36,447 nt of DNA, from IMG/VR virus record IMGVR_UViG_3300021599_000323, positions 1 through 36,447 of that record; one strand, written 5' to 3'. Below are positions 1 through 36,447 of the stretch, in pieces (the first letter of the stretch is position 1; each line of letters starts with the position of its first letter). The notes below the pieces were generated by a model, which ran no database searches, was not told the DNA's origin, and worked only from the letters and a program-made list of their open reading frames with translations. Source of the stretch: a virus. The position numbers and the translations under genes are program-made.

Positions 1-50
1 GGCCCGTGAGAACCAAGCGATGCAGCGGACATCTCATCACCGTCGCTCAT
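1..50 (-). CDS. Start of a small CDS cut by the left window edge
   Basis: An ATG at 50 is preceded on the minus strand by AGGAG with 8 nt spacing, a good ribosome-binding site. Reading leftward gives M-S-D-G-D-E-M-S-A-A-S-L-G-S-H-G before the window ends. It follows the HTH gene at 90-521 in the same direction. If the window is a circularised contig, joining position 1 to 36447 gives Pro-Asn-Gln and a TAA, a 19-residue peptide. If it is linear, the gene continues outside. No function can be given. Confidence 0.3.
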   Translation of the reverse strand, partial: MSDGDEMSAASLGSHG

Positions 51-89
51 GTGTCAATCTCCTGTGCTCGATGCCGCTGATCGCAACCG

Positions 90-521
90 TTAAGCCGCCC
101 CACCTTTCCGCCACTGCAGCGTCGTCTCGTCAGTCTCGCCACGACGCTCAGCGTAGTGCCGCTCACGGCACTCTCTGGCCCGCTTAGCAATCTCGTCTGG
201 CGTCGGGTCAGCCACCAGCATGACAGACACCCGTGGCCTCTTCGGCAGCCCGTGCTTCTGTCGCATCTTGTTGAGCGTGTACAGGCTCACGCCAAGAGCG
301 AAGGCGATGTCTGGCGTTTCCATTTCGCTGTGCCAGAGCCTGAACAGCTGCGGAACGTCGATGGCCCTCTTGGTTCCACGAGCACGCCGAGGCCAGCCGA
401 AACGCTTGGCAGCATCAGTGACGGTGTTGGCCGAGCATCCGAGCCGGGCGGCAATGTCCTCGTTTCGCATGCCGGTATCACGCAGCCGCCTCATCTCGGT
501 GTAGTCCAGGCGGTGTGCCAT
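90..521 (-). CDS. Tandem helix-turn-helix DNA-binding protein
   Basis: This 143-residue basic protein has two helix-turn-helix-like segments. The first is around residues 18-46 (IAARLGCSANTVTDAAKRFG, then WPRR) and the second around residues 67-97 (IAFALGVSLYTLNKMRQKHG, then LPKRPR). Each ends with a glycine-aromatic/proline-basic tail, as in small phage regulators that load two HTHs on one DNA segment. The start at 521 is chosen because its ATG overlaps the TGA of the sliding-clamp gene (ATGA); an in-frame ATG farther upstream would lie deep inside that gene. It is the last full gene of the early leftward operon, a common place for a late-gene activator. That role is inference; only the HTH prediction rests on sequence. 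The C-terminus is Arg/Glu-rich with no recognisable domain. Confidence 0.75.
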   Translation of the reverse strand: MAHRLDYTEMRRLRDTGMRNEDIAARLGCSANTVTDAAKRFGWPRRARGTKRAIDVPQLFRLWHSEMETPDIAFALGVSLYTLNKMRQKHGLPKRPRVSVMLVADPTPDEIAKRARECRERHYAERRGETDETTLQWRKGGAA

Positions 522-1636
522 CAGCCCTCCTCCGCAAGCGGCATGATGACGCCCGTGTACGGGCCGCACTTCACGAGCACGCGGCTCTGGGCGTCTTTGA
601 TGTACACGTCAACGTGCGGCTCTTCGTCCTGCGGCAGATGGGCCAGGAACTGGGCCAGGTACTTCGGGTCCAACTTCGTGCTCTCCGTCGAGCCGGCCGC
701 AATCGTGGGGCATATCACCCGGCTCTCGCCGTACTCGCTCGAGCGGCCCACGAGCACCAGCGTATTCGCAGTCCAAGTCAGCGTGATGCCCTTCGACTGC
801 TCGCTCGTGACGATGGCCGCCGACTGCACCGCCTGGAGCAGCTCGACGCAGTCGATGACGGTTGGCTCGCCTTCGGCCTCACCGACAACGTCGCGCCACC
901 TTGGGTAGCGGCCGTCCACCAGCCGGCCAGTGATGGTGCAGCCGTCCAGCGAGAACCGGACTTCCTTGCCGTTGGACTCCACCTGCACGCTGCCGTCACC
1001 CGTGGCCATGCTGGCCACCGTCGCCAGCACTCGGGCCGGCACGATGGTCTGCGAGGCGTCCACGGCATCGTCGGACTCAGTCTCCACGCACGAAAGCCGG
1101 CGGCCGTCAGTAGCCACCCAGTGCTGCCGGGAACCGTCCGCCGTCTGCTCCACGTCGAGCATCACGCCGCCCAAGGCGTAGCGGCTGGACTCGCTGTCCG
1201 TGGCGTACGTCGTGGCTTTGGCTGCCCGTGCGAACTGATCCGCCGGCAGGCGGCACACGGCCTTGAGCTCGCCGGCGTCCCAAGTCGGGTACTCGGCGGC
1301 GTCCTCGGTTGGCAGCGTCCACGAGCCGGCACCACACTTCACCGTCACGCTGGACTCGCCAACCTTCAGCGTCACCTCGTCACCCGTGGCGGCCCTGAGA
1401 ATCGCCGCCAGGCGATGAGCCGGCAGCAGCATGGCATCGCCGTGGTAGTCGATCTCACGGTCGATCCGCACCTCAAGATCCGTTCCCGTCATCAGCCCGT
1501 CACCGAGCCTGACGTTTTGTAGCACAGGCTTTGAATGCCGTGACGGCACCGCCTTGAGCACATCGGCCAGTGCCGCCCGTAGCGTGGCAGTGCTGAGAGT
1601 TATAGACGCCTTACGTTCCTTCGTTGCCGTTGCCAT
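521..1636 (-). CDS. dnaN: DNA polymerase III beta sliding clamp
   Basis: The 371-residue product has the length of a bacterial beta clamp (about 366-380 residues) and its layout. It opens with a strand followed by LRAALADVLKAVPSRHSKPVL, then LQNVRLGDG and TGTDLEVRIDREI, the classic domain I signature. Domains II and III follow, with RRLSCVETE and a near-terminal VLVKCGPYTGVIMPLAEEG like the MPM/MPL clamp C-terminus. The clamp encircles DNA and tethers polymerase, ligase and repair factors. The start at 1636 has AAGG/GGCCAAGGA upstream; a longer reading frame to 1714 would run through the preceding gene. It lies in the early operon between a tiny membrane protein and an HTH gene. No phage polymerase or clamp loader is visible, so it probably works with host enzymes (inference). 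Confidence 0.9.
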   Translation of the reverse strand: MATATKERKASITLSTATLRAALADVLKAVPSRHSKPVLQNVRLGDGLMTGTDLEVRIDREIDYHGDAMLLPAHRLAAILRAATGDEVTLKVGESSVTVKCGAGSWTLPTEDAAEYPTWDAGELKAVCRLPADQFARAAKATTYATDSESSRYALGGVMLDVEQTADGSRQHWVATDGRRLSCVETESDDAVDASQTIVPARVLATVASMATGDGSVQVESNGKEVRFSLDGCTITGRLVDGRYPRWRDVVGEAEGEPTVIDCVELLQAVQSAAIVTSEQSKGITLTWTANTLVLVGRSSEYGESRVICPTIAAGSTESTKLDPKYLAQFLAHLPQDEEPHVDVYIKDAQSRVLVKCGPYTGVIMPLAEEG

Positions 1637-1745
1637 TCCTTGGCCCCTTTGTTGCGAGTGAAACACCAACCAAAATGCCCAGTGCGAACGTCGCAGCGAG
1701 CGTGACTTGTCCAAGCGAGATCCAGACGTAGTCCGAGATGCTCAT
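1611..1745 (-). CDS. Tiny single-pass membrane protein (44 aa)
   Basis: The ATG at 1745 overlaps the TGA of the upstream gene (ATGA). The 44-residue product has one hydrophobic segment (about residues 12-31, VTLAATFALGILVGVSLA) followed by a basic, Gly/Asn-rich tail. The last 26 bases overlap the start of the sliding-clamp gene, so the reading frames are tightly coupled. It is too short for a family assignment. It could be an inner-membrane accessory peptide or an unusually early holin-like protein. The tight overlaps on both sides are the main support that it is translated. Confidence 0.6.
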   Translation of the reverse strand: MSISDYVWISLGQVTLAATFALGILVGVSLATKGPRNGNGNEGT

Positions 1746-1999
1746 AGTGCGGCCCCCGGATCGTCGCCGTCCTCGAGCAGCGGCCACCGTGGCTCGTTTA
1801 CGGCTTCGATGTGCTCGAAGTAGCAGGCCTGCCTGACGAGCCGGGCCTGCAGCTGCACGATTGCGTCGGCCGCAGCGAGAACGAGTACCTGCTGATCTCG
1901 GATCTGGCGCACGGTGTGGCGGCTGCGGCAGTTCTCCACGGCAACGTCGCACGACAGAGCCAGCTGCTTCAGCCCGGCGATGATGTCGGCGTTTGTCAT
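1742..1999 (-). CDS. Hypothetical small alpha-helical protein
   Basis: This 85-residue protein starts at an ATG at 1999 that overlaps the stop of the LexA-like gene (ATGA), with GAGGTGG as SD. It is predicted helical, with an IRDQQVLVLAAADAIVQLQARLVRQACYF stretch resembling a coiled coil that is often seen in small phage accessory proteins, followed by an acidic C-terminus (LLEDGDDPG). Cysteines at about residues 17 and 24 have no metal-site pattern. I do not recognise the family. Its place in the early operon between a DNA-binding domain and the clamp gene suggests a replication or regulation accessory, but nothing in the sequence shows it. Confidence 0.7.
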   Translation of the reverse strand: MTNADIIAGLKQLALSCDVAVENCRSRHTVRQIRDQQVLVLAAADAIVQLQARLVRQACYFEHIEAVNEPRWPLLEDGDDPGAAL

Positions 2000-2217
2000 T
2001 GCACCACCTCAATGTTGCGAGGACGGCCAGGCGTTCGGCGGATGAAGCCCTTCTTTTCCAGGGCGTCGAGGTGCCCCGTCGCAGCGTGCGGGCTCTTCGC
2101 ACCGATAGCGGCGGCGATCTGCCGGCACGTCGGCGAGTACATGGCCATGTTGGCTTTGATGAAGTCCAACACTTCCTGCTGGCGTGCGGTCAGGCGTTCC
2201 TTGGCGGTCTGGGTCAT
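1996..2217 (-). CDS. Stand-alone LexA-type DNA-binding domain
   Basis: The whole 73-residue protein matches the N-terminal winged-helix domain of LexA: LTARQQEVLDFIKANM, then the recognition region TCRQIAAAIGAKSPHAATGH, then LDALEKKGFIRRTPGRPRNI. LexA normally continues into a self-cleaving S24 Ser/Lys peptidase; here a stop follows directly, so the repressor cannot be cleaved and lacks the usual dimerisation domain. The start at 2217 has a strong SD (AAGGAGG, 5 nt spacing) and overlaps the TGA of the replication gene. It may bind LexA-like operators, competing with host LexA or regulating phage genes. The family match is clear; the role is inferred. Confidence 0.85.
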   Translation of the reverse strand: MTQTAKERLTARQQEVLDFIKANMAMYSPTCRQIAAAIGAKSPHAATGHLDALEKKGFIRRTPGRPRNIEVVQ

Positions 2218-3038
2218 ATGCCCTCCTTGGCGGCTGCGAGTTTTCTACGTGTACGGTCAAACGCTTCTGCTACTTCTCCGGTGAATGCCTTCGGCGGTGG
2301 CGGTGCGTCGGCGAAGTCACGGCCTGACTGCTTGCCAGGTGCATCGTCAAACGAGCCGGCTAGCACCTTGTCCACGAAACCAGGCGAGAACAGCTGCAGC
2401 ATCGTGGCCGGCGTCTTGAAGAACCGGCACTGAGGCAGCCGCTCGATGGCGGCCAGGGCATCGCGGCACCAGTCGGGATCGTCCGCCAGGTGGGCGTTCT
2501 GCTTTGGCGGGCGGTCCAGTTTCCACGGCTTGAGTTTCCGGCTGGCGTTCCATGCCTGCAGGATCTCTGGCCACGCCACACGCGGGGAGGATGATGAATT
2601 TCTCTTCTCTTCTCCTCTTAATTCTGGGGCGCTCGTGCGCCCAGGGTCCGACGCATCAGCGCCCTCACCCTGGGCGCTCGTGCGCCGCACCTCCCTATCC
2701 TTGGCATGTCGGACGGCAGCCTGCACCCGAGCCTTGGCCGAAGACGAAAACCGACGCTCCCATCCTGGGATCGCCACAGTCCCCGAAACTTCGTCCACCT
2801 CGAGCCAGCCGACACGCTGGACGCCCGCCCAGAACGTGTCACTGCCACCAAACAGCCTGGCAAGGCGACGCACTGTCATGCGTGCCGTGCCGTCCTCAGA
2901 GTTCATCGCTGCCCACAGCCACAACTGCACCAGGCGGCCGATCACGGCGTCGGCCGGATCGCCCGTCTCGTCCACCAGCTCGAGCACCTCGGGCTTAGTG
3001 GACAGGTTGCAGTCAATGGGAATCCATTCACCGGCCAT
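2214..3038 (-). CDS. Phage replication initiator-like protein
   Basis: This 274-residue protein has the two-part layout of phage replisome organisers. The N-terminal winged-helix-like part (residues about 1-110) runs from GEWIPIDCNLSTKPEVLEL through ADAVIGRLVQLWLWAAMN and MTVRRLARLFGG to VGWLEVD and IPGWERRFSSSAKAR. A low-complexity linker follows, then a C-terminal segment with WPEILQAWNASRKLKPWKL, DPDWCRDALAAIERLPQC and FKTPATMLQLFSPGFVDKVL, which resembles the DNA-binding tail of such proteins. The start at 3038 is chosen for its GAGGAGG SD at 6 nt; an alternative lies 24 nt upstream without one. Proteins of this type melt the origin and load the helicase. No helicase or helicase loader is evident nearby, so it may recruit host DnaB. 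Confidence 0.7.
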   Translation of the reverse strand: MAGEWIPIDCNLSTKPEVLELVDETGDPADAVIGRLVQLWLWAAMNSEDGTARMTVRRLARLFGGSDTFWAGVQRVGWLEVDEVSGTVAIPGWERRFSSSAKARVQAAVRHAKDREVRRTSAQGEGADASDPGRTSAPELRGEEKRNSSSSPRVAWPEILQAWNASRKLKPWKLDRPPKQNAHLADDPDWCRDALAAIERLPQCRFFKTPATMLQLFSPGFVDKVLAGSFDDAPGKQSGRDFADAPPPPKAFTGEVAEAFDRTRRKLAAAKEGI

Positions 3039-3225
3039 CCATGGCCTCCTCGCTTTTGGCAATCAACTGCCGAACCTTTTCTCTTGCCGCCTCAATCGGA
3101 CGTAGCGAGTCACGCTTGTGGCCGTACTCGCGGTGCGGGTAATCGCTGACGCGCTGAACCGAGTAGTTCAATGACTCACGAATGACGCCAAGGTCTTCGA
3201 TTGTTAGGTCGACTTTACTGGACAT
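3028..3225 (-). CDS. Hypothetical small protein
   Basis: This 65-residue protein starts at ATG 3225, preceded by GAGGGGG at 6 nt. An in-frame ATG at 3240 overlaps the stop of the upstream gene but would place the SD inside the coding region. The sequence is charged and helical (TIEDLGVIRESLNYSVQRVS, EAAREKVRQLIAKSEEAMDG) with no known motif. It overlaps the start of the replication gene by 11 nt, so it is probably co-translated with it and may be an accessory of that protein. That role is inference from position only. Confidence 0.65.
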   Translation of the reverse strand: MSSKVDLTIEDLGVIRESLNYSVQRVSDYPHREYGHKRDSLRPIEAAREKVRQLIAKSEEAMDGR

Positions 3226-3236
3226 TAAAAACCCCC

Positions 3237-3881
3237 TCATCGCTCAAGAGCCCATTCCGCTACGACATCACGCCAGTCTGGCAACGACTCAAAGACTTCT
3301 GTGTCAAACACAGCAAACGGGTCGCCGCTTCCAAACCTATGGTTGACAACGTGAACAGCGACGCCAGGAAACATGCGGTCAAACTCGGACTGGTAGTACG
3401 CGGCATCGTCAATGACGTTTGGAAAACCTTCAGCGCCGTCAATACTTTTCCTGTGACACTCCTTGCCGTTGCGGCTGAAGTAGTCAGGTATGCGGATTTC
3501 CTTAATGAACCGCGAGACGTTGTCTCTATTTAAAATCAGTCCGCGATCAGCGTTTCGCCGGCCAAAGGACCGCATGGCCAAAAGGCACCCGTCGTTGTCT
3601 AGGACGTGAAATCCAATCTGCAAAGCCTCTACGGGAAACTGGAGATGCCATGAAGATGTCTTCGCATCAACTACCTTGAAGCAGCTGCCAGTCGGGTGCC
3701 AGATGCGTCTGTCAGCCCTCAGCCTGACGGCCAATGAAGCTGGGCTGTAGTCGCTCGCCATTCGATTTTTTTCATCGGCCGGAAGGATGTCGTGGTAAGC
3801 ACACGGAGCGCCTGGCTTGCAGCCCAGCATCTCTGCATACGCGACCACTTCCTGCAGCAGCTGCTCGTGCCGATCTGTCAC
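3237..3881 (-). CDS. Hypothetical protein, possible nuclease fold
   Basis: The 214-residue product starts at GTG 3881 with AAGGAGG at 7 nt, inside the stop region of the methyltransferase gene. A central block, CFKVVDAKTSSWHLQFPVEAL, has an Asp-x-Lys followed by hydrophobic strands. This vaguely recalls the D/E-x-K core of PD-(D/E)XK nucleases, but no full motif set can be shown. The C-terminal part (FDRMFPGVAVHVVNHRFG, FAVFDTEVFESLPDW) is unassigned. Codon use is visibly more A+T-rich than in flanking genes, suggesting later acquisition. Its position directly behind a DNA methyltransferase makes a modification- or restriction-linked role tempting, but unproven. Confidence 0.65.
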   Translation of the reverse strand: MTDRHEQLLQEVVAYAEMLGCKPGAPCAYHDILPADEKNRMASDYSPASLAVRLRADRRIWHPTGSCFKVVDAKTSSWHLQFPVEALQIGFHVLDNDGCLLAMRSFGRRNADRGLILNRDNVSRFIKEIRIPDYFSRNGKECHRKSIDGAEGFPNVIDDAAYYQSEFDRMFPGVAVHVVNHRFGSGDPFAVFDTEVFESLPDWRDVVAEWALER

Positions 3882-3883
3882 GG

Positions 3884-5128
3884 TCAGCCCTCCTTAATTC
3901 GCTTCGTGGCAATCGACGCATATTCAGCGTCTAGCTCGCATGTAATCCACTTTCTTCCAGACTGTTTTGCAGCTAGCGCGGTAGTTCCGCCACCGCAAAA
4001 TGGATCAACAACGAGCCCGCCTTGAGGCGTCAATCGCTCGATGTAGTAGCTGGCTTCAACAACTGACTGCTGCCACGGGTGGGCCGACTTTTCCTTGTGC
4101 GATACGACAAGGTCTTCGACCATTGATCCAGTGTCGAAACGTCCAGTGCCATTAACAAACCAGAGCATGGGCTTCCACTTAGCGCGAATGCCTCGCATGG
4201 CCATCGCCTGGCCTGGGCCTTCGTGGTAACAGCACAGCGTCCAGTAAAACTGTAGATGACGGCTCACCAGCTCACACACGTCGGCGGTCGCGTACTGGCC
4301 GAGGTAGCAGATTAGTGACCCGCCAGGCCGCAGGATGCGTGCGGCCTCTCGTGCCATGTCTTCGTACAGTGGCACCGTCTCCTTGTCGTACGGCGGATCC
4401 GTAAAGATCAGATCCACGCACCCGTCAGGGATAGACGGCAAGATGGTGCGAAAGTCACCGAGCCGCACAATGTCTCCGTCCAAAAACCCGGCCGCTGCCG
4501 CCTCCTTCTTTTTCTCAACGGCACGTACCTCGGCACGTTGTTTCTTGATTTCCTTGTCAACGTGATTGATAGAGATTTCGCCCGATCGCAACTTTCCAAT
4601 AGTCTCGTCACTCACAAGGCCGTCGGATGTGGCTTCTTCAATCCTCTTGACCTTCGCGACTGTGTCGTGCGATACGTTGGCGGCCTTGGCTACTTCCTTT
4701 TTTGTGTCGATCGGGTTGTCAGATTTCTGACGACCCGAATCGCCAGACCCTCCGCCCTTTCTGACGTTCTCCTTCGCCCTTTTTGCTATCGTCTCCTCAA
4801 GTCGAAGCGCTAACTGCGTGCGAACGTAGGCAGACAAGTTCCGCCTGCCGAACTGATTTCGAATGATCCACTCTTCGGCGTGGCTGCGGTCACCGAACCG
4901 CATCTCCTCAATGTCAAAGCTAAGTTCCAGCCTAGTGCAGATTTCGTAGCGGTTGTGGCCGTCCAGCAGCGTCAGCGTGCCTTTACTTGCCCACACCACC
5001 AGCGGATCTCGAGCACCGCCGTTCTCGGCAATGTTCTCTTCCAGCTGCTTCCGCTCTTCGGCAGACAGCGGCGGAATGAGTGCCGCAAACTCGGCGTCAA
5101 CGATGATGTCTTCAAAAACCTGCGGCAT
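3884..5128 (-). CDS. ParB-like nuclease domain fused to DNA adenine methyltransferase
   Basis: This 414-residue protein has a ParB/Srx-type N-terminus (residues about 5-100, with LLDGHNR at 55-60 and RNQFGRRNLS) and an HTH-like middle (KKEVAKAANVSHDTVAKVKR, about 143-162). A lysine-rich coiled linker leads to a class beta amino-methyltransferase. There the catalytic DPPY (244-247, TDPPYDKE) precedes the S-adenosylmethionine site DPFCGGGTT (375-383). DPPY points to N6-adenine methylation. Start 5128 has AAGGAGG at 7 nt. Such ParB-methyltransferase fusions are known from phages and mobile elements, where they modify phage DNA, probably to evade restriction. No cognate restriction gene is recognisable next to it. 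The target site cannot be read from sequence. Confidence 0.92.
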   Translation of the reverse strand: MPQVFEDIIVDAEFAALIPPLSAEERKQLEENIAENGGARDPLVVWASKGTLTLLDGHNRYEICTRLELSFDIEEMRFGDRSHAEEWIIRNQFGRRNLSAYVRTQLALRLEETIAKRAKENVRKGGGSGDSGRQKSDNPIDTKKEVAKAANVSHDTVAKVKRIEEATSDGLVSDETIGKLRSGEISINHVDKEIKKQRAEVRAVEKKKEAAAAGFLDGDIVRLGDFRTILPSIPDGCVDLIFTDPPYDKETVPLYEDMAREAARILRPGGSLICYLGQYATADVCELVSRHLQFYWTLCCYHEGPGQAMAMRGIRAKWKPMLWFVNGTGRFDTGSMVEDLVVSHKEKSAHPWQQSVVEASYYIERLTPQGGLVVDPFCGGGTTALAAKQSGRKWITCELDAEYASIATKRIKEG

Positions 5129-5181
5129 GTCACTGCCTCCTTGCGTTGTGTTCTGAACCCGTGCCTACCGTGGCACACTCG

Positions 5182-5514
5182 TCAAGTGGCTCTTCGCCAA
5201 ATCGTTGCCATCCGTCCGCTGCTCGTCCGCCTGGTGCCGCTCTCCACGATGAGTCCCTTGCGTGCCAGCTCAACCCGTCGTGGCCGCTGCGTGCTCGCCG
5301 GCATTGGTATGCCGCTCTGCATCTCCTCGTCAGTGGCACCAGCCGCACCGCGCGTCAGCAGGAACTCGTACACACGCCGCTGCATGGCGTTCAGCGTTGC
5401 CGGCGTCAGCGAGTCGGCGGCCTGCATGCTCGTGCGGCTCGTCTGCACGGCTGGTGCTCGAGCAGCTGCGAACAGCGGCAAGTCGTTGCCTGTGATCATC
5501 CATGCGTCAACCAT
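5182..5514 (-). CDS. Winged-helix protein of phage early operons
   Basis: The 110-residue protein has a disordered N-terminus and a C-terminal winged-helix fold: LNAMQRRVYEFLLTRGAAGA, TDEEMQSGIPMPASTQRPRR, VELARKGLIVESGTRRTSSGR, then MATIWRR. The pattern 'helix, degradable HTH, RxxLxxxGLVxxSGxxRxTxSGRxAxxW' is common in small phage replication-region proteins. ATG 5514 is preferred to GTG 5517 because GGGAG lies 5 nt upstream. A GC-rich hairpin (5536-5552) sits just upstream of the SD. DNA binding is likely; the target is unknown. Confidence 0.7.
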   Translation of the reverse strand: MVDAWMITGNDLPLFAAARAPAVQTSRTSMQAADSLTPATLNAMQRRVYEFLLTRGAAGATDEEMQSGIPMPASTQRPRRVELARKGLIVESGTRRTSSGRMATIWRRAT

Positions 5515-5535
5515 CACAACTCCCTTTGTGTGTTT

Positions 5536-5552
5536 GCCGGGTTACGCCCGGC
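5536..5552 (-). promoter_or_regulatory. Hairpin upstream of the winged-helix gene
   Basis: A perfect 6-bp inverted repeat (GCCGGG, loop TTACG, CCCGGC) lies in the 147-nt gap between 5514 and 5662, about 10 nt upstream of the SD of the 5182-5514 gene. A second, shorter inverted repeat (CGCCG/CGGCG, 5566-5581) lies next to it. No U tract follows on either strand, so it is not a standard intrinsic terminator. It could be an mRNA processing or translation-control hairpin. I see no gene in the gap. Confidence 0.35.
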
Positions 5553-5661
5553 GCGTCCGACTCACCGCCGGATCTACGGCGTCGGATGCCGTGGTTACTC
5601 GCCACCTACGGCTAGGCGGCCAATGCGGCTGTCGCTGAGCCTGCTGCCAATGGCGTGGCTG

Positions 5662-5892
5662 TCAGAAACCCTCGCCGTAGCGAGCCTCCATGTCGTTGTC
5701 GTAGGCGTCCTCGCATCCGGCCTTGCGTGCCGCACCAGCGTTGCCAGGAACCGACGGCACTGCGGACTGCTTCAACACACGGCACGGCTGAACCGGAATG
5801 AACGGATCGCTGGTGTCTGCGTACGCCGAGATGTCTGCCTCAAGGGCAAGCCTCGCTCGTCGCCGGTTGATCTCTCGGTCTCGGAGGCTCAT
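5662..5892 (-). CDS. Hypothetical small basic protein
   Basis: This 76-residue protein starts at ATG 5892 overlapping the TGA of the recT-like gene (ATGA), so it is translationally coupled. The N-terminus is charged and helical (REINRRRARLALEADISAYA); the middle holds SDPFIPVQPCRVLKQSAVPS; the C-terminus is acidic (DAYDNDMEARYGEGF). No family is recognised. Proteins encoded directly behind RecT are often recombination partners such as an exonuclease, but this one is far too small and lacks any nuclease motif. Confidence 0.6.
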   Translation of the reverse strand: MSLRDREINRRRARLALEADISAYADTSDPFIPVQPCRVLKQSAVPSVPGNAGAARKAGCEDAYDNDMEARYGEGF

Positions 5893-6725
5893 GCGGACAC
5901 CTCGTGCTCGGCGGCCTCGTGGGCGAAGTCCGTTCCGCTGTCATCGCCGATGAGCATCTCGGCTTTGTGCTTCATCAGTTCCACGAGCTCGTCGTGCTGG
6001 GCCTGCGTGAACTTGCCCTCAGTCAGCCGCTGCTCAACCAGCGTGCGGAGCCGGTCAAGAGCGGAGATGGTGGCCGCTGCGCTGACCGCCAGGCGGGCCT
6101 TGCCAACGGCGTCGTCTTCCAGGCGTGGCGGATCAAACTTGGGACGCACCACGACGGGCTCTTTGGCCGGTTGAATGGCCGCTTCCGCCTGCGGGTAGTC
6201 CTGGGCCTCCTCTGCCGTCACCAAGCCCTTCAGCACGTCAGGAAATGCGTCACGCAGGGCGAAGCCCCTCGCCCGCAGCTGCAGCATCCTCTTGGGGTAC
6301 TGCGTCCACGGGCCAGACTTGCCCCACAGGCCAGCCTTCTTGGCGTCGGAAACGCTAAAACGTGCCACGACGTTGGCGTCTTTGCCCTTACGGCTCGTCT
6401 TGCAGACGGCCGTCATGTTGTCGCCGTCTCCCTCAATCGTCTCGTGAATGCCGTCGCACACAGGGCTTGCAAGACACAGAGCCAGCGCCGCGTCGCCCCA
6501 GATCGCTGGCCTGCCGTTGATGCAGGCGATGTTTTGAAGGCTCTGCATCGGGCTAAGACCGATCTCGCTGCCGTGCTGGATCGCCAAAAGGCACGACTCT
6601 GGCTTTCCTCGAAAGTCCTTGGGTGCAAACTCGCTGGCCGCCACCATCTTGGAGAAGCGGAAGGCGTCATCGAACGATTGAAGAGCTAATCCGCTGGCCC
6701 GTTGCGTGCTGATTTCTGTGGTCAT
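5889..6725 (-). CDS. recT: RecT-family single-strand annealing protein
   Basis: The 278-residue product carries the RecT core: LLAIQHGSEIGLSPMQSLQN followed by IACINGRPAIWGDAALAL near residues 44-83, then YPKRMLQLRARGFALRDAFP and DVLKGLVTAEEAQDY. These are hallmarks of phage annealing proteins that coat single-stranded DNA and pair homologous strands. The start at 6725 has AAAGGA at 6-7 nt; a longer reading frame upstream is low-complexity Arg-rich sequence typical of a shadow. No exonuclease partner (RecE or YqaJ type) is evident in the operon. The RusA-type resolvase at the other end of the window could resolve the junctions it creates. Expression is expected from the promoters around 7163-7300. 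Confidence 0.9.
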   Translation of the reverse strand: MTTEISTQRASGLALQSFDDAFRFSKMVAASEFAPKDFRGKPESCLLAIQHGSEIGLSPMQSLQNIACINGRPAIWGDAALALCLASPVCDGIHETIEGDGDNMTAVCKTSRKGKDANVVARFSVSDAKKAGLWGKSGPWTQYPKRMLQLRARGFALRDAFPDVLKGLVTAEEAQDYPQAEAAIQPAKEPVVVRPKFDPPRLEDDAVGKARLAVSAAATISALDRLRTLVEQRLTEGKFTQAQHDELVELMKHKAEMLIGDDSGTDFAHEAAEHEVSA

Positions 6726-6856
6726 CTCGCGTCCTTTCGTATGTGAAAACCAACCCTTTTTGTCGTTTCTGCGATATGAAAAGCCCGCTCGGCGTCCTGC
6801 TCTGCGGGTGTTGATGCGTCCGTGCTGCTGGTGCTCCGCACCACTCCTTCCGCCAT
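6722..6856 (-). CDS. Possible small protein upstream of recT
   Basis: A 44-codon frame (MAEGVVRSTSSTDASTPAEQ and onward) ends with a TGA overlapping the recT ATG, the arrangement seen at most real junctions here. It fills the 163-nt gap between recT and 6889-7131. The SD is weak (GGTGGA at 5 nt), and the product is a low-complexity Ser/Thr/Ala stretch followed by a basic segment (ETTKRVGFHIRKDAR). It may be genuine or may simply be leader RNA for recT. Confidence 0.35.
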   Translation of the reverse strand: MAEGVVRSTSSTDASTPAEQDAERAFHIAETTKRVGFHIRKDAR

Positions 6857-6888
6857 CCGGTTCCACCGGGCAGCGGTCCTTTCTGCGA

Positions 6889-7131
6889 TCAGTGCGTGAT
6901 GTCGGCCATCGGCACGTAGACCCAGCTGCCGTCCGTGTCCACGCAGATCTCTCCACGGTCGTTCACCCACTCAACTCGGCCGCTCCAGCGACGGCCGGCG
7001 GTGCAGCCGCTGACGAAGTCGCCAACGGCGGGCTCGGGCTTCTTGTGAACCGGGCTCACCGTCTGCTCGTGCAGGCCGGCGACGGCGGCGAGGTACTCAT
7101 TTTCAGCCGGCGAGGTGTCATTTGTGATCAT
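6889..7131 (-). CDS. Hypothetical first gene of the early operon, SH3-like
   Basis: This 80-residue protein starts at ATG 7131 with AAGGAGA at 8-9 nt. An in-frame ATG farther upstream lies in the promoter region and is rejected. The C-terminal half (VGDFVSGCTAGRRWSGRVEW, then VNDRGEICVDTDGSWVYVP) reads as a small beta-barrel of the KOW/SH3 kind, with alternating hydrophobic strands and Gly turns. Such folds bind nucleic acid or partner proteins. It is the first gene after the two tandem promoter candidates and thus probably the earliest expressed. No closer function can be assigned. Confidence 0.65.
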   Translation of the reverse strand: MITNDTSPAENEYLAAVAGLHEQTVSPVHKKPEPAVGDFVSGCTAGRRWSGRVEWVNDRGEICVDTDGSWVYVPMADITH

Positions 7132-7162
7132 CGGTGGGGATCTCCTTCTCTTGGGGTGTCGT

Positions 7163-7190
7163 AGTGTACGCCTGTTCATGTTGCAGTCAA
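7163..7190 (-). promoter_or_regulatory. Sigma70-like promoter P2 of the early operon
   Basis: On the minus strand TTGACT (7185-7190) is followed by a 16-bp spacer and TACACT (7163-7168). The predicted start near 7156 gives a leader of about 25 nt to the SD and ATG at 7131. Unlike the other promoters here it lacks the 16-bp dyad between its boxes, so it may escape that control. Confidence 0.5.
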
Positions 7191-7254
7191 ATCATTTTCC
7201 GTCACGTTTCTTCAGCGACGTAATCCGCAGTGCCAAAACAACTTCTGTGCCTTT

Positions 7255-7270
7255 GTTGCGGTACGGCCAC
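7255..7270. promoter_or_regulatory. Operator dyad O1
   Basis: GTTGCGGTACGGCCAC fits the 16-bp dyad GTNGCRGWAYSGCMAC that recurs at four sites here. It lies 5 bp from O2 (centres 21 bp apart, two helical turns), over the predicted start of P1. This is consistent with cooperative binding of two dimers. Confidence 0.55.
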
Positions 7271-7300
7271 ATCATGTCGCAGTACCGCAACTACTGTCAA
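7271..7300 (-). promoter_or_regulatory. Sigma70-like promoter P1 of the early operon
   Basis: On the minus strand a perfect TTGACA -35 box (7295-7300) is followed, after 18 bp, by CATGAT (7271-7276), a 4-of-6 match to TATAAT. It lies just beyond the stop of the GIY-YIG gene and points into the early operon. The 16-bp dyad O2 fills the spacer and O1 covers the predicted start site. Confidence 0.5.
7276..7291. promoter_or_regulatory. Operator dyad O2
   Basis: GTCGCAGTACCGCAAC is an imperfect palindrome (12 of 16 symmetric positions, centre GTAC). It sits between the -35 and -10 boxes of P1, where a bound protein would block RNA polymerase. Confidence 0.6.
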
Positions 7301-7308
7301 CAACAAAA

Positions 7309-7977
7309 TCATTTGAACGGGTAGCCACCCAATTCCAGCGAGATCTGAATGGCCAGCTCATCCGACATGGAGAACCATTCGCCACGTATGCGGGAGTTCT
7401 TGTGCCTTTCGTGCAAAAGAGCCTCGACCTCCGATGCGTTTGGGGTCGGTATGAATGCAACCACACGCAACTCATCCGGGCTCGCAATCTGAAGGCTTCG
7501 AATTCTGGTTAACAGGCAACTGTCGGTCCTCCCAATTTTCACGCATCCGCGGCCATTTGAGGCCAGATAGACGCCACGTAGGGAGCGATACCTGTCCTGC
7601 GAATACACCCACGCTCGCAAGAAAACGGCGTCGCCGCAATCAATAGCGGCAGGCTCGTTTGGCGCATTGCATAGCAACCAGTCTTTGCCGTAGTTCTCTG
7701 CCAAATCCTTGAACTGCCTTAGCGAGTTTGTCCCTGGAACAGAACGCAGAACAAGCGTTCTTGCGTGATCAGGAACGGACCAGTCAAAAAGGAAATCTCC
7801 GATATACCCAACCACTGGAAAAACTTGGGTTGTCAAGCCTGTTTCATCGTTACGAACGCTCAGTGCATACAGGTTGTCAAACGTCACGATGTCCGGCCTA
7901 ACCCAAAAGCGGTAGAGATACGTTTCTGAAAACTTTAGGCCAGCAGGGGCCAGCGGCGTTTCTTGCTGAATGGTCAC
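7309..7977 (-). CDS. GIY-YIG superfamily (T5orf172-like) nuclease domain protein
   Basis: The C-terminal third of this 222-residue protein matches the T5orf172/MUG113 branch of GIY-YIG nucleases. GVYLAS (135-140) stands for the GIY strand and KIGRTD (147-152) for the YIG strand with its Arg. ALLHERHKNSRIRGEWF (186-202) carries the His-Glu and the GEWF ending. The first 130 residues are unassigned, with aromatic strands (FPVVGYIGDFLFDWSVPD) and could be a DNA-recognition domain. Start GTG 7977 has GGAGG at 5 nt. It is read from promoter P3 behind the 46-codon gene at 7990-8130. Codon use is richer in A+T than in neighbours, suggesting a moron. It could be a homing-type or superinfection-exclusion nuclease; the sequence does not decide. 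Confidence 0.8.
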   Translation of the reverse strand: MTIQQETPLAPAGLKFSETYLYRFWVRPDIVTFDNLYALSVRNDETGLTTQVFPVVGYIGDFLFDWSVPDHARTLVLRSVPGTNSLRQFKDLAENYGKDWLLCNAPNEPAAIDCGDAVFLRAWVYSQDRYRSLRGVYLASNGRGCVKIGRTDSCLLTRIRSLQIASPDELRVVAFIPTPNASEVEALLHERHKNSRIRGEWFSMSDELAIQISLELGGYPFK

Positions 7978-7989
7978 GGTTGCCTCCGG

Positions 7990-8130
7990 TTACAGGAACT
8001 TCCACGGGAGTGCGGCCAAGAGTTCAATGAGATCGTGCAGTGCTCGAGCAGCCGGCGAGTCGGTGCCGAGCTCCTGGCCGATGCGGACCAGCACAAGGGC
8101 GGGAAACATTCTGTCGATCGTTCTTCGCAT
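7990..8130 (-). CDS. 46-residue conserved-looking small protein
   Basis: An ATG at 8130 with GGAGGG at 4-5 nt opens a 46-codon frame ending in TAA at 7990-7992, 12 nt before the GTG of the GIY-YIG gene, whose SD lies in the gap. The product is basic at the N-terminus (MRRTIDRM) and then forms an amphipathic helix pair (LVLVRIGQELGTDSPAARAL, HDLIELLAALPWKFL). It is the first gene after operator-bearing promoter P3. A 68-codon frame in another phase covers the same DNA but has no SD and a random-looking composition, so this one is preferred. Being so close to the regulatory hub, it could be a small Cro-like, anti-repressor or toxin-type peptide. There is no motif to choose. Confidence 0.65.
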   Translation of the reverse strand: MRRTIDRMFPALVLVRIGQELGTDSPAARALHDLIELLAALPWKFL

Positions 8131-8198
8131 CCGGCCCTCCATGCGCCTAGCGGCTTATTGTTGCGACAGCGGACGCCCAATCAATCGCCAACACCTAC

Positions 8199-8226
8199 AT
8201 AGTAGCAGTATCGCAACTACGGTCAA
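8199..8226 (-). promoter_or_regulatory. Sigma70-like promoter P3 for the 46-codon and GIY-YIG genes
   Basis: On the minus strand TTGACC (8221-8226), a 16-bp spacer and TACTAT (8199-8204) form a good promoter. The predicted start near 8192 leaves about 60 nt of leader to ATG 8130. Dyad O3 lies between the boxes and touches the -10. Confidence 0.55.
8202..8217. promoter_or_regulatory. Operator dyad O3
   Basis: GTAGCAGTATCGCAAC matches the shared dyad at all defined positions (GTNGCRGWAYSGCMAC). It keeps the same 3-bp offset (CTA/TAC) to the -35 box as O2 does in P1. Confidence 0.6.
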
Positions 8227-8271
8227 GTGTTCTTGAGAAGATTTTTGAAAGAAACACAAAGACGCCTATGG

Positions 8272-8556
8272 TTAGCGGGCTTTCCGCTTCTTGGCGGCCC
8301 GCTTTCGATTCCCGGCCCGGCTGGTCAGAGTAGACCGCAGAGACTCGGCTGATGCCCGGCTCACGCTCCACGCTCGACCATTGACGAGCCAGCCATCGAG
8401 CCGGCCACCGCTGGTTCTGTCGGACGTGGGCTTGCCCTTGGCGTCCTTTGGCAAATGCTCGTAGAGCTCTCGCCGAATGAACTGCTCTGAGCAGTCAGCG
8501 ATCTCCGCTGCCTTTGCAACCGATACCCAATCATCTTGAACCGCCATTGCAATCAT
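8272..8556 (-). CDS. Excisionase/regulator-like HTH protein
   Basis: The 94-residue protein has a MerR/excisionase-like winged HTH: DDWVSVAKAAEIADCSEQFI, RRELYEHLP, then a basic wing and GWLVNGRAWSVSRASAESLR, ending in a lysine/arginine-rich tail (NRKRAAKKRKAR). Excisionases of this type bend attachment-site DNA and often sit beside the integrase, as here, divergently oriented. ATG 8556 coincides with the predicted transcription start of promoter P4, so the message may be leaderless. An in-frame ATG at 8547 is possible but also lacks a usual SD. Its promoter holds dyad O4, so the gene could encode the protein that binds the dyads (self-control) or be one of its targets. DNA binding is likely; excisionase versus repressor is open. 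Confidence 0.7.
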   Translation of the reverse strand: MIAMAVQDDWVSVAKAAEIADCSEQFIRRELYEHLPKDAKGKPTSDRTSGGRLDGWLVNGRAWSVSRASAESLRSTLTSRAGNRKRAAKKRKAR

Positions 8557-8562
8557 GCCTCA

Positions 8563-8590
8563 ATCGTAGTGGCGGAACCGCAACAGTCAA
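8563..8590 (-). promoter_or_regulatory. Sigma70-like promoter P4 of the excisionase-like gene
   Basis: On the minus strand TTGACT (8585-8590), a 16-bp spacer and TACGAT (8563-8568) place the start at about 8556, the A of the ATG. The spacer is exactly dyad O4. Confidence 0.55.
8569..8584. promoter_or_regulatory. Operator dyad O4
   Basis: GTGGCGGAACCGCAAC is the fourth copy of the 16-bp dyad and fills the whole interval between the -35 and -10 boxes of P4. Confidence 0.6.
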
Positions 8591-8617
8591 ACCGCATGGA
8601 CTTTCAATCCTGCTGGT

Positions 8618-8660
8618 TGCCCCGGCCAGCCGACCCGTCGTAGGATCGACTGCCGGGGCA
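8618..8660. repeat. Inverted repeat in the int/xis divergent region
   Basis: Perfect 8-bp arms TGCCCCGG (8618-8625) and CCGGGGCA (8653-8660) flank 27 bp that contain a shorter GTCG/CGAC symmetry. It lies between P4 and the integrase start. It could be an integrase arm-type or regulator site, or an RNA hairpin in an integrase leader. Confidence 0.4.
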
Positions 8661-8681
8661 GTTTCAGCGGAGAGGGCTCCA

Positions 8682-8708
8682 TTGAACACTTGTACACCTC
8701 GGTAAACT
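8682..8708 (+). promoter_or_regulatory. Weak candidate promoter of the integrase
   Basis: TTGAAC (8682-8687) and TAAACT (8703-8708) lie on the plus strand with a short 15-bp spacer, about 24 nt before the integrase ATG. The spacing is suboptimal, so this may be a weak or activated promoter. Confidence 0.25.
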
Positions 8709-8731
8709 GAGGGCCGAAAAGGAGGTGTCAG

Positions 8732-9622
8732 ATGACGCTGTACGAGTTGCTGGATCGCTATGCATTGCTGATGAATTTGTCCGATAGGTCGGTTTCGCTC
8801 TACGGTCACACGATCGACAAGTTCAAAGAGTTCCTTGGGCGTGACCCGCTGATCACGGACCTTGAGGATGTGGCAGTGTCTAAGTTTTTGCGATGGAGGG
8901 CGGCCAATCCATGCCGTGGCCGATTGGTGAGCCCGCACACTGTGGCAAAGGACCGCAGTCAGTTGCTAGCAATCTGGAATTGGGCCTGTAAAAAGAAACT
9001 GCACCCAGGCGAGTGGCCAGGCCTGCCTCGCCAAAAAAAGGTGAAACGGACGCCGACGGCGTACACGGTCGAGGAGATAAGCAAACTTGTGAAAGCCGCC
9101 AGAGATCGTCGCACCATGATGTCTGGCGTGCCATCAGCCTGGTGGTGGAGCACACTGCTGCAAACGGCTTGGCAAACCGGATGCCGAATAGGAGAGCTTC
9201 TCGCGTTGCGCTGGCGCGAAGCAGACACGACGAACGGAAGGCTCATGTTCCTAGCGGAAACTAGGAAAGGCAGAGAGCGGGATCTGGTCGCCCCAATAAC
9301 AGCCGAGCTTGCTGCTGAGCTAGAGACTTTTAGAGGTCCGCCAGACGCTCTGGTGTGGCCTAGGACGGGGCATCCGCTATCGCACTATGCATCCATGAGA
9401 TTGCTGTGCAAAAGGGCTGGCGTGCCTTCTAGGGCGTTCCACGCCATTCGGAAAGCATCTGCCTCGTACGTCGCAGCAGCTGGAGGAGATGCCACGGCGC
9501 ATTTGGGCCATGCCGATCCCGCCATGACCCGTGGCCATTACCTCGACCCGAGGATCACAGAGACCAACCGTGGGCTGGATTTCCTGCCGCCACTGGACTT
9601 GCGAGAGCCGCCGGCAGCGTAG
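8732..9622 (+). CDS. int: Tyrosine recombinase integrase
   Basis: This 296-residue protein is the only plus-strand gene. It has a SAM-like core-binding domain (residues about 1-90, YELLDRYALLMNLSDRSVSL) and a catalytic domain with the full residue set: Arg152 (TGCRIGELLALRW), Lys179 (ETRKGRERD), His237 and Arg240 (FHAIRKASASY), His260 (HLGHADP) and nucleophile Tyr270 (RGHYLDP). The length suits simple phage integrases lacking a long arm-binding domain. ATG 8732 has AAGGAGGTG at ideal spacing. It catalyses site-specific insertion into the host chromosome; the phage attachment site is expected close by, perhaps in the 9623-9716 region. It converges on the late operon and diverges from the excisionase-like gene. 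Confidence 0.95.
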   Translation: MTLYELLDRYALLMNLSDRSVSLYGHTIDKFKEFLGRDPLITDLEDVAVSKFLRWRAANPCRGRLVSPHTVAKDRSQLLAIWNWACKKKLHPGEWPGLPRQKKVKRTPTAYTVEEISKLVKAARDRRTMMSGVPSAWWWSTLLQTAWQTGCRIGELLALRWREADTTNGRLMFLAETRKGRERDLVAPITAELAAELETFRGPPDALVWPRTGHPLSHYASMRLLCKRAGVPSRAFHAIRKASASYVAAAGGDATAHLGHADPAMTRGHYLDPRITETNRGLDFLPPLDLREPPAA

Positions 9623-9646
9623 TTTTTCTGCCACAAAACGTGACAC

Positions 9647-9718
9647 GATCCGGGCACAGCCGGGAGATGTTGAGGAAAGGGAGTAAAACTCAACACCTTC
9701 AACCGGCTGGCCCGGATC
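9647..9718. repeat. Three-segment hairpin between convergent genes
   Basis: Nested perfect arms pair GATCCGGGC (9647-9655) with GCCCGGATC (9710-9718), CAGCCGG (9657-9663) with CCGGCTG (9703-9709), and TGTTGAG (9668-9674) with CTCAACA (9689-9695). Together they give 23 bp of stem with small asymmetric bulges. The right arm overlaps the stop of the 9717-9911 gene. It sits between the integrase end and the last late gene, where a bidirectional terminator or attachment site is expected. No U tract follows directly on either strand. Confidence 0.6.
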
Positions 9719-9911
9719 AGTAAGAAACTTGCGGCTCGTTTTCTTTCAACGCCGCTGCCACCTTGAGCCGCTGAACCTCGCCCACTAGGTGCAGCACCAT
9801 GGCGGCCAGCGAGCCCGAGGTGCCGGTGTAGGCACCAGAGAACCGCCGTGCGGCCTGCTCGCACTCAAGCAGATAGGCGTCGGTGAGCGGCTCAGCCACG
9901 GGCTTCCTCAT
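9717..9911 (-). CDS. Hypothetical small protein at the end of the late operon
   Basis: This 64-residue protein starts at ATG 9911, overlapping the last 20 nt of the DUF1599-like gene; an upstream in-frame ATG would double the overlap. It is helical (LTDAYLLECEQAARRFSGAY, GSLAAMVLHLVGEVQRLKVA) with no recognised motif. There is no clear SD, so translation is probably coupled. It is the last gene before the convergent hairpin. Confidence 0.55.
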   Translation of the reverse strand: MRKPVAEPLTDAYLLECEQAARRFSGAYTGTSGSLAAMVLHLVGEVQRLKVAAALKENEPQVSY

Positions 9912-10500
9912 CGAAAAGCACAATCGCCAGCAGGCTATACGCAGACAGGTCGAGCAACGTATCGCGCACTCCCTCGTGTACAAGCCGCCCAGTGCGGCAG
10001 TACGTCTTTAGCCGCTGCACCTTGTCGGCCACTCGCACCAAGCAGCCACGCCAAGGCTCGATGCCAACGAACTCCGCACCCTGGCGGATGTTGGCTAGCG
10101 GGTCGCTTTCACTTCCGTAGTCCTGGCTCTTGCTCAGGTGCAGCTGCCGCAACTCCTCGAGCAGTTCCAGAAACGGCAGCGAGCCTGGCTGCTCACGGTT
10201 CAACAGCCCGTCGCCTCGCAGGCGTTGCTGCTCCAGCAGATCGTCAAGGTACTGCTCGTTGGCGATGCGGTCCCATTGGACGTGTTGCGATTCCTCTGCT
10301 TCGGCAACTTCGGGCAGAGCTTCCGTTACAGGCTGCGACACGTTGCCGAACCGCTCGATGATGTCATCAGCGGTCGCCCCGCCTTTGGCCTGCATGGTGT
10401 CATACCACTCCTCGTGCGGCTTGCCGGCGGCCTGGGCCTCACGGCGAATCTCCACGGCTTGCCGCAGCTTGGTGTTGGCATCTTCAATCGTCGTTGTCAT
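9892..10500 (-). CDS. DUF1599-like / all-alpha NTP pyrophosphohydrolase-type protein
   Basis: The C-terminal 95 residues of this 202-residue protein carry KSQDYGSESDPLANIRQGAE, then PWRGCLVRVADKVQRLKTYC and RDTLLDLSAYSLLAIVL. This is the pattern (KxxDYG…N…, R..DK..RL, E…DtL.DlaaY) of the DUF1599 domain associated with phage nucleotide modification and related to MazG/dUTPase-like all-alpha pyrophosphohydrolases. These would hydrolyse or bind a nucleotide. The N-terminal half is a charged helical segment. ATG 10500 has AAGGGA at 7 nt; an upstream ATG lacks it. It ends the late operon with a phosphoesterase, a nucleotide-metabolism flavour. Assignment is from motif order, not from a search. Confidence 0.7.
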   Translation of the reverse strand: MTTTIEDANTKLRQAVEIRREAQAAGKPHEEWYDTMQAKGGATADDIIERFGNVSQPVTEALPEVAEAEESQHVQWDRIANEQYLDDLLEQQRLRGDGLLNREQPGSLPFLELLEELRQLHLSKSQDYGSESDPLANIRQGAEFVGIEPWRGCLVRVADKVQRLKTYCRTGRLVHEGVRDTLLDLSAYSLLAIVLFDEEARG

Positions 10501-10547
10501 GGCATTCCCTTTTTCTGAAACCGGAAAATCGCAGTTTGCGGAAAGCG

Positions 10548-11549
10548 TCAAGCGGTCCGCACGGTGCCGTCGCTCATGACGCGATAGTTCTGCACGTCAA
10601 ACGCACCGCCATTGTGAACGGTGGCCATTGCAAATCCCCAGTTCCACCGATTGATCCGTGCGTAATCGGGCCGCAAGTCGCACAGACAGCCGGTGCTCCA
10701 GCACGCCGTTTCGTGGTGCCACATATCGGACTCGGCATGGTTGCTCGTACGGTGGGAGTGTCCCACTAGCCCACTGGAGCCAGTGCGAAGGAACACGCCA
10801 CGGGCCACATTCACTGGGGCAGCCATGCCGCTTGGCAACTCGTGGCCGTGCAGCACTGGCAACTTGCCAAGCATCACGGGCCGCTTGTCCTCCACCAGCG
10901 TCACGCCGTGCTTGTCCAAGTCCAGCCACGCCCCAAGGCTCATGCGTGGATCGTCGCTTATCTCGGCGGCGTGCTGCCACAGCCAGTGCGTCCACCGCTC
11001 CTCGTGGTTGCCGAGCTTGTAGACGATGGGGATCTCTGGGAACTCATGCCGCACGTATTCAATGAACGCCCGCACGGCGTCGAGCTCGCCCTTGAAGTCC
11101 CGCTGCGTCGGGTCTTTCATGTACCGACTGATGGCATAGAAGTCGGCGATGTCTCCGTTCAAAAGCAACGCCGACAGATTCTGATCCTTGAGAAAGCCAA
11201 CGGCCGCAGCCACGGCGATCTCAGAGTGATACGGCACATGCACGTCACTGATGATGCCAACCGGGCCGAGTACGTCGAGAACGTGCGGAGTCCACGACTC
11301 GGCCATGCTCTTAGGCATCGACCGCTGCTCGCCGGCCTTCCGCTGCTCACGGGGTGCTACGGGCTTGACCCTCTTTCTGCTATGCACACCGTTGACGCCA
11401 AACTGCCGGGCGATCCGCTTTCGTGCCTGGTCTAGCGTGATGGCGTTGTGTGACTCACGCACCAGGCGTCGAGCCAGAGTCCGAGCCGGCGCGTCAGGAT
11501 GCCGCTGGCACAGTCGCTTGGCCATCTCGGTGATTGCATCACCCGCCAT
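10548..11549 (-). CDS. Calcineurin-like metallophosphoesterase
   Basis: This 333-residue protein has every metallophosphoesterase motif: SDVHVPY (D102, H104), NGDIAD (D133), GNHEE (N181, H182), HGH (234-236) and GHSH (H264, H266). They coordinate two metal ions for phosphoester hydrolysis. The first 90 residues are an added basic, helical region with an HTH-like look (TLARRLVRESHNAITLDQAR), which could bind DNA. Start 11549 has a strong GGGAGGTG SD. Phage members of the family act on nucleic-acid ends or nucleotides; the substrate is not evident. It overlaps the metallopeptidase-like gene by 11 nt. Confidence 0.9.
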   Translation of the reverse strand: MAGDAITEMAKRLCQRHPDAPARTLARRLVRESHNAITLDQARKRIARQFGVNGVHSRKRVKPVAPREQRKAGEQRSMPKSMAESWTPHVLDVLGPVGIISDVHVPYHSEIAVAAAVGFLKDQNLSALLLNGDIADFYAISRYMKDPTQRDFKGELDAVRAFIEYVRHEFPEIPIVYKLGNHEERWTHWLWQHAAEISDDPRMSLGAWLDLDKHGVTLVEDKRPVMLGKLPVLHGHELPSGMAAPVNVARGVFLRTGSSGLVGHSHRTSNHAESDMWHHETACWSTGCLCDLRPDYARINRWNWGFAMATVHNGGAFDVQNYRVMSDGTVRTA

Positions 11550-11826
11550 CGCTCACCTCCCTGTAGCCGAGGCTGTAGAGAACCTTGGCAATATCCTTGC
11601 CAGCCTGCTCGGTGTGCTCTTCGCTCGCCGTTGGGTAGAGAGCGTGAAGCAACTCATGCACGATGATGGTGAGCCGATGCCTGCCCCTGAGGCCGTCGTG
11701 AATCAAGATCCGTGGCCGCTTGCTCTTCTGGCTGAACGTGTAGCCATAGGCCTGGCCTTTGAGATCCGTGAACCGGATCAGCCACCGCTCGTCGCCGTTC
11801 AGCGTGAATACGTGATCGTCTGGCAC
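11539..11826 (-). CDS. Small zinc metallopeptidase-like protein (HELLHA)
   Basis: The core motif IIVHELLHALYP is the HExxH zinc site of SprT/Wss1-like and related mini-metallopeptidases. It is followed by TEQAGKDIAKVLYSLGY, a possible third-ligand helix (Glu). The GTG at 11826 has AAGGG at 6-7 nt and gives 95 residues. An ATG farther upstream (11919) would add 31 Arg-rich residues inside the previous gene and has no SD. N-terminal beta strands (WLIRFTDLKGQAYGYTFSQ) precede the helix. Function could be peptidase or a structural zinc protein. Confidence 0.7.
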   Translation of the reverse strand: MPDDHVFTLNGDERWLIRFTDLKGQAYGYTFSQKSKRPRILIHDGLRGRHRLTIIVHELLHALYPTASEEHTEQAGKDIAKVLYSLGYREVSDGG

Positions 11827-11861
11827 GGGCGGCCCTTTCGCTTCTAACCGTAGCGAGGGCG

Positions 11862-12176
11862 TCAACCGATGCCGATCTTGCGGCCAAGTTCGTTCAAGGC
11901 CTCCTGACGCTGCTGGCATCCGCAGTCGCCCCCCACGACAGCCGAAACTCGCTCCTTGGTGATCCCGATGGCAGTAAGCCCTGCGGCGACCAAGTCGCCT
12001 AGGCCCATCTTTGGCGGCTCAGTTCCTGCCTTCTGCTGGCGAGGATAAGCAGGATGGTCAACGTCAACCTCGTACCATCCGTTGCCCAAGTCCTCAAGCA
12101 GGCACGGTTTAATCTCGTCCCACGAATAGCCACGCTCGACGCAGCGTGCCATCACGTCAGCAGCGTGAAGGATCAT
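11862..12176 (-). CDS. Hypothetical phage protein with C-terminal GDCGC motif
   Basis: This 104-residue protein starts at ATG 12176, coupled to the preceding stop (ATGA) with GAGG close upstream. The C-terminal half, GLGDLVAAGLTAIGITKERV, then GGDCGCQQRQEALNELGRKI, is a pattern I associate with small virion- or tail-region proteins of many phages (GLGD…T.aiGI…DCGC..R…LN). The two Cys may bind metal or pair between subunits. The N-terminal part (YSWDEIKPCLLEDLGNGWYE, then VDVDHPAYPR) is unassigned. Confidence 0.6.
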   Translation of the reverse strand: MILHAADVMARCVERGYSWDEIKPCLLEDLGNGWYEVDVDHPAYPRQQKAGTEPPKMGLGDLVAAGLTAIGITKERVSAVVGGDCGCQQRQEALNELGRKIGIG

Positions 12177-12901
12177 GGTGCCTCGTTACACGACTGCCTA
12201 GACGTGATGAGAACTGTGTAACTGAGCCCGGCAAGGATTGAGTCAACGGCATTTTTTGCGTATTCAAGGTGTTCGCCAGAGCCATCGTTGATTGTCAATG
12301 CCAAACTTCCAAGTGAACTAGTGCCACCGCTCAGCGTGATTGTCAGCGGCGTTGTTATTTGTTGCACTTCTTGGCCAAAATAATTGCAGATTTTTCCTTG
12401 GCCAGATACGCACGCCGATGGTATTTCGAATTGCCCGGAGTAGCCTCGAGTCCATTGCCCAGTGTTTCCAACCGTTCCTGCGCTCTCGAAATAAAATGTT
12501 CCGCTGGCCGTGCAGGTTAATGCGACGGAAAACCTTCTAATGAAATTTTGGTTAAAAATGCAACTAACTGTGATTGATGCATCAGCAAAACCGAAAAACC
12601 GATTTGAAACGTCTGGTATAGAAACGAATCCGTTTGCTCTGTGCGTACTTTCTGCACGAAGATTGCTACCGTTATTTGACGACACAGACGCGCTTTGATT
12701 AGAAGTTGCAGGAAACGCTTCCTGTCCTGAAATTGAAAAAGGGAGTAGGTTTGTAATCAACGACGACGCAATCACTTGAGACAAGACTGGGAAGCCGCAC
12801 TGATACGTACCATGCTTTGCAGCAAGCGGATTGACAAGTTCAATAGAATACACGCACGTATCTGAGCACGTACACAGCTGCTGACAGCACGGGCAGGCCA
12901 T
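12173..12901 (-). CDS. Hypothetical tail-region protein, A+T-rich
   Basis: The 242-residue product begins with a Cys-rich cluster (MACPCCQQLCTCSDTC), possibly metal-binding. It continues as Ser/Thr/Asn-rich beta-strand sequence (RFFGFADASITVSCIFNQNF, TPLTITLSGGTSSLGSLALT), as expected for a receptor-binding or tail-tip protein. The ATG at 12901 overlaps the stop of the preceding gene. DNA is markedly richer in A+T than all neighbours, a sign of exchange, common in host-range genes. Its position after the tape measure and two other tail proteins fits an adsorption role. There is no family match. Confidence 0.6.
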   Translation of the reverse strand: MACPCCQQLCTCSDTCVYSIELVNPLAAKHGTYQCGFPVLSQVIASSLITNLLPFSISGQEAFPATSNQSASVSSNNGSNLRAESTHRANGFVSIPDVSNRFFGFADASITVSCIFNQNFIRRFSVALTCTASGTFYFESAGTVGNTGQWTRGYSGQFEIPSACVSGQGKICNYFGQEVQQITTPLTITLSGGTSSLGSLALTINDGSGEHLEYAKNAVDSILAGLSYTVLITSRQSCNEAP

Positions 12902-13428
12902 CACGGCACCCGCAGTCTAACGTAGGCAGACGTGGCAGTTTGCGCAATGATTGTCATTGATGTGGTTGTCAGTGTCTTGCCAATCACGATGCTGCAGTTG
13001 CTTTGGTTGAGCGTTGCAGAGACTTGAACGTCAGTTATGCGAGAAACGCTTTGGGTCTGGCTAACAAACACCGCCGTGCGTGCCTCTAACTTCGGAACGA
13101 CAAGCCACCAGTTCGTTCCCTCACGCCCAACAACGCAATCTTCGTTGACGTAGCCACTGAGCGTGATGGGCCACGACAGATTGACAGCGTTGACCGTGGC
13201 CGTCGGTGCGTACTTGAACGTCACAACCTTGCTGCCGCCGATTGGCCACGACCCAGAAAACGTAGCAGCCCTCACCTGCTTCGGCATCCGGTCGGCGAAC
13301 CGCTTTTCAAACGTCAGCGGCGACGCGCTCGGCGGCGTGGTTTCCGCAGCACGCACCACGTCCGCAATCCGCTCCGCGGACTCGTACGTGAACTGCACCG
13401 CGTCGGCGGGTTTTCTCTGACGTGCCAT
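12901..13428 (-). CDS. Hypothetical tail-region beta-rich protein
   Basis: This 175-residue protein has a helical N-terminus (DAVQFTYESAERIADVVRAA) followed by a beta-rich domain (VRAATFSGSWPIGGSKVVTF, VNLSWPITLSGYVNEDCVVG). It starts at ATG 13428 in a TAATG overlap with the previous stop. The charged helix plus a beta-sandwich-like body suggests a virion component downstream of the tail tip. I do not recognise a defined family. Confidence 0.6.
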   Translation of the reverse strand: MARQRKPADAVQFTYESAERIADVVRAAETTPPSASPLTFEKRFADRMPKQVRAATFSGSWPIGGSKVVTFKYAPTATVNAVNLSWPITLSGYVNEDCVVGREGTNWWLVVPKLEARTAVFVSQTQSVSRITDVQVSATLNQSNCSIVIGKTLTTTSMTIIAQTATSAYVRLRVP

Positions 13429-14345
13429 TACGACGGCGGCGTACCGAAGAGCGATGTGAAGTTGGCCTCTGGATTCACGCGACGAGCAAGGATCGCCGGT
13501 CGGCCTGTCGCTTGGTTGCCGTTGCCATCAAGTGCCACGGGATTGGCCGACGCCACCCACTCACCGTTTTTGAAATCAAACACCATGGCTCGCCGTTTCT
13601 CGCTGCCGCTCAGGAAGTTCCAGCCAACGTCTGGCAGTAGCAGTCGCCAGCCGGTCTGGCGATACATGAACTCAAACGAAGCCGCCCAGTACGTGTACGA
13701 AACTCCGTTAAATACTTCGGTGGTGCGAGTTCCGTTTGCTCCGGTTACTTTCCACGACCACGCTGACGCGCCCCACCATTGCCCGTCGTTCAGGCTGTTC
13801 AGTGCTCGCATCCCGGCAAAGAAGTCCGCGCTGTCTCTGCCTGTTGGCCCAAGCGAGTCGGTGGCATAGTTCTGACGCAAAGTCGCCTTAACCATGCTTT
13901 CTTCGGTTACGAGTCCTTCAAAATAATCGTAGGCCGAGTTGGTCAGCGGATACTGCGTGCCGTTCCCGCTGCCGTCGTAATAAAACAACGCCGGCACCTG
14001 CCCCTGGCTAGCCTCTAAAGTCCACTCAGCGGATCGTGACGTTGGGGCAAGAACATCATTGGCAGTCAGTTCTCCGTACTCGGCCACCACCTCGACGTGG
14101 TACGGCGAATCTCCGTATCTCTCGTTGACTTGAACCTTGCGAAGAAAGGCGAATGAGATATCTGGGTGTGCCTCGCCAAACGTGCTGACGCCGACGGCCG
14201 TCAGGATTTCGTTAATGCTGTTAGTCGGATTCCCTTGGAGCGTGTTGTCCGACAGCGTGCAGACGAACCGCCGCACGGCAACTCGATCCGCCTTGATCTC
14301 GTTTTCGTACGTGCGGGCAAGTTCTTGGTATGACGCAACGCCCAT
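13428..14345 (-). CDS. Hypothetical tail-tip or baseplate candidate
   Basis: The 305-residue product lies directly after the tape measure (TGATG overlap), where distal tail or baseplate-hub proteins are normally encoded. Its body alternates beta strands and aromatic turns (DISFAFLRKVQVNERYGDSP, TYWAASFEFMYRQTGWRLLL, DVGWNFLSG). No lysozyme, peptidase or known Dit signature is visible. The assignment as a tail-tip component is from gene order only. Confidence 0.6.
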   Translation of the reverse strand: MGVASYQELARTYENEIKADRVAVRRFVCTLSDNTLQGNPTNSINEILTAVGVSTFGEAHPDISFAFLRKVQVNERYGDSPYHVEVVAEYGELTANDVLAPTSRSAEWTLEASQGQVPALFYYDGSGNGTQYPLTNSAYDYFEGLVTEESMVKATLRQNYATDSLGPTGRDSADFFAGMRALNSLNDGQWWGASAWSWKVTGANGTRTTEVFNGVSYTYWAASFEFMYRQTGWRLLLPDVGWNFLSGSEKRRAMVFDFKNGEWVASANPVALDGNGNQATGRPAILARRVNPEANFTSLFGTPPS

Positions 14346-17317
14346 CAGTTAAACCTCGCTGCACCGACGATGGCCACAGGCTGATTGAAGTAGTTGGACG
14401 CCGCCTGGCCAACACCAAGAGCGATCCGCTCAAGGAGCTTGGTTTGCAGCCGCTGCTGGATCAGGGCCGGATCTTGAGCGTTGGCCGCCAGGTCGAGCAC
14501 TAGGTTGGCACCCTGCGTCGTGCGAACGTCCTGCACGCCAATCGTCTGATCACCCAGCGTGTTGAGTTTGGCAAGCCGCTCTTCCTGCCGCTTCGCTTCA
14601 GCGGCGGCGGCCTTCTGCTGCTCTTCAAAGATGCGGGCCTGCTCCTTAGCGTAGGCCTGCTGTGCAGCCTGCTGCTGCTGTTGGTATTGCTGGGCAGCGG
14701 CCAGCTGCTGCTTCTGAAACTCCTGCTGATTCGTGAGCAGTTGCTGCTGCTTCTGCAGTTCCTGCTCACGGCCGGCGGCAATCTGCTGCTCAACCGTCAG
14801 GGCTTCTTTCAGCAAGTCAATCCGCTGGACAGCGGCCCGTGCGGCATTCAAGTCGTTCTGTTCGCGTGCCGCCTCAAGCGACTGCCGCTCAAGGGCGATC
14901 CGCTGCTCTATGGCTTCAATGTTGAATGCGGCCTGCTGGCGACGGGCGGCAACCTGCTCGGCCACTGCAATCTCGGTCTGTGCCTGCTGGGCAATAAACT
15001 CGTTGACTCGTTGGTTGGCATCAACGTCCAACTGGAAACGCTCTGCAGCTGCAGCCTGCTCTTGTTGGCGGACTGTTTCAAGTTGGGCGATGCGTTCTTC
15101 AAAGACTCGACGCTGCTCAGCAATCTCGGCTTCGTAGACAGGCTTCGGAATGATGCCGTCCCGCACTTGCTCTTGGGCTGCCGCAACTCCTTCTTGGAGT
15201 TTCATGGCGGCCTCGGCCCCAGCGTTCCCGAACTCGCCAGCCTTGTTGACTAGAGCGTCAAGGCTTTCTGCCGTGTTTGTAAACGCTTCAGCAAAGCCGT
15301 TGGCGAATCCTTGCTCAATCGCCTGCGACTGATCCTCCAGCTTGGTCCGCAGCCCGTCGAGTTGAGCGAGTCGTGCAGCTGCAGAGTTGGCCGACTCTTG
15401 ATCCGCTGCGGCCCTGGCTGCGGCAAGTTGCTTCTCGGCCTCGGCCTGCTGCTCAATGACAAAGGCAATATCCTGCTGCAACTTTGTCGCCGCGTCATTT
15501 GGATTCAGCAGCGTCTCAATCCGCTTCTTGTCGGCCTCGGCCTTCTTCGTCGCTTCGTCGGCGGCTTTCTTCGTCTCCTCGGCCACTCGCTTGATAGCGG
15601 CAATTTGCTTCTCGTACTCAGCCGTTGCGTTGGCAACTGCTCTGGCGTACTGCTCGCCGTTGTAGTTCTCTTCCTTGGCTACGTCCGCAAGATCACGAAG
15701 AGCCTGCTGGAACTCAAACGCTGCCTTGAATCCTTCTTGCCCGAACTCAGCGGCCTTGTCGATTGCAGTGTCAAGAGCCTTGTTGCCGTTCTCGATAGCA
15801 CGCTGCAAGTCTTCCAGTGCCTTGGTATCGGCCTCGACTTCGGCACGGAATCCTTGAGCGTTTGCGGCTGCGTTTTCGGTGCTACCAAAGAACGAGTCAA
15901 AGAGGCCGTTAACGTAGGCTAAGCCGTCGCCAAGAAGACCAAACCCTTGACCAATCTTGTCCAGGATAGGCGTCAGTACTGAACCAATCGCCTGTGCTAG
16001 CCTGCTTACGCTTCCAATGACATCAGCAAAAAGGTTGGACACACCTTCTGCAATGCCGGCAAACGGCAGAAGGATGTTCTGCCCAAGGCCAAGAATAGAT
16101 GTTTTGACGTTGTCGAAGGCCTGACCGAGCGAACTGATGCGGCCTTGGTCAACGTCGCTGATTGCAGCAGCAAACCGCTTCAGTGCGGCCTCGCTCTCTC
16201 CAATGGCATTGAACCCAGGCAGCAACGTCAGGCCGGCCTTGCCGAGCGTCTCTGTCGCCAGTGCCGCCCGGCGTGCAGGATCCTCAATCCCCTGCAATGC
16301 CGCTGCCGTCTTCTCAGCCAACGATGCCGGGTCAAGCGTCAGCAGTTCTTCCTGCGTTATGCCGAGCTCACGGAATGCGTCGGCAGCCTTGCCAGTGCCG
16401 CTGCGAGCCTCGTTGATGTTTACGGCCAGCTTCTGGATGCCAGCGGCCAGGGCGTCAATGGCAACGCCGCTGCGTCGTGCCGCCTCGTCCAAAACCTGAA
16501 TCGTTTGGAAGTCTGTGCCGAGACGTAGGGCTGTGTTGCCCAGCTGCTCGACTCGCCCTTCGAGGTCTACGAGTCCACGGGTGATGGCCGTGGCAGCAGT
16601 ACCAAATGCAGCGAATGCGGCCACGCCAAGATTGAGCGGCGTGGCTAGCGACGAGAACTGCGTGCCGAGGCTGCGGATGCCGGTATTCAATCCTCCAGCA
16701 AATACACGATTAAGACCTTCTGAAGCACTGGCGATCCCAGAGAATCGTCCGGCAATGTTTCCCAGTGGCCCTGGCAGCGCAGAAAGAATGCCGCTGATCT
16801 CGTTGAACTTCAGCCCTTCTTTTGCTGCCCGTGCCGTCTCGTCAGCGAACGTGTCTGCGGACTTGGTGGCCTTCGCCAGAGCAGCGTCCGCCTGGGCGAC
16901 GCCTCGTGCATATGTCTGCTCGTCAATCGCTCCAAGGCGAAGCAGACGATTGAGCCGCTCCATCTCGTCGGAGTGAATCTTTTGTTCCGTGCGAAGGGAG
17001 CGAGTAGTGGCGATGCCTTCTTCAAACGCTGCCGCCGTTTGTCGTACTTCTTCCTGAAGGGCAGCGTACTGATCCGTGTACGCCTGGGCGTTAAGGCCGC
17101 CTTCAAGTTGTTTTGCCAGCGCGGAGAACTTCTCGTTTAGCGTTGCCTGTGCGGCTGCTGCAGCCTCGTTGTCCTTAGCAAACTTGTTGAATACCGCAGT
17201 GGTCTTCTCGGCCTGCTTGCCAAGGTTCTCCAACGCCTTCTCAGCAGGCGTGAGGTTCTTGATGACGCCGGATGCGTCAGCAGACACCTTCATCGCTAGT
17301 GAGAGAATGTTGGCCAT
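14345..17317 (-). CDS. Tail tape measure protein
   Basis: At 990 residues this is the largest gene. It lies just behind the tail-assembly chaperone pair, as in most siphoviruses. The N-terminus (MANILSLAMKVSADASGVIK, then a coiled coil) is typical. Hydrophobic stretches lie at about 228-250 and 408-452. From 500 on there are long Ala/Glu/Lys coiled coils and a Gln-rich stretch (about 855-905). Residues about 515-583 and 686-753 are a diverged duplication (DKAAEFGQEGFKAAFEFQ against NKAGEFGNAGAEAAMKLQ). At about 0.15 nm per residue, the ratio known from lambda-like phages, the tail would be near 150 nm (inference). ATG 17317 has no SD, so it is probably coupled to the preceding gene. Confidence 0.92.
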   Translation of the reverse strand: MANILSLAMKVSADASGVIKNLTPAEKALENLGKQAEKTTAVFNKFAKDNEAAAAAQATLNEKFSALAKQLEGGLNAQAYTDQYAALQEEVRQTAAAFEEGIATTRSLRTEQKIHSDEMERLNRLLRLGAIDEQTYARGVAQADAALAKATKSADTFADETARAAKEGLKFNEISGILSALPGPLGNIAGRFSGIASASEGLNRVFAGGLNTGIRSLGTQFSSLATPLNLGVAAFAAFGTAATAITRGLVDLEGRVEQLGNTALRLGTDFQTIQVLDEAARRSGVAIDALAAGIQKLAVNINEARSGTGKAADAFRELGITQEELLTLDPASLAEKTAAALQGIEDPARRAALATETLGKAGLTLLPGFNAIGESEAALKRFAAAISDVDQGRISSLGQAFDNVKTSILGLGQNILLPFAGIAEGVSNLFADVIGSVSRLAQAIGSVLTPILDKIGQGFGLLGDGLAYVNGLFDSFFGSTENAAANAQGFRAEVEADTKALEDLQRAIENGNKALDTAIDKAAEFGQEGFKAAFEFQQALRDLADVAKEENYNGEQYARAVANATAEYEKQIAAIKRVAEETKKAADEATKKAEADKKRIETLLNPNDAATKLQQDIAFVIEQQAEAEKQLAAARAAADQESANSAAARLAQLDGLRTKLEDQSQAIEQGFANGFAEAFTNTAESLDALVNKAGEFGNAGAEAAMKLQEGVAAAQEQVRDGIIPKPVYEAEIAEQRRVFEERIAQLETVRQQEQAAAAERFQLDVDANQRVNEFIAQQAQTEIAVAEQVAARRQQAAFNIEAIEQRIALERQSLEAAREQNDLNAARAAVQRIDLLKEALTVEQQIAAGREQELQKQQQLLTNQQEFQKQQLAAAQQYQQQQQAAQQAYAKEQARIFEEQQKAAAAEAKRQEERLAKLNTLGDQTIGVQDVRTTQGANLVLDLAANAQDPALIQQRLQTKLLERIALGVGQAASNYFNQPVAIVGAARFN

Positions 17318-17319
17318 AG

Positions 17320-17613
17320 TTACGTTTCAAAGATTGCTGAGAGTTTCGCCAACTCCCTGGCCATCTCCTCTGATGTCTGCGGTGGTTTCTCAATCGGGAC
17401 GAAGTCGGATGCCTTTGGTGCCTTGCCTCGCTCGCTGTACGGTGCCAGCACCGCACTTGTGAGCAGGCCTGTCTGCTGCCATGGATCTGGCAAGGCGTGG
17501 TAGTAGCGGGTGAATGCCACCCACTCCGACAACTCCTGCGAGTCCATGCGGCGTGACAGTTCACGCACCGTCATTCCAAGGTGCCCGGCGAGGCGGAAAA
17601 GGAATCTCCGCAT
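17320..17613 (-). CDS. Tail assembly chaperone, frameshifted C-terminal part (GT-like)
   Basis: The 97-residue frame (LAGHLGMTVRELSRRMDSQE, then LSEWVAFTRYYHALPDPWQQ) resembles the DUF4035/lambda-T-type half of tail assembly chaperones. The ATG at 17613 has no SD. The frame is open upstream to the slippery site at 17634-17628 in the -1 phase of the preceding gene, through codons CTG AAG ACC CGG CCG. Ribosomes shifting there would make a fusion of about 227 residues. Such G/GT pairs bind the tape measure before tail-tube assembly. I therefore regard it mainly as the extension of the 17625-18002 gene, not an independent protein. Confidence 0.8.
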   Translation of the reverse strand: MRRFLFRLAGHLGMTVRELSRRMDSQELSEWVAFTRYYHALPDPWQQTGLLTSAVLAPYSERGKAPKASDFVPIEKPPQTSEEMARELAKLSAIFET

Positions 17614-17634
17614 CGGCCGGGTCTTCAGTTTTTT
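17584..17634 (-). promoter_or_regulatory. Programmed -1 ribosomal frameshift signal
   Basis: On the minus strand the heptamer A AAA AAC (17634-17628) is in zero frame immediately before the TGA (17627-17625). After 6 nt a hairpin begins. An outer stem CCCGGC (17621-17616) pairs with GCCGGG (17589-17584), enclosing an inner stem GCGGA (17611-17607) with TCCGC (17597-17593). Slippery heptamer, spacer and stem spacing match known -1 signals, and the -1 frame enters the downstream gene without a stop. Confidence 0.8.
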
Positions 17635-18002
17635 GCGAGCTCCTCCACGTCGCTTTCAGTCATGTTGTTGTGCTTCATCGCCTTCTCGAAGAGCTTCGAC
17701 ACAACAGCCGAAGACTTCTTCGCCAGCTGCTCAATGCCCTGCTCGTCGAAGAGCCGCTCGCCGTTCTCGGGATGGCACAGGCAGCGGGCCAGGTACTTCG
17801 TGCGGAAGTTGTCGATGCCACGCTCTTTGTTGCCGATCCACTCCTTCTCGTAGCTGTCCCGCTCTTCCACGGTCATCACACGGATGCCGAGCACCAGCGG
17901 CTTGCCGGTGCCGTCCTTCCACTCCTTCACCGTCACCTTGAGCACGGACAGGTCATCCGATGCGAGGATCTGGGCGGCAAGCTCTTGCACAGTAAGGGCC
18001 AT
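17625..18002 (-). CDS. Tail assembly chaperone, zero-frame product (G-like)
   Basis: This 125-residue protein fits the short tail-assembly chaperone: MALTVQELAAQILASDDLSV, RVMTVEERDSYEKEWIGNKE, and CLCHPENGERLFDEQGIEQL as conserved-looking blocks, ending in a helical AMKHNNMTESDVEELAKN. The last sense codons form the slippery sequence. Start 18002 has AGGAG at 7 nt. Its place between the tail tube-like genes and the tape measure is diagnostic. It would be made in excess over the frameshifted fusion. Confidence 0.85.
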   Translation of the reverse strand: MALTVQELAAQILASDDLSVLKVTVKEWKDGTGKPLVLGIRVMTVEERDSYEKEWIGNKERGIDNFRTKYLARCLCHPENGERLFDEQGIEQLAKKSSAVVSKLFEKAMKHNNMTESDVEELAKN

Positions 18003-18011
18003 GAAAATCTC

Positions 18012-18329
18012 CTAAGGCTGGATTCTTAACGTGACGCCGTAGCGGGCCACGTCGTTGACCACGCCCTGCAACGTGAACTTCTCCAGAACAGCGTTCCCAG
18101 AGTAAGCAAGCCCGCCGCCAGTAATGGAAACGTTAGCACGCTTTCCGTACTTGGCTGTCGAGATATTTGCCGTCGCAAAGCACGATATCTCTATAGTGCC
18201 AAGGTCAAGCGTCCACGTACTGCCACGAGCTAATGGCAACGCGCCGCCATGCGTCACGCGCAGCTCTGAGACTTCGCCGAAGTCAACGCCGTCCCACGTA
18301 GCCGTGACGCCAGACGCATAGGTAGCCAT
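18012..18329 (-). CDS. Tail tube-like or minor tail protein
   Basis: This 105-residue, almost all-beta protein (SGVTATWDGVDFGEVSELRV, STWTLDLGTIEISCFATANI) contains glycine turns typical of tail-tube and related Ig-like proteins. ATG 18329 has GGAGG at 7 nt. It sits next to a second small beta protein (18348-18746) and the chaperone pair, so it is probably one of the tube or tube-decorating subunits. Which of the two is the main tube protein cannot be told from sequence alone. Confidence 0.6.
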   Translation of the reverse strand: MATYASGVTATWDGVDFGEVSELRVTHGGALPLARGSTWTLDLGTIEISCFATANISTAKYGKRANVSITGGGLAYSGNAVLEKFTLQGVVNDVARYGVTLRIQP

Positions 18330-18347
18330 GACGGTCCTCCGTCAGGC

Positions 18348-18746
18348 TTACCGCTCGAGCTTGATCGTCGCCTGGCCTCGGATGGCGTCCTGCGTGGCGA
18401 GCGTCAGCGTCGAACTGGTCACGGTGCCGTTCTTGCTGCTCACGCCCGTGAGTGCCACGCCACCGATGGTGAGCACAAATGATCCGGTGCTCTTGTCAGC
18501 GATGAACGTCTTTCCGATGTAGTCAAACGTGACGCTGCGGCCGGTTTCGCCAGAGGCGGCACCAGCAAGCGGCAGCTCAAGAGTCTTGGCGGTTTCGCCG
18601 GCAGTCTGGCCGAGATGAGATACGGAAATCTTGTCTTCGTCCGCCGTTGGGTCGGTGGCACTGACAACCACGTTGGTGACGGTGTAGGTCACGGAGTTGA
18701 ACGTCAGAACTGTGCCGGCACCGTCGTGCGGGGTCTCAAAGGGCAT
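18348..18746 (-). CDS. Probable major tail tube protein
   Basis: The 132-residue protein is a run of beta strands (GAGTVLTFNSVTYTVTNVVV, DKISVSHLGQTAGETAKTLE, SVTFDYIGKTFIADKSTGSF). The ISVSHLGQ motif followed by an acidic/Gly loop is seen in siphovirus tube proteins of the tail-tube beta-sandwich class. ATG 18746 has AGGAG at 8-9 nt. It is encoded upstream of a DUF3168-type terminator gene's product in the usual head-to-tail order. Support is moderate. Confidence 0.7.
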   Translation of the reverse strand: MPFETPHDGAGTVLTFNSVTYTVTNVVVSATDPTADEDKISVSHLGQTAGETAKTLELPLAGAASGETGRSVTFDYIGKTFIADKSTGSFVLTIGGVALTGVSSKNGTVTSSTLTLATQDAIRGQATIKLER

Positions 18747-18749
18747 CTC

Positions 18750-19169
18750 TTAAATCTCCTGCCAGAGGATTGAGTACTGCTGTTGAACGGTCAGAATCGG
18801 CGGCAGGTCGCCGCCCGCAAGTTGCACCACGCCGTCCGATTCCGTATCCAGCGACACGTTCCGAACGCTCACGTAGTTTTCCACGGAGGTGCCGTATCCA
18901 TCCAGAACCGAGCGGCACTTGTCAGCGATGTCTCGGGCCTCGCCGTACGTCTCGGCGTATACGTCCACGGCCAGCAAAACCGTTCCCATCCCCATCGGCC
19001 CGGATAGAGACTGCGACCGCTGAACGGCGGTGCGACGCCAGGTAATGAACGGGAGCGACGCCGAGGCCGGGGCCACGACGGGGTAGACACGCTGACCCAC
19101 TAGGGCGGCCACCTCGGGGCTTTGAACCAGGGCATTGGCTAGCAGCTGCTCGGGGCTCTTCAGTGGCAT
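18750..19169 (-). CDS. Tail terminator/completion protein (DUF3168-like)
   Basis: The 139-residue product opens LKSPEQLLANALVQSPEVAA, LVGQRVYPVVAPASASLPFI, TWRRTAVQRSQSLSG, and continues with VLLAVDVYAETYGEARDIAD and VRNVSLDTESDG. This is the order of DUF3168 proteins, which cap the tail tube and join it to the head. ATG 19169 has GGAGAG at 5 nt. Position between the gp10-like and tube genes agrees. Confidence 0.85.
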   Translation of the reverse strand: MPLKSPEQLLANALVQSPEVAALVGQRVYPVVAPASASLPFITWRRTAVQRSQSLSGPMGMGTVLLAVDVYAETYGEARDIADKCRSVLDGYGTSVENYVSVRNVSLDTESDGVVQLAGGDLPPILTVQQQYSILWQEI

Positions 19170-19171
19170 GG

Positions 19172-19939
19172 CTACTCTCCGATGACGCCAGTGATGGTTC
19201 CGCTACCGCTGGTGGCAACCCTCGCCAGGGCGGCATCTAGCGAGATGCTGAGCTCACGGTTAAGGATCTCAGCGACTTGGTTTTGTGTCTGGGCGAATGC
19301 CGTCTGAATCGGAGGACGGCCAGCACGGCCACCGGCTGGATTGGCCGGGATTCGTATGGCCCCCTGGCCTTTCTTGCCCTTCATGAAGAAGGCGTAGGGC
19401 TGCGACTTCGTGCCGTCTGGGTTGATGCTGAACGGGCCACGAGCCGCAAGGCTTGAGGCGATGACGGCCCCCTGGCCTTTCACTTGGTGAGCGTTGACGC
19501 TTGCCACCTTGCCAGACTTCATCCGGCGAGTGTGGGCCTTACGCTGGAAAGGCTTGTCTGAAACCTTCTCAACCAAACGCTCTTTCGTTCCAAACTCCAG
19601 CCACCACTGATGAAAGCCACGCTCCTTGCCAAGCCGCACGCTGCCGGGGCCGGTCGTGCCTTTCTCCTTGGACGATTGCCGAAAGCCGATAAGCCCAACG
19701 GCCGCACCGCTCTTCGGATACTTCACCACCTTGTAATGGGCGGCACGCAATAGGTTGCCCGTTGGCCCTACTGGCGTGACTTCACGCAGCCGTAGATACG
19801 CCGGCCAGACGGCACGCTCCAAAGCATCGCCGAGGATGTCGGCCAATCCCTTCTTCCCGTCAGAGCCAAACAGGTTGGCAAGTGCCTTTTGCTTCTCGTT
19901 CAGGTCCGAGGCGTCAAGGCTAATCGTGATGAATGCCAC
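19172..19939 (-). CDS. HK97 gp10-like head-tail/neck protein
   Basis: The GTG at 19939 (AGGAGG at 7 nt, overlapping TAG of the previous gene) gives 255 residues; an ATG 18 nt upstream would precede the SD. Characteristic blocks are LADILGDALERAVWPAYLRL, VTPVGPTGNLLRAAHYKVVK and FHQWWLEFGTKERLVEKVS. This 'PV.TG.LR..' plus 'EFGT' combination is the mark of HK97 gp10-type neck proteins. An extra glycine-rich, basic insert (about 140-215) is longer than usual. It bridges connector and tail. Confidence 0.8.
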   Translation of the reverse strand: MAFITISLDASDLNEKQKALANLFGSDGKKGLADILGDALERAVWPAYLRLREVTPVGPTGNLLRAAHYKVVKYPKSGAAVGLIGFRQSSKEKGTTGPGSVRLGKERGFHQWWLEFGTKERLVEKVSDKPFQRKAHTRRMKSGKVASVNAHQVKGQGAVIASSLAARGPFSINPDGTKSQPYAFFMKGKKGQGAIRIPANPAGGRAGRPPIQTAFAQTQNQVAEILNRELSISLDAALARVATSGSGTITGVIGE

Positions 19940-20253
19940 TAGGTCGCCTCCTGGCACAGCAGCTCGTGCTCAGTGCGGTTGCCGTGCTCAAGCAGGCTGA
20001 CGATCTCCAGCGTGCGGCCACGCCACTGCAATCGCATCTGCTGTGTCAGGCCCGACAGATACCGCATCCGCACTCGATGGCTGGCCTCGGTCTGCTGCTG
20101 GCCCTGCAAAAAGAACTCACGGGACGAGATGCCTTCGACGCTGGCCCAACGGGTGGCGAACGTGCTCCACGTCTGCACGGCCTCGCCCAGGCTATTCCGG
20201 TTGTCGGACGCCTGCTGAACGGTTACACGCTCACGGAGCTTGCCGATGTCCAT
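19939..20253 (-). CDS. Head closure / head-tail joining protein
   Basis: This 104-residue protein opens MDIGKLRERVTVQQASDNRN, SLGEAVQTWSTFATRWASVE, with QTEASHRVRMRYLSGLTQQM and LQWRGRTLEIVSLLE. That order (G.LR.RVt.q…d..G…..W……A.v….G.e…..) is the Phage_H_T_join/SPP1 gp16 signature. The start overlaps the previous stop (TGATG). It plugs the head connector before tail attachment. Confidence 0.88.
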   Translation of the reverse strand: MDIGKLRERVTVQQASDNRNSLGEAVQTWSTFATRWASVEGISSREFFLQGQQQTEASHRVRMRYLSGLTQQMRLQWRGRTLEIVSLLEHGNRTEHELLCQEAT

Positions 20254-20654
20254 CAGTCGTCTGCCCAGATGATGACGGTGTAGGTGCCAGTGGTGTCGTG
20301 TGCCATCAGCTGGAGCACAGGCTGCGTGCCGTCAAGGTTCGTTACGGCGGCCTCCCCGCTCTTCGACATCAGCCGGAAGTCCGTTGTGCCGGATTCGTTC
20401 AGCTTTCGTGGCGTCGAGCCTGACCATGAGTAGGCCAGCTTCCGAGTATTCACCAGCGACACGACAGCCCCGGAGGCGTCACGGTAGTCCGTGAAAGTCA
20501 GCGTCGTGGCGGCGGTGCCAGCCGTCCCGGTGATACGCACCACCTGGCCGCTGGTGTATCCATTGGACGACTCCAACGACAGCACCTTCAGACGGGCGGT
20601 GCCAGACTTGTCGTGGAAAAGAGCGTCAACAGTGATGCGGCCGTCAATGCTCAT
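20253..20654 (-). CDS. Small beta-rich virion protein, paralogue A
   Basis: The 133-residue product begins MSIDGRITVDALFHDKSGTA and contains FTDYRDASGAVVSL followed by TRKLAYSW. The next gene upstream (20651-21052) has the same length and the same landmarks, so the two are a tandem duplication. Both are Ser/Thr/Val-rich beta proteins in the neck region, where decoration or fibre-base proteins can be encoded. Start ATG 20654 overlaps the stop of its paralogue (ATGA). No named family. Confidence 0.65.
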   Translation of the reverse strand: MSIDGRITVDALFHDKSGTARLKVLSLESSNGYTSGQVVRITGTAGTAATTLTFTDYRDASGAVVSLVNTRKLAYSWSGSTPRKLNESGTTDFRLMSKSGEAAVTNLDGTQPVLQLMAHDTTGTYTVIIWADD

Positions 20655-21052
20655 GAGCCGTACATGACGAGTGTGTATGTGGCCGTGCCTGAGCCAAGCG
20701 GGCCTACCACAAAACCGTCAATGCCTCCCTGCTCTGTCCCGAGAACTGAAACGCCGTTCGCCGGGCACCGTGTCCACGCACGCCCAGAAGACTCTTCCAC
20801 TGTGCATTCCGCTGAACACTCAAACACGATTTGATTCACATAGGTCAAAGACACCACATTGCCTGACGCATCGCGGTATGTGGTTGGGTCAATCAAGACG
20901 GAAACCGCCGACGTTCCAACAACACCGCTCGCCACAGCAACTGTGCCAGTAGAAATGGCCGTGGCGTTTTGCAGGCTCACCACGCTGATGGCGTTGGTGC
21001 CGTCCTTGTCGTGGACCAGCAGGTCAACGCTGATGCGGCCTTCCACGCTCAT
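20651..21052 (-). CDS. Small beta-rich virion protein, paralogue B
   Basis: This 133-residue partner of the following gene begins MSVEGRISVDLLVHDKDGTN, with TTYRDASGNVVSL about 60 residues in, as in paralogue A. It differs in having Cys pairs (FECSAECTVEESSGRAWTRC), which might form disulfides or a metal site. ATG 21052 overlaps the connector stop (ATGA). Duplication with divergence suggests two related subunits of one structure, for example alternate decoration proteins. That is inference. Confidence 0.65.
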   Translation of the reverse strand: MSVEGRISVDLLVHDKDGTNAISVVSLQNATAISTGTVAVASGVVGTSAVSVLIDPTTYRDASGNVVSLTYVNQIVFECSAECTVEESSGRAWTRCPANGVSVLGTEQGGIDGFVVGPLGSGTATYTLVMYGS

Positions 21053-21657
21053 CGATAGGAGCCCCAGCGTTGCGAGTCGAGAAGCGACTTGACGCCGAAT
21101 GGCACCTCGTTGAGCGAGCCAGACTCGGCCGCAGCCCGCTTCTCGTAGAGGATTCCGACAATCATCAGAATGGCGTGGCGGATTGCGGCTGGCACACTAG
21201 ATCCGGCAGCCCCGTACCCTGCCCACCACGTCACGCTCACGGCGTTGTCATCCATCAAGTGCGGCGGCCACGTTTGGCCATACAGCGTCTTCACCGCGCC
21301 TGGCGTGCTGTTGCGGTCTACTCGGTAGCTGGCCGTGGAGTAGGTAGCCGTGGTGCCGTTCTCGTACGTGAACGTCAGGGCAACCGCCGTCGTGGTTCCA
21401 GCGGTCGCCATCGGCGGCCGTGGCAACTCAATGTCGTGGGTGCCATCTGGCGGGAACGAATCAAACCGCATCACCCACTGCGTATTGACCAGCGTGCGGT
21501 CTAGGTACTGCTCGCACCACTCACGGCCGGCAGTGATGAGCGTGCCGATGTAGGTGTCATCGTCGCTCGTATCGACTCGCAGGTGTGCCTTCGCCTCGGC
21601 TACTGAGACGGGCTCAACGGCTGGCCCGGTCTGTCGTGTCAGGCTTCGATACTGCAC
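21049..21657 (-). CDS. Head-tail connector protein (gp6-like)
   Basis: The 202-residue product has the gp6/PF05135-type pattern: PAVEPVSVAEAKAHLRVDTS, DDDTYIGTLITAGREWCEQY, LDRTLVNTQWVMRFDSFP, then AIRHAILMIVGILYEKRAAA. Connectors of this kind form the ring below the portal. Start GTG 21657 has AGGAG at 9-10 nt. It overlaps the upstream small gene by 44 nt. Confidence 0.88.
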   Translation of the reverse strand: MQYRSLTRQTGPAVEPVSVAEAKAHLRVDTSDDDTYIGTLITAGREWCEQYLDRTLVNTQWVMRFDSFPPDGTHDIELPRPPMATAGTTTAVALTFTYENGTTATYSTASYRVDRNSTPGAVKTLYGQTWPPHLMDDNAVSVTWWAGYGAAGSSVPAAIRHAILMIVGILYEKRAAAESGSLNEVPFGVKSLLDSQRWGSYR

Positions 21658-21853
21658 GGCGTCGGCTCCTCTTCGGCGTGGCGTCTGCGGTTTCTACGTC
21701 GTGCTCGATGGCGGCCGTCTCAATCAGCGACGGCTGGTTGTCTTCGACGGCCACCCGCTGGGCGAGCAGCTGCGTGGTGATGCCGCCAGGAAGCTCAGCC
21801 GTCTGGCCCTTGCGGTATCCACGCCACGCTCGGGTGAACTTAATCTTCGGCAT
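21614..21853 (-). CDS. Hypothetical small protein of the head module
   Basis: The 79-residue frame starts at ATG 21853 in a TAATG overlap with the glycosyltransferase-like gene (GGAG about 9 nt upstream). MPKIKFTRAWRGYRKGQTAE, LPGGITTQLLAQRVAVED resembles the short SH3-like head proteins found before gp6-like connectors in other phages. The tail is acidic then strongly basic (KRSRRRAVSKPDTTDRASR). Role unassigned. Confidence 0.65.
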   Translation of the reverse strand: MPKIKFTRAWRGYRKGQTAELPGGITTQLLAQRVAVEDNQPSLIETAAIEHDVETADATPKRSRRRAVSKPDTTDRASR

Positions 21854-22584
21854 TAGGGCACGCTCCATGCAGATTCAGGACGTTTGCCGGTGTTCGTAAA
21901 CTCGGTAGTCCACTGGAAAACAGGGCCGGCGAGTTGCTTCCCTGGCCACGTCACGACGTACTCGCCGTGGCCCAGTACGACACGGGGCGAGACGAAGACA
22001 CGGTTTCCGCTGTCTCGCCAGTTCCGCCACCACCAAATGTCAGGATCGACTCGCCCGTCGTTCCATGAGCCTTGCGGATCTGGCTTGCTCCAGAACCATG
22101 GCTTCTTCGCACGCTTGAGTGCGGCCGTGCTGATGACGGTGCAGCCAAAGTGTGCCGTATCTACTTCCTGCACAGGCTCGGCAAACCACGACGTAGGCAC
22201 CGCCGTGTGTCCTTCGTCTGGAGGATCATCGAGCGTGCCTTTCAGCGTGAGCATCGGGCGGCCGTCTTCACGCTTTGTCTGCAGCCCTGTGATGGCATCG
22301 CATTGGAACGTCATCGCCATGGCGAAGAGCGTTTCCACATCTTCCTTCGTGAAGAACGTGTCGTAGTCAATCGCTAGCAAGTACTCGGCCTTGTCGATGA
22401 ACTGTTCCATCACCCTGGTGTTGACTTGATCCCAGAACGCACCAGTGCCCATTGTGGGGCGAATGCCCAAGGGCATGAGTGCCTGGGCCCATGCGAAGTG
22501 ATTGGCCGTAAACGAGAGCCTAGGCATCGACAGGATGGCTTCGACTCGGATATCGACTTCGGTGCCACCTACCTTGACCAGCAT
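21853..22584 (-). CDS. Glycosyltransferase-like protein in the head module
   Basis: The 243-residue product resembles GT-A-fold glycosyltransferases. KAEYLLAIDYDTFFTKEDVE (about 65-85) contains an Asp-x-Asp at the end of a hydrophobic strand, the usual nucleotide-sugar/metal site. HFGCTVISTAALKRAKKPWF and DPDIWWWRNWRDSGNRVFVS follow, as in GT2-type acceptor regions. ATG 22584 has GAGG at 6 nt, placed just behind an intrinsic terminator. Such an enzyme between capsid and connector genes could glycosylate the capsid or tail, an unusual place for it. Donor and acceptor are unknown. The fold call is by motif only. Confidence 0.65.
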   Translation of the reverse strand: MLVKVGGTEVDIRVEAILSMPRLSFTANHFAWAQALMPLGIRPTMGTGAFWDQVNTRVMEQFIDKAEYLLAIDYDTFFTKEDVETLFAMAMTFQCDAITGLQTKREDGRPMLTLKGTLDDPPDEGHTAVPTSWFAEPVQEVDTAHFGCTVISTAALKRAKKPWFWSKPDPQGSWNDGRVDPDIWWWRNWRDSGNRVFVSPRVVLGHGEYVVTWPGKQLAGPVFQWTTEFTNTGKRPESAWSVP

Positions 22585-22593
22585 GCTTGCCTC

Positions 22594-22635
22594 AAAAAAG
22601 AGAGCGGGCGGCCCCGTCGTGGAAGCCGCCCGCTC
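22594..22635 (-). terminator. Intrinsic terminator behind the capsid gene
   Basis: On the minus strand an 11-bp perfect GC stem (22602-22612 with 22625-22635, arms GCCGCCCGCTC/GAGCGGGCGGC, 12-nt loop) is followed by TC and six T (22599-22594). It sits 30 nt after the capsid stop. The SD of the next gene (GAGG, 22590-22593) lies directly in its shadow. Confidence 0.9.
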
Positions 22636-22664
22636 AAGATTGCAGACTCGTCAAGCCGTCAGGA

Positions 22665-23987
22665 TCACAGGCCGACAAGACCGATGATTGGACCGGCCAC
22701 GGTCGAGGTGCCGAGGTTGGCGTGCGTGATCGCCACGCGAGCCACCGCACGGATCACCGTCTGGTCGCTCAGGAAGTTCACCTGATCGCTGGACGCGATC
22801 TCGATGGCCTGGCGGATGCCGTAGTAGCTTGAGTTCGCCATGTTCCCATAAAGGGCCATGATCGCACCCGTCGAGTCCGCACCGCTCGGGAGCCGGTCGG
22901 TGAGAACCACCGGCGAACCCAAGAAGGTCGGACCCATGCCAGCCGTCATGCCTACCGACCCGCCCTGGGCGAGGTCGAGGTTCTGCATGCAGCTAGCGAA
23001 GAAGTACGGCGAGCAGAACCACTTCGCACCGGCCCGGCTGTGCTGCGGAACCGCAGCCATCATCGCCAGCAGGTTGGCCTTGGTGACTTCCTCGGGCGTG
23101 TCACCGGCAGCCGTCACGAGCGACGCTGCGTAGGTGGCACCAGAGGAAGCAAGAAGGCCGCCCGTGTGGCTGGTCACGAGGCCAGCGACCGCAGGGGCGT
23201 TGCTGGGGTTTCCGCTCCACGCAGCCGCTTCCACGGCGTTGCTGAGCGTCAGCGACAGCTCGGCAGCGATCCAGTCGGCGATGGACACAATCGAGTCCTG
23301 CAGGAGCTCCGACGCAATCGTCACGGCCCCCGTGACCTTCTTGGCCGTCAGCGTGATCTGGTTGCTGGTCGGGTCGCTGGCAGTGATGGCCGAGTTCTCG
23401 TCGATCCAGTACGCAGTCGCACCGGCAGTCCGGCGAGGGAAGAGCAGCACGTCGCTCGGCATGACCACGTTGGTGGCATTCTGAGCAAACGCGGAATACT
23501 GATCCACCAATCGCACGACCACAGACGACAGGATATCAGGCACGAATGCCGATCCGGTCGTTGCGCCGGTCGAGCCCTGGGCACGGGCCTCGACGCCGTG
23601 GTCCTGGCACCACCGCTTGGCCTCCACGTCGCCGCCCTTGGCCTTGAACCACATGCCCACCGAGTAGGCGTCCTTGGCGTTCTCAAACGCACGGAGCCGG
23701 CCCGAGAACGGAACCGCTTCAATGCGGACCTTCTCGCTTCGCTCTTCCTTCACCTCGGGAGCGGGGGCACAGCGGTCAACCACCGTGCGGAGGTTCTTGG
23801 CAGAGTCCGCAACGCTTCGCTCAAAGTCGATCTTCTTGGCGAGCTTGGCGGCGTCAGCCGTCAGCGTTTCGAGTTCCAGATCGCGCTCGGCGATCTTGTC
23901 AGCGTCCTCGGACTCGATCGCACGCACGGCGTCGATCCGGTTGGCGAGCCTCGCCGCTTCGTCCTGCAACTTCTTGAGCGTGTCCAC
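22665..23987 (-). CDS. HK97-fold major capsid protein
   Basis: This 440-residue protein has the HK97 layout. An N-terminal coiled-coil scaffold (delta) domain (residues about 3-60, LKKLQDEAARLANRIDAVRA) is followed by a charged linker. The mature region starts near the GSTGATTGSAFVP segment (about 138-150) with DILSSVVVRLVDQYSAFAQN. Later come SNQITLTAKKVTGAVTIASE, FCSPYFFASCMQNLDLAQGG and GSPVVLTDRLPSGADSTGAI, the familiar capsid pattern. The scaffold would be removed by the protease at 24196-24885. Start codon is GTG (23987), unusual for a highly made protein, but with AGGAG at about 8 nt. A strong terminator follows. Confidence 0.95.
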   Translation of the reverse strand: MDTLKKLQDEAARLANRIDAVRAIESEDADKIAERDLELETLTADAAKLAKKIDFERSVADSAKNLRTVVDRCAPAPEVKEERSEKVRIEAVPFSGRLRAFENAKDAYSVGMWFKAKGGDVEAKRWCQDHGVEARAQGSTGATTGSAFVPDILSSVVVRLVDQYSAFAQNATNVVMPSDVLLFPRRTAGATAYWIDENSAITASDPTSNQITLTAKKVTGAVTIASELLQDSIVSIADWIAAELSLTLSNAVEAAAWSGNPSNAPAVAGLVTSHTGGLLASSGATYAASLVTAAGDTPEEVTKANLLAMMAAVPQHSRAGAKWFCSPYFFASCMQNLDLAQGGSVGMTAGMGPTFLGSPVVLTDRLPSGADSTGAIMALYGNMANSSYYGIRQAIEIASSDQVNFLSDQTVIRAVARVAITHANLGTSTVAGPIIGLVGL

Positions 23988-24032
23988 TGTGAATCTCCTG
24001 CGGCGGTATTGCCGATGGAGTCCACAGTGCCA

Positions 24033-24203
24033 CTAGCGTGCCGGCCTCTTGCAGAACCGCACTTCAGAAACTGTTGTTTTCACAAACACCACCCCACGAG
24101 CACCGCACTTGGGACAACGCATGTAACGCTGACGCTCATCACCACACGGGCGAGATGAGCGGCACCGCAACTTTTCGCCGCAGGTGCAGCGGGCCTCAGA
24201 CAT
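24033..24203 (-). CDS. Small zinc-ribbon protein (56 aa)
   Basis: A 56-codon frame from ATG 24203 (GAGG at 7 nt) overlaps the end of the protease gene by 8 nt and fills the gap before the capsid gene. It reads M-S-E-A-R-C-T-C-G-E-K-L-R-C, then CGDERQRYMRCPKCGARGVV. Cys pairs at about 6/8 and 30/33, with more at 14 and 20, suggest one or two zinc sites; the R-Y-x-x-C-P-x-C-G core recalls Com and Ogr/Delta-like phage zinc fingers. A DNA- or RNA-binding role is likely, for example translational control of head genes. The family is not firmly assigned. Confidence 0.7.
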   Translation of the reverse strand: MSEARCTCGEKLRCRSSRPCGDERQRYMRCPKCGARGVVFVKTTVSEVRFCKRPAR

Positions 24204-24885
24204 TGCGGAGCCTCAGTGCCCACGCAGCAGCGGCAGCACTAATACCACGGCTCTTGGCAATCCAATCAACTAGAGCCTTGCGGTCTTCGGCACGCTCCTC
24301 GGTAGCAGCGGGCACTTGCGTGGCAAGCCACGCCTCGTAGGACCGCTGGGCCACAGTGACGCTGCTGGCGGGATAGGCCGGCGTCAGGACAACGGAAACG
24401 TCTACAAGCGAACTGACTTCCCGCACTTCTCTGACTGCGCCTTGCTCGTCGCTAGACCACCTGTCGCCCTTGCCCGGCTCAAGGCCGAAGGCAAAGCTGC
24501 TGCCCTTAAGGTCACGACGCCTGACCAGTTCCATCGTGTCACGCCCCACCTGTGTATCCGGCGGAATGACGGTATACCGCAGCCCCTTATCATCGCTGGT
24601 GAGCTCCAGCGTGCCGCTGGCTGACCGGCCGAGAATCAGGTCTGGGTTGTGATTTAGCAACGCCACCACGTCCTGCTTGCCGCGCTGGCGGTTAAGAACT
24701 TTATCGAACGCACCTGGCAGGATTATCTCGCGGAACTGCGATCCACCTTCTCGCAGCGGAAGGCTGAAGCGGTTGTAGACGGCGGCATATCCAGTCAGCA
24801 CCTGCGTGCCGTTGGCGCGAGTCTCAATCGTGAGCTCAGCTTCTGGGCACTCGTCAAAAGCTAGGCAGCGGCGTTCAAGTTCCAT
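24196..24885 (-). CDS. HK97-type prohead protease
   Basis: The 229-residue product shows the U35 prohead protease pattern: TGYAAVYNRFSLPLREGGSQ, FREIILPGAFDKVLN, VALLNHNPDLILGRSASGTL with the catalytic His, GSSFAFGL with the catalytic Ser, and EVSSLVDVSVVLTPAYPASS. ATG 24885 has AGGAG at 7 nt; an upstream ATG would overlap the portal gene more. It cuts the capsid scaffold domain during maturation. The C-terminal tail is helical. Confidence 0.93.
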   Translation of the reverse strand: MELERRCLAFDECPEAELTIETRANGTQVLTGYAAVYNRFSLPLREGGSQFREIILPGAFDKVLNRQRGKQDVVALLNHNPDLILGRSASGTLELTSDDKGLRYTVIPPDTQVGRDTMELVRRRDLKGSSFAFGLEPGKGDRWSSDEQGAVREVREVSSLVDVSVVLTPAYPASSVTVAQRSYEAWLATQVPAATEERAEDRKALVDWIAKSRGISAAAAAWALRLRNV

Positions 24886-26170
24886 CGGTCTGCTCCTGTT
24901 CTTCGGCCTGGTCCTCGGCGTCATCCTCGGGGCTGTCCTCGCTCTCGACGGCTGGCGGCTCGGGCATCGGCTCCGCTGCCGGCGGCTCTTCGCCCACCTT
25001 GTCGAGCGTCGTCATGTTGAGTTGCACAAAGTGCTTGTCACCTTCCGGCCCGATGGGGTTGAGGTTCTCAAGTTCTCGGATCTCGTTGATCGTCATCCAG
25101 CCGTTTTGCAGGGCCGAGACGTAGTAGGCCGAACGGCCAGCGTGATCGCCTCGCAGCATTCCAGAAACGCTGTGCTCCGCGAAATACGTCTCATCATCCA
25201 CGATGAGGTCACGGCTGATGGCAGCCTCCCATCGCTTTAAGTGAGGCATTAGGCAGTACTGCACAAACTCAAGGCTCTGGGTTTCGATATTGTTAAAACT
25301 GCTTCTAGTGAGGTCTTGAATCATGTGCGGAGGCACACGAAACGCCCGGCAGATTTCGATGACTTGATACTGCCGAGTCTCCAAAAACTGGGCGGCCTCA
25401 TTGCTGCCGCTAAGCTCGTGGGCCTTCACGCCGTTGGGCAGTACTGCCGTGCGGTGGGCACGATCTGGGCCACGGTGCATACGCTCCCACTGCTCACGCA
25501 GCCGCTCGGCCGCCTCTATCGGAATCGGGTTGTCGCTCTCCAGCACAATGCCGGGCCTTGCCCCGTTGCCAAAGTACGTTGAGCCGTGTGCCTCCAACGC
25601 TTGGGCTAGACCGATGGCATTCTGAAAAATCTTGTATGTGGGAATCGCCTTGATGCCGTCCTCGGTCGTGAACCGCAGGCAGAAAATCTGCTCCTGGCCG
25701 TAGACCGTCTGCCTGCCATTCGGCTCACGGTATATGTACCGCAGCGTGCCGTTCTCCAGCCGCTCCACTTCCATGCGGCTTGAATGCAGCGGCCACAGTT
25801 CCGACACGGCACCTCGAGCACCGGGCCGGATCTCGGCGTAGCTCGCACCGTAGTGCAGATACATGCCAGTCATCCAATCCCGAAATTCTTGAGCCGTCTG
25901 CCACGGGTTGGGCTGCTGGTGTAGGAGCCGATAGACCGGGTGGTTTGTGGCCTTCTGTTTGCCGCCGTTGGCCATACGCTCGTAGACGTGCAGCGGCAAC
26001 GCCGAGACTGCGTCCGAAATCACCCGGATACAGGCCGTGTAGGCAGAGCAGGCCATCGAGTTGTCGGCGTTGACTCGGATGCCAGACGGCGTGCGAGACG
26101 GCGAAACCTCGGGCCAATCAATGCCCCGGAGATCAATCATCTTGAAGTCGGCGGCGGCGTTTTCGCTCAT
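24875..26170 (-). CDS. Portal protein
   Basis: This 431-residue protein matches HK97-type portals: SACSAYTACIRVISDAVSAL-like start (actual MACSAYTACIRVISDAVSA), LPLHVYERMANGGKQKATNH, PVYRLLHQQPNPWQTAQEFR, then GLAQALEAHGSTYFGNGARP and RQYQVIEICRAFRVPPHMIQ, NNIETQSLEFVQYCLMPHLK. ATG 26170 overlaps the terminase stop (ATGA). The C-terminus is a Glu/Asp-rich tail. It forms the dodecameric vertex through which DNA passes. Confidence 0.95.
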   Translation of the reverse strand: MSENAAADFKMIDLRGIDWPEVSPSRTPSGIRVNADNSMACSAYTACIRVISDAVSALPLHVYERMANGGKQKATNHPVYRLLHQQPNPWQTAQEFRDWMTGMYLHYGASYAEIRPGARGAVSELWPLHSSRMEVERLENGTLRYIYREPNGRQTVYGQEQIFCLRFTTEDGIKAIPTYKIFQNAIGLAQALEAHGSTYFGNGARPGIVLESDNPIPIEAAERLREQWERMHRGPDRAHRTAVLPNGVKAHELSGSNEAAQFLETRQYQVIEICRAFRVPPHMIQDLTRSSFNNIETQSLEFVQYCLMPHLKRWEAAISRDLIVDDETYFAEHSVSGMLRGDHAGRSAYYVSALQNGWMTINEIRELENLNPIGPEGDKHFVQLNMTTLDKVGEEPPAAEPMPEPPAVESEDSPEDDAEDQAEEQEQTDGT

Positions 26171-27726
26171 AGGGTGATGATGTCCCAGGACTGCTCGGGT
26201 GCTGGTGCCGTTGCTGTGTCGTAGAGCCCAAGAGCCATGCACAGGCTCACGATCCCGTCAATCCGCTCGTGGCTCCGCTTCTTGCTTGGCTTGATGTTGT
26301 CGCCGTCCGTTTGAATCGCCACGTTTCCGGCCTGCCACGTCAGCGGCTCGCTGTTGTGTAGCAGCTTGCCGCTAACCACAAGGTTCTCTAAGTGCTTTGC
26401 AGCCGGGCTTAAAGAGCCGTAGTTCTGCCTAAACGTTACGACGTTGCACCCGTCTCCTTGCAGTTGATTCATGAGGTGCGTTGCGTTGTACGGGTCCACC
26501 CCAATGCTGCGTATGCGGTATTTCTCAGAGAGTGCGTTGATGTCTTTGCGGAGCCTTTCGTAGTCCGTGACGTTTCCTTCGGTGAGCGTTACGCCCTGCC
26601 CTTTCCTCGCCCATGTGATGTACGGCACCTTGTCCCGCAGTTCCCGCTGGTGGGCGTTCTCCTCAGGAATCCAGAAGTGCGGCTCGCACCAAAACGTGCC
26701 GTCCTCAAGCGGAAACAACAGCACCAGTGCCGTGGTGTCGAATGTCGTGGCCAGGTCTAGCCCAGCGAAACAATCCCGGCCGGCGAGGCTCACAGGGCAC
26801 TGCCTGCTGCCTTGCGCCCAGTGATCCATCCGAAGCCAGCGGGTGTCCTGCTCTGTCCACTGGTTCAGGTACAGCTGCCGAAACGTGTTTTCATAGGCCG
26901 GCATTTCAACGGCCCTCGCACACTCCGTGCGGAGAAAATCGGCCTTGATGCTCACGCCCAGATTCGGGTTGGCCTTCGCCCAGATGTCTTCGTCCCTCCA
27001 ATCGTCCTCTGGTGCAGCGGCGTAGATGGCTGGCAGGAATGTCTCGTCCTTCACGGCCCCTGTCAGCACCGCCTCGGCGTATTTCCAGATTTCCCAGCAG
27101 ACGCTTTTCCTGTCGTGCCCGGCCGTGGTGATGTAGACCATGAGCGGCTGCCGCCTTGCTCCCATGCTCGTCTGCATTACGTCAGCCAGTTCCCGGTTTG
27201 GCTGGGCGTGCAGTTCGTCAAAGATGACGCCGTGAGCGTTCAGCCCGTGCTTCGTGAACGCCTCGGCCGAGAGTGCCTTGTAGAACGAGTGCGTATCTTC
27301 CCTCACAATGCTGTTTCGGTAGACCTTGAGCCTGGTGCGAAGCGATGGCGACATTTCCACGCACGCCTTCGCCATCTCGAACACCAGCCGTGCCTGCTCA
27401 CGATCCGCACCGCACGAGAAGATTTGGGCACCAGGCTCACCGTCAAAGAGGAGCTTGAGTGCGATGCCTGCACACAGAGTGCTCTTTCCGTTCTTGCGGG
27501 GAATCGCCAGAAACGAAGTGCGGTACTGACGCATGCCGTCCGGCCGCAGCGTCCCGAAGAGCCGGCCAATGTAGCTAGCCTGCCACGGCTCGAGCACGAA
27601 CGGCTTGCCGCCGAGCTCGCCCTGCGTGTGCCGCAGATGCTTGGTAAAAAATGTGACGGCATCAACGCCCGGCTGCCCGTACTCAGGCAAACATGCGCGC
27701 GTCTTCTTCGTCTTCCTTCGGGCCAT
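26167..27726 (-). CDS. Terminase large subunit
   Basis: The 519-residue protein has an N-terminal ATPase with an adapted Walker A (IPRKNGKSTLCAG) and Walker B (GVIFDELHAQPN), the coupling motif MVYITTAGHDRKSVCWE, and a C-terminal RNase H-like nuclease (CFAGLDLATTFDTTALVLLF, later IRSIGVDPYNATHLMNQL and ERIDGIVSLCMALG). This is the Terminase_1/HK97-type order. Start 27726 overlaps the small terminase by 44 nt and has a weak GGTGGA SD. It packages DNA into the prohead. Confidence 0.95.
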   Translation of the reverse strand: MARRKTKKTRACLPEYGQPGVDAVTFFTKHLRHTQGELGGKPFVLEPWQASYIGRLFGTLRPDGMRQYRTSFLAIPRKNGKSTLCAGIALKLLFDGEPGAQIFSCGADREQARLVFEMAKACVEMSPSLRTRLKVYRNSIVREDTHSFYKALSAEAFTKHGLNAHGVIFDELHAQPNRELADVMQTSMGARRQPLMVYITTAGHDRKSVCWEIWKYAEAVLTGAVKDETFLPAIYAAAPEDDWRDEDIWAKANPNLGVSIKADFLRTECARAVEMPAYENTFRQLYLNQWTEQDTRWLRMDHWAQGSRQCPVSLAGRDCFAGLDLATTFDTTALVLLFPLEDGTFWCEPHFWIPEENAHQRELRDKVPYITWARKGQGVTLTEGNVTDYERLRKDINALSEKYRIRSIGVDPYNATHLMNQLQGDGCNVVTFRQNYGSLSPAAKHLENLVVSGKLLHNSEPLTWQAGNVAIQTDGDNIKPSKKRSHERIDGIVSLCMALGLYDTATAPAPEQSWDIITL

Positions 27727-28141
27727 TGTCCACCGCCGTGACTCGTGCCAAGGCCGAAGCCGTCAAGCCGAACTCTGCGGCAAACTTCAGCATCTGGTTT
27801 CGGGCGTCACGCTTGCGGTTCCACGCCGGGTGATTTGTCACCTTACCCTTATCGTCCATCAGCGTGGTTCCATTCGCCTTGAGCTCTGAGTCGGCCTGCA
27901 CCATGTCGGCGAATGAGTCGCAGTACGCCGCCAGCGTCTGCTGGTGCCGTGGGCTCATTACCTTTGACGCCTCAAGCATCGGCACGATCCGCTGCCACTC
28001 AGCGGAAGCAACTTCGCCGAGCCATGCCGGTGCCGGCGGCGTGCCAACTTCTGCATCAATGCCGGTCTTGTGTGGTCCCCTAACACGCGAGCCACGCATG
28101 CTAAGGATCGCCTTAGGAGTCGGCTTGCGTCCCTTACCCAT
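27683..28141 (-). CDS. Terminase small subunit, P27 family
   Basis: The 152-residue product opens MGKGRKPTPKAILSMRGSRV and continues with PAWLGEVASAEWQRIVPMLE, QQTLAAYCDSFADMVQADSE and TNHPAWNRKRDARNQMLKFA, EFGLTASALARV. This is the full P27-type small terminase order. ATG 28141 has GAGGG at about 8 nt. It recognises phage DNA for packaging; with P27-type terminases cos packaging is frequent but cannot be shown here. Confidence 0.9.
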   Translation of the reverse strand: MGKGRKPTPKAILSMRGSRVRGPHKTGIDAEVGTPPAPAWLGEVASAEWQRIVPMLEASKVMSPRHQQTLAAYCDSFADMVQADSELKANGTTLMDDKGKVTNHPAWNRKRDARNQMLKFAAEFGLTASALARVTAVDNGPKEDEEDARMFA

Positions 28142-28189
28142 CGTGGCGGCCCTCACAAAGTCCCAATTTCGGCCCTGCGCTCGTTTGGC

Positions 28190-28552
28190 TTAGACAGCGG
28201 GTTTTCGTCCGATGAAGTTGCCGTTCGCGGACCCACCCTCCCCGGCCCTGCGTTCAGTGTTCGTCTTTCGTGCGTGGCACCGGATGCACAGCGTCCGCAG
28301 GTTGCCGAGCTCGTCGGCCCCGCCTTTGGACTTCGGCACGATGTGGTCAACCTGTGCCTCTCGCTTGTCTGCACACACACGCCCGCAGTCCTGGCATTGC
28401 CATGCGTCACGCACTAGGGCTGCCTGCCTCAGTCTCTGCCACGAGCGTGAGCAATAGCCACGGGCTGCCGCGTTGGGCCTGGTGCTCTCGTCTCGCTGGG
28501 GGCGTGACGCACGCAGACGCAGCGGCCTGTGGCATGGGATACGCTGCGGCAT
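28190..28552 (-). CDS. HNH endonuclease next to the terminase
   Basis: This 120-residue protein has a canonical HNH motif: CQDCGRVCADKREAQVDHIV, PKSKGGADELGNLRTLCIRC, HARKTNTERR. It carries two Cys pairs for zinc and the catalytic DH, N and H. The N-terminus is basic. HNH genes placed beside terminase are known to support DNA cleavage in cos packaging. The start at 28552 is TAATG-coupled to the previous gene. Confidence 0.92.
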   Translation of the reverse strand: MPQRIPCHRPLRLRASRPQRDESTRPNAAARGYCSRSWQRLRQAALVRDAWQCQDCGRVCADKREAQVDHIVPKSKGGADELGNLRTLCIRCHARKTNTERRAGEGGSANGNFIGRKPAV

Positions 28553-28908
28553 TAGCTCTTCAGCATCACCACGCCAACCGTGCCAGTGCTGTTCGTGGTG
28601 GCCGAGACGATCTTCAGGTATTCGACCCCAAACACTTCATCGGGCAGGGCATACGCTCGCCCGTCCGTGCTCGAGGCCGACAGGGTGAGATCAGCCACGC
28701 TGCCATCGGCCTTGTACAGGCGGCGGAACGTACCAGCGGGCGTGGTGCCTGCCCACATCTGGAGCGTGCTGGCGTTGGTGCTCATGGTGCCAAACGACAC
28801 AACAGCACCAGCCACGTCACGCATGTCGAGCGTGGTGGCAGATGCGGTGGCCGTGTGCAATGTGATGTCAATGTCTCGGTTCTTGCGGCTGATGATGTTG
28901 TCGGCCAT
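28552..28908 (-). CDS. Hypothetical beta-rich virion-like protein
   Basis: The 118-residue product (ISRKNRDIDITLHTATASAT, TLDMRDVAGAVVSFGTMSTN, YALPDEVFGVEYLKIVSATT, GTVGVVMLKS) is mostly beta strand and Thr/Ser/Val-rich. It begins at ATG 28908 with AGGAGAG. It somewhat recalls the paralogue pair at 20253-21052 in size and DVAGAVVS against DASGAVVS, and could be another decoration protein. That is only a weak similarity. Confidence 0.6.
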   Translation of the reverse strand: MADNIISRKNRDIDITLHTATASATTLDMRDVAGAVVSFGTMSTNASTLQMWAGTTPAGTFRRLYKADGSVADLTLSASSTDGRAYALPDEVFGVEYLKIVSATTNSTGTVGVVMLKS

Positions 28909-28947
28909 GAGTCTCTCCTGTGCGGTCTAGGGTATGGGCTGGGGTGG

Positions 28948-29238
28948 TTACTCTTGCAGTGACTGCTGCACCGCATCTTGGTACTCGGCCTCGGTGATCT
29001 CTGCTGCTGCACCGCTGCCAATCATGTAGCCAAGCATCTCCTCGGCAGCAGGGTACGCACAGAACTCGTCATTGACTGCCAAGACGATGCGTCCTGCTGC
29101 GTCCCGTGGAGCGACTGCGGCGGGGTCAATGCACGTCTGCGTTTTCGTCTCGGCGTTGGGGTGGCCCCATGCAGCGTCAAGGGCAAGCCTTGCCTGCTCA
29201 TACACCTCATCGCCAGCATCGCAGCGGAAGTACCTCAT
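28948..29238 (-). CDS. Hypothetical small acidic protein
   Basis: This 96-residue protein starts at ATG 29238, coupled to the stop of the LamG-like gene (ATGA). It begins MRYFRCDAGDEVYEQARLAL and ends EITEAEYQDAVQQSLQE, an acidic helical tail. The ITEAEYQ type of ending is common in tail-fibre chaperones and small accessory proteins encoded behind fibre genes, so a partner role for the gene at 29235-29996 is possible. There is no firm family. Confidence 0.6.
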   Translation of the reverse strand: MRYFRCDAGDEVYEQARLALDAAWGHPNAETKTQTCIDPAAVAPRDAAGRIVLAVNDEFCAYPAAEEMLGYMIGSGAAAEITEAEYQDAVQQSLQE

Positions 29239-29996
29239 GCGACGGTCACGCCCCATTTCTTGCCAACGCCACGCTCAATGGTGGTGATCTGTGAAGCGGA
29301 CAAGGCTGATGCATAGACGACGCACTCGCTCATGTACATGGCGTTCAGGCTTGCAGTGTCGCATTTTCCAATCTGCAGTTTCGCCGTGGTGGTGGCGTAA
29401 TTGCCGCTGGCATTTGTCCTGCTTCCAACCTCAACGCCATTGCGTCTAACAACCATGGTGGCACCGATTCGGTACACCGTCATTATGTGCGGAGTGGTCC
29501 ACCCAGTATCACTTTGGCTTGCAATGCCAAGCCTTCCTCCACTGGCGTTCACGCTGTCAAAATACAACGTTGATCCGCCAAAGTGGCTTGCGAAAAACAC
29601 TCGCCCATTTGCTTGAGCGTCAGATCCAAAAACTATGGTTCCGCTATTTGCTACGGTCGGCATATAGCAAGCCATCACAAGCACCATCGTCGGACTTGTT
29701 GTTGGCGTCAGCCAGTAGTCTGCAATCGTTGCTGACGAAGTAATGCTGTCGGTGGTGTCGAAATAGAGTGTCGGCTTGTTGTTAAATCCCGTGGCCTGGT
29801 AGGTCGGCTGATTGTTGGCTGTGCTCTGCGTGGCGTGGTATCCGTTCCCGCTTCTGTCATTGATCTGCGAAACGGTGCTGCCGTTCAGCGTGAGCGACGA
29901 GGTGTTGGCGGCATCCAGCCAGAGCTTCAGCCCGCCGATGCTCTTCGGGTTGAATCCCGTGGCCCGTGGCCTTAGCAGTCGTGGACTCATCGGCAT
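29235..29996 (-). CDS. LamG/concanavalin-like fold protein, adsorption candidate
   Basis: The 253-residue product has the LamG/concanavalin-like order: FNPKSIGGLKLWLDAANTSS, INDRSGNGYHATQSTANNQP, KPTLYFDTTDSI, VYRIGATMVVRRNGVEVGSR and MYMSECVVYASALSASQITT. Such domains bind glycans and are frequent in phage tail fibres and in capsid-attached proteins. ATG 29996 has AGGAG at 9 nt. It would help attach to cell-surface or slime carbohydrate. It is not linked to a clear tail-fibre gene, so it may also be a virion decoration. Confidence 0.8.
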   Translation of the reverse strand: MPMSPRLLRPRATGFNPKSIGGLKLWLDAANTSSLTLNGSTVSQINDRSGNGYHATQSTANNQPTYQATGFNNKPTLYFDTTDSITSSATIADYWLTPTTSPTMVLVMACYMPTVANSGTIVFGSDAQANGRVFFASHFGGSTLYFDSVNASGGRLGIASQSDTGWTTPHIMTVYRIGATMVVRRNGVEVGSRTNASGNYATTTAKLQIGKCDTASLNAMYMSECVVYASALSASQITTIERGVGKKWGVTVA

Positions 29997-29999
29997 GGC

Positions 30000-30245
30000 T
30001 TAGTTCTCCTGCGGCATGTCGCCGGCCCGTGGCTGCAGAGCGTAGAGCAATCGTGTCTGCTCGCTCACGGCCTTACTGATCTCACGCTGCGTCTCGCTCA
30101 GGCTCTTCACGAACGCCCTGTGCTCTTCAACAAGAGGCAGCAAAACATCAGCGCGGAGCACCCAGCCGCAAGCAATGGCAACCAAAGTGGGAAATCCCCA
30201 CCGCTCGATGATTCCATACAGGGTGTCTTTCGCAGCGTCAGTCAT
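30000..30245 (-). CDS. Single-pass membrane protein, holin-like candidate
   Basis: The 81-residue protein starts at ATG 30245. One hydrophobic segment (GFPTLVAIACGWVLRADVLL, about 16-35) precedes an amphipathic coiled coil (FVKSLSETQREISKAVSEQT). This size and shape (short N-terminus, one span, helical cytoplasmic tail) recalls BhlA/YvrJ-type small holin-like proteins. It lies in a run of membrane proteins near the papain-like protease. The lysis role is inference. Confidence 0.6.
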   Translation of the reverse strand: MTDAAKDTLYGIIERWGFPTLVAIACGWVLRADVLLPLVEEHRAFVKSLSETQREISKAVSEQTRLLYALQPRAGDMPQEN

Positions 30246-30582
30246 TGCGGGCCTCACTGGACAGAAGCCGCATTTCGCTGCGGTTCTCGCTCTTCTCCAT
30301 CCACCACCGTACAAGAATCTTGACGATCTCTTGCACCAGGGCTGAGAAGATGAGCAGCGTCAAGAAGCCCATCTGCATGTCGGCTCGCACTGAGCGTTCC
30401 ACCGTGCGGGTGTAGTACTTGGCCACAACAGCGGCCTCGGCATCGTCGCACTGCTCGAGCACCGGGATGGGCCAGCCGGCAACGGCACGCCGCACGACAC
30501 GGTTAGCAATGCGTCGGCCGGCAACACGCTGGAGCGTTGGCAGCTGGTCCCAGACGTGCGATTCCAAGTCGGTGAGCGTCAT
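30238..30582 (-). CDS. Membrane protein with C-terminal span
   Basis: The 114-residue product starts at ATG 30582 (ATGA overlap with the lipoprotein gene). A helical soluble part (PTLQRVAGRRIANRVVRRAV) is followed by a hydrophobic segment (MGFLTLLIFSALVQEIVKIL, about 71-90) and a basic tail (WWMEKSENRSEMRL). It could be a holin partner or an anchor. No named family. Confidence 0.6.
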   Translation of the reverse strand: MTLTDLESHVWDQLPTLQRVAGRRIANRVVRRAVAGWPIPVLEQCDDAEAAVVAKYYTRTVERSVRADMQMGFLTLLIFSALVQEIVKILVRWWMEKSENRSEMRLLSSEARND

Positions 30583-30815
30583 CGCTTGCCGGTTCCTTTG
30601 CAGACGGGGCAAGTGATTTTGATCTTCCCGTCACCGATGAAGCCGTCCACGCAATTGTCGCACTTGTCGCTTGCCGGCGTGGGTGCGATCTCGTGCCGCA
30701 ACTGCGTCACCATGCGGGCTGTCTCGCATGCCATGTCGGCGGATACGCCCTGGTCATCGGGCAGCGTGGCCACGCAGCCAATCAGCACGACAGCGAGGCA
30801 GACAAGAAATCTCAC
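30579..30815 (-). CDS. Small lipoprotein with DnaJ-like CxxC zinc motif
   Basis: This 78-residue protein has a lipoprotein signal (MRFLVCLAVVLIGCVATLPD, lipobox V-L-I-G-C at about 10-14) and a C-terminal DnaJ-type zinc pair: CDNCVDGFIGDGKIKITCPV, then CKGTGKR. A CxxC-x-G-x-G pair is usually half of a DnaJ Cys-rich repeat set. Here a single zinc site would be held at the membrane outer face. GTG 30815 overlaps the protease stop (GTGA) with GAGGTG upstream. Gene order after a protease suggests a Rz1/spanin-like position, but the sequence is not Pro-rich like known spanins. Confidence 0.7.
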   Translation of the reverse strand: MRFLVCLAVVLIGCVATLPDDQGVSADMACETARMVTQLRHEIAPTPASDKCDNCVDGFIGDGKIKITCPVCKGTGKR

Positions 30816-31735
30816 AGCACACCTCGGAGCCAGTTATCTGGGAGCGTGGACGGCTTGAACCCGCTGTAGCCGGCGTAGACGTAGGAATCACGGCCTGAGA
30901 GCATGCGGTCGCACACTTCGGCGTCGATCCAAAAAGAACAGTTGCGGACGGCAGGCGGAATGTCGTGCGGGTAATGCTTGCCAACCGTGTTGGATTCGCC
31001 CCACGAGTTGGCACACAGCAGGCCTGGACGCTTGCCGCCACGAAGGCCAATCAGGCACATTGCGTGCCACCAAACGCCACCGGCCTTGCAAAAGCCGTCA
31101 TCGTCTCGGCTCATGCTGAAGCCCTGGCCGCTGCACACCACCACCGGGTAGCCGTTACTGATCGCTGCGGCAGCCTCACTGAAGTTGGTGGCCAGCGTCG
31201 TTTCGCTGCACCGCCGCTCCTTGGCGAACGGCTCGAGCACGTTTGGCACGCCATTGCGTCCCCACTCACGGTCCCGCTGCTGCTTGCCTTCCTCGCGGAT
31301 CACGGTGCCGCCGTAGTCCACGCCGTAATGCAGCGAGCCAAAATCTCGGATGGCCTTGGCGGCATGGAATCCCGTGGACCCATCGCCGCCTTGGTTGCTT
31401 TTCTGCCCGCGAGCCTCTACGCGTGAAAATCCATACAAACTGGCTTCGATTGTGCGGCCCTTCCATGCCTCGGGCTCTTTCCGCCAGTGAATGTCGCAGG
31501 CGGCGAGCACGTCCACCGCAAGGCTCGCGCCCCAGCCGACGCACGAGCCCACGTTGCCCTGAGAGCCACGCTTCCACTTGCTGTCACACGCCAGCAGAGC
31601 CGGGTACAGCATCACATCTTGGTCTGCGGCCTTTAGGTCTGGGCCGGCAGTCGCAATCGTGGGGTGCGGCAACGTCGCAACGAACGCTTCAGCACCTTCT
31701 GGATCGGGCAGGTAGCCCATGCCATGGTCGGCCAT
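30812..31735 (-). CDS. Papain-like cysteine protease
   Basis: The 307-residue protein has the papain (C1) catalytic set. Gln59 (oxyanion) and Cys65 lie in GSQGNVGSCVGWG, His224 in KAGGVWWHAMCLIG, and Asn243 in CANSWGES, with the expected order and spacing. No signal peptide or propeptide is clear. ATG 31735 has AAGGAG at about 6 nt. Phages rarely encode papain-like enzymes. It sits among holin-like membrane proteins where an endolysin is expected. Possible roles are cleavage of peptide crosslinks in the envelope or processing of virion proteins. The protease call is strong; the biological role is inferred. Confidence 0.88.
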   Translation of the reverse strand: MADHGMGYLPDPEGAEAFVATLPHPTIATAGPDLKAADQDVMLYPALLACDSKWKRGSQGNVGSCVGWGASLAVDVLAACDIHWRKEPEAWKGRTIEASLYGFSRVEARGQKSNQGGDGSTGFHAAKAIRDFGSLHYGVDYGGTVIREEGKQQRDREWGRNGVPNVLEPFAKERRCSETTLATNFSEAAAAISNGYPVVVCSGQGFSMSRDDDGFCKAGGVWWHAMCLIGLRGGKRPGLLCANSWGESNTVGKHYPHDIPPAVRNCSFWIDAEVCDRMLSGRDSYVYAGYSGFKPSTLPDNWLRGVL

Positions 31736-31738
31736 GCG

Positions 31739-32347
31739 TCACTCCTTGCCGACGCCGGCCCACGCTACGGCCTTCGCAAATGCGGTGTATCGGCTTCGCA
31801 CGTCAGCAGTGACTGCAACCACGTCCGTGCCAACAGCCTGCCCGTAGGCGGCCTCCACGGCATTCCTGAGCGGCTCATTGCTTCCTGGCTGATGCTGCCC
31901 AATCCGACGCCACGCGATGTCGAGTGCCAGCGTGGTGAACATCCGCAGCGAGCGAGTATCCGTGAACGCCACTTCCGTGGTGACGGCGTCGCCGGCCACA
32001 ACCACGGCGGCCTTGCTCCAGACCTGAGCCCATAGCATCCTGTCGCCCATTGGGACAGACTTAAGAGCCTCGGCCACCGGCTTCACCAGCTGCTGCATCT
32101 CCACGCTCGGAGTCTCCACGTTCACGCTGACGGCAGGAGCCGCCGGAAGCCTTGGCACAGGCAGCTTGCCCCAAGCCGCAGCCACTAGGAGGAGTGCGGC
32201 GGCGATTCGGCCGAGGGTGGCACGCTCGGCGTAGCAGGCCTGGGCGGCCGTAGAGAGCCAGCCAGCGATCCTGTCCCGGTACGGGGCGGCCAGCAGAGCA
32301 ACCGCCGCCACCACGGCTGCGAGGCGTATGACGCTTTCATCGCTCAA
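31739..32347 (-). CDS. Membrane protein with two spans
   Basis: The TTG at 32347 (GGAGG at 7 nt, overlapping TGA of the previous gene) gives 202 residues. Two hydrophobic segments (VIRLAAVVAAVALLAAPY near 6-23 and IAAALLLVAAAWG near 46-58) precede a soluble alpha-helical domain (TPSVEMQQLVKPVAEALKSV, MFTTLALDIAWRRIG). An upstream ATG has no SD. It may be a holin-like or membrane-tethered virion protein. No family is recognised. Confidence 0.6.
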   Translation of the reverse strand: MSDESVIRLAAVVAAVALLAAPYRDRIAGWLSTAAQACYAERATLGRIAAALLLVAAAWGKLPVPRLPAAPAVSVNVETPSVEMQQLVKPVAEALKSVPMGDRMLWAQVWSKAAVVVAGDAVTTEVAFTDTRSLRMFTTLALDIAWRRIGQHQPGSNEPLRNAVEAAYGQAVGTDVVAVTADVRSRYTAFAKAVAWAGVGKE

Positions 32348-32646
32348 CGGGCGGCCTCCACCTGCAGCAGGCACCACCGAACCAGGGCTTCGCCTTCCTT
32401 GGTCTTCAGCAAGTCGCCCAGCATCCGCACCAGCTGGTCATCCACCTGGGCGTCAGTCTTGCTGGCCACCCACTCGGCGGCATCGCTCACCACGACGGCC
32501 TTAGCGTACGGGTCGGCCGTCTGCACGAAACGCTGGGCGTAGCCGACGAGCGGAGCCCACGTTTGCAGAAGTCGGATCTGGTCCCAGATCGACAGATTGC
32601 CGCCGTACTTCTCAAGTTCGGCCGGCGTGGCTTCGTAGTTTGGCAA
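32344..32646 (-). CDS. Hypothetical alpha-helical protein
   Basis: This 100-residue protein starts at a TTG (32646) behind a strong GAGGAGG SD at 7 nt. Sequence: NYEATPAELEKYGGNLSIWD, QIRLLQTWAPLVGYAQRFVQ, ending EALVRWCLLQVEAAR. It is helical and slightly amphipathic. No known motif. It is coupled to the two-span membrane protein that follows, so the two may work together. Confidence 0.6.
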   Translation of the reverse strand: MPNYEATPAELEKYGGNLSIWDQIRLLQTWAPLVGYAQRFVQTADPYAKAVVVSDAAEWVASKTDAQVDDQLVRMLGDLLKTKEGEALVRWCLLQVEAAR

Positions 32647-32648
32647 GG

Positions 32649-32921
32649 CTAGTCCTCCTCTTCGGAGTCTGCCTCACCGTCGTCGTCCTCTTGCAGTGGC
32701 GTCACATTGACGATTTCGTTGATCCAATCGTACGCAGCGTCGTAGGCGTCTTTGGCCTCCTCGAATGCGTCTTTCCGATCCAGCCGAAACGGCTGCTTGA
32801 AAACCTCTTCGTCGAGCAGCTTCCCGTGGCCATCGGTGAGGTAGATGTAGGCATACAGCTGCCCGTATTCGATGACGATCCGCCGCAGCACGTCTTCCTT
32901 GCCCCGTGGTGACAGCGTCAT
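32649..32921 (-). CDS. Hypothetical acidic protein
   Basis: This 90-residue protein starts at ATG 32921 (ATGA with the HTH gene). It has a helical start (RGKEDVLRRIVIEYGQLYAY) and an Asp/Glu-rich tail (EDDDGEADSEEED). Acidic tails of this kind occur in DNA-mimic and anti-restriction proteins but also in many unrelated phage proteins. No function can be given. Confidence 0.6.
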   Translation of the reverse strand: MTLSPRGKEDVLRRIVIEYGQLYAYIYLTDGHGKLLDEEVFKQPFRLDRKDAFEEAKDAYDAAYDWINEIVNVTPLQEDDDGEADSEEED

Positions 32922-33292
32922 CGGTTGGCCTCCCACAAGTCAGCGTCGCCGTCGTAGGCGGTGTGCTCTCTCGTCTCGCTGTCGAGAGGGATTCGCTTGA
33001 GCGACACCAGCTGCGTCTTGGTTACTCGCCGGTCCTCTCGCACGTCATCACTCCACGTCGCCTGTATCTGAATGCAGGCCTGGCGGATCTCGGTGGTTGT
33101 CGGATCTCGCTGCCGAACCGGCTTCGCACGCAGTTTGCGGTCGTGCCGGCGTGGCAACTCCCACACGACGGCCAGGCGGATGACTTGGTCACGGGAAATA
33201 GTCCACCGCTCGCACAACGCCCGCATAGGCATGTGCGTCATCCAATCGGCACGGAATGCCGTCAGGCTGATGGTTGCGGTGACGCCTCGCAC
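32918..33292 (-). CDS. HTH protein of the phage regulator type
   Basis: The 124-residue product has an HTH-like segment (MRALCERWTISRDQVIRLAV, VWELPRRHDRKLR) with the same proline-basic tail as the tandem-HTH gene at 90-521. A second block, IRQACIQIQATWSDDVREDR, is a pattern seen in many phage regulatory or terminase-adjacent HTH proteins. The start codon is uncertain: GTG 33292 has no clear SD and overlaps the glycosyltransferase stop. It probably regulates, or binds DNA in, the late region. Confidence 0.65.
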   Translation of the reverse strand: MRGVTATISLTAFRADWMTHMPMRALCERWTISRDQVIRLAVVWELPRRHDRKLRAKPVRQRDPTTTEIRQACIQIQATWSDDVREDRRVTKTQLVSLKRIPLDSETREHTAYDGDADLWEANR

Positions 33293-34149
33293 GACTCAAT
33301 CCAGTTCATAAGCATTCGCTGCGACGGGTTTAGGTACAGGTGCTGTCCTGTCGCCTTGGCAATGCCCTGATGAAACGGCACATGCTCGCAGTCTGACACG
33401 CCGTCATACGTTCCCTTCAGATACGCATCGGTTCGGTAGATGGCCATGCCACCGAACGCTGACGAGACAAGCACGGGCGGCGAGCCGACAGGCGGCAGCC
33501 ACGAGAAGCCAAAACCTCCGTAGCCGTTCTGGTACGTGTCGAAGTAGCAGTTAGCCTGCCCAATGCCACGAAGTGCCCACAAGTCGTAGTGGCACCACTG
33601 CGGGCCGCCACCGAAGTCGTACTGAAACAACGACGTGCTGGCCATGCCGTAGGCACCCTGCAAATCCACGAGCCAGCCGAGGCCGTTCAGGAATCCTTCG
33701 TCGTTCCAGCCGCCCCACGCATCGAAGTCCACGACGCAGATGTAGTCGGCGTCCTTGGCACACGCTCGCACCCACCGCTGGCATGCGTCTCGGTATTCAG
33801 CCAAGGCAATTGTGCGACGGCCGGCGAACTCCGCGCCGTACTGGTCACGTCCAAGGATCTGATAGTGAAACGTCGCCTGCGGCTTCTCACGGCAGTAGTC
33901 GTGCAGCACCTCGAGCGTCTGATCTTCGCAGTCGTTGCTTTCAATGTGCAGCGACCACGCCCCGGCGATCTCTTGGAGTTTCTCCAGCCGGCCAAGGTTG
34001 CTGGCGAGGCGCACGGCACAGTTACGGGCGAGGCCCACGAAGGCCACGTTGGCATTTCGCAGACGCTCGGTGCCTTCGGCCACACGCTCACGGTAGGCAT
34101 CAATGAACGGCTCATGCGGCAGCCAGAGCCGAGACGGCATGTCAGGCAT
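33262..34149 (-). CDS. Glycosyltransferase-like protein
   Basis: This 295-residue protein has a GT-A-like core: an N-terminal strand VAFVGLARNCAVRLASNLG, then GAWSLHIESNDCEDQTLEVL, and an Asp-x-Asp in YICVVDFDAWGGWNDEGFL, followed by acceptor-region aromatic runs (WCHYDLWALRG, GYGGFGFSWLPPVG). It is the first of three consecutive glycosyltransferase-like genes. ATG 34149 has AGGTG upstream. Probable roles are modification of phage or host surface. Donor sugar unknown. Confidence 0.7.
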   Translation of the reverse strand: MPDMPSRLWLPHEPFIDAYRERVAEGTERLRNANVAFVGLARNCAVRLASNLGRLEKLQEIAGAWSLHIESNDCEDQTLEVLHDYCREKPQATFHYQILGRDQYGAEFAGRRTIALAEYRDACQRWVRACAKDADYICVVDFDAWGGWNDEGFLNGLGWLVDLQGAYGMASTSLFQYDFGGGPQWCHYDLWALRGIGQANCYFDTYQNGYGGFGFSWLPPVGSPPVLVSSAFGGMAIYRTDAYLKGTYDGVSDCEHVPFHQGIAKATGQHLYLNPSQRMLMNWIESCEASPQPSA

Positions 34150-34792
34150 AAAACACCTGCCCATCGTTTACTTTTGCAACCTTAAGCTCATGCCCATGAT
34201 CGGTTGGCCACACCGTTGGATTTTCTGGCATTTGCTGATTGGCAGCATCGTGATACCTACGACACGTCTCAAGACGTTCATCTCGCGTCCTGACGAGCCA
34301 CAGGTGATGCAATAGCGCAGCACCAACGACAACGTCTAACTTCGGCGGTCCTTCATGGACAACTCTTCTGACAGCATGACGTTTCAAGGATAAACGCATT
34401 TGTATGTCTGGCCACCAATGCTCATCAGTCAGCATAAGCGATTCGTTTATCCACAGATGAGCGCGTGGAAACCCGATTGCTTCGTAGTTCTTCCAATCCC
34501 CTGCAAGCAGATAGCCGGCCATTGCAAGCGATACTGTTTCGTCATCATCTAGCCTGAGTACATATTCTCCTGAGCAATGCGACACTGCTTCTTCAAGCAC
34601 TGTCTCGACTACCGGGCAGCTTGACGCATCAAGTCGCACTTTTTTCGCCTTTGGAACGTTTACGTCACATCTGTCACAGCCAATCACCAACTCCGCTCGC
34701 AGTAAGTTTGCAAGCAGTGAAAGATGACTTAGGAACCTTGGCGTGTGGGGTTCTCCGCGTGTCACGCATAACACAGACAGCCTTTCAGACAT
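34142..34792 (-). CDS. GT2-like glycosyltransferase, A+T-rich
   Basis: The 216-residue product opens LSVLCVTRGEPHTPRFLSHL and has CSGEYVLRLDDDETVSLAMA, a typical hydrophobic strand followed by Asp-rich nucleotide-sugar site of family-2 glycosyltransferases. A His-rich acceptor side follows (MRLSLKRHAVRRVVHEGPPK). ATG 34792 overlaps the previous stop by 8 nt. Base composition is A+T-richer than its neighbours, a sign of separate acquisition within a sugar-transfer cluster. Confidence 0.75.
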   Translation of the reverse strand: MSERLSVLCVTRGEPHTPRFLSHLSLLANLLRAELVIGCDRCDVNVPKAKKVRLDASSCPVVETVLEEAVSHCSGEYVLRLDDDETVSLAMAGYLLAGDWKNYEAIGFPRAHLWINESLMLTDEHWWPDIQMRLSLKRHAVRRVVHEGPPKLDVVVGAALLHHLWLVRTRDERLETCRRYHDAANQQMPENPTVWPTDHGHELKVAKVNDGQVFYA

Positions 34793-35555
34793 CCACGCCT
34801 CGCTTTCGGCAGATAGCGGCTGCCACGTCCTGCGGCACGCCTGCACGTTTGAGGAACGCCCAGCACTCGACCATGTAACGACCTGAATCGGTGCTGTTAC
34901 GTTGTGTTACGCCGTAGCCGGAATCGTCCTCGGTGAAGATGGCACCAGGCGCAGGCACATAGACGCAGCCACCCATGGCGGCCACGGCCGAATAGCCGAC
35001 AGCGTCAGCCCACGGCCCCATCCGCCAGTACTCCAACTGGCACAGCCACAGCAGCCAGTTCCACCGGATGGCTGAGCCAATGCCCGTTTCGCACGGCAAG
35101 GCGTCGCTGCTGATGTGCTGGCATGCCTCGGCCTTCGTCATCGCCGTCACTTGGTGAAACGGCATTGGCACAGCACCGTGAGGATCTTGGCCCGGCTTCC
35201 TGCAGTAGTACGAGTGGAAGATCACGGCGGCGTTTGGCCACCGCATCGTGCTCTGCACAACGCCAGGGTAGAGCTCGTCATCGGCTGAAAGCCCGATGAT
35301 GTGGGAACCGCCGAAGAACGTGAACTGCTCAGCGGCAGCCTGCTCCCAGCATGGTGCCTTCACGGCGTTGCGATGCAGCCAGACGCTGTCGTACGTCATC
35401 GCCGCAGCGTCGGCCACTGCCACGCTGTCATCAGTACTGGCGTCGTCGATGACGGCCACCTCCACCGGCATCTGGCTGGCCGCTGAGTAGATCGCCGCCG
35501 GCAACGTCGCAGCGTGGTTCCGATTTGGTATGTAGACGCTCACGCCCAACTTCAC
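34785..35555 (-). CDS. Family 2 glycosyltransferase
   Basis: This 256-residue protein shows the GT2 pattern: VSVYIPNRNHAATLPAAIYS, VEVAVIDDASTDDSVAVADA, and SHIIGLSADDELYPGVVQST (the D-D metal site). GTG 35555 overlaps the RusA stop (GTGA). It would transfer a sugar from a nucleotide donor, perhaps to cell-envelope glycans (seroconversion) or to phage components. The acceptor cannot be inferred. Confidence 0.85.
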   Translation of the reverse strand: MKLGVSVYIPNRNHAATLPAAIYSAASQMPVEVAVIDDASTDDSVAVADAAAMTYDSVWLHRNAVKAPCWEQAAAEQFTFFGGSHIIGLSADDELYPGVVQSTMRWPNAAVIFHSYYCRKPGQDPHGAVPMPFHQVTAMTKAEACQHISSDALPCETGIGSAIRWNWLLWLCQLEYWRMGPWADAVGYSAVAAMGGCVYVPAPGAIFTEDDSGYGVTQRNSTDSGRYMVECWAFLKRAGVPQDVAAAICRKRGVDV

Positions 35556-35953
35556 GAGATCCGCACGGTGGTCCGTGCCTCCGGGCCGTAGCTCTTCTCC
35601 ACCACCAGGCGGCCAACTAGCGAGTCATCGCCCATCACGTCCTGCAGTGCGTCGAGCACCGCCTTGGCGATGTTGTCCACGTCGGGCCTCGGCAACTTTG
35701 GTGCGTCGGGCTTCACGCCGGACTTCTTCGTGTGGGACTTTGGACGTTCAAAGACGGCGTCAATCACCACGTTCAGCGGCTCGCCGGTTGCCGTGAGCCC
35801 AGCACCTCGAGCAGCTGCTGCCAGCGACTGCCGGTAGGCATGCACGGGGTGATCCTTGGGCACGTACGCACGGGCGAACCCGCCCGCAGTCGAGACTCTC
35901 GGCCTCGGCTGTGGGACGGGCTGCCCGGCGACGCTAAATGACACGGATGACAT
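35552..35953 (-). CDS. rusA: RusA-type Holliday junction resolvase
   Basis: The 133-residue product has the RusA layout: VSFSVAGQPVPQPRPRVSTA, AYVPKDHPVHAYRQSLAAAA, then PDVDNIAKAVLDALQDVMGD and LVGRLVVEKSYGPEARTTV. The catalytic acidic residues are visible at about D91, D93 and D109/D110. It cuts Holliday junctions from recombination or replication, a natural partner of RecT. ATG 35953 overlaps the previous stop (TGATG). Confidence 0.93.
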   Translation of the reverse strand: MSSVSFSVAGQPVPQPRPRVSTAGGFARAYVPKDHPVHAYRQSLAAAARGAGLTATGEPLNVVIDAVFERPKSHTKKSGVKPDAPKLPRPDVDNIAKAVLDALQDVMGDDSLVGRLVVEKSYGPEARTTVRIS

Positions 35954-36258
35954 CAGCGATAGCGGATGACGGCGAACCAGCGGCGAGCCACTGGCGAGTA
36001 GGCCACGCCTTCCTCGACGATGACACGGGTGCCGAAGAAGCAGCAGTTGCGACGTGCTGCCTCTGGAGTTGAGCCGGTGCCAATCCCCTCGTACTGGCCG
36101 CAGCTGCTGTGAACCAGCGAGCCACGGCGGGCGATCACGACGGCGTGGTCCTGGGCACTGATGACGCTGCCACGACGGGCCACCACGGTGGTGTCGGCGT
36201 TGGCCGTGACGGCACAGGCCACGAACAAACAAACGAGCAAGGCAACCAAGAAACGCAT
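35953..36258 (-). CDS. Small secreted Cys-rich protein
   Basis: The 101-residue product has a classic signal peptide (MRFLVALLVCLFVACAVTAN, cleavage near ANA-D) and a mature part with ARRGSVISAQDHAVVIARRG, SLVHSSCGQYEGIGTGSTPE and AARRNCCFFGTR. The HSSC…EGIG…TPEAA…NCCFFG pattern resembles small secreted proteins I recall from planctomycete genomes; that is memory, not a search. ATG 36258 has CAGGAGG at 6 nt. It is the first gene of the long late unit. It might act at the cell surface, for example in superinfection exclusion. Confidence 0.7.
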   Translation of the reverse strand: MRFLVALLVCLFVACAVTANADTTVVARRGSVISAQDHAVVIARRGSLVHSSCGQYEGIGTGSTPEAARRNCCFFGTRVIVEEGVAYSPVARRWFAVIRYR

Positions 36259-36328
36259 AGCAGTCCTCCTGTGACTGGGAACAAATCCACAGCCAGCAGG
36301 ATGGCAAGCGTGTCAAGCAAGCCGGGCA

Positions 36329-36406
36329 GGCGTACTATGCGGCACCAGTAACGTCCGCCGGTTGCGTCACGCTGCGGCAAGATGCCGAATCTCCGGCGTA
36401 CTATGC
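36329..36406. repeat. Pair of direct repeats upstream of the late unit
   Basis: GGCGTACTATGC occurs at 36329-36340 and 36395-36406, followed by GGCACC and AGCACG, so the repeat spans about 16 bp, 66 bp apart. Between them lies a TTGC...GCAA inverted pair (36362-36380). A 10-bp palindrome TTCTGCAGAA follows (36428-36437). The 189 nt from 36259 to the window end hold no gene that I can support. This looks like a control region of the late operon, but no clear -35/-10 pair on the minus strand was found. Confidence 0.5.
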
Positions 36407-36447
36407 AGCACGGCGGGTGTTATGGGGTTCTGCAGAATTACTGGTTC

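Follow-up and report, generated by a model that had tools for sequence, protein, structure and literature searches.

We identified a previously undescribed family of papain-like cysteine proteases, here designated PAP, which is distributed over hundreds of viral contigs and some planctomycete genomes. One member is encoded in the window, i.e., the whole 36,447-nt stretch of viral DNA that was analyzed. With moderate confidence, we propose that PAP is an exported papain-type endopeptidase that cuts envelope proteins and serves as the catalytic part of a lysis module in planctomycete phages. The original prediction, which was made from the window sequence and placed a papain-like protease in the position of a lysis gene, was partly supported. 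The features discussed below are as follows.

24196-24924, minus strand: head maturation protease, serine-type (phrog_80, 1.8e-47); a gene separate from PAP
26167-27726, minus strand: terminase large subunit, downstream of the PAP block
27683-28156, minus strand: terminase small subunit, downstream of the PAP block
29235-29996, minus strand: LamG-like virion structural protein adjoining the block (phrog_10356, 5e-27)
30000-30245, minus strand: 81-aa protein with one predicted transmembrane (TM) segment (residues ~21-39); toward the C terminus, a long polar stretch is helix-like
30238-30612, minus strand: protein of 124 aa, for which a single TM segment is predicted (residues ~83-101)
30579-30815, minus strand: 78-aa lipoprotein with lipobox VLIGC and two CxxC motifs (phrog_3931, 2e-4)
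30812-31735, minus strand: PAP, papain-like cysteine protease, 307 aa, ATG start, no signal peptide
31739-32377, minus strand: membrane-anchored protein of at most 212 aa, hydrophobic at ~15-33 and ~54-72, followed by a ~130-aa domain
32344-32646, minus strand: soluble protein of 100 aa, encoded by the first block gene (weak match to phrog_402/22224, function unknown)

The PAP family and its fold

The papain relationship was not seen when single PAP sequences were searched against Pfam, PHROG and PDB. An AF2 model based on close relatives only (pLDDT 42) was discarded, and a model based on an alignment of 70 diverse members had a pLDDT of 90.4 and a pTM of 0.91. Its best match in PDB was xylellain (3ois), a papain-like cysteine protease of Xylella fastidiosa (VIA Z 22.1, rmsd 3.0 over 238 residues; Foldseek 5.9e-9), followed by the proforms of cathepsin B, Der p 1, cathepsin L and papain; a VIA Z of at least 8 was obtained for 343 PDB chains. 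When the 70-member profile was compared with PDB, papain/cathepsin-type chains occupied all of the best 60 matches listed (best E 0.0023). The putative catalytic residues Q59, C65, H224 and N243 occur in papain order. The first three are invariant among the 70 members, whose identity falls to about 22%, and N243 is kept in at least 90% of the alignment; in three planctomycete copies (L252, L253 and L254) the catalytic Asn is replaced by Gln, with AQSWG or LQSWG in place of NSWG. Given the model, the structure and profile matches and the conservation of these residues, PAP has a papain fold with a conserved catalytic set, and peptidase activity is predicted. The papain-type enzyme with a full Gln-Cys-His-Asn set that had been proposed from the window sequence was thus borne out.

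PAP shares the fold, the Gln-Cys-His-Asn order and the NSWG motif with the Peptidase C1 family (PF00112), which includes papain and cathepsins B, L and H, but window PAP has no PF00112 match and some members have Gln for Asn. Only 4 of the 70 members matched this profile, weakly (best 4.5e-4), and an intein-bearing member approached the threshold (18.9 bits; cut-off 20.7). Xylellain has the same fold but is only 15% identical to PAP; it is not a phage gene, and no membrane-gene block is known for it. Papain folds are also present in uncultured Caudovirales proteins in BFVD (A0A6J5RCA6, A0A6J5TCZ4 and A0A6J5MXS7; E 1e-8 to 3e-7), whose likeness to PAP is one of structure, whereas identity is about 15% and architectures differ. 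No Pfam match to NlpC/P60 was found for PAP, nor was this family present among the best 50 structures listed. PeiW and PeiP offer a functional analogy only, as cysteine peptidases that act as lysins on an unusual wall. They are recognized by a C71 catalytic domain and pseudomurein-binding repeats, their hosts are archaeal, and their peptidase family is different from that of PAP.

One scan of IMG/VR yielded 63 PAP relatives; profile scans yielded 177 and 395. The window gene differs from one relative (L073) by 105 synonymous and 30 non-synonymous codons, and a similar synonymous excess was seen against three others (L067, L074 and L076). The number of relatives and the mainly synonymous differences argue that this open reading frame is not a chance one, and the codon pattern indicates purifying selection. 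No relative was detected among INPHARED phages by tblastn with three different family members as queries, or in genome contigs scanned with the PAP motifs of the window lineage; the planctomycete copies were reached via TerL and PAP profile searches. In addition, five otherwise unrelated members (L030, L036, L041, L048 and L059) have in common a divergent block in the C-terminal half (FCSGQGFS..CLFGGGVR..NSWG..RMC), which suggests recombination within the PAP gene.

PAP is an unusual host gene for an intein. In three members (L369, L370 and L372), a 359-aa intein is located directly before the catalytic Cys, between exteins QEIGD and CVSFG, and a fourth (L373) agrees with them in insertion point and ORF length. 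One such gene is given here.

L369:8711-10711: intein-interrupted PAP gene, in-frame, LAGLIDADG type

Pfam matches of the intein-bearing ORF were LAGLIDADG_3 (8.9e-9), Hom_end_hint (4.3e-8) and intein-splicing (1.1e-5, sub-threshold). All four carriers are viral contigs, some of them large phages. Inteins usually persist at indispensable active sites, and an intein at the catalytic Cys of PAP fits an essential role for this residue.

The gene block and possible export of PAP

PAP is the third of six genes on the minus strand, in the order 32344-32646, 31739-32377, PAP, lipoprotein, 30238-30612 and 30000-30245, with ends overlapping or nearly touching; for example, the GTG start of the lipoprotein gene overlaps the PAP stop by 4 nt. 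Across 89 loci of the window lineage, the lipoprotein gene was always present (89/89), the two small TM genes were each found in 88, the 31739-32377 gene in 85 and the 32344-32646 gene in 82, and, where found, these partners had constant order and spacing. For the adjacent terminase, portal and capsid genes, identity falls as low as about 28-35%. A constant block beside variable head genes implies that the block is inherited as a unit.

Three membrane proteins and a zinc lipoprotein had been predicted as neighbors. The former, and the lipoprotein itself, were supported by TM segments called by hydropathy and by the lipobox; "zinc" comes from the CxxC pattern only, the two motifs being possible zinc knuckles. 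The 30000-30245 protein is the best holin candidate in the block, and the 30238-30612 protein is a possible holin-like partner; neither matched a known holin family in Pfam or PHROG. Like holin-endolysin-spanin cassettes, the block is a compact operon in which a hydrolase is encoded together with small TM proteins and a lipoprotein, but here the hydrolase is a papain-type proteinase and no known holin or spanin family was matched.

In a sister lineage (L260-L339), 72 of 78 PAP copies have an N-terminal hydrophobic anchor, which argues for action outside the cytoplasm. No anchor or signal was found in any of the 89 PAPs of the window lineage, so export would need a partner, a role for which either small TM protein is a candidate. 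We also considered whether a PAP anchor and a holin partner strictly replace each other, but this could not be demonstrated, since the anchored lineage has small TM genes of its own. Probable homologues in the 31739-32377 position are lipoproteins or signal-anchored proteins in sister lineages. In some lineages only, an exported thioredoxin-like protein is encoded downstream of PAP (Thioredoxin_7, 7.5e-8, in L250; Thioredoxin_2, 1e-8, in L380). In L252, the homologue of the CxxC lipoprotein is longer and has a CGPC motif; it was read by eye as thioredoxin-like and had no Pfam match. Other proteases were observed near PAP as well: an exported trypsin-like protein ~4 kb upstream (L390:14485-15279 in record G400; Trypsin, 1.2e-15) and a subtilase that adjoins PAP (L361:12070-13164; Peptidase_S8, 7.4e-59).

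Probable planctomycete hosts and the search for a muralytic gene

Full-length PAP (profile, E<1e-40) was detected in 13 of 392 Planctomycetota genomes and in none of 297 Acidobacteriota genomes, where the best match (2e-6) was partial. A terminase gene lies just downstream of PAP in one planctomycete copy (L249), and terminase-like genes lie near PAP in two others (L250 and L255). In addition, a contig of the Phycisphaerales MAG UBA4658 (L256) contains five block genes together with dnaN and rusA, suggesting that the host of the window phage probably belongs to the Phycisphaerales group, with the caution that applies to MAG binning. The phage thus probably infects planctomycetes, in line with the unusual host envelope that had been anticipated. 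A planctomycete chromosome (L257:8951-11881) carries a similar cassette, consisting of a small TM protein, a TM protein, a lipoprotein, PAP and a Cys-rich lipoprotein-like ORF. Phage structural genes were not seen near this cassette, which may be a prophage remnant or a domesticated module.

The make-up of planctomycete walls is disputed. One study reported protein walls with cysteine-rich YTV proteins and found that most Planctomycetales have lost peptidoglycan genes (PMC8567305), whereas lysozyme-sensitive peptidoglycan sacculi have been found in planctomycetes (PMC4432640). P. limnophila can dispense with most of its peptidoglycan-synthesis genes (PMC10632474). The Phycisphaerales are an early-branching group in which, following PMC8567305, peptidoglycan genes may have been kept.

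The absence of a muralytic domain from the window, another part of the original prediction, held. Most of the sizeable ORFs of the window were compared with Pfam and/or PHROGs, and none was muralytic. A muralytic gene elsewhere, set beforehand as a check, was looked for in the window and 35 relatives and was not found: all wall-hydrolase profiles were run on the relatives, and all but Phage_lysozyme also on the whole window record. Phage_lysozyme (PF00959), Amidase_2 (PF01510), SLT (PF01464) and CHAP had no match in these 35-36 records (CHAP, PF05257, 0/36, window included), and neither M23 (PF01551) nor M15_4 (PF13539) exceeded the Pfam cut-off in the 35 relatives and the window, with sub-threshold matches to M23 in G421 and to M15_4 in G405. 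Seven relatives of 36-51 kb were pooled into a pan-gene set, in which Pfam scans, with 25 of 40 families listed in one and all 25 families in the other, revealed no wall hydrolase. Sub-threshold Pfam matches such as HypA and Headcase were judged to be chance. An "IrrE/M78-like" match at 11539-11919 was rejected as a lysin; the match is below the cut-off, and the protein, although it contains a HELLH motif, lacks an export signal. A lysin of novel fold elsewhere in the genome is possible.

The window (ends 1-521 and 36258-36447) has no terminal repeat. In relatives, the gene at its left end (dnaN) and the gene at its right end (at 35953) are neighbors. When the two ends are joined, the window is collinear with relatives on either side of the junction, with a spacing of 639 nt compared to 712 nt in L065. 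Because of this adjacency and collinearity, the window appears to be complete and circularly permuted, and the idea of a fragment whose lysin lies outside is weakened. It was also observed that this 36-kb phage encodes a DNA polymerase III sliding clamp (beta subunit; 521-1714) of its own, which is conserved and adjoins rusA in relatives.

Proposed role of PAP and alternatives

The mechanism that we infer, including late timing, export route, envelope substrate and lysis itself, would be as follows. PAP would be made late with its operon partners. The single-TM protein encoded at 30000-30245 or that at 30238-30612 would release PAP across the inner membrane, and in sister lineages PAP would use its own N-terminal anchor. 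Periplasmic PAP would then cut load-bearing envelope proteins, either wall proteins or ties between the outer membrane and the wall, and the cell would open. The CxxC lipoprotein and the 31739-32377 protein might place PAP at the outer membrane or wall; alternatively, they might keep its catalytic Cys and the substrate reduced, and in some sister lineages an exported thioredoxin-like protein occupies that position. Several observations speak against a lysis protease: PAP has no wall-binding domain, window PAP has no signal, the small TM proteins did not match a known holin family, and thioredoxin-like neighbors are confined to some lineages. Planctomycete peptidoglycan sacculi, and the peptidoglycan genes that the probable Phycisphaerales host may keep, also count against it.

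The sacculus is the substrate in the best-surviving alternative, an improbable one in our view, in which PAP is an endolysin that hydrolyzes peptide cross-links. PAP occupies the lysis slot, other wall hydrolases were not found and planctomycete sacculi exist (PMC4432640). Some papain-fold phage proteins in BFVD are annotated as "Peptidoglycan binding-like" (A0A6J5MXS7) or "N acetylmuramidase" (A0A8S5PQA2), and the phage pseudomurein endoisopeptidases PeiW/PeiP, cited in PMC10318531, set a precedent for cleavage of wall peptides by cysteine peptidases. However, the best structures listed for PAP are proteinases, not NlpC/P60 or CHAP, PAP has neither a CHAP match nor a wall-binding domain, and it occurs phylum-wide, yet peptidoglycan-synthesis genes are mostly dispensable in P. 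limnophila (PMC10632474). The peptide-crosslink endopeptidase that had been suggested for PAP is possible but was not supported, the nearest structures of PAP being xylellain, cathepsins and papain. Proteinases as nearest structures, together with protein-rich planctomycete envelopes, make envelope proteolysis at least as likely as cross-link cutting, and we consider cutting of envelope proteins the more probable of the two.

A virion-associated or entry protease, which would cut a surface layer on infection or process virion proteins, appears slightly more doubtful. The block adjoins structural genes, namely those for the LamG virion protein and terminase, which makes a virion role possible, and in L361 PAP is located beside probable baseplate/tail genes and the subtilase. 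However, the N-terminal anchor in 72 of 78 sister homologues is difficult to reconcile with a place in a siphovirus particle and makes this role less likely, the membrane and lipoprotein partners are constant, and head maturation has its own protease. PAP as a prohead protease was rejected, as it lies outside the head module and the phrog_80 gene at 24196-24924 fills that role. Least probable is an envelope-remodelling or superinfection-exclusion module active during infection or lysogeny, not lysis, which would accommodate PAP in chromosomal prophages, the L257 cassette, near which phage structural genes were not seen, and the glycosyltransferase genes just upstream of the window block, but leaves the missing lysin in apparently complete genomes unexplained and does not agree with placement of the block with late genes.

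If PAP is an exported lysis protease, it may have a more general meaning. Literature searches found no description of planctomycete phage lysis, so that phage exit in this phylum is apparently undescribed in the literature found, and there is a long-standing dispute over the load-bearing layer of planctomycete walls. The conservation in a phage family of one proteinase, with no recognizable muralytic enzyme, points at a protein target. The wall question thereby becomes testable: the layer dissolved by PAP would be the layer that holds the cell together. A broader version, which we regard as speculative and rather unlikely, is that planctomycete phages, from 25-kb prophages to those of >200 kb, exit by a papain-type protease and not by a peptidoglycan hydrolase, some lineages adding exported thioredoxin, so that a protein-based, cystine-rich envelope layer is reduced and cut. 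PAP might also be used to open planctomycete cells and might serve as a marker for planctomycete viruses.

Upstream of the block, three consecutive glycosyltransferase-like genes (33262-35555) are partly replaced in relatives; one has a clear Glycos_transf_2 match, one a weak match, and one was assigned by position. Downstream, the stretch that separates the 30000-30245 gene from the HNH gene (28190-29996 in the window) ranges from ~0.8 to 8.5 kb across relatives and encodes LamG-like virion proteins, and is likely a host-range hot spot.
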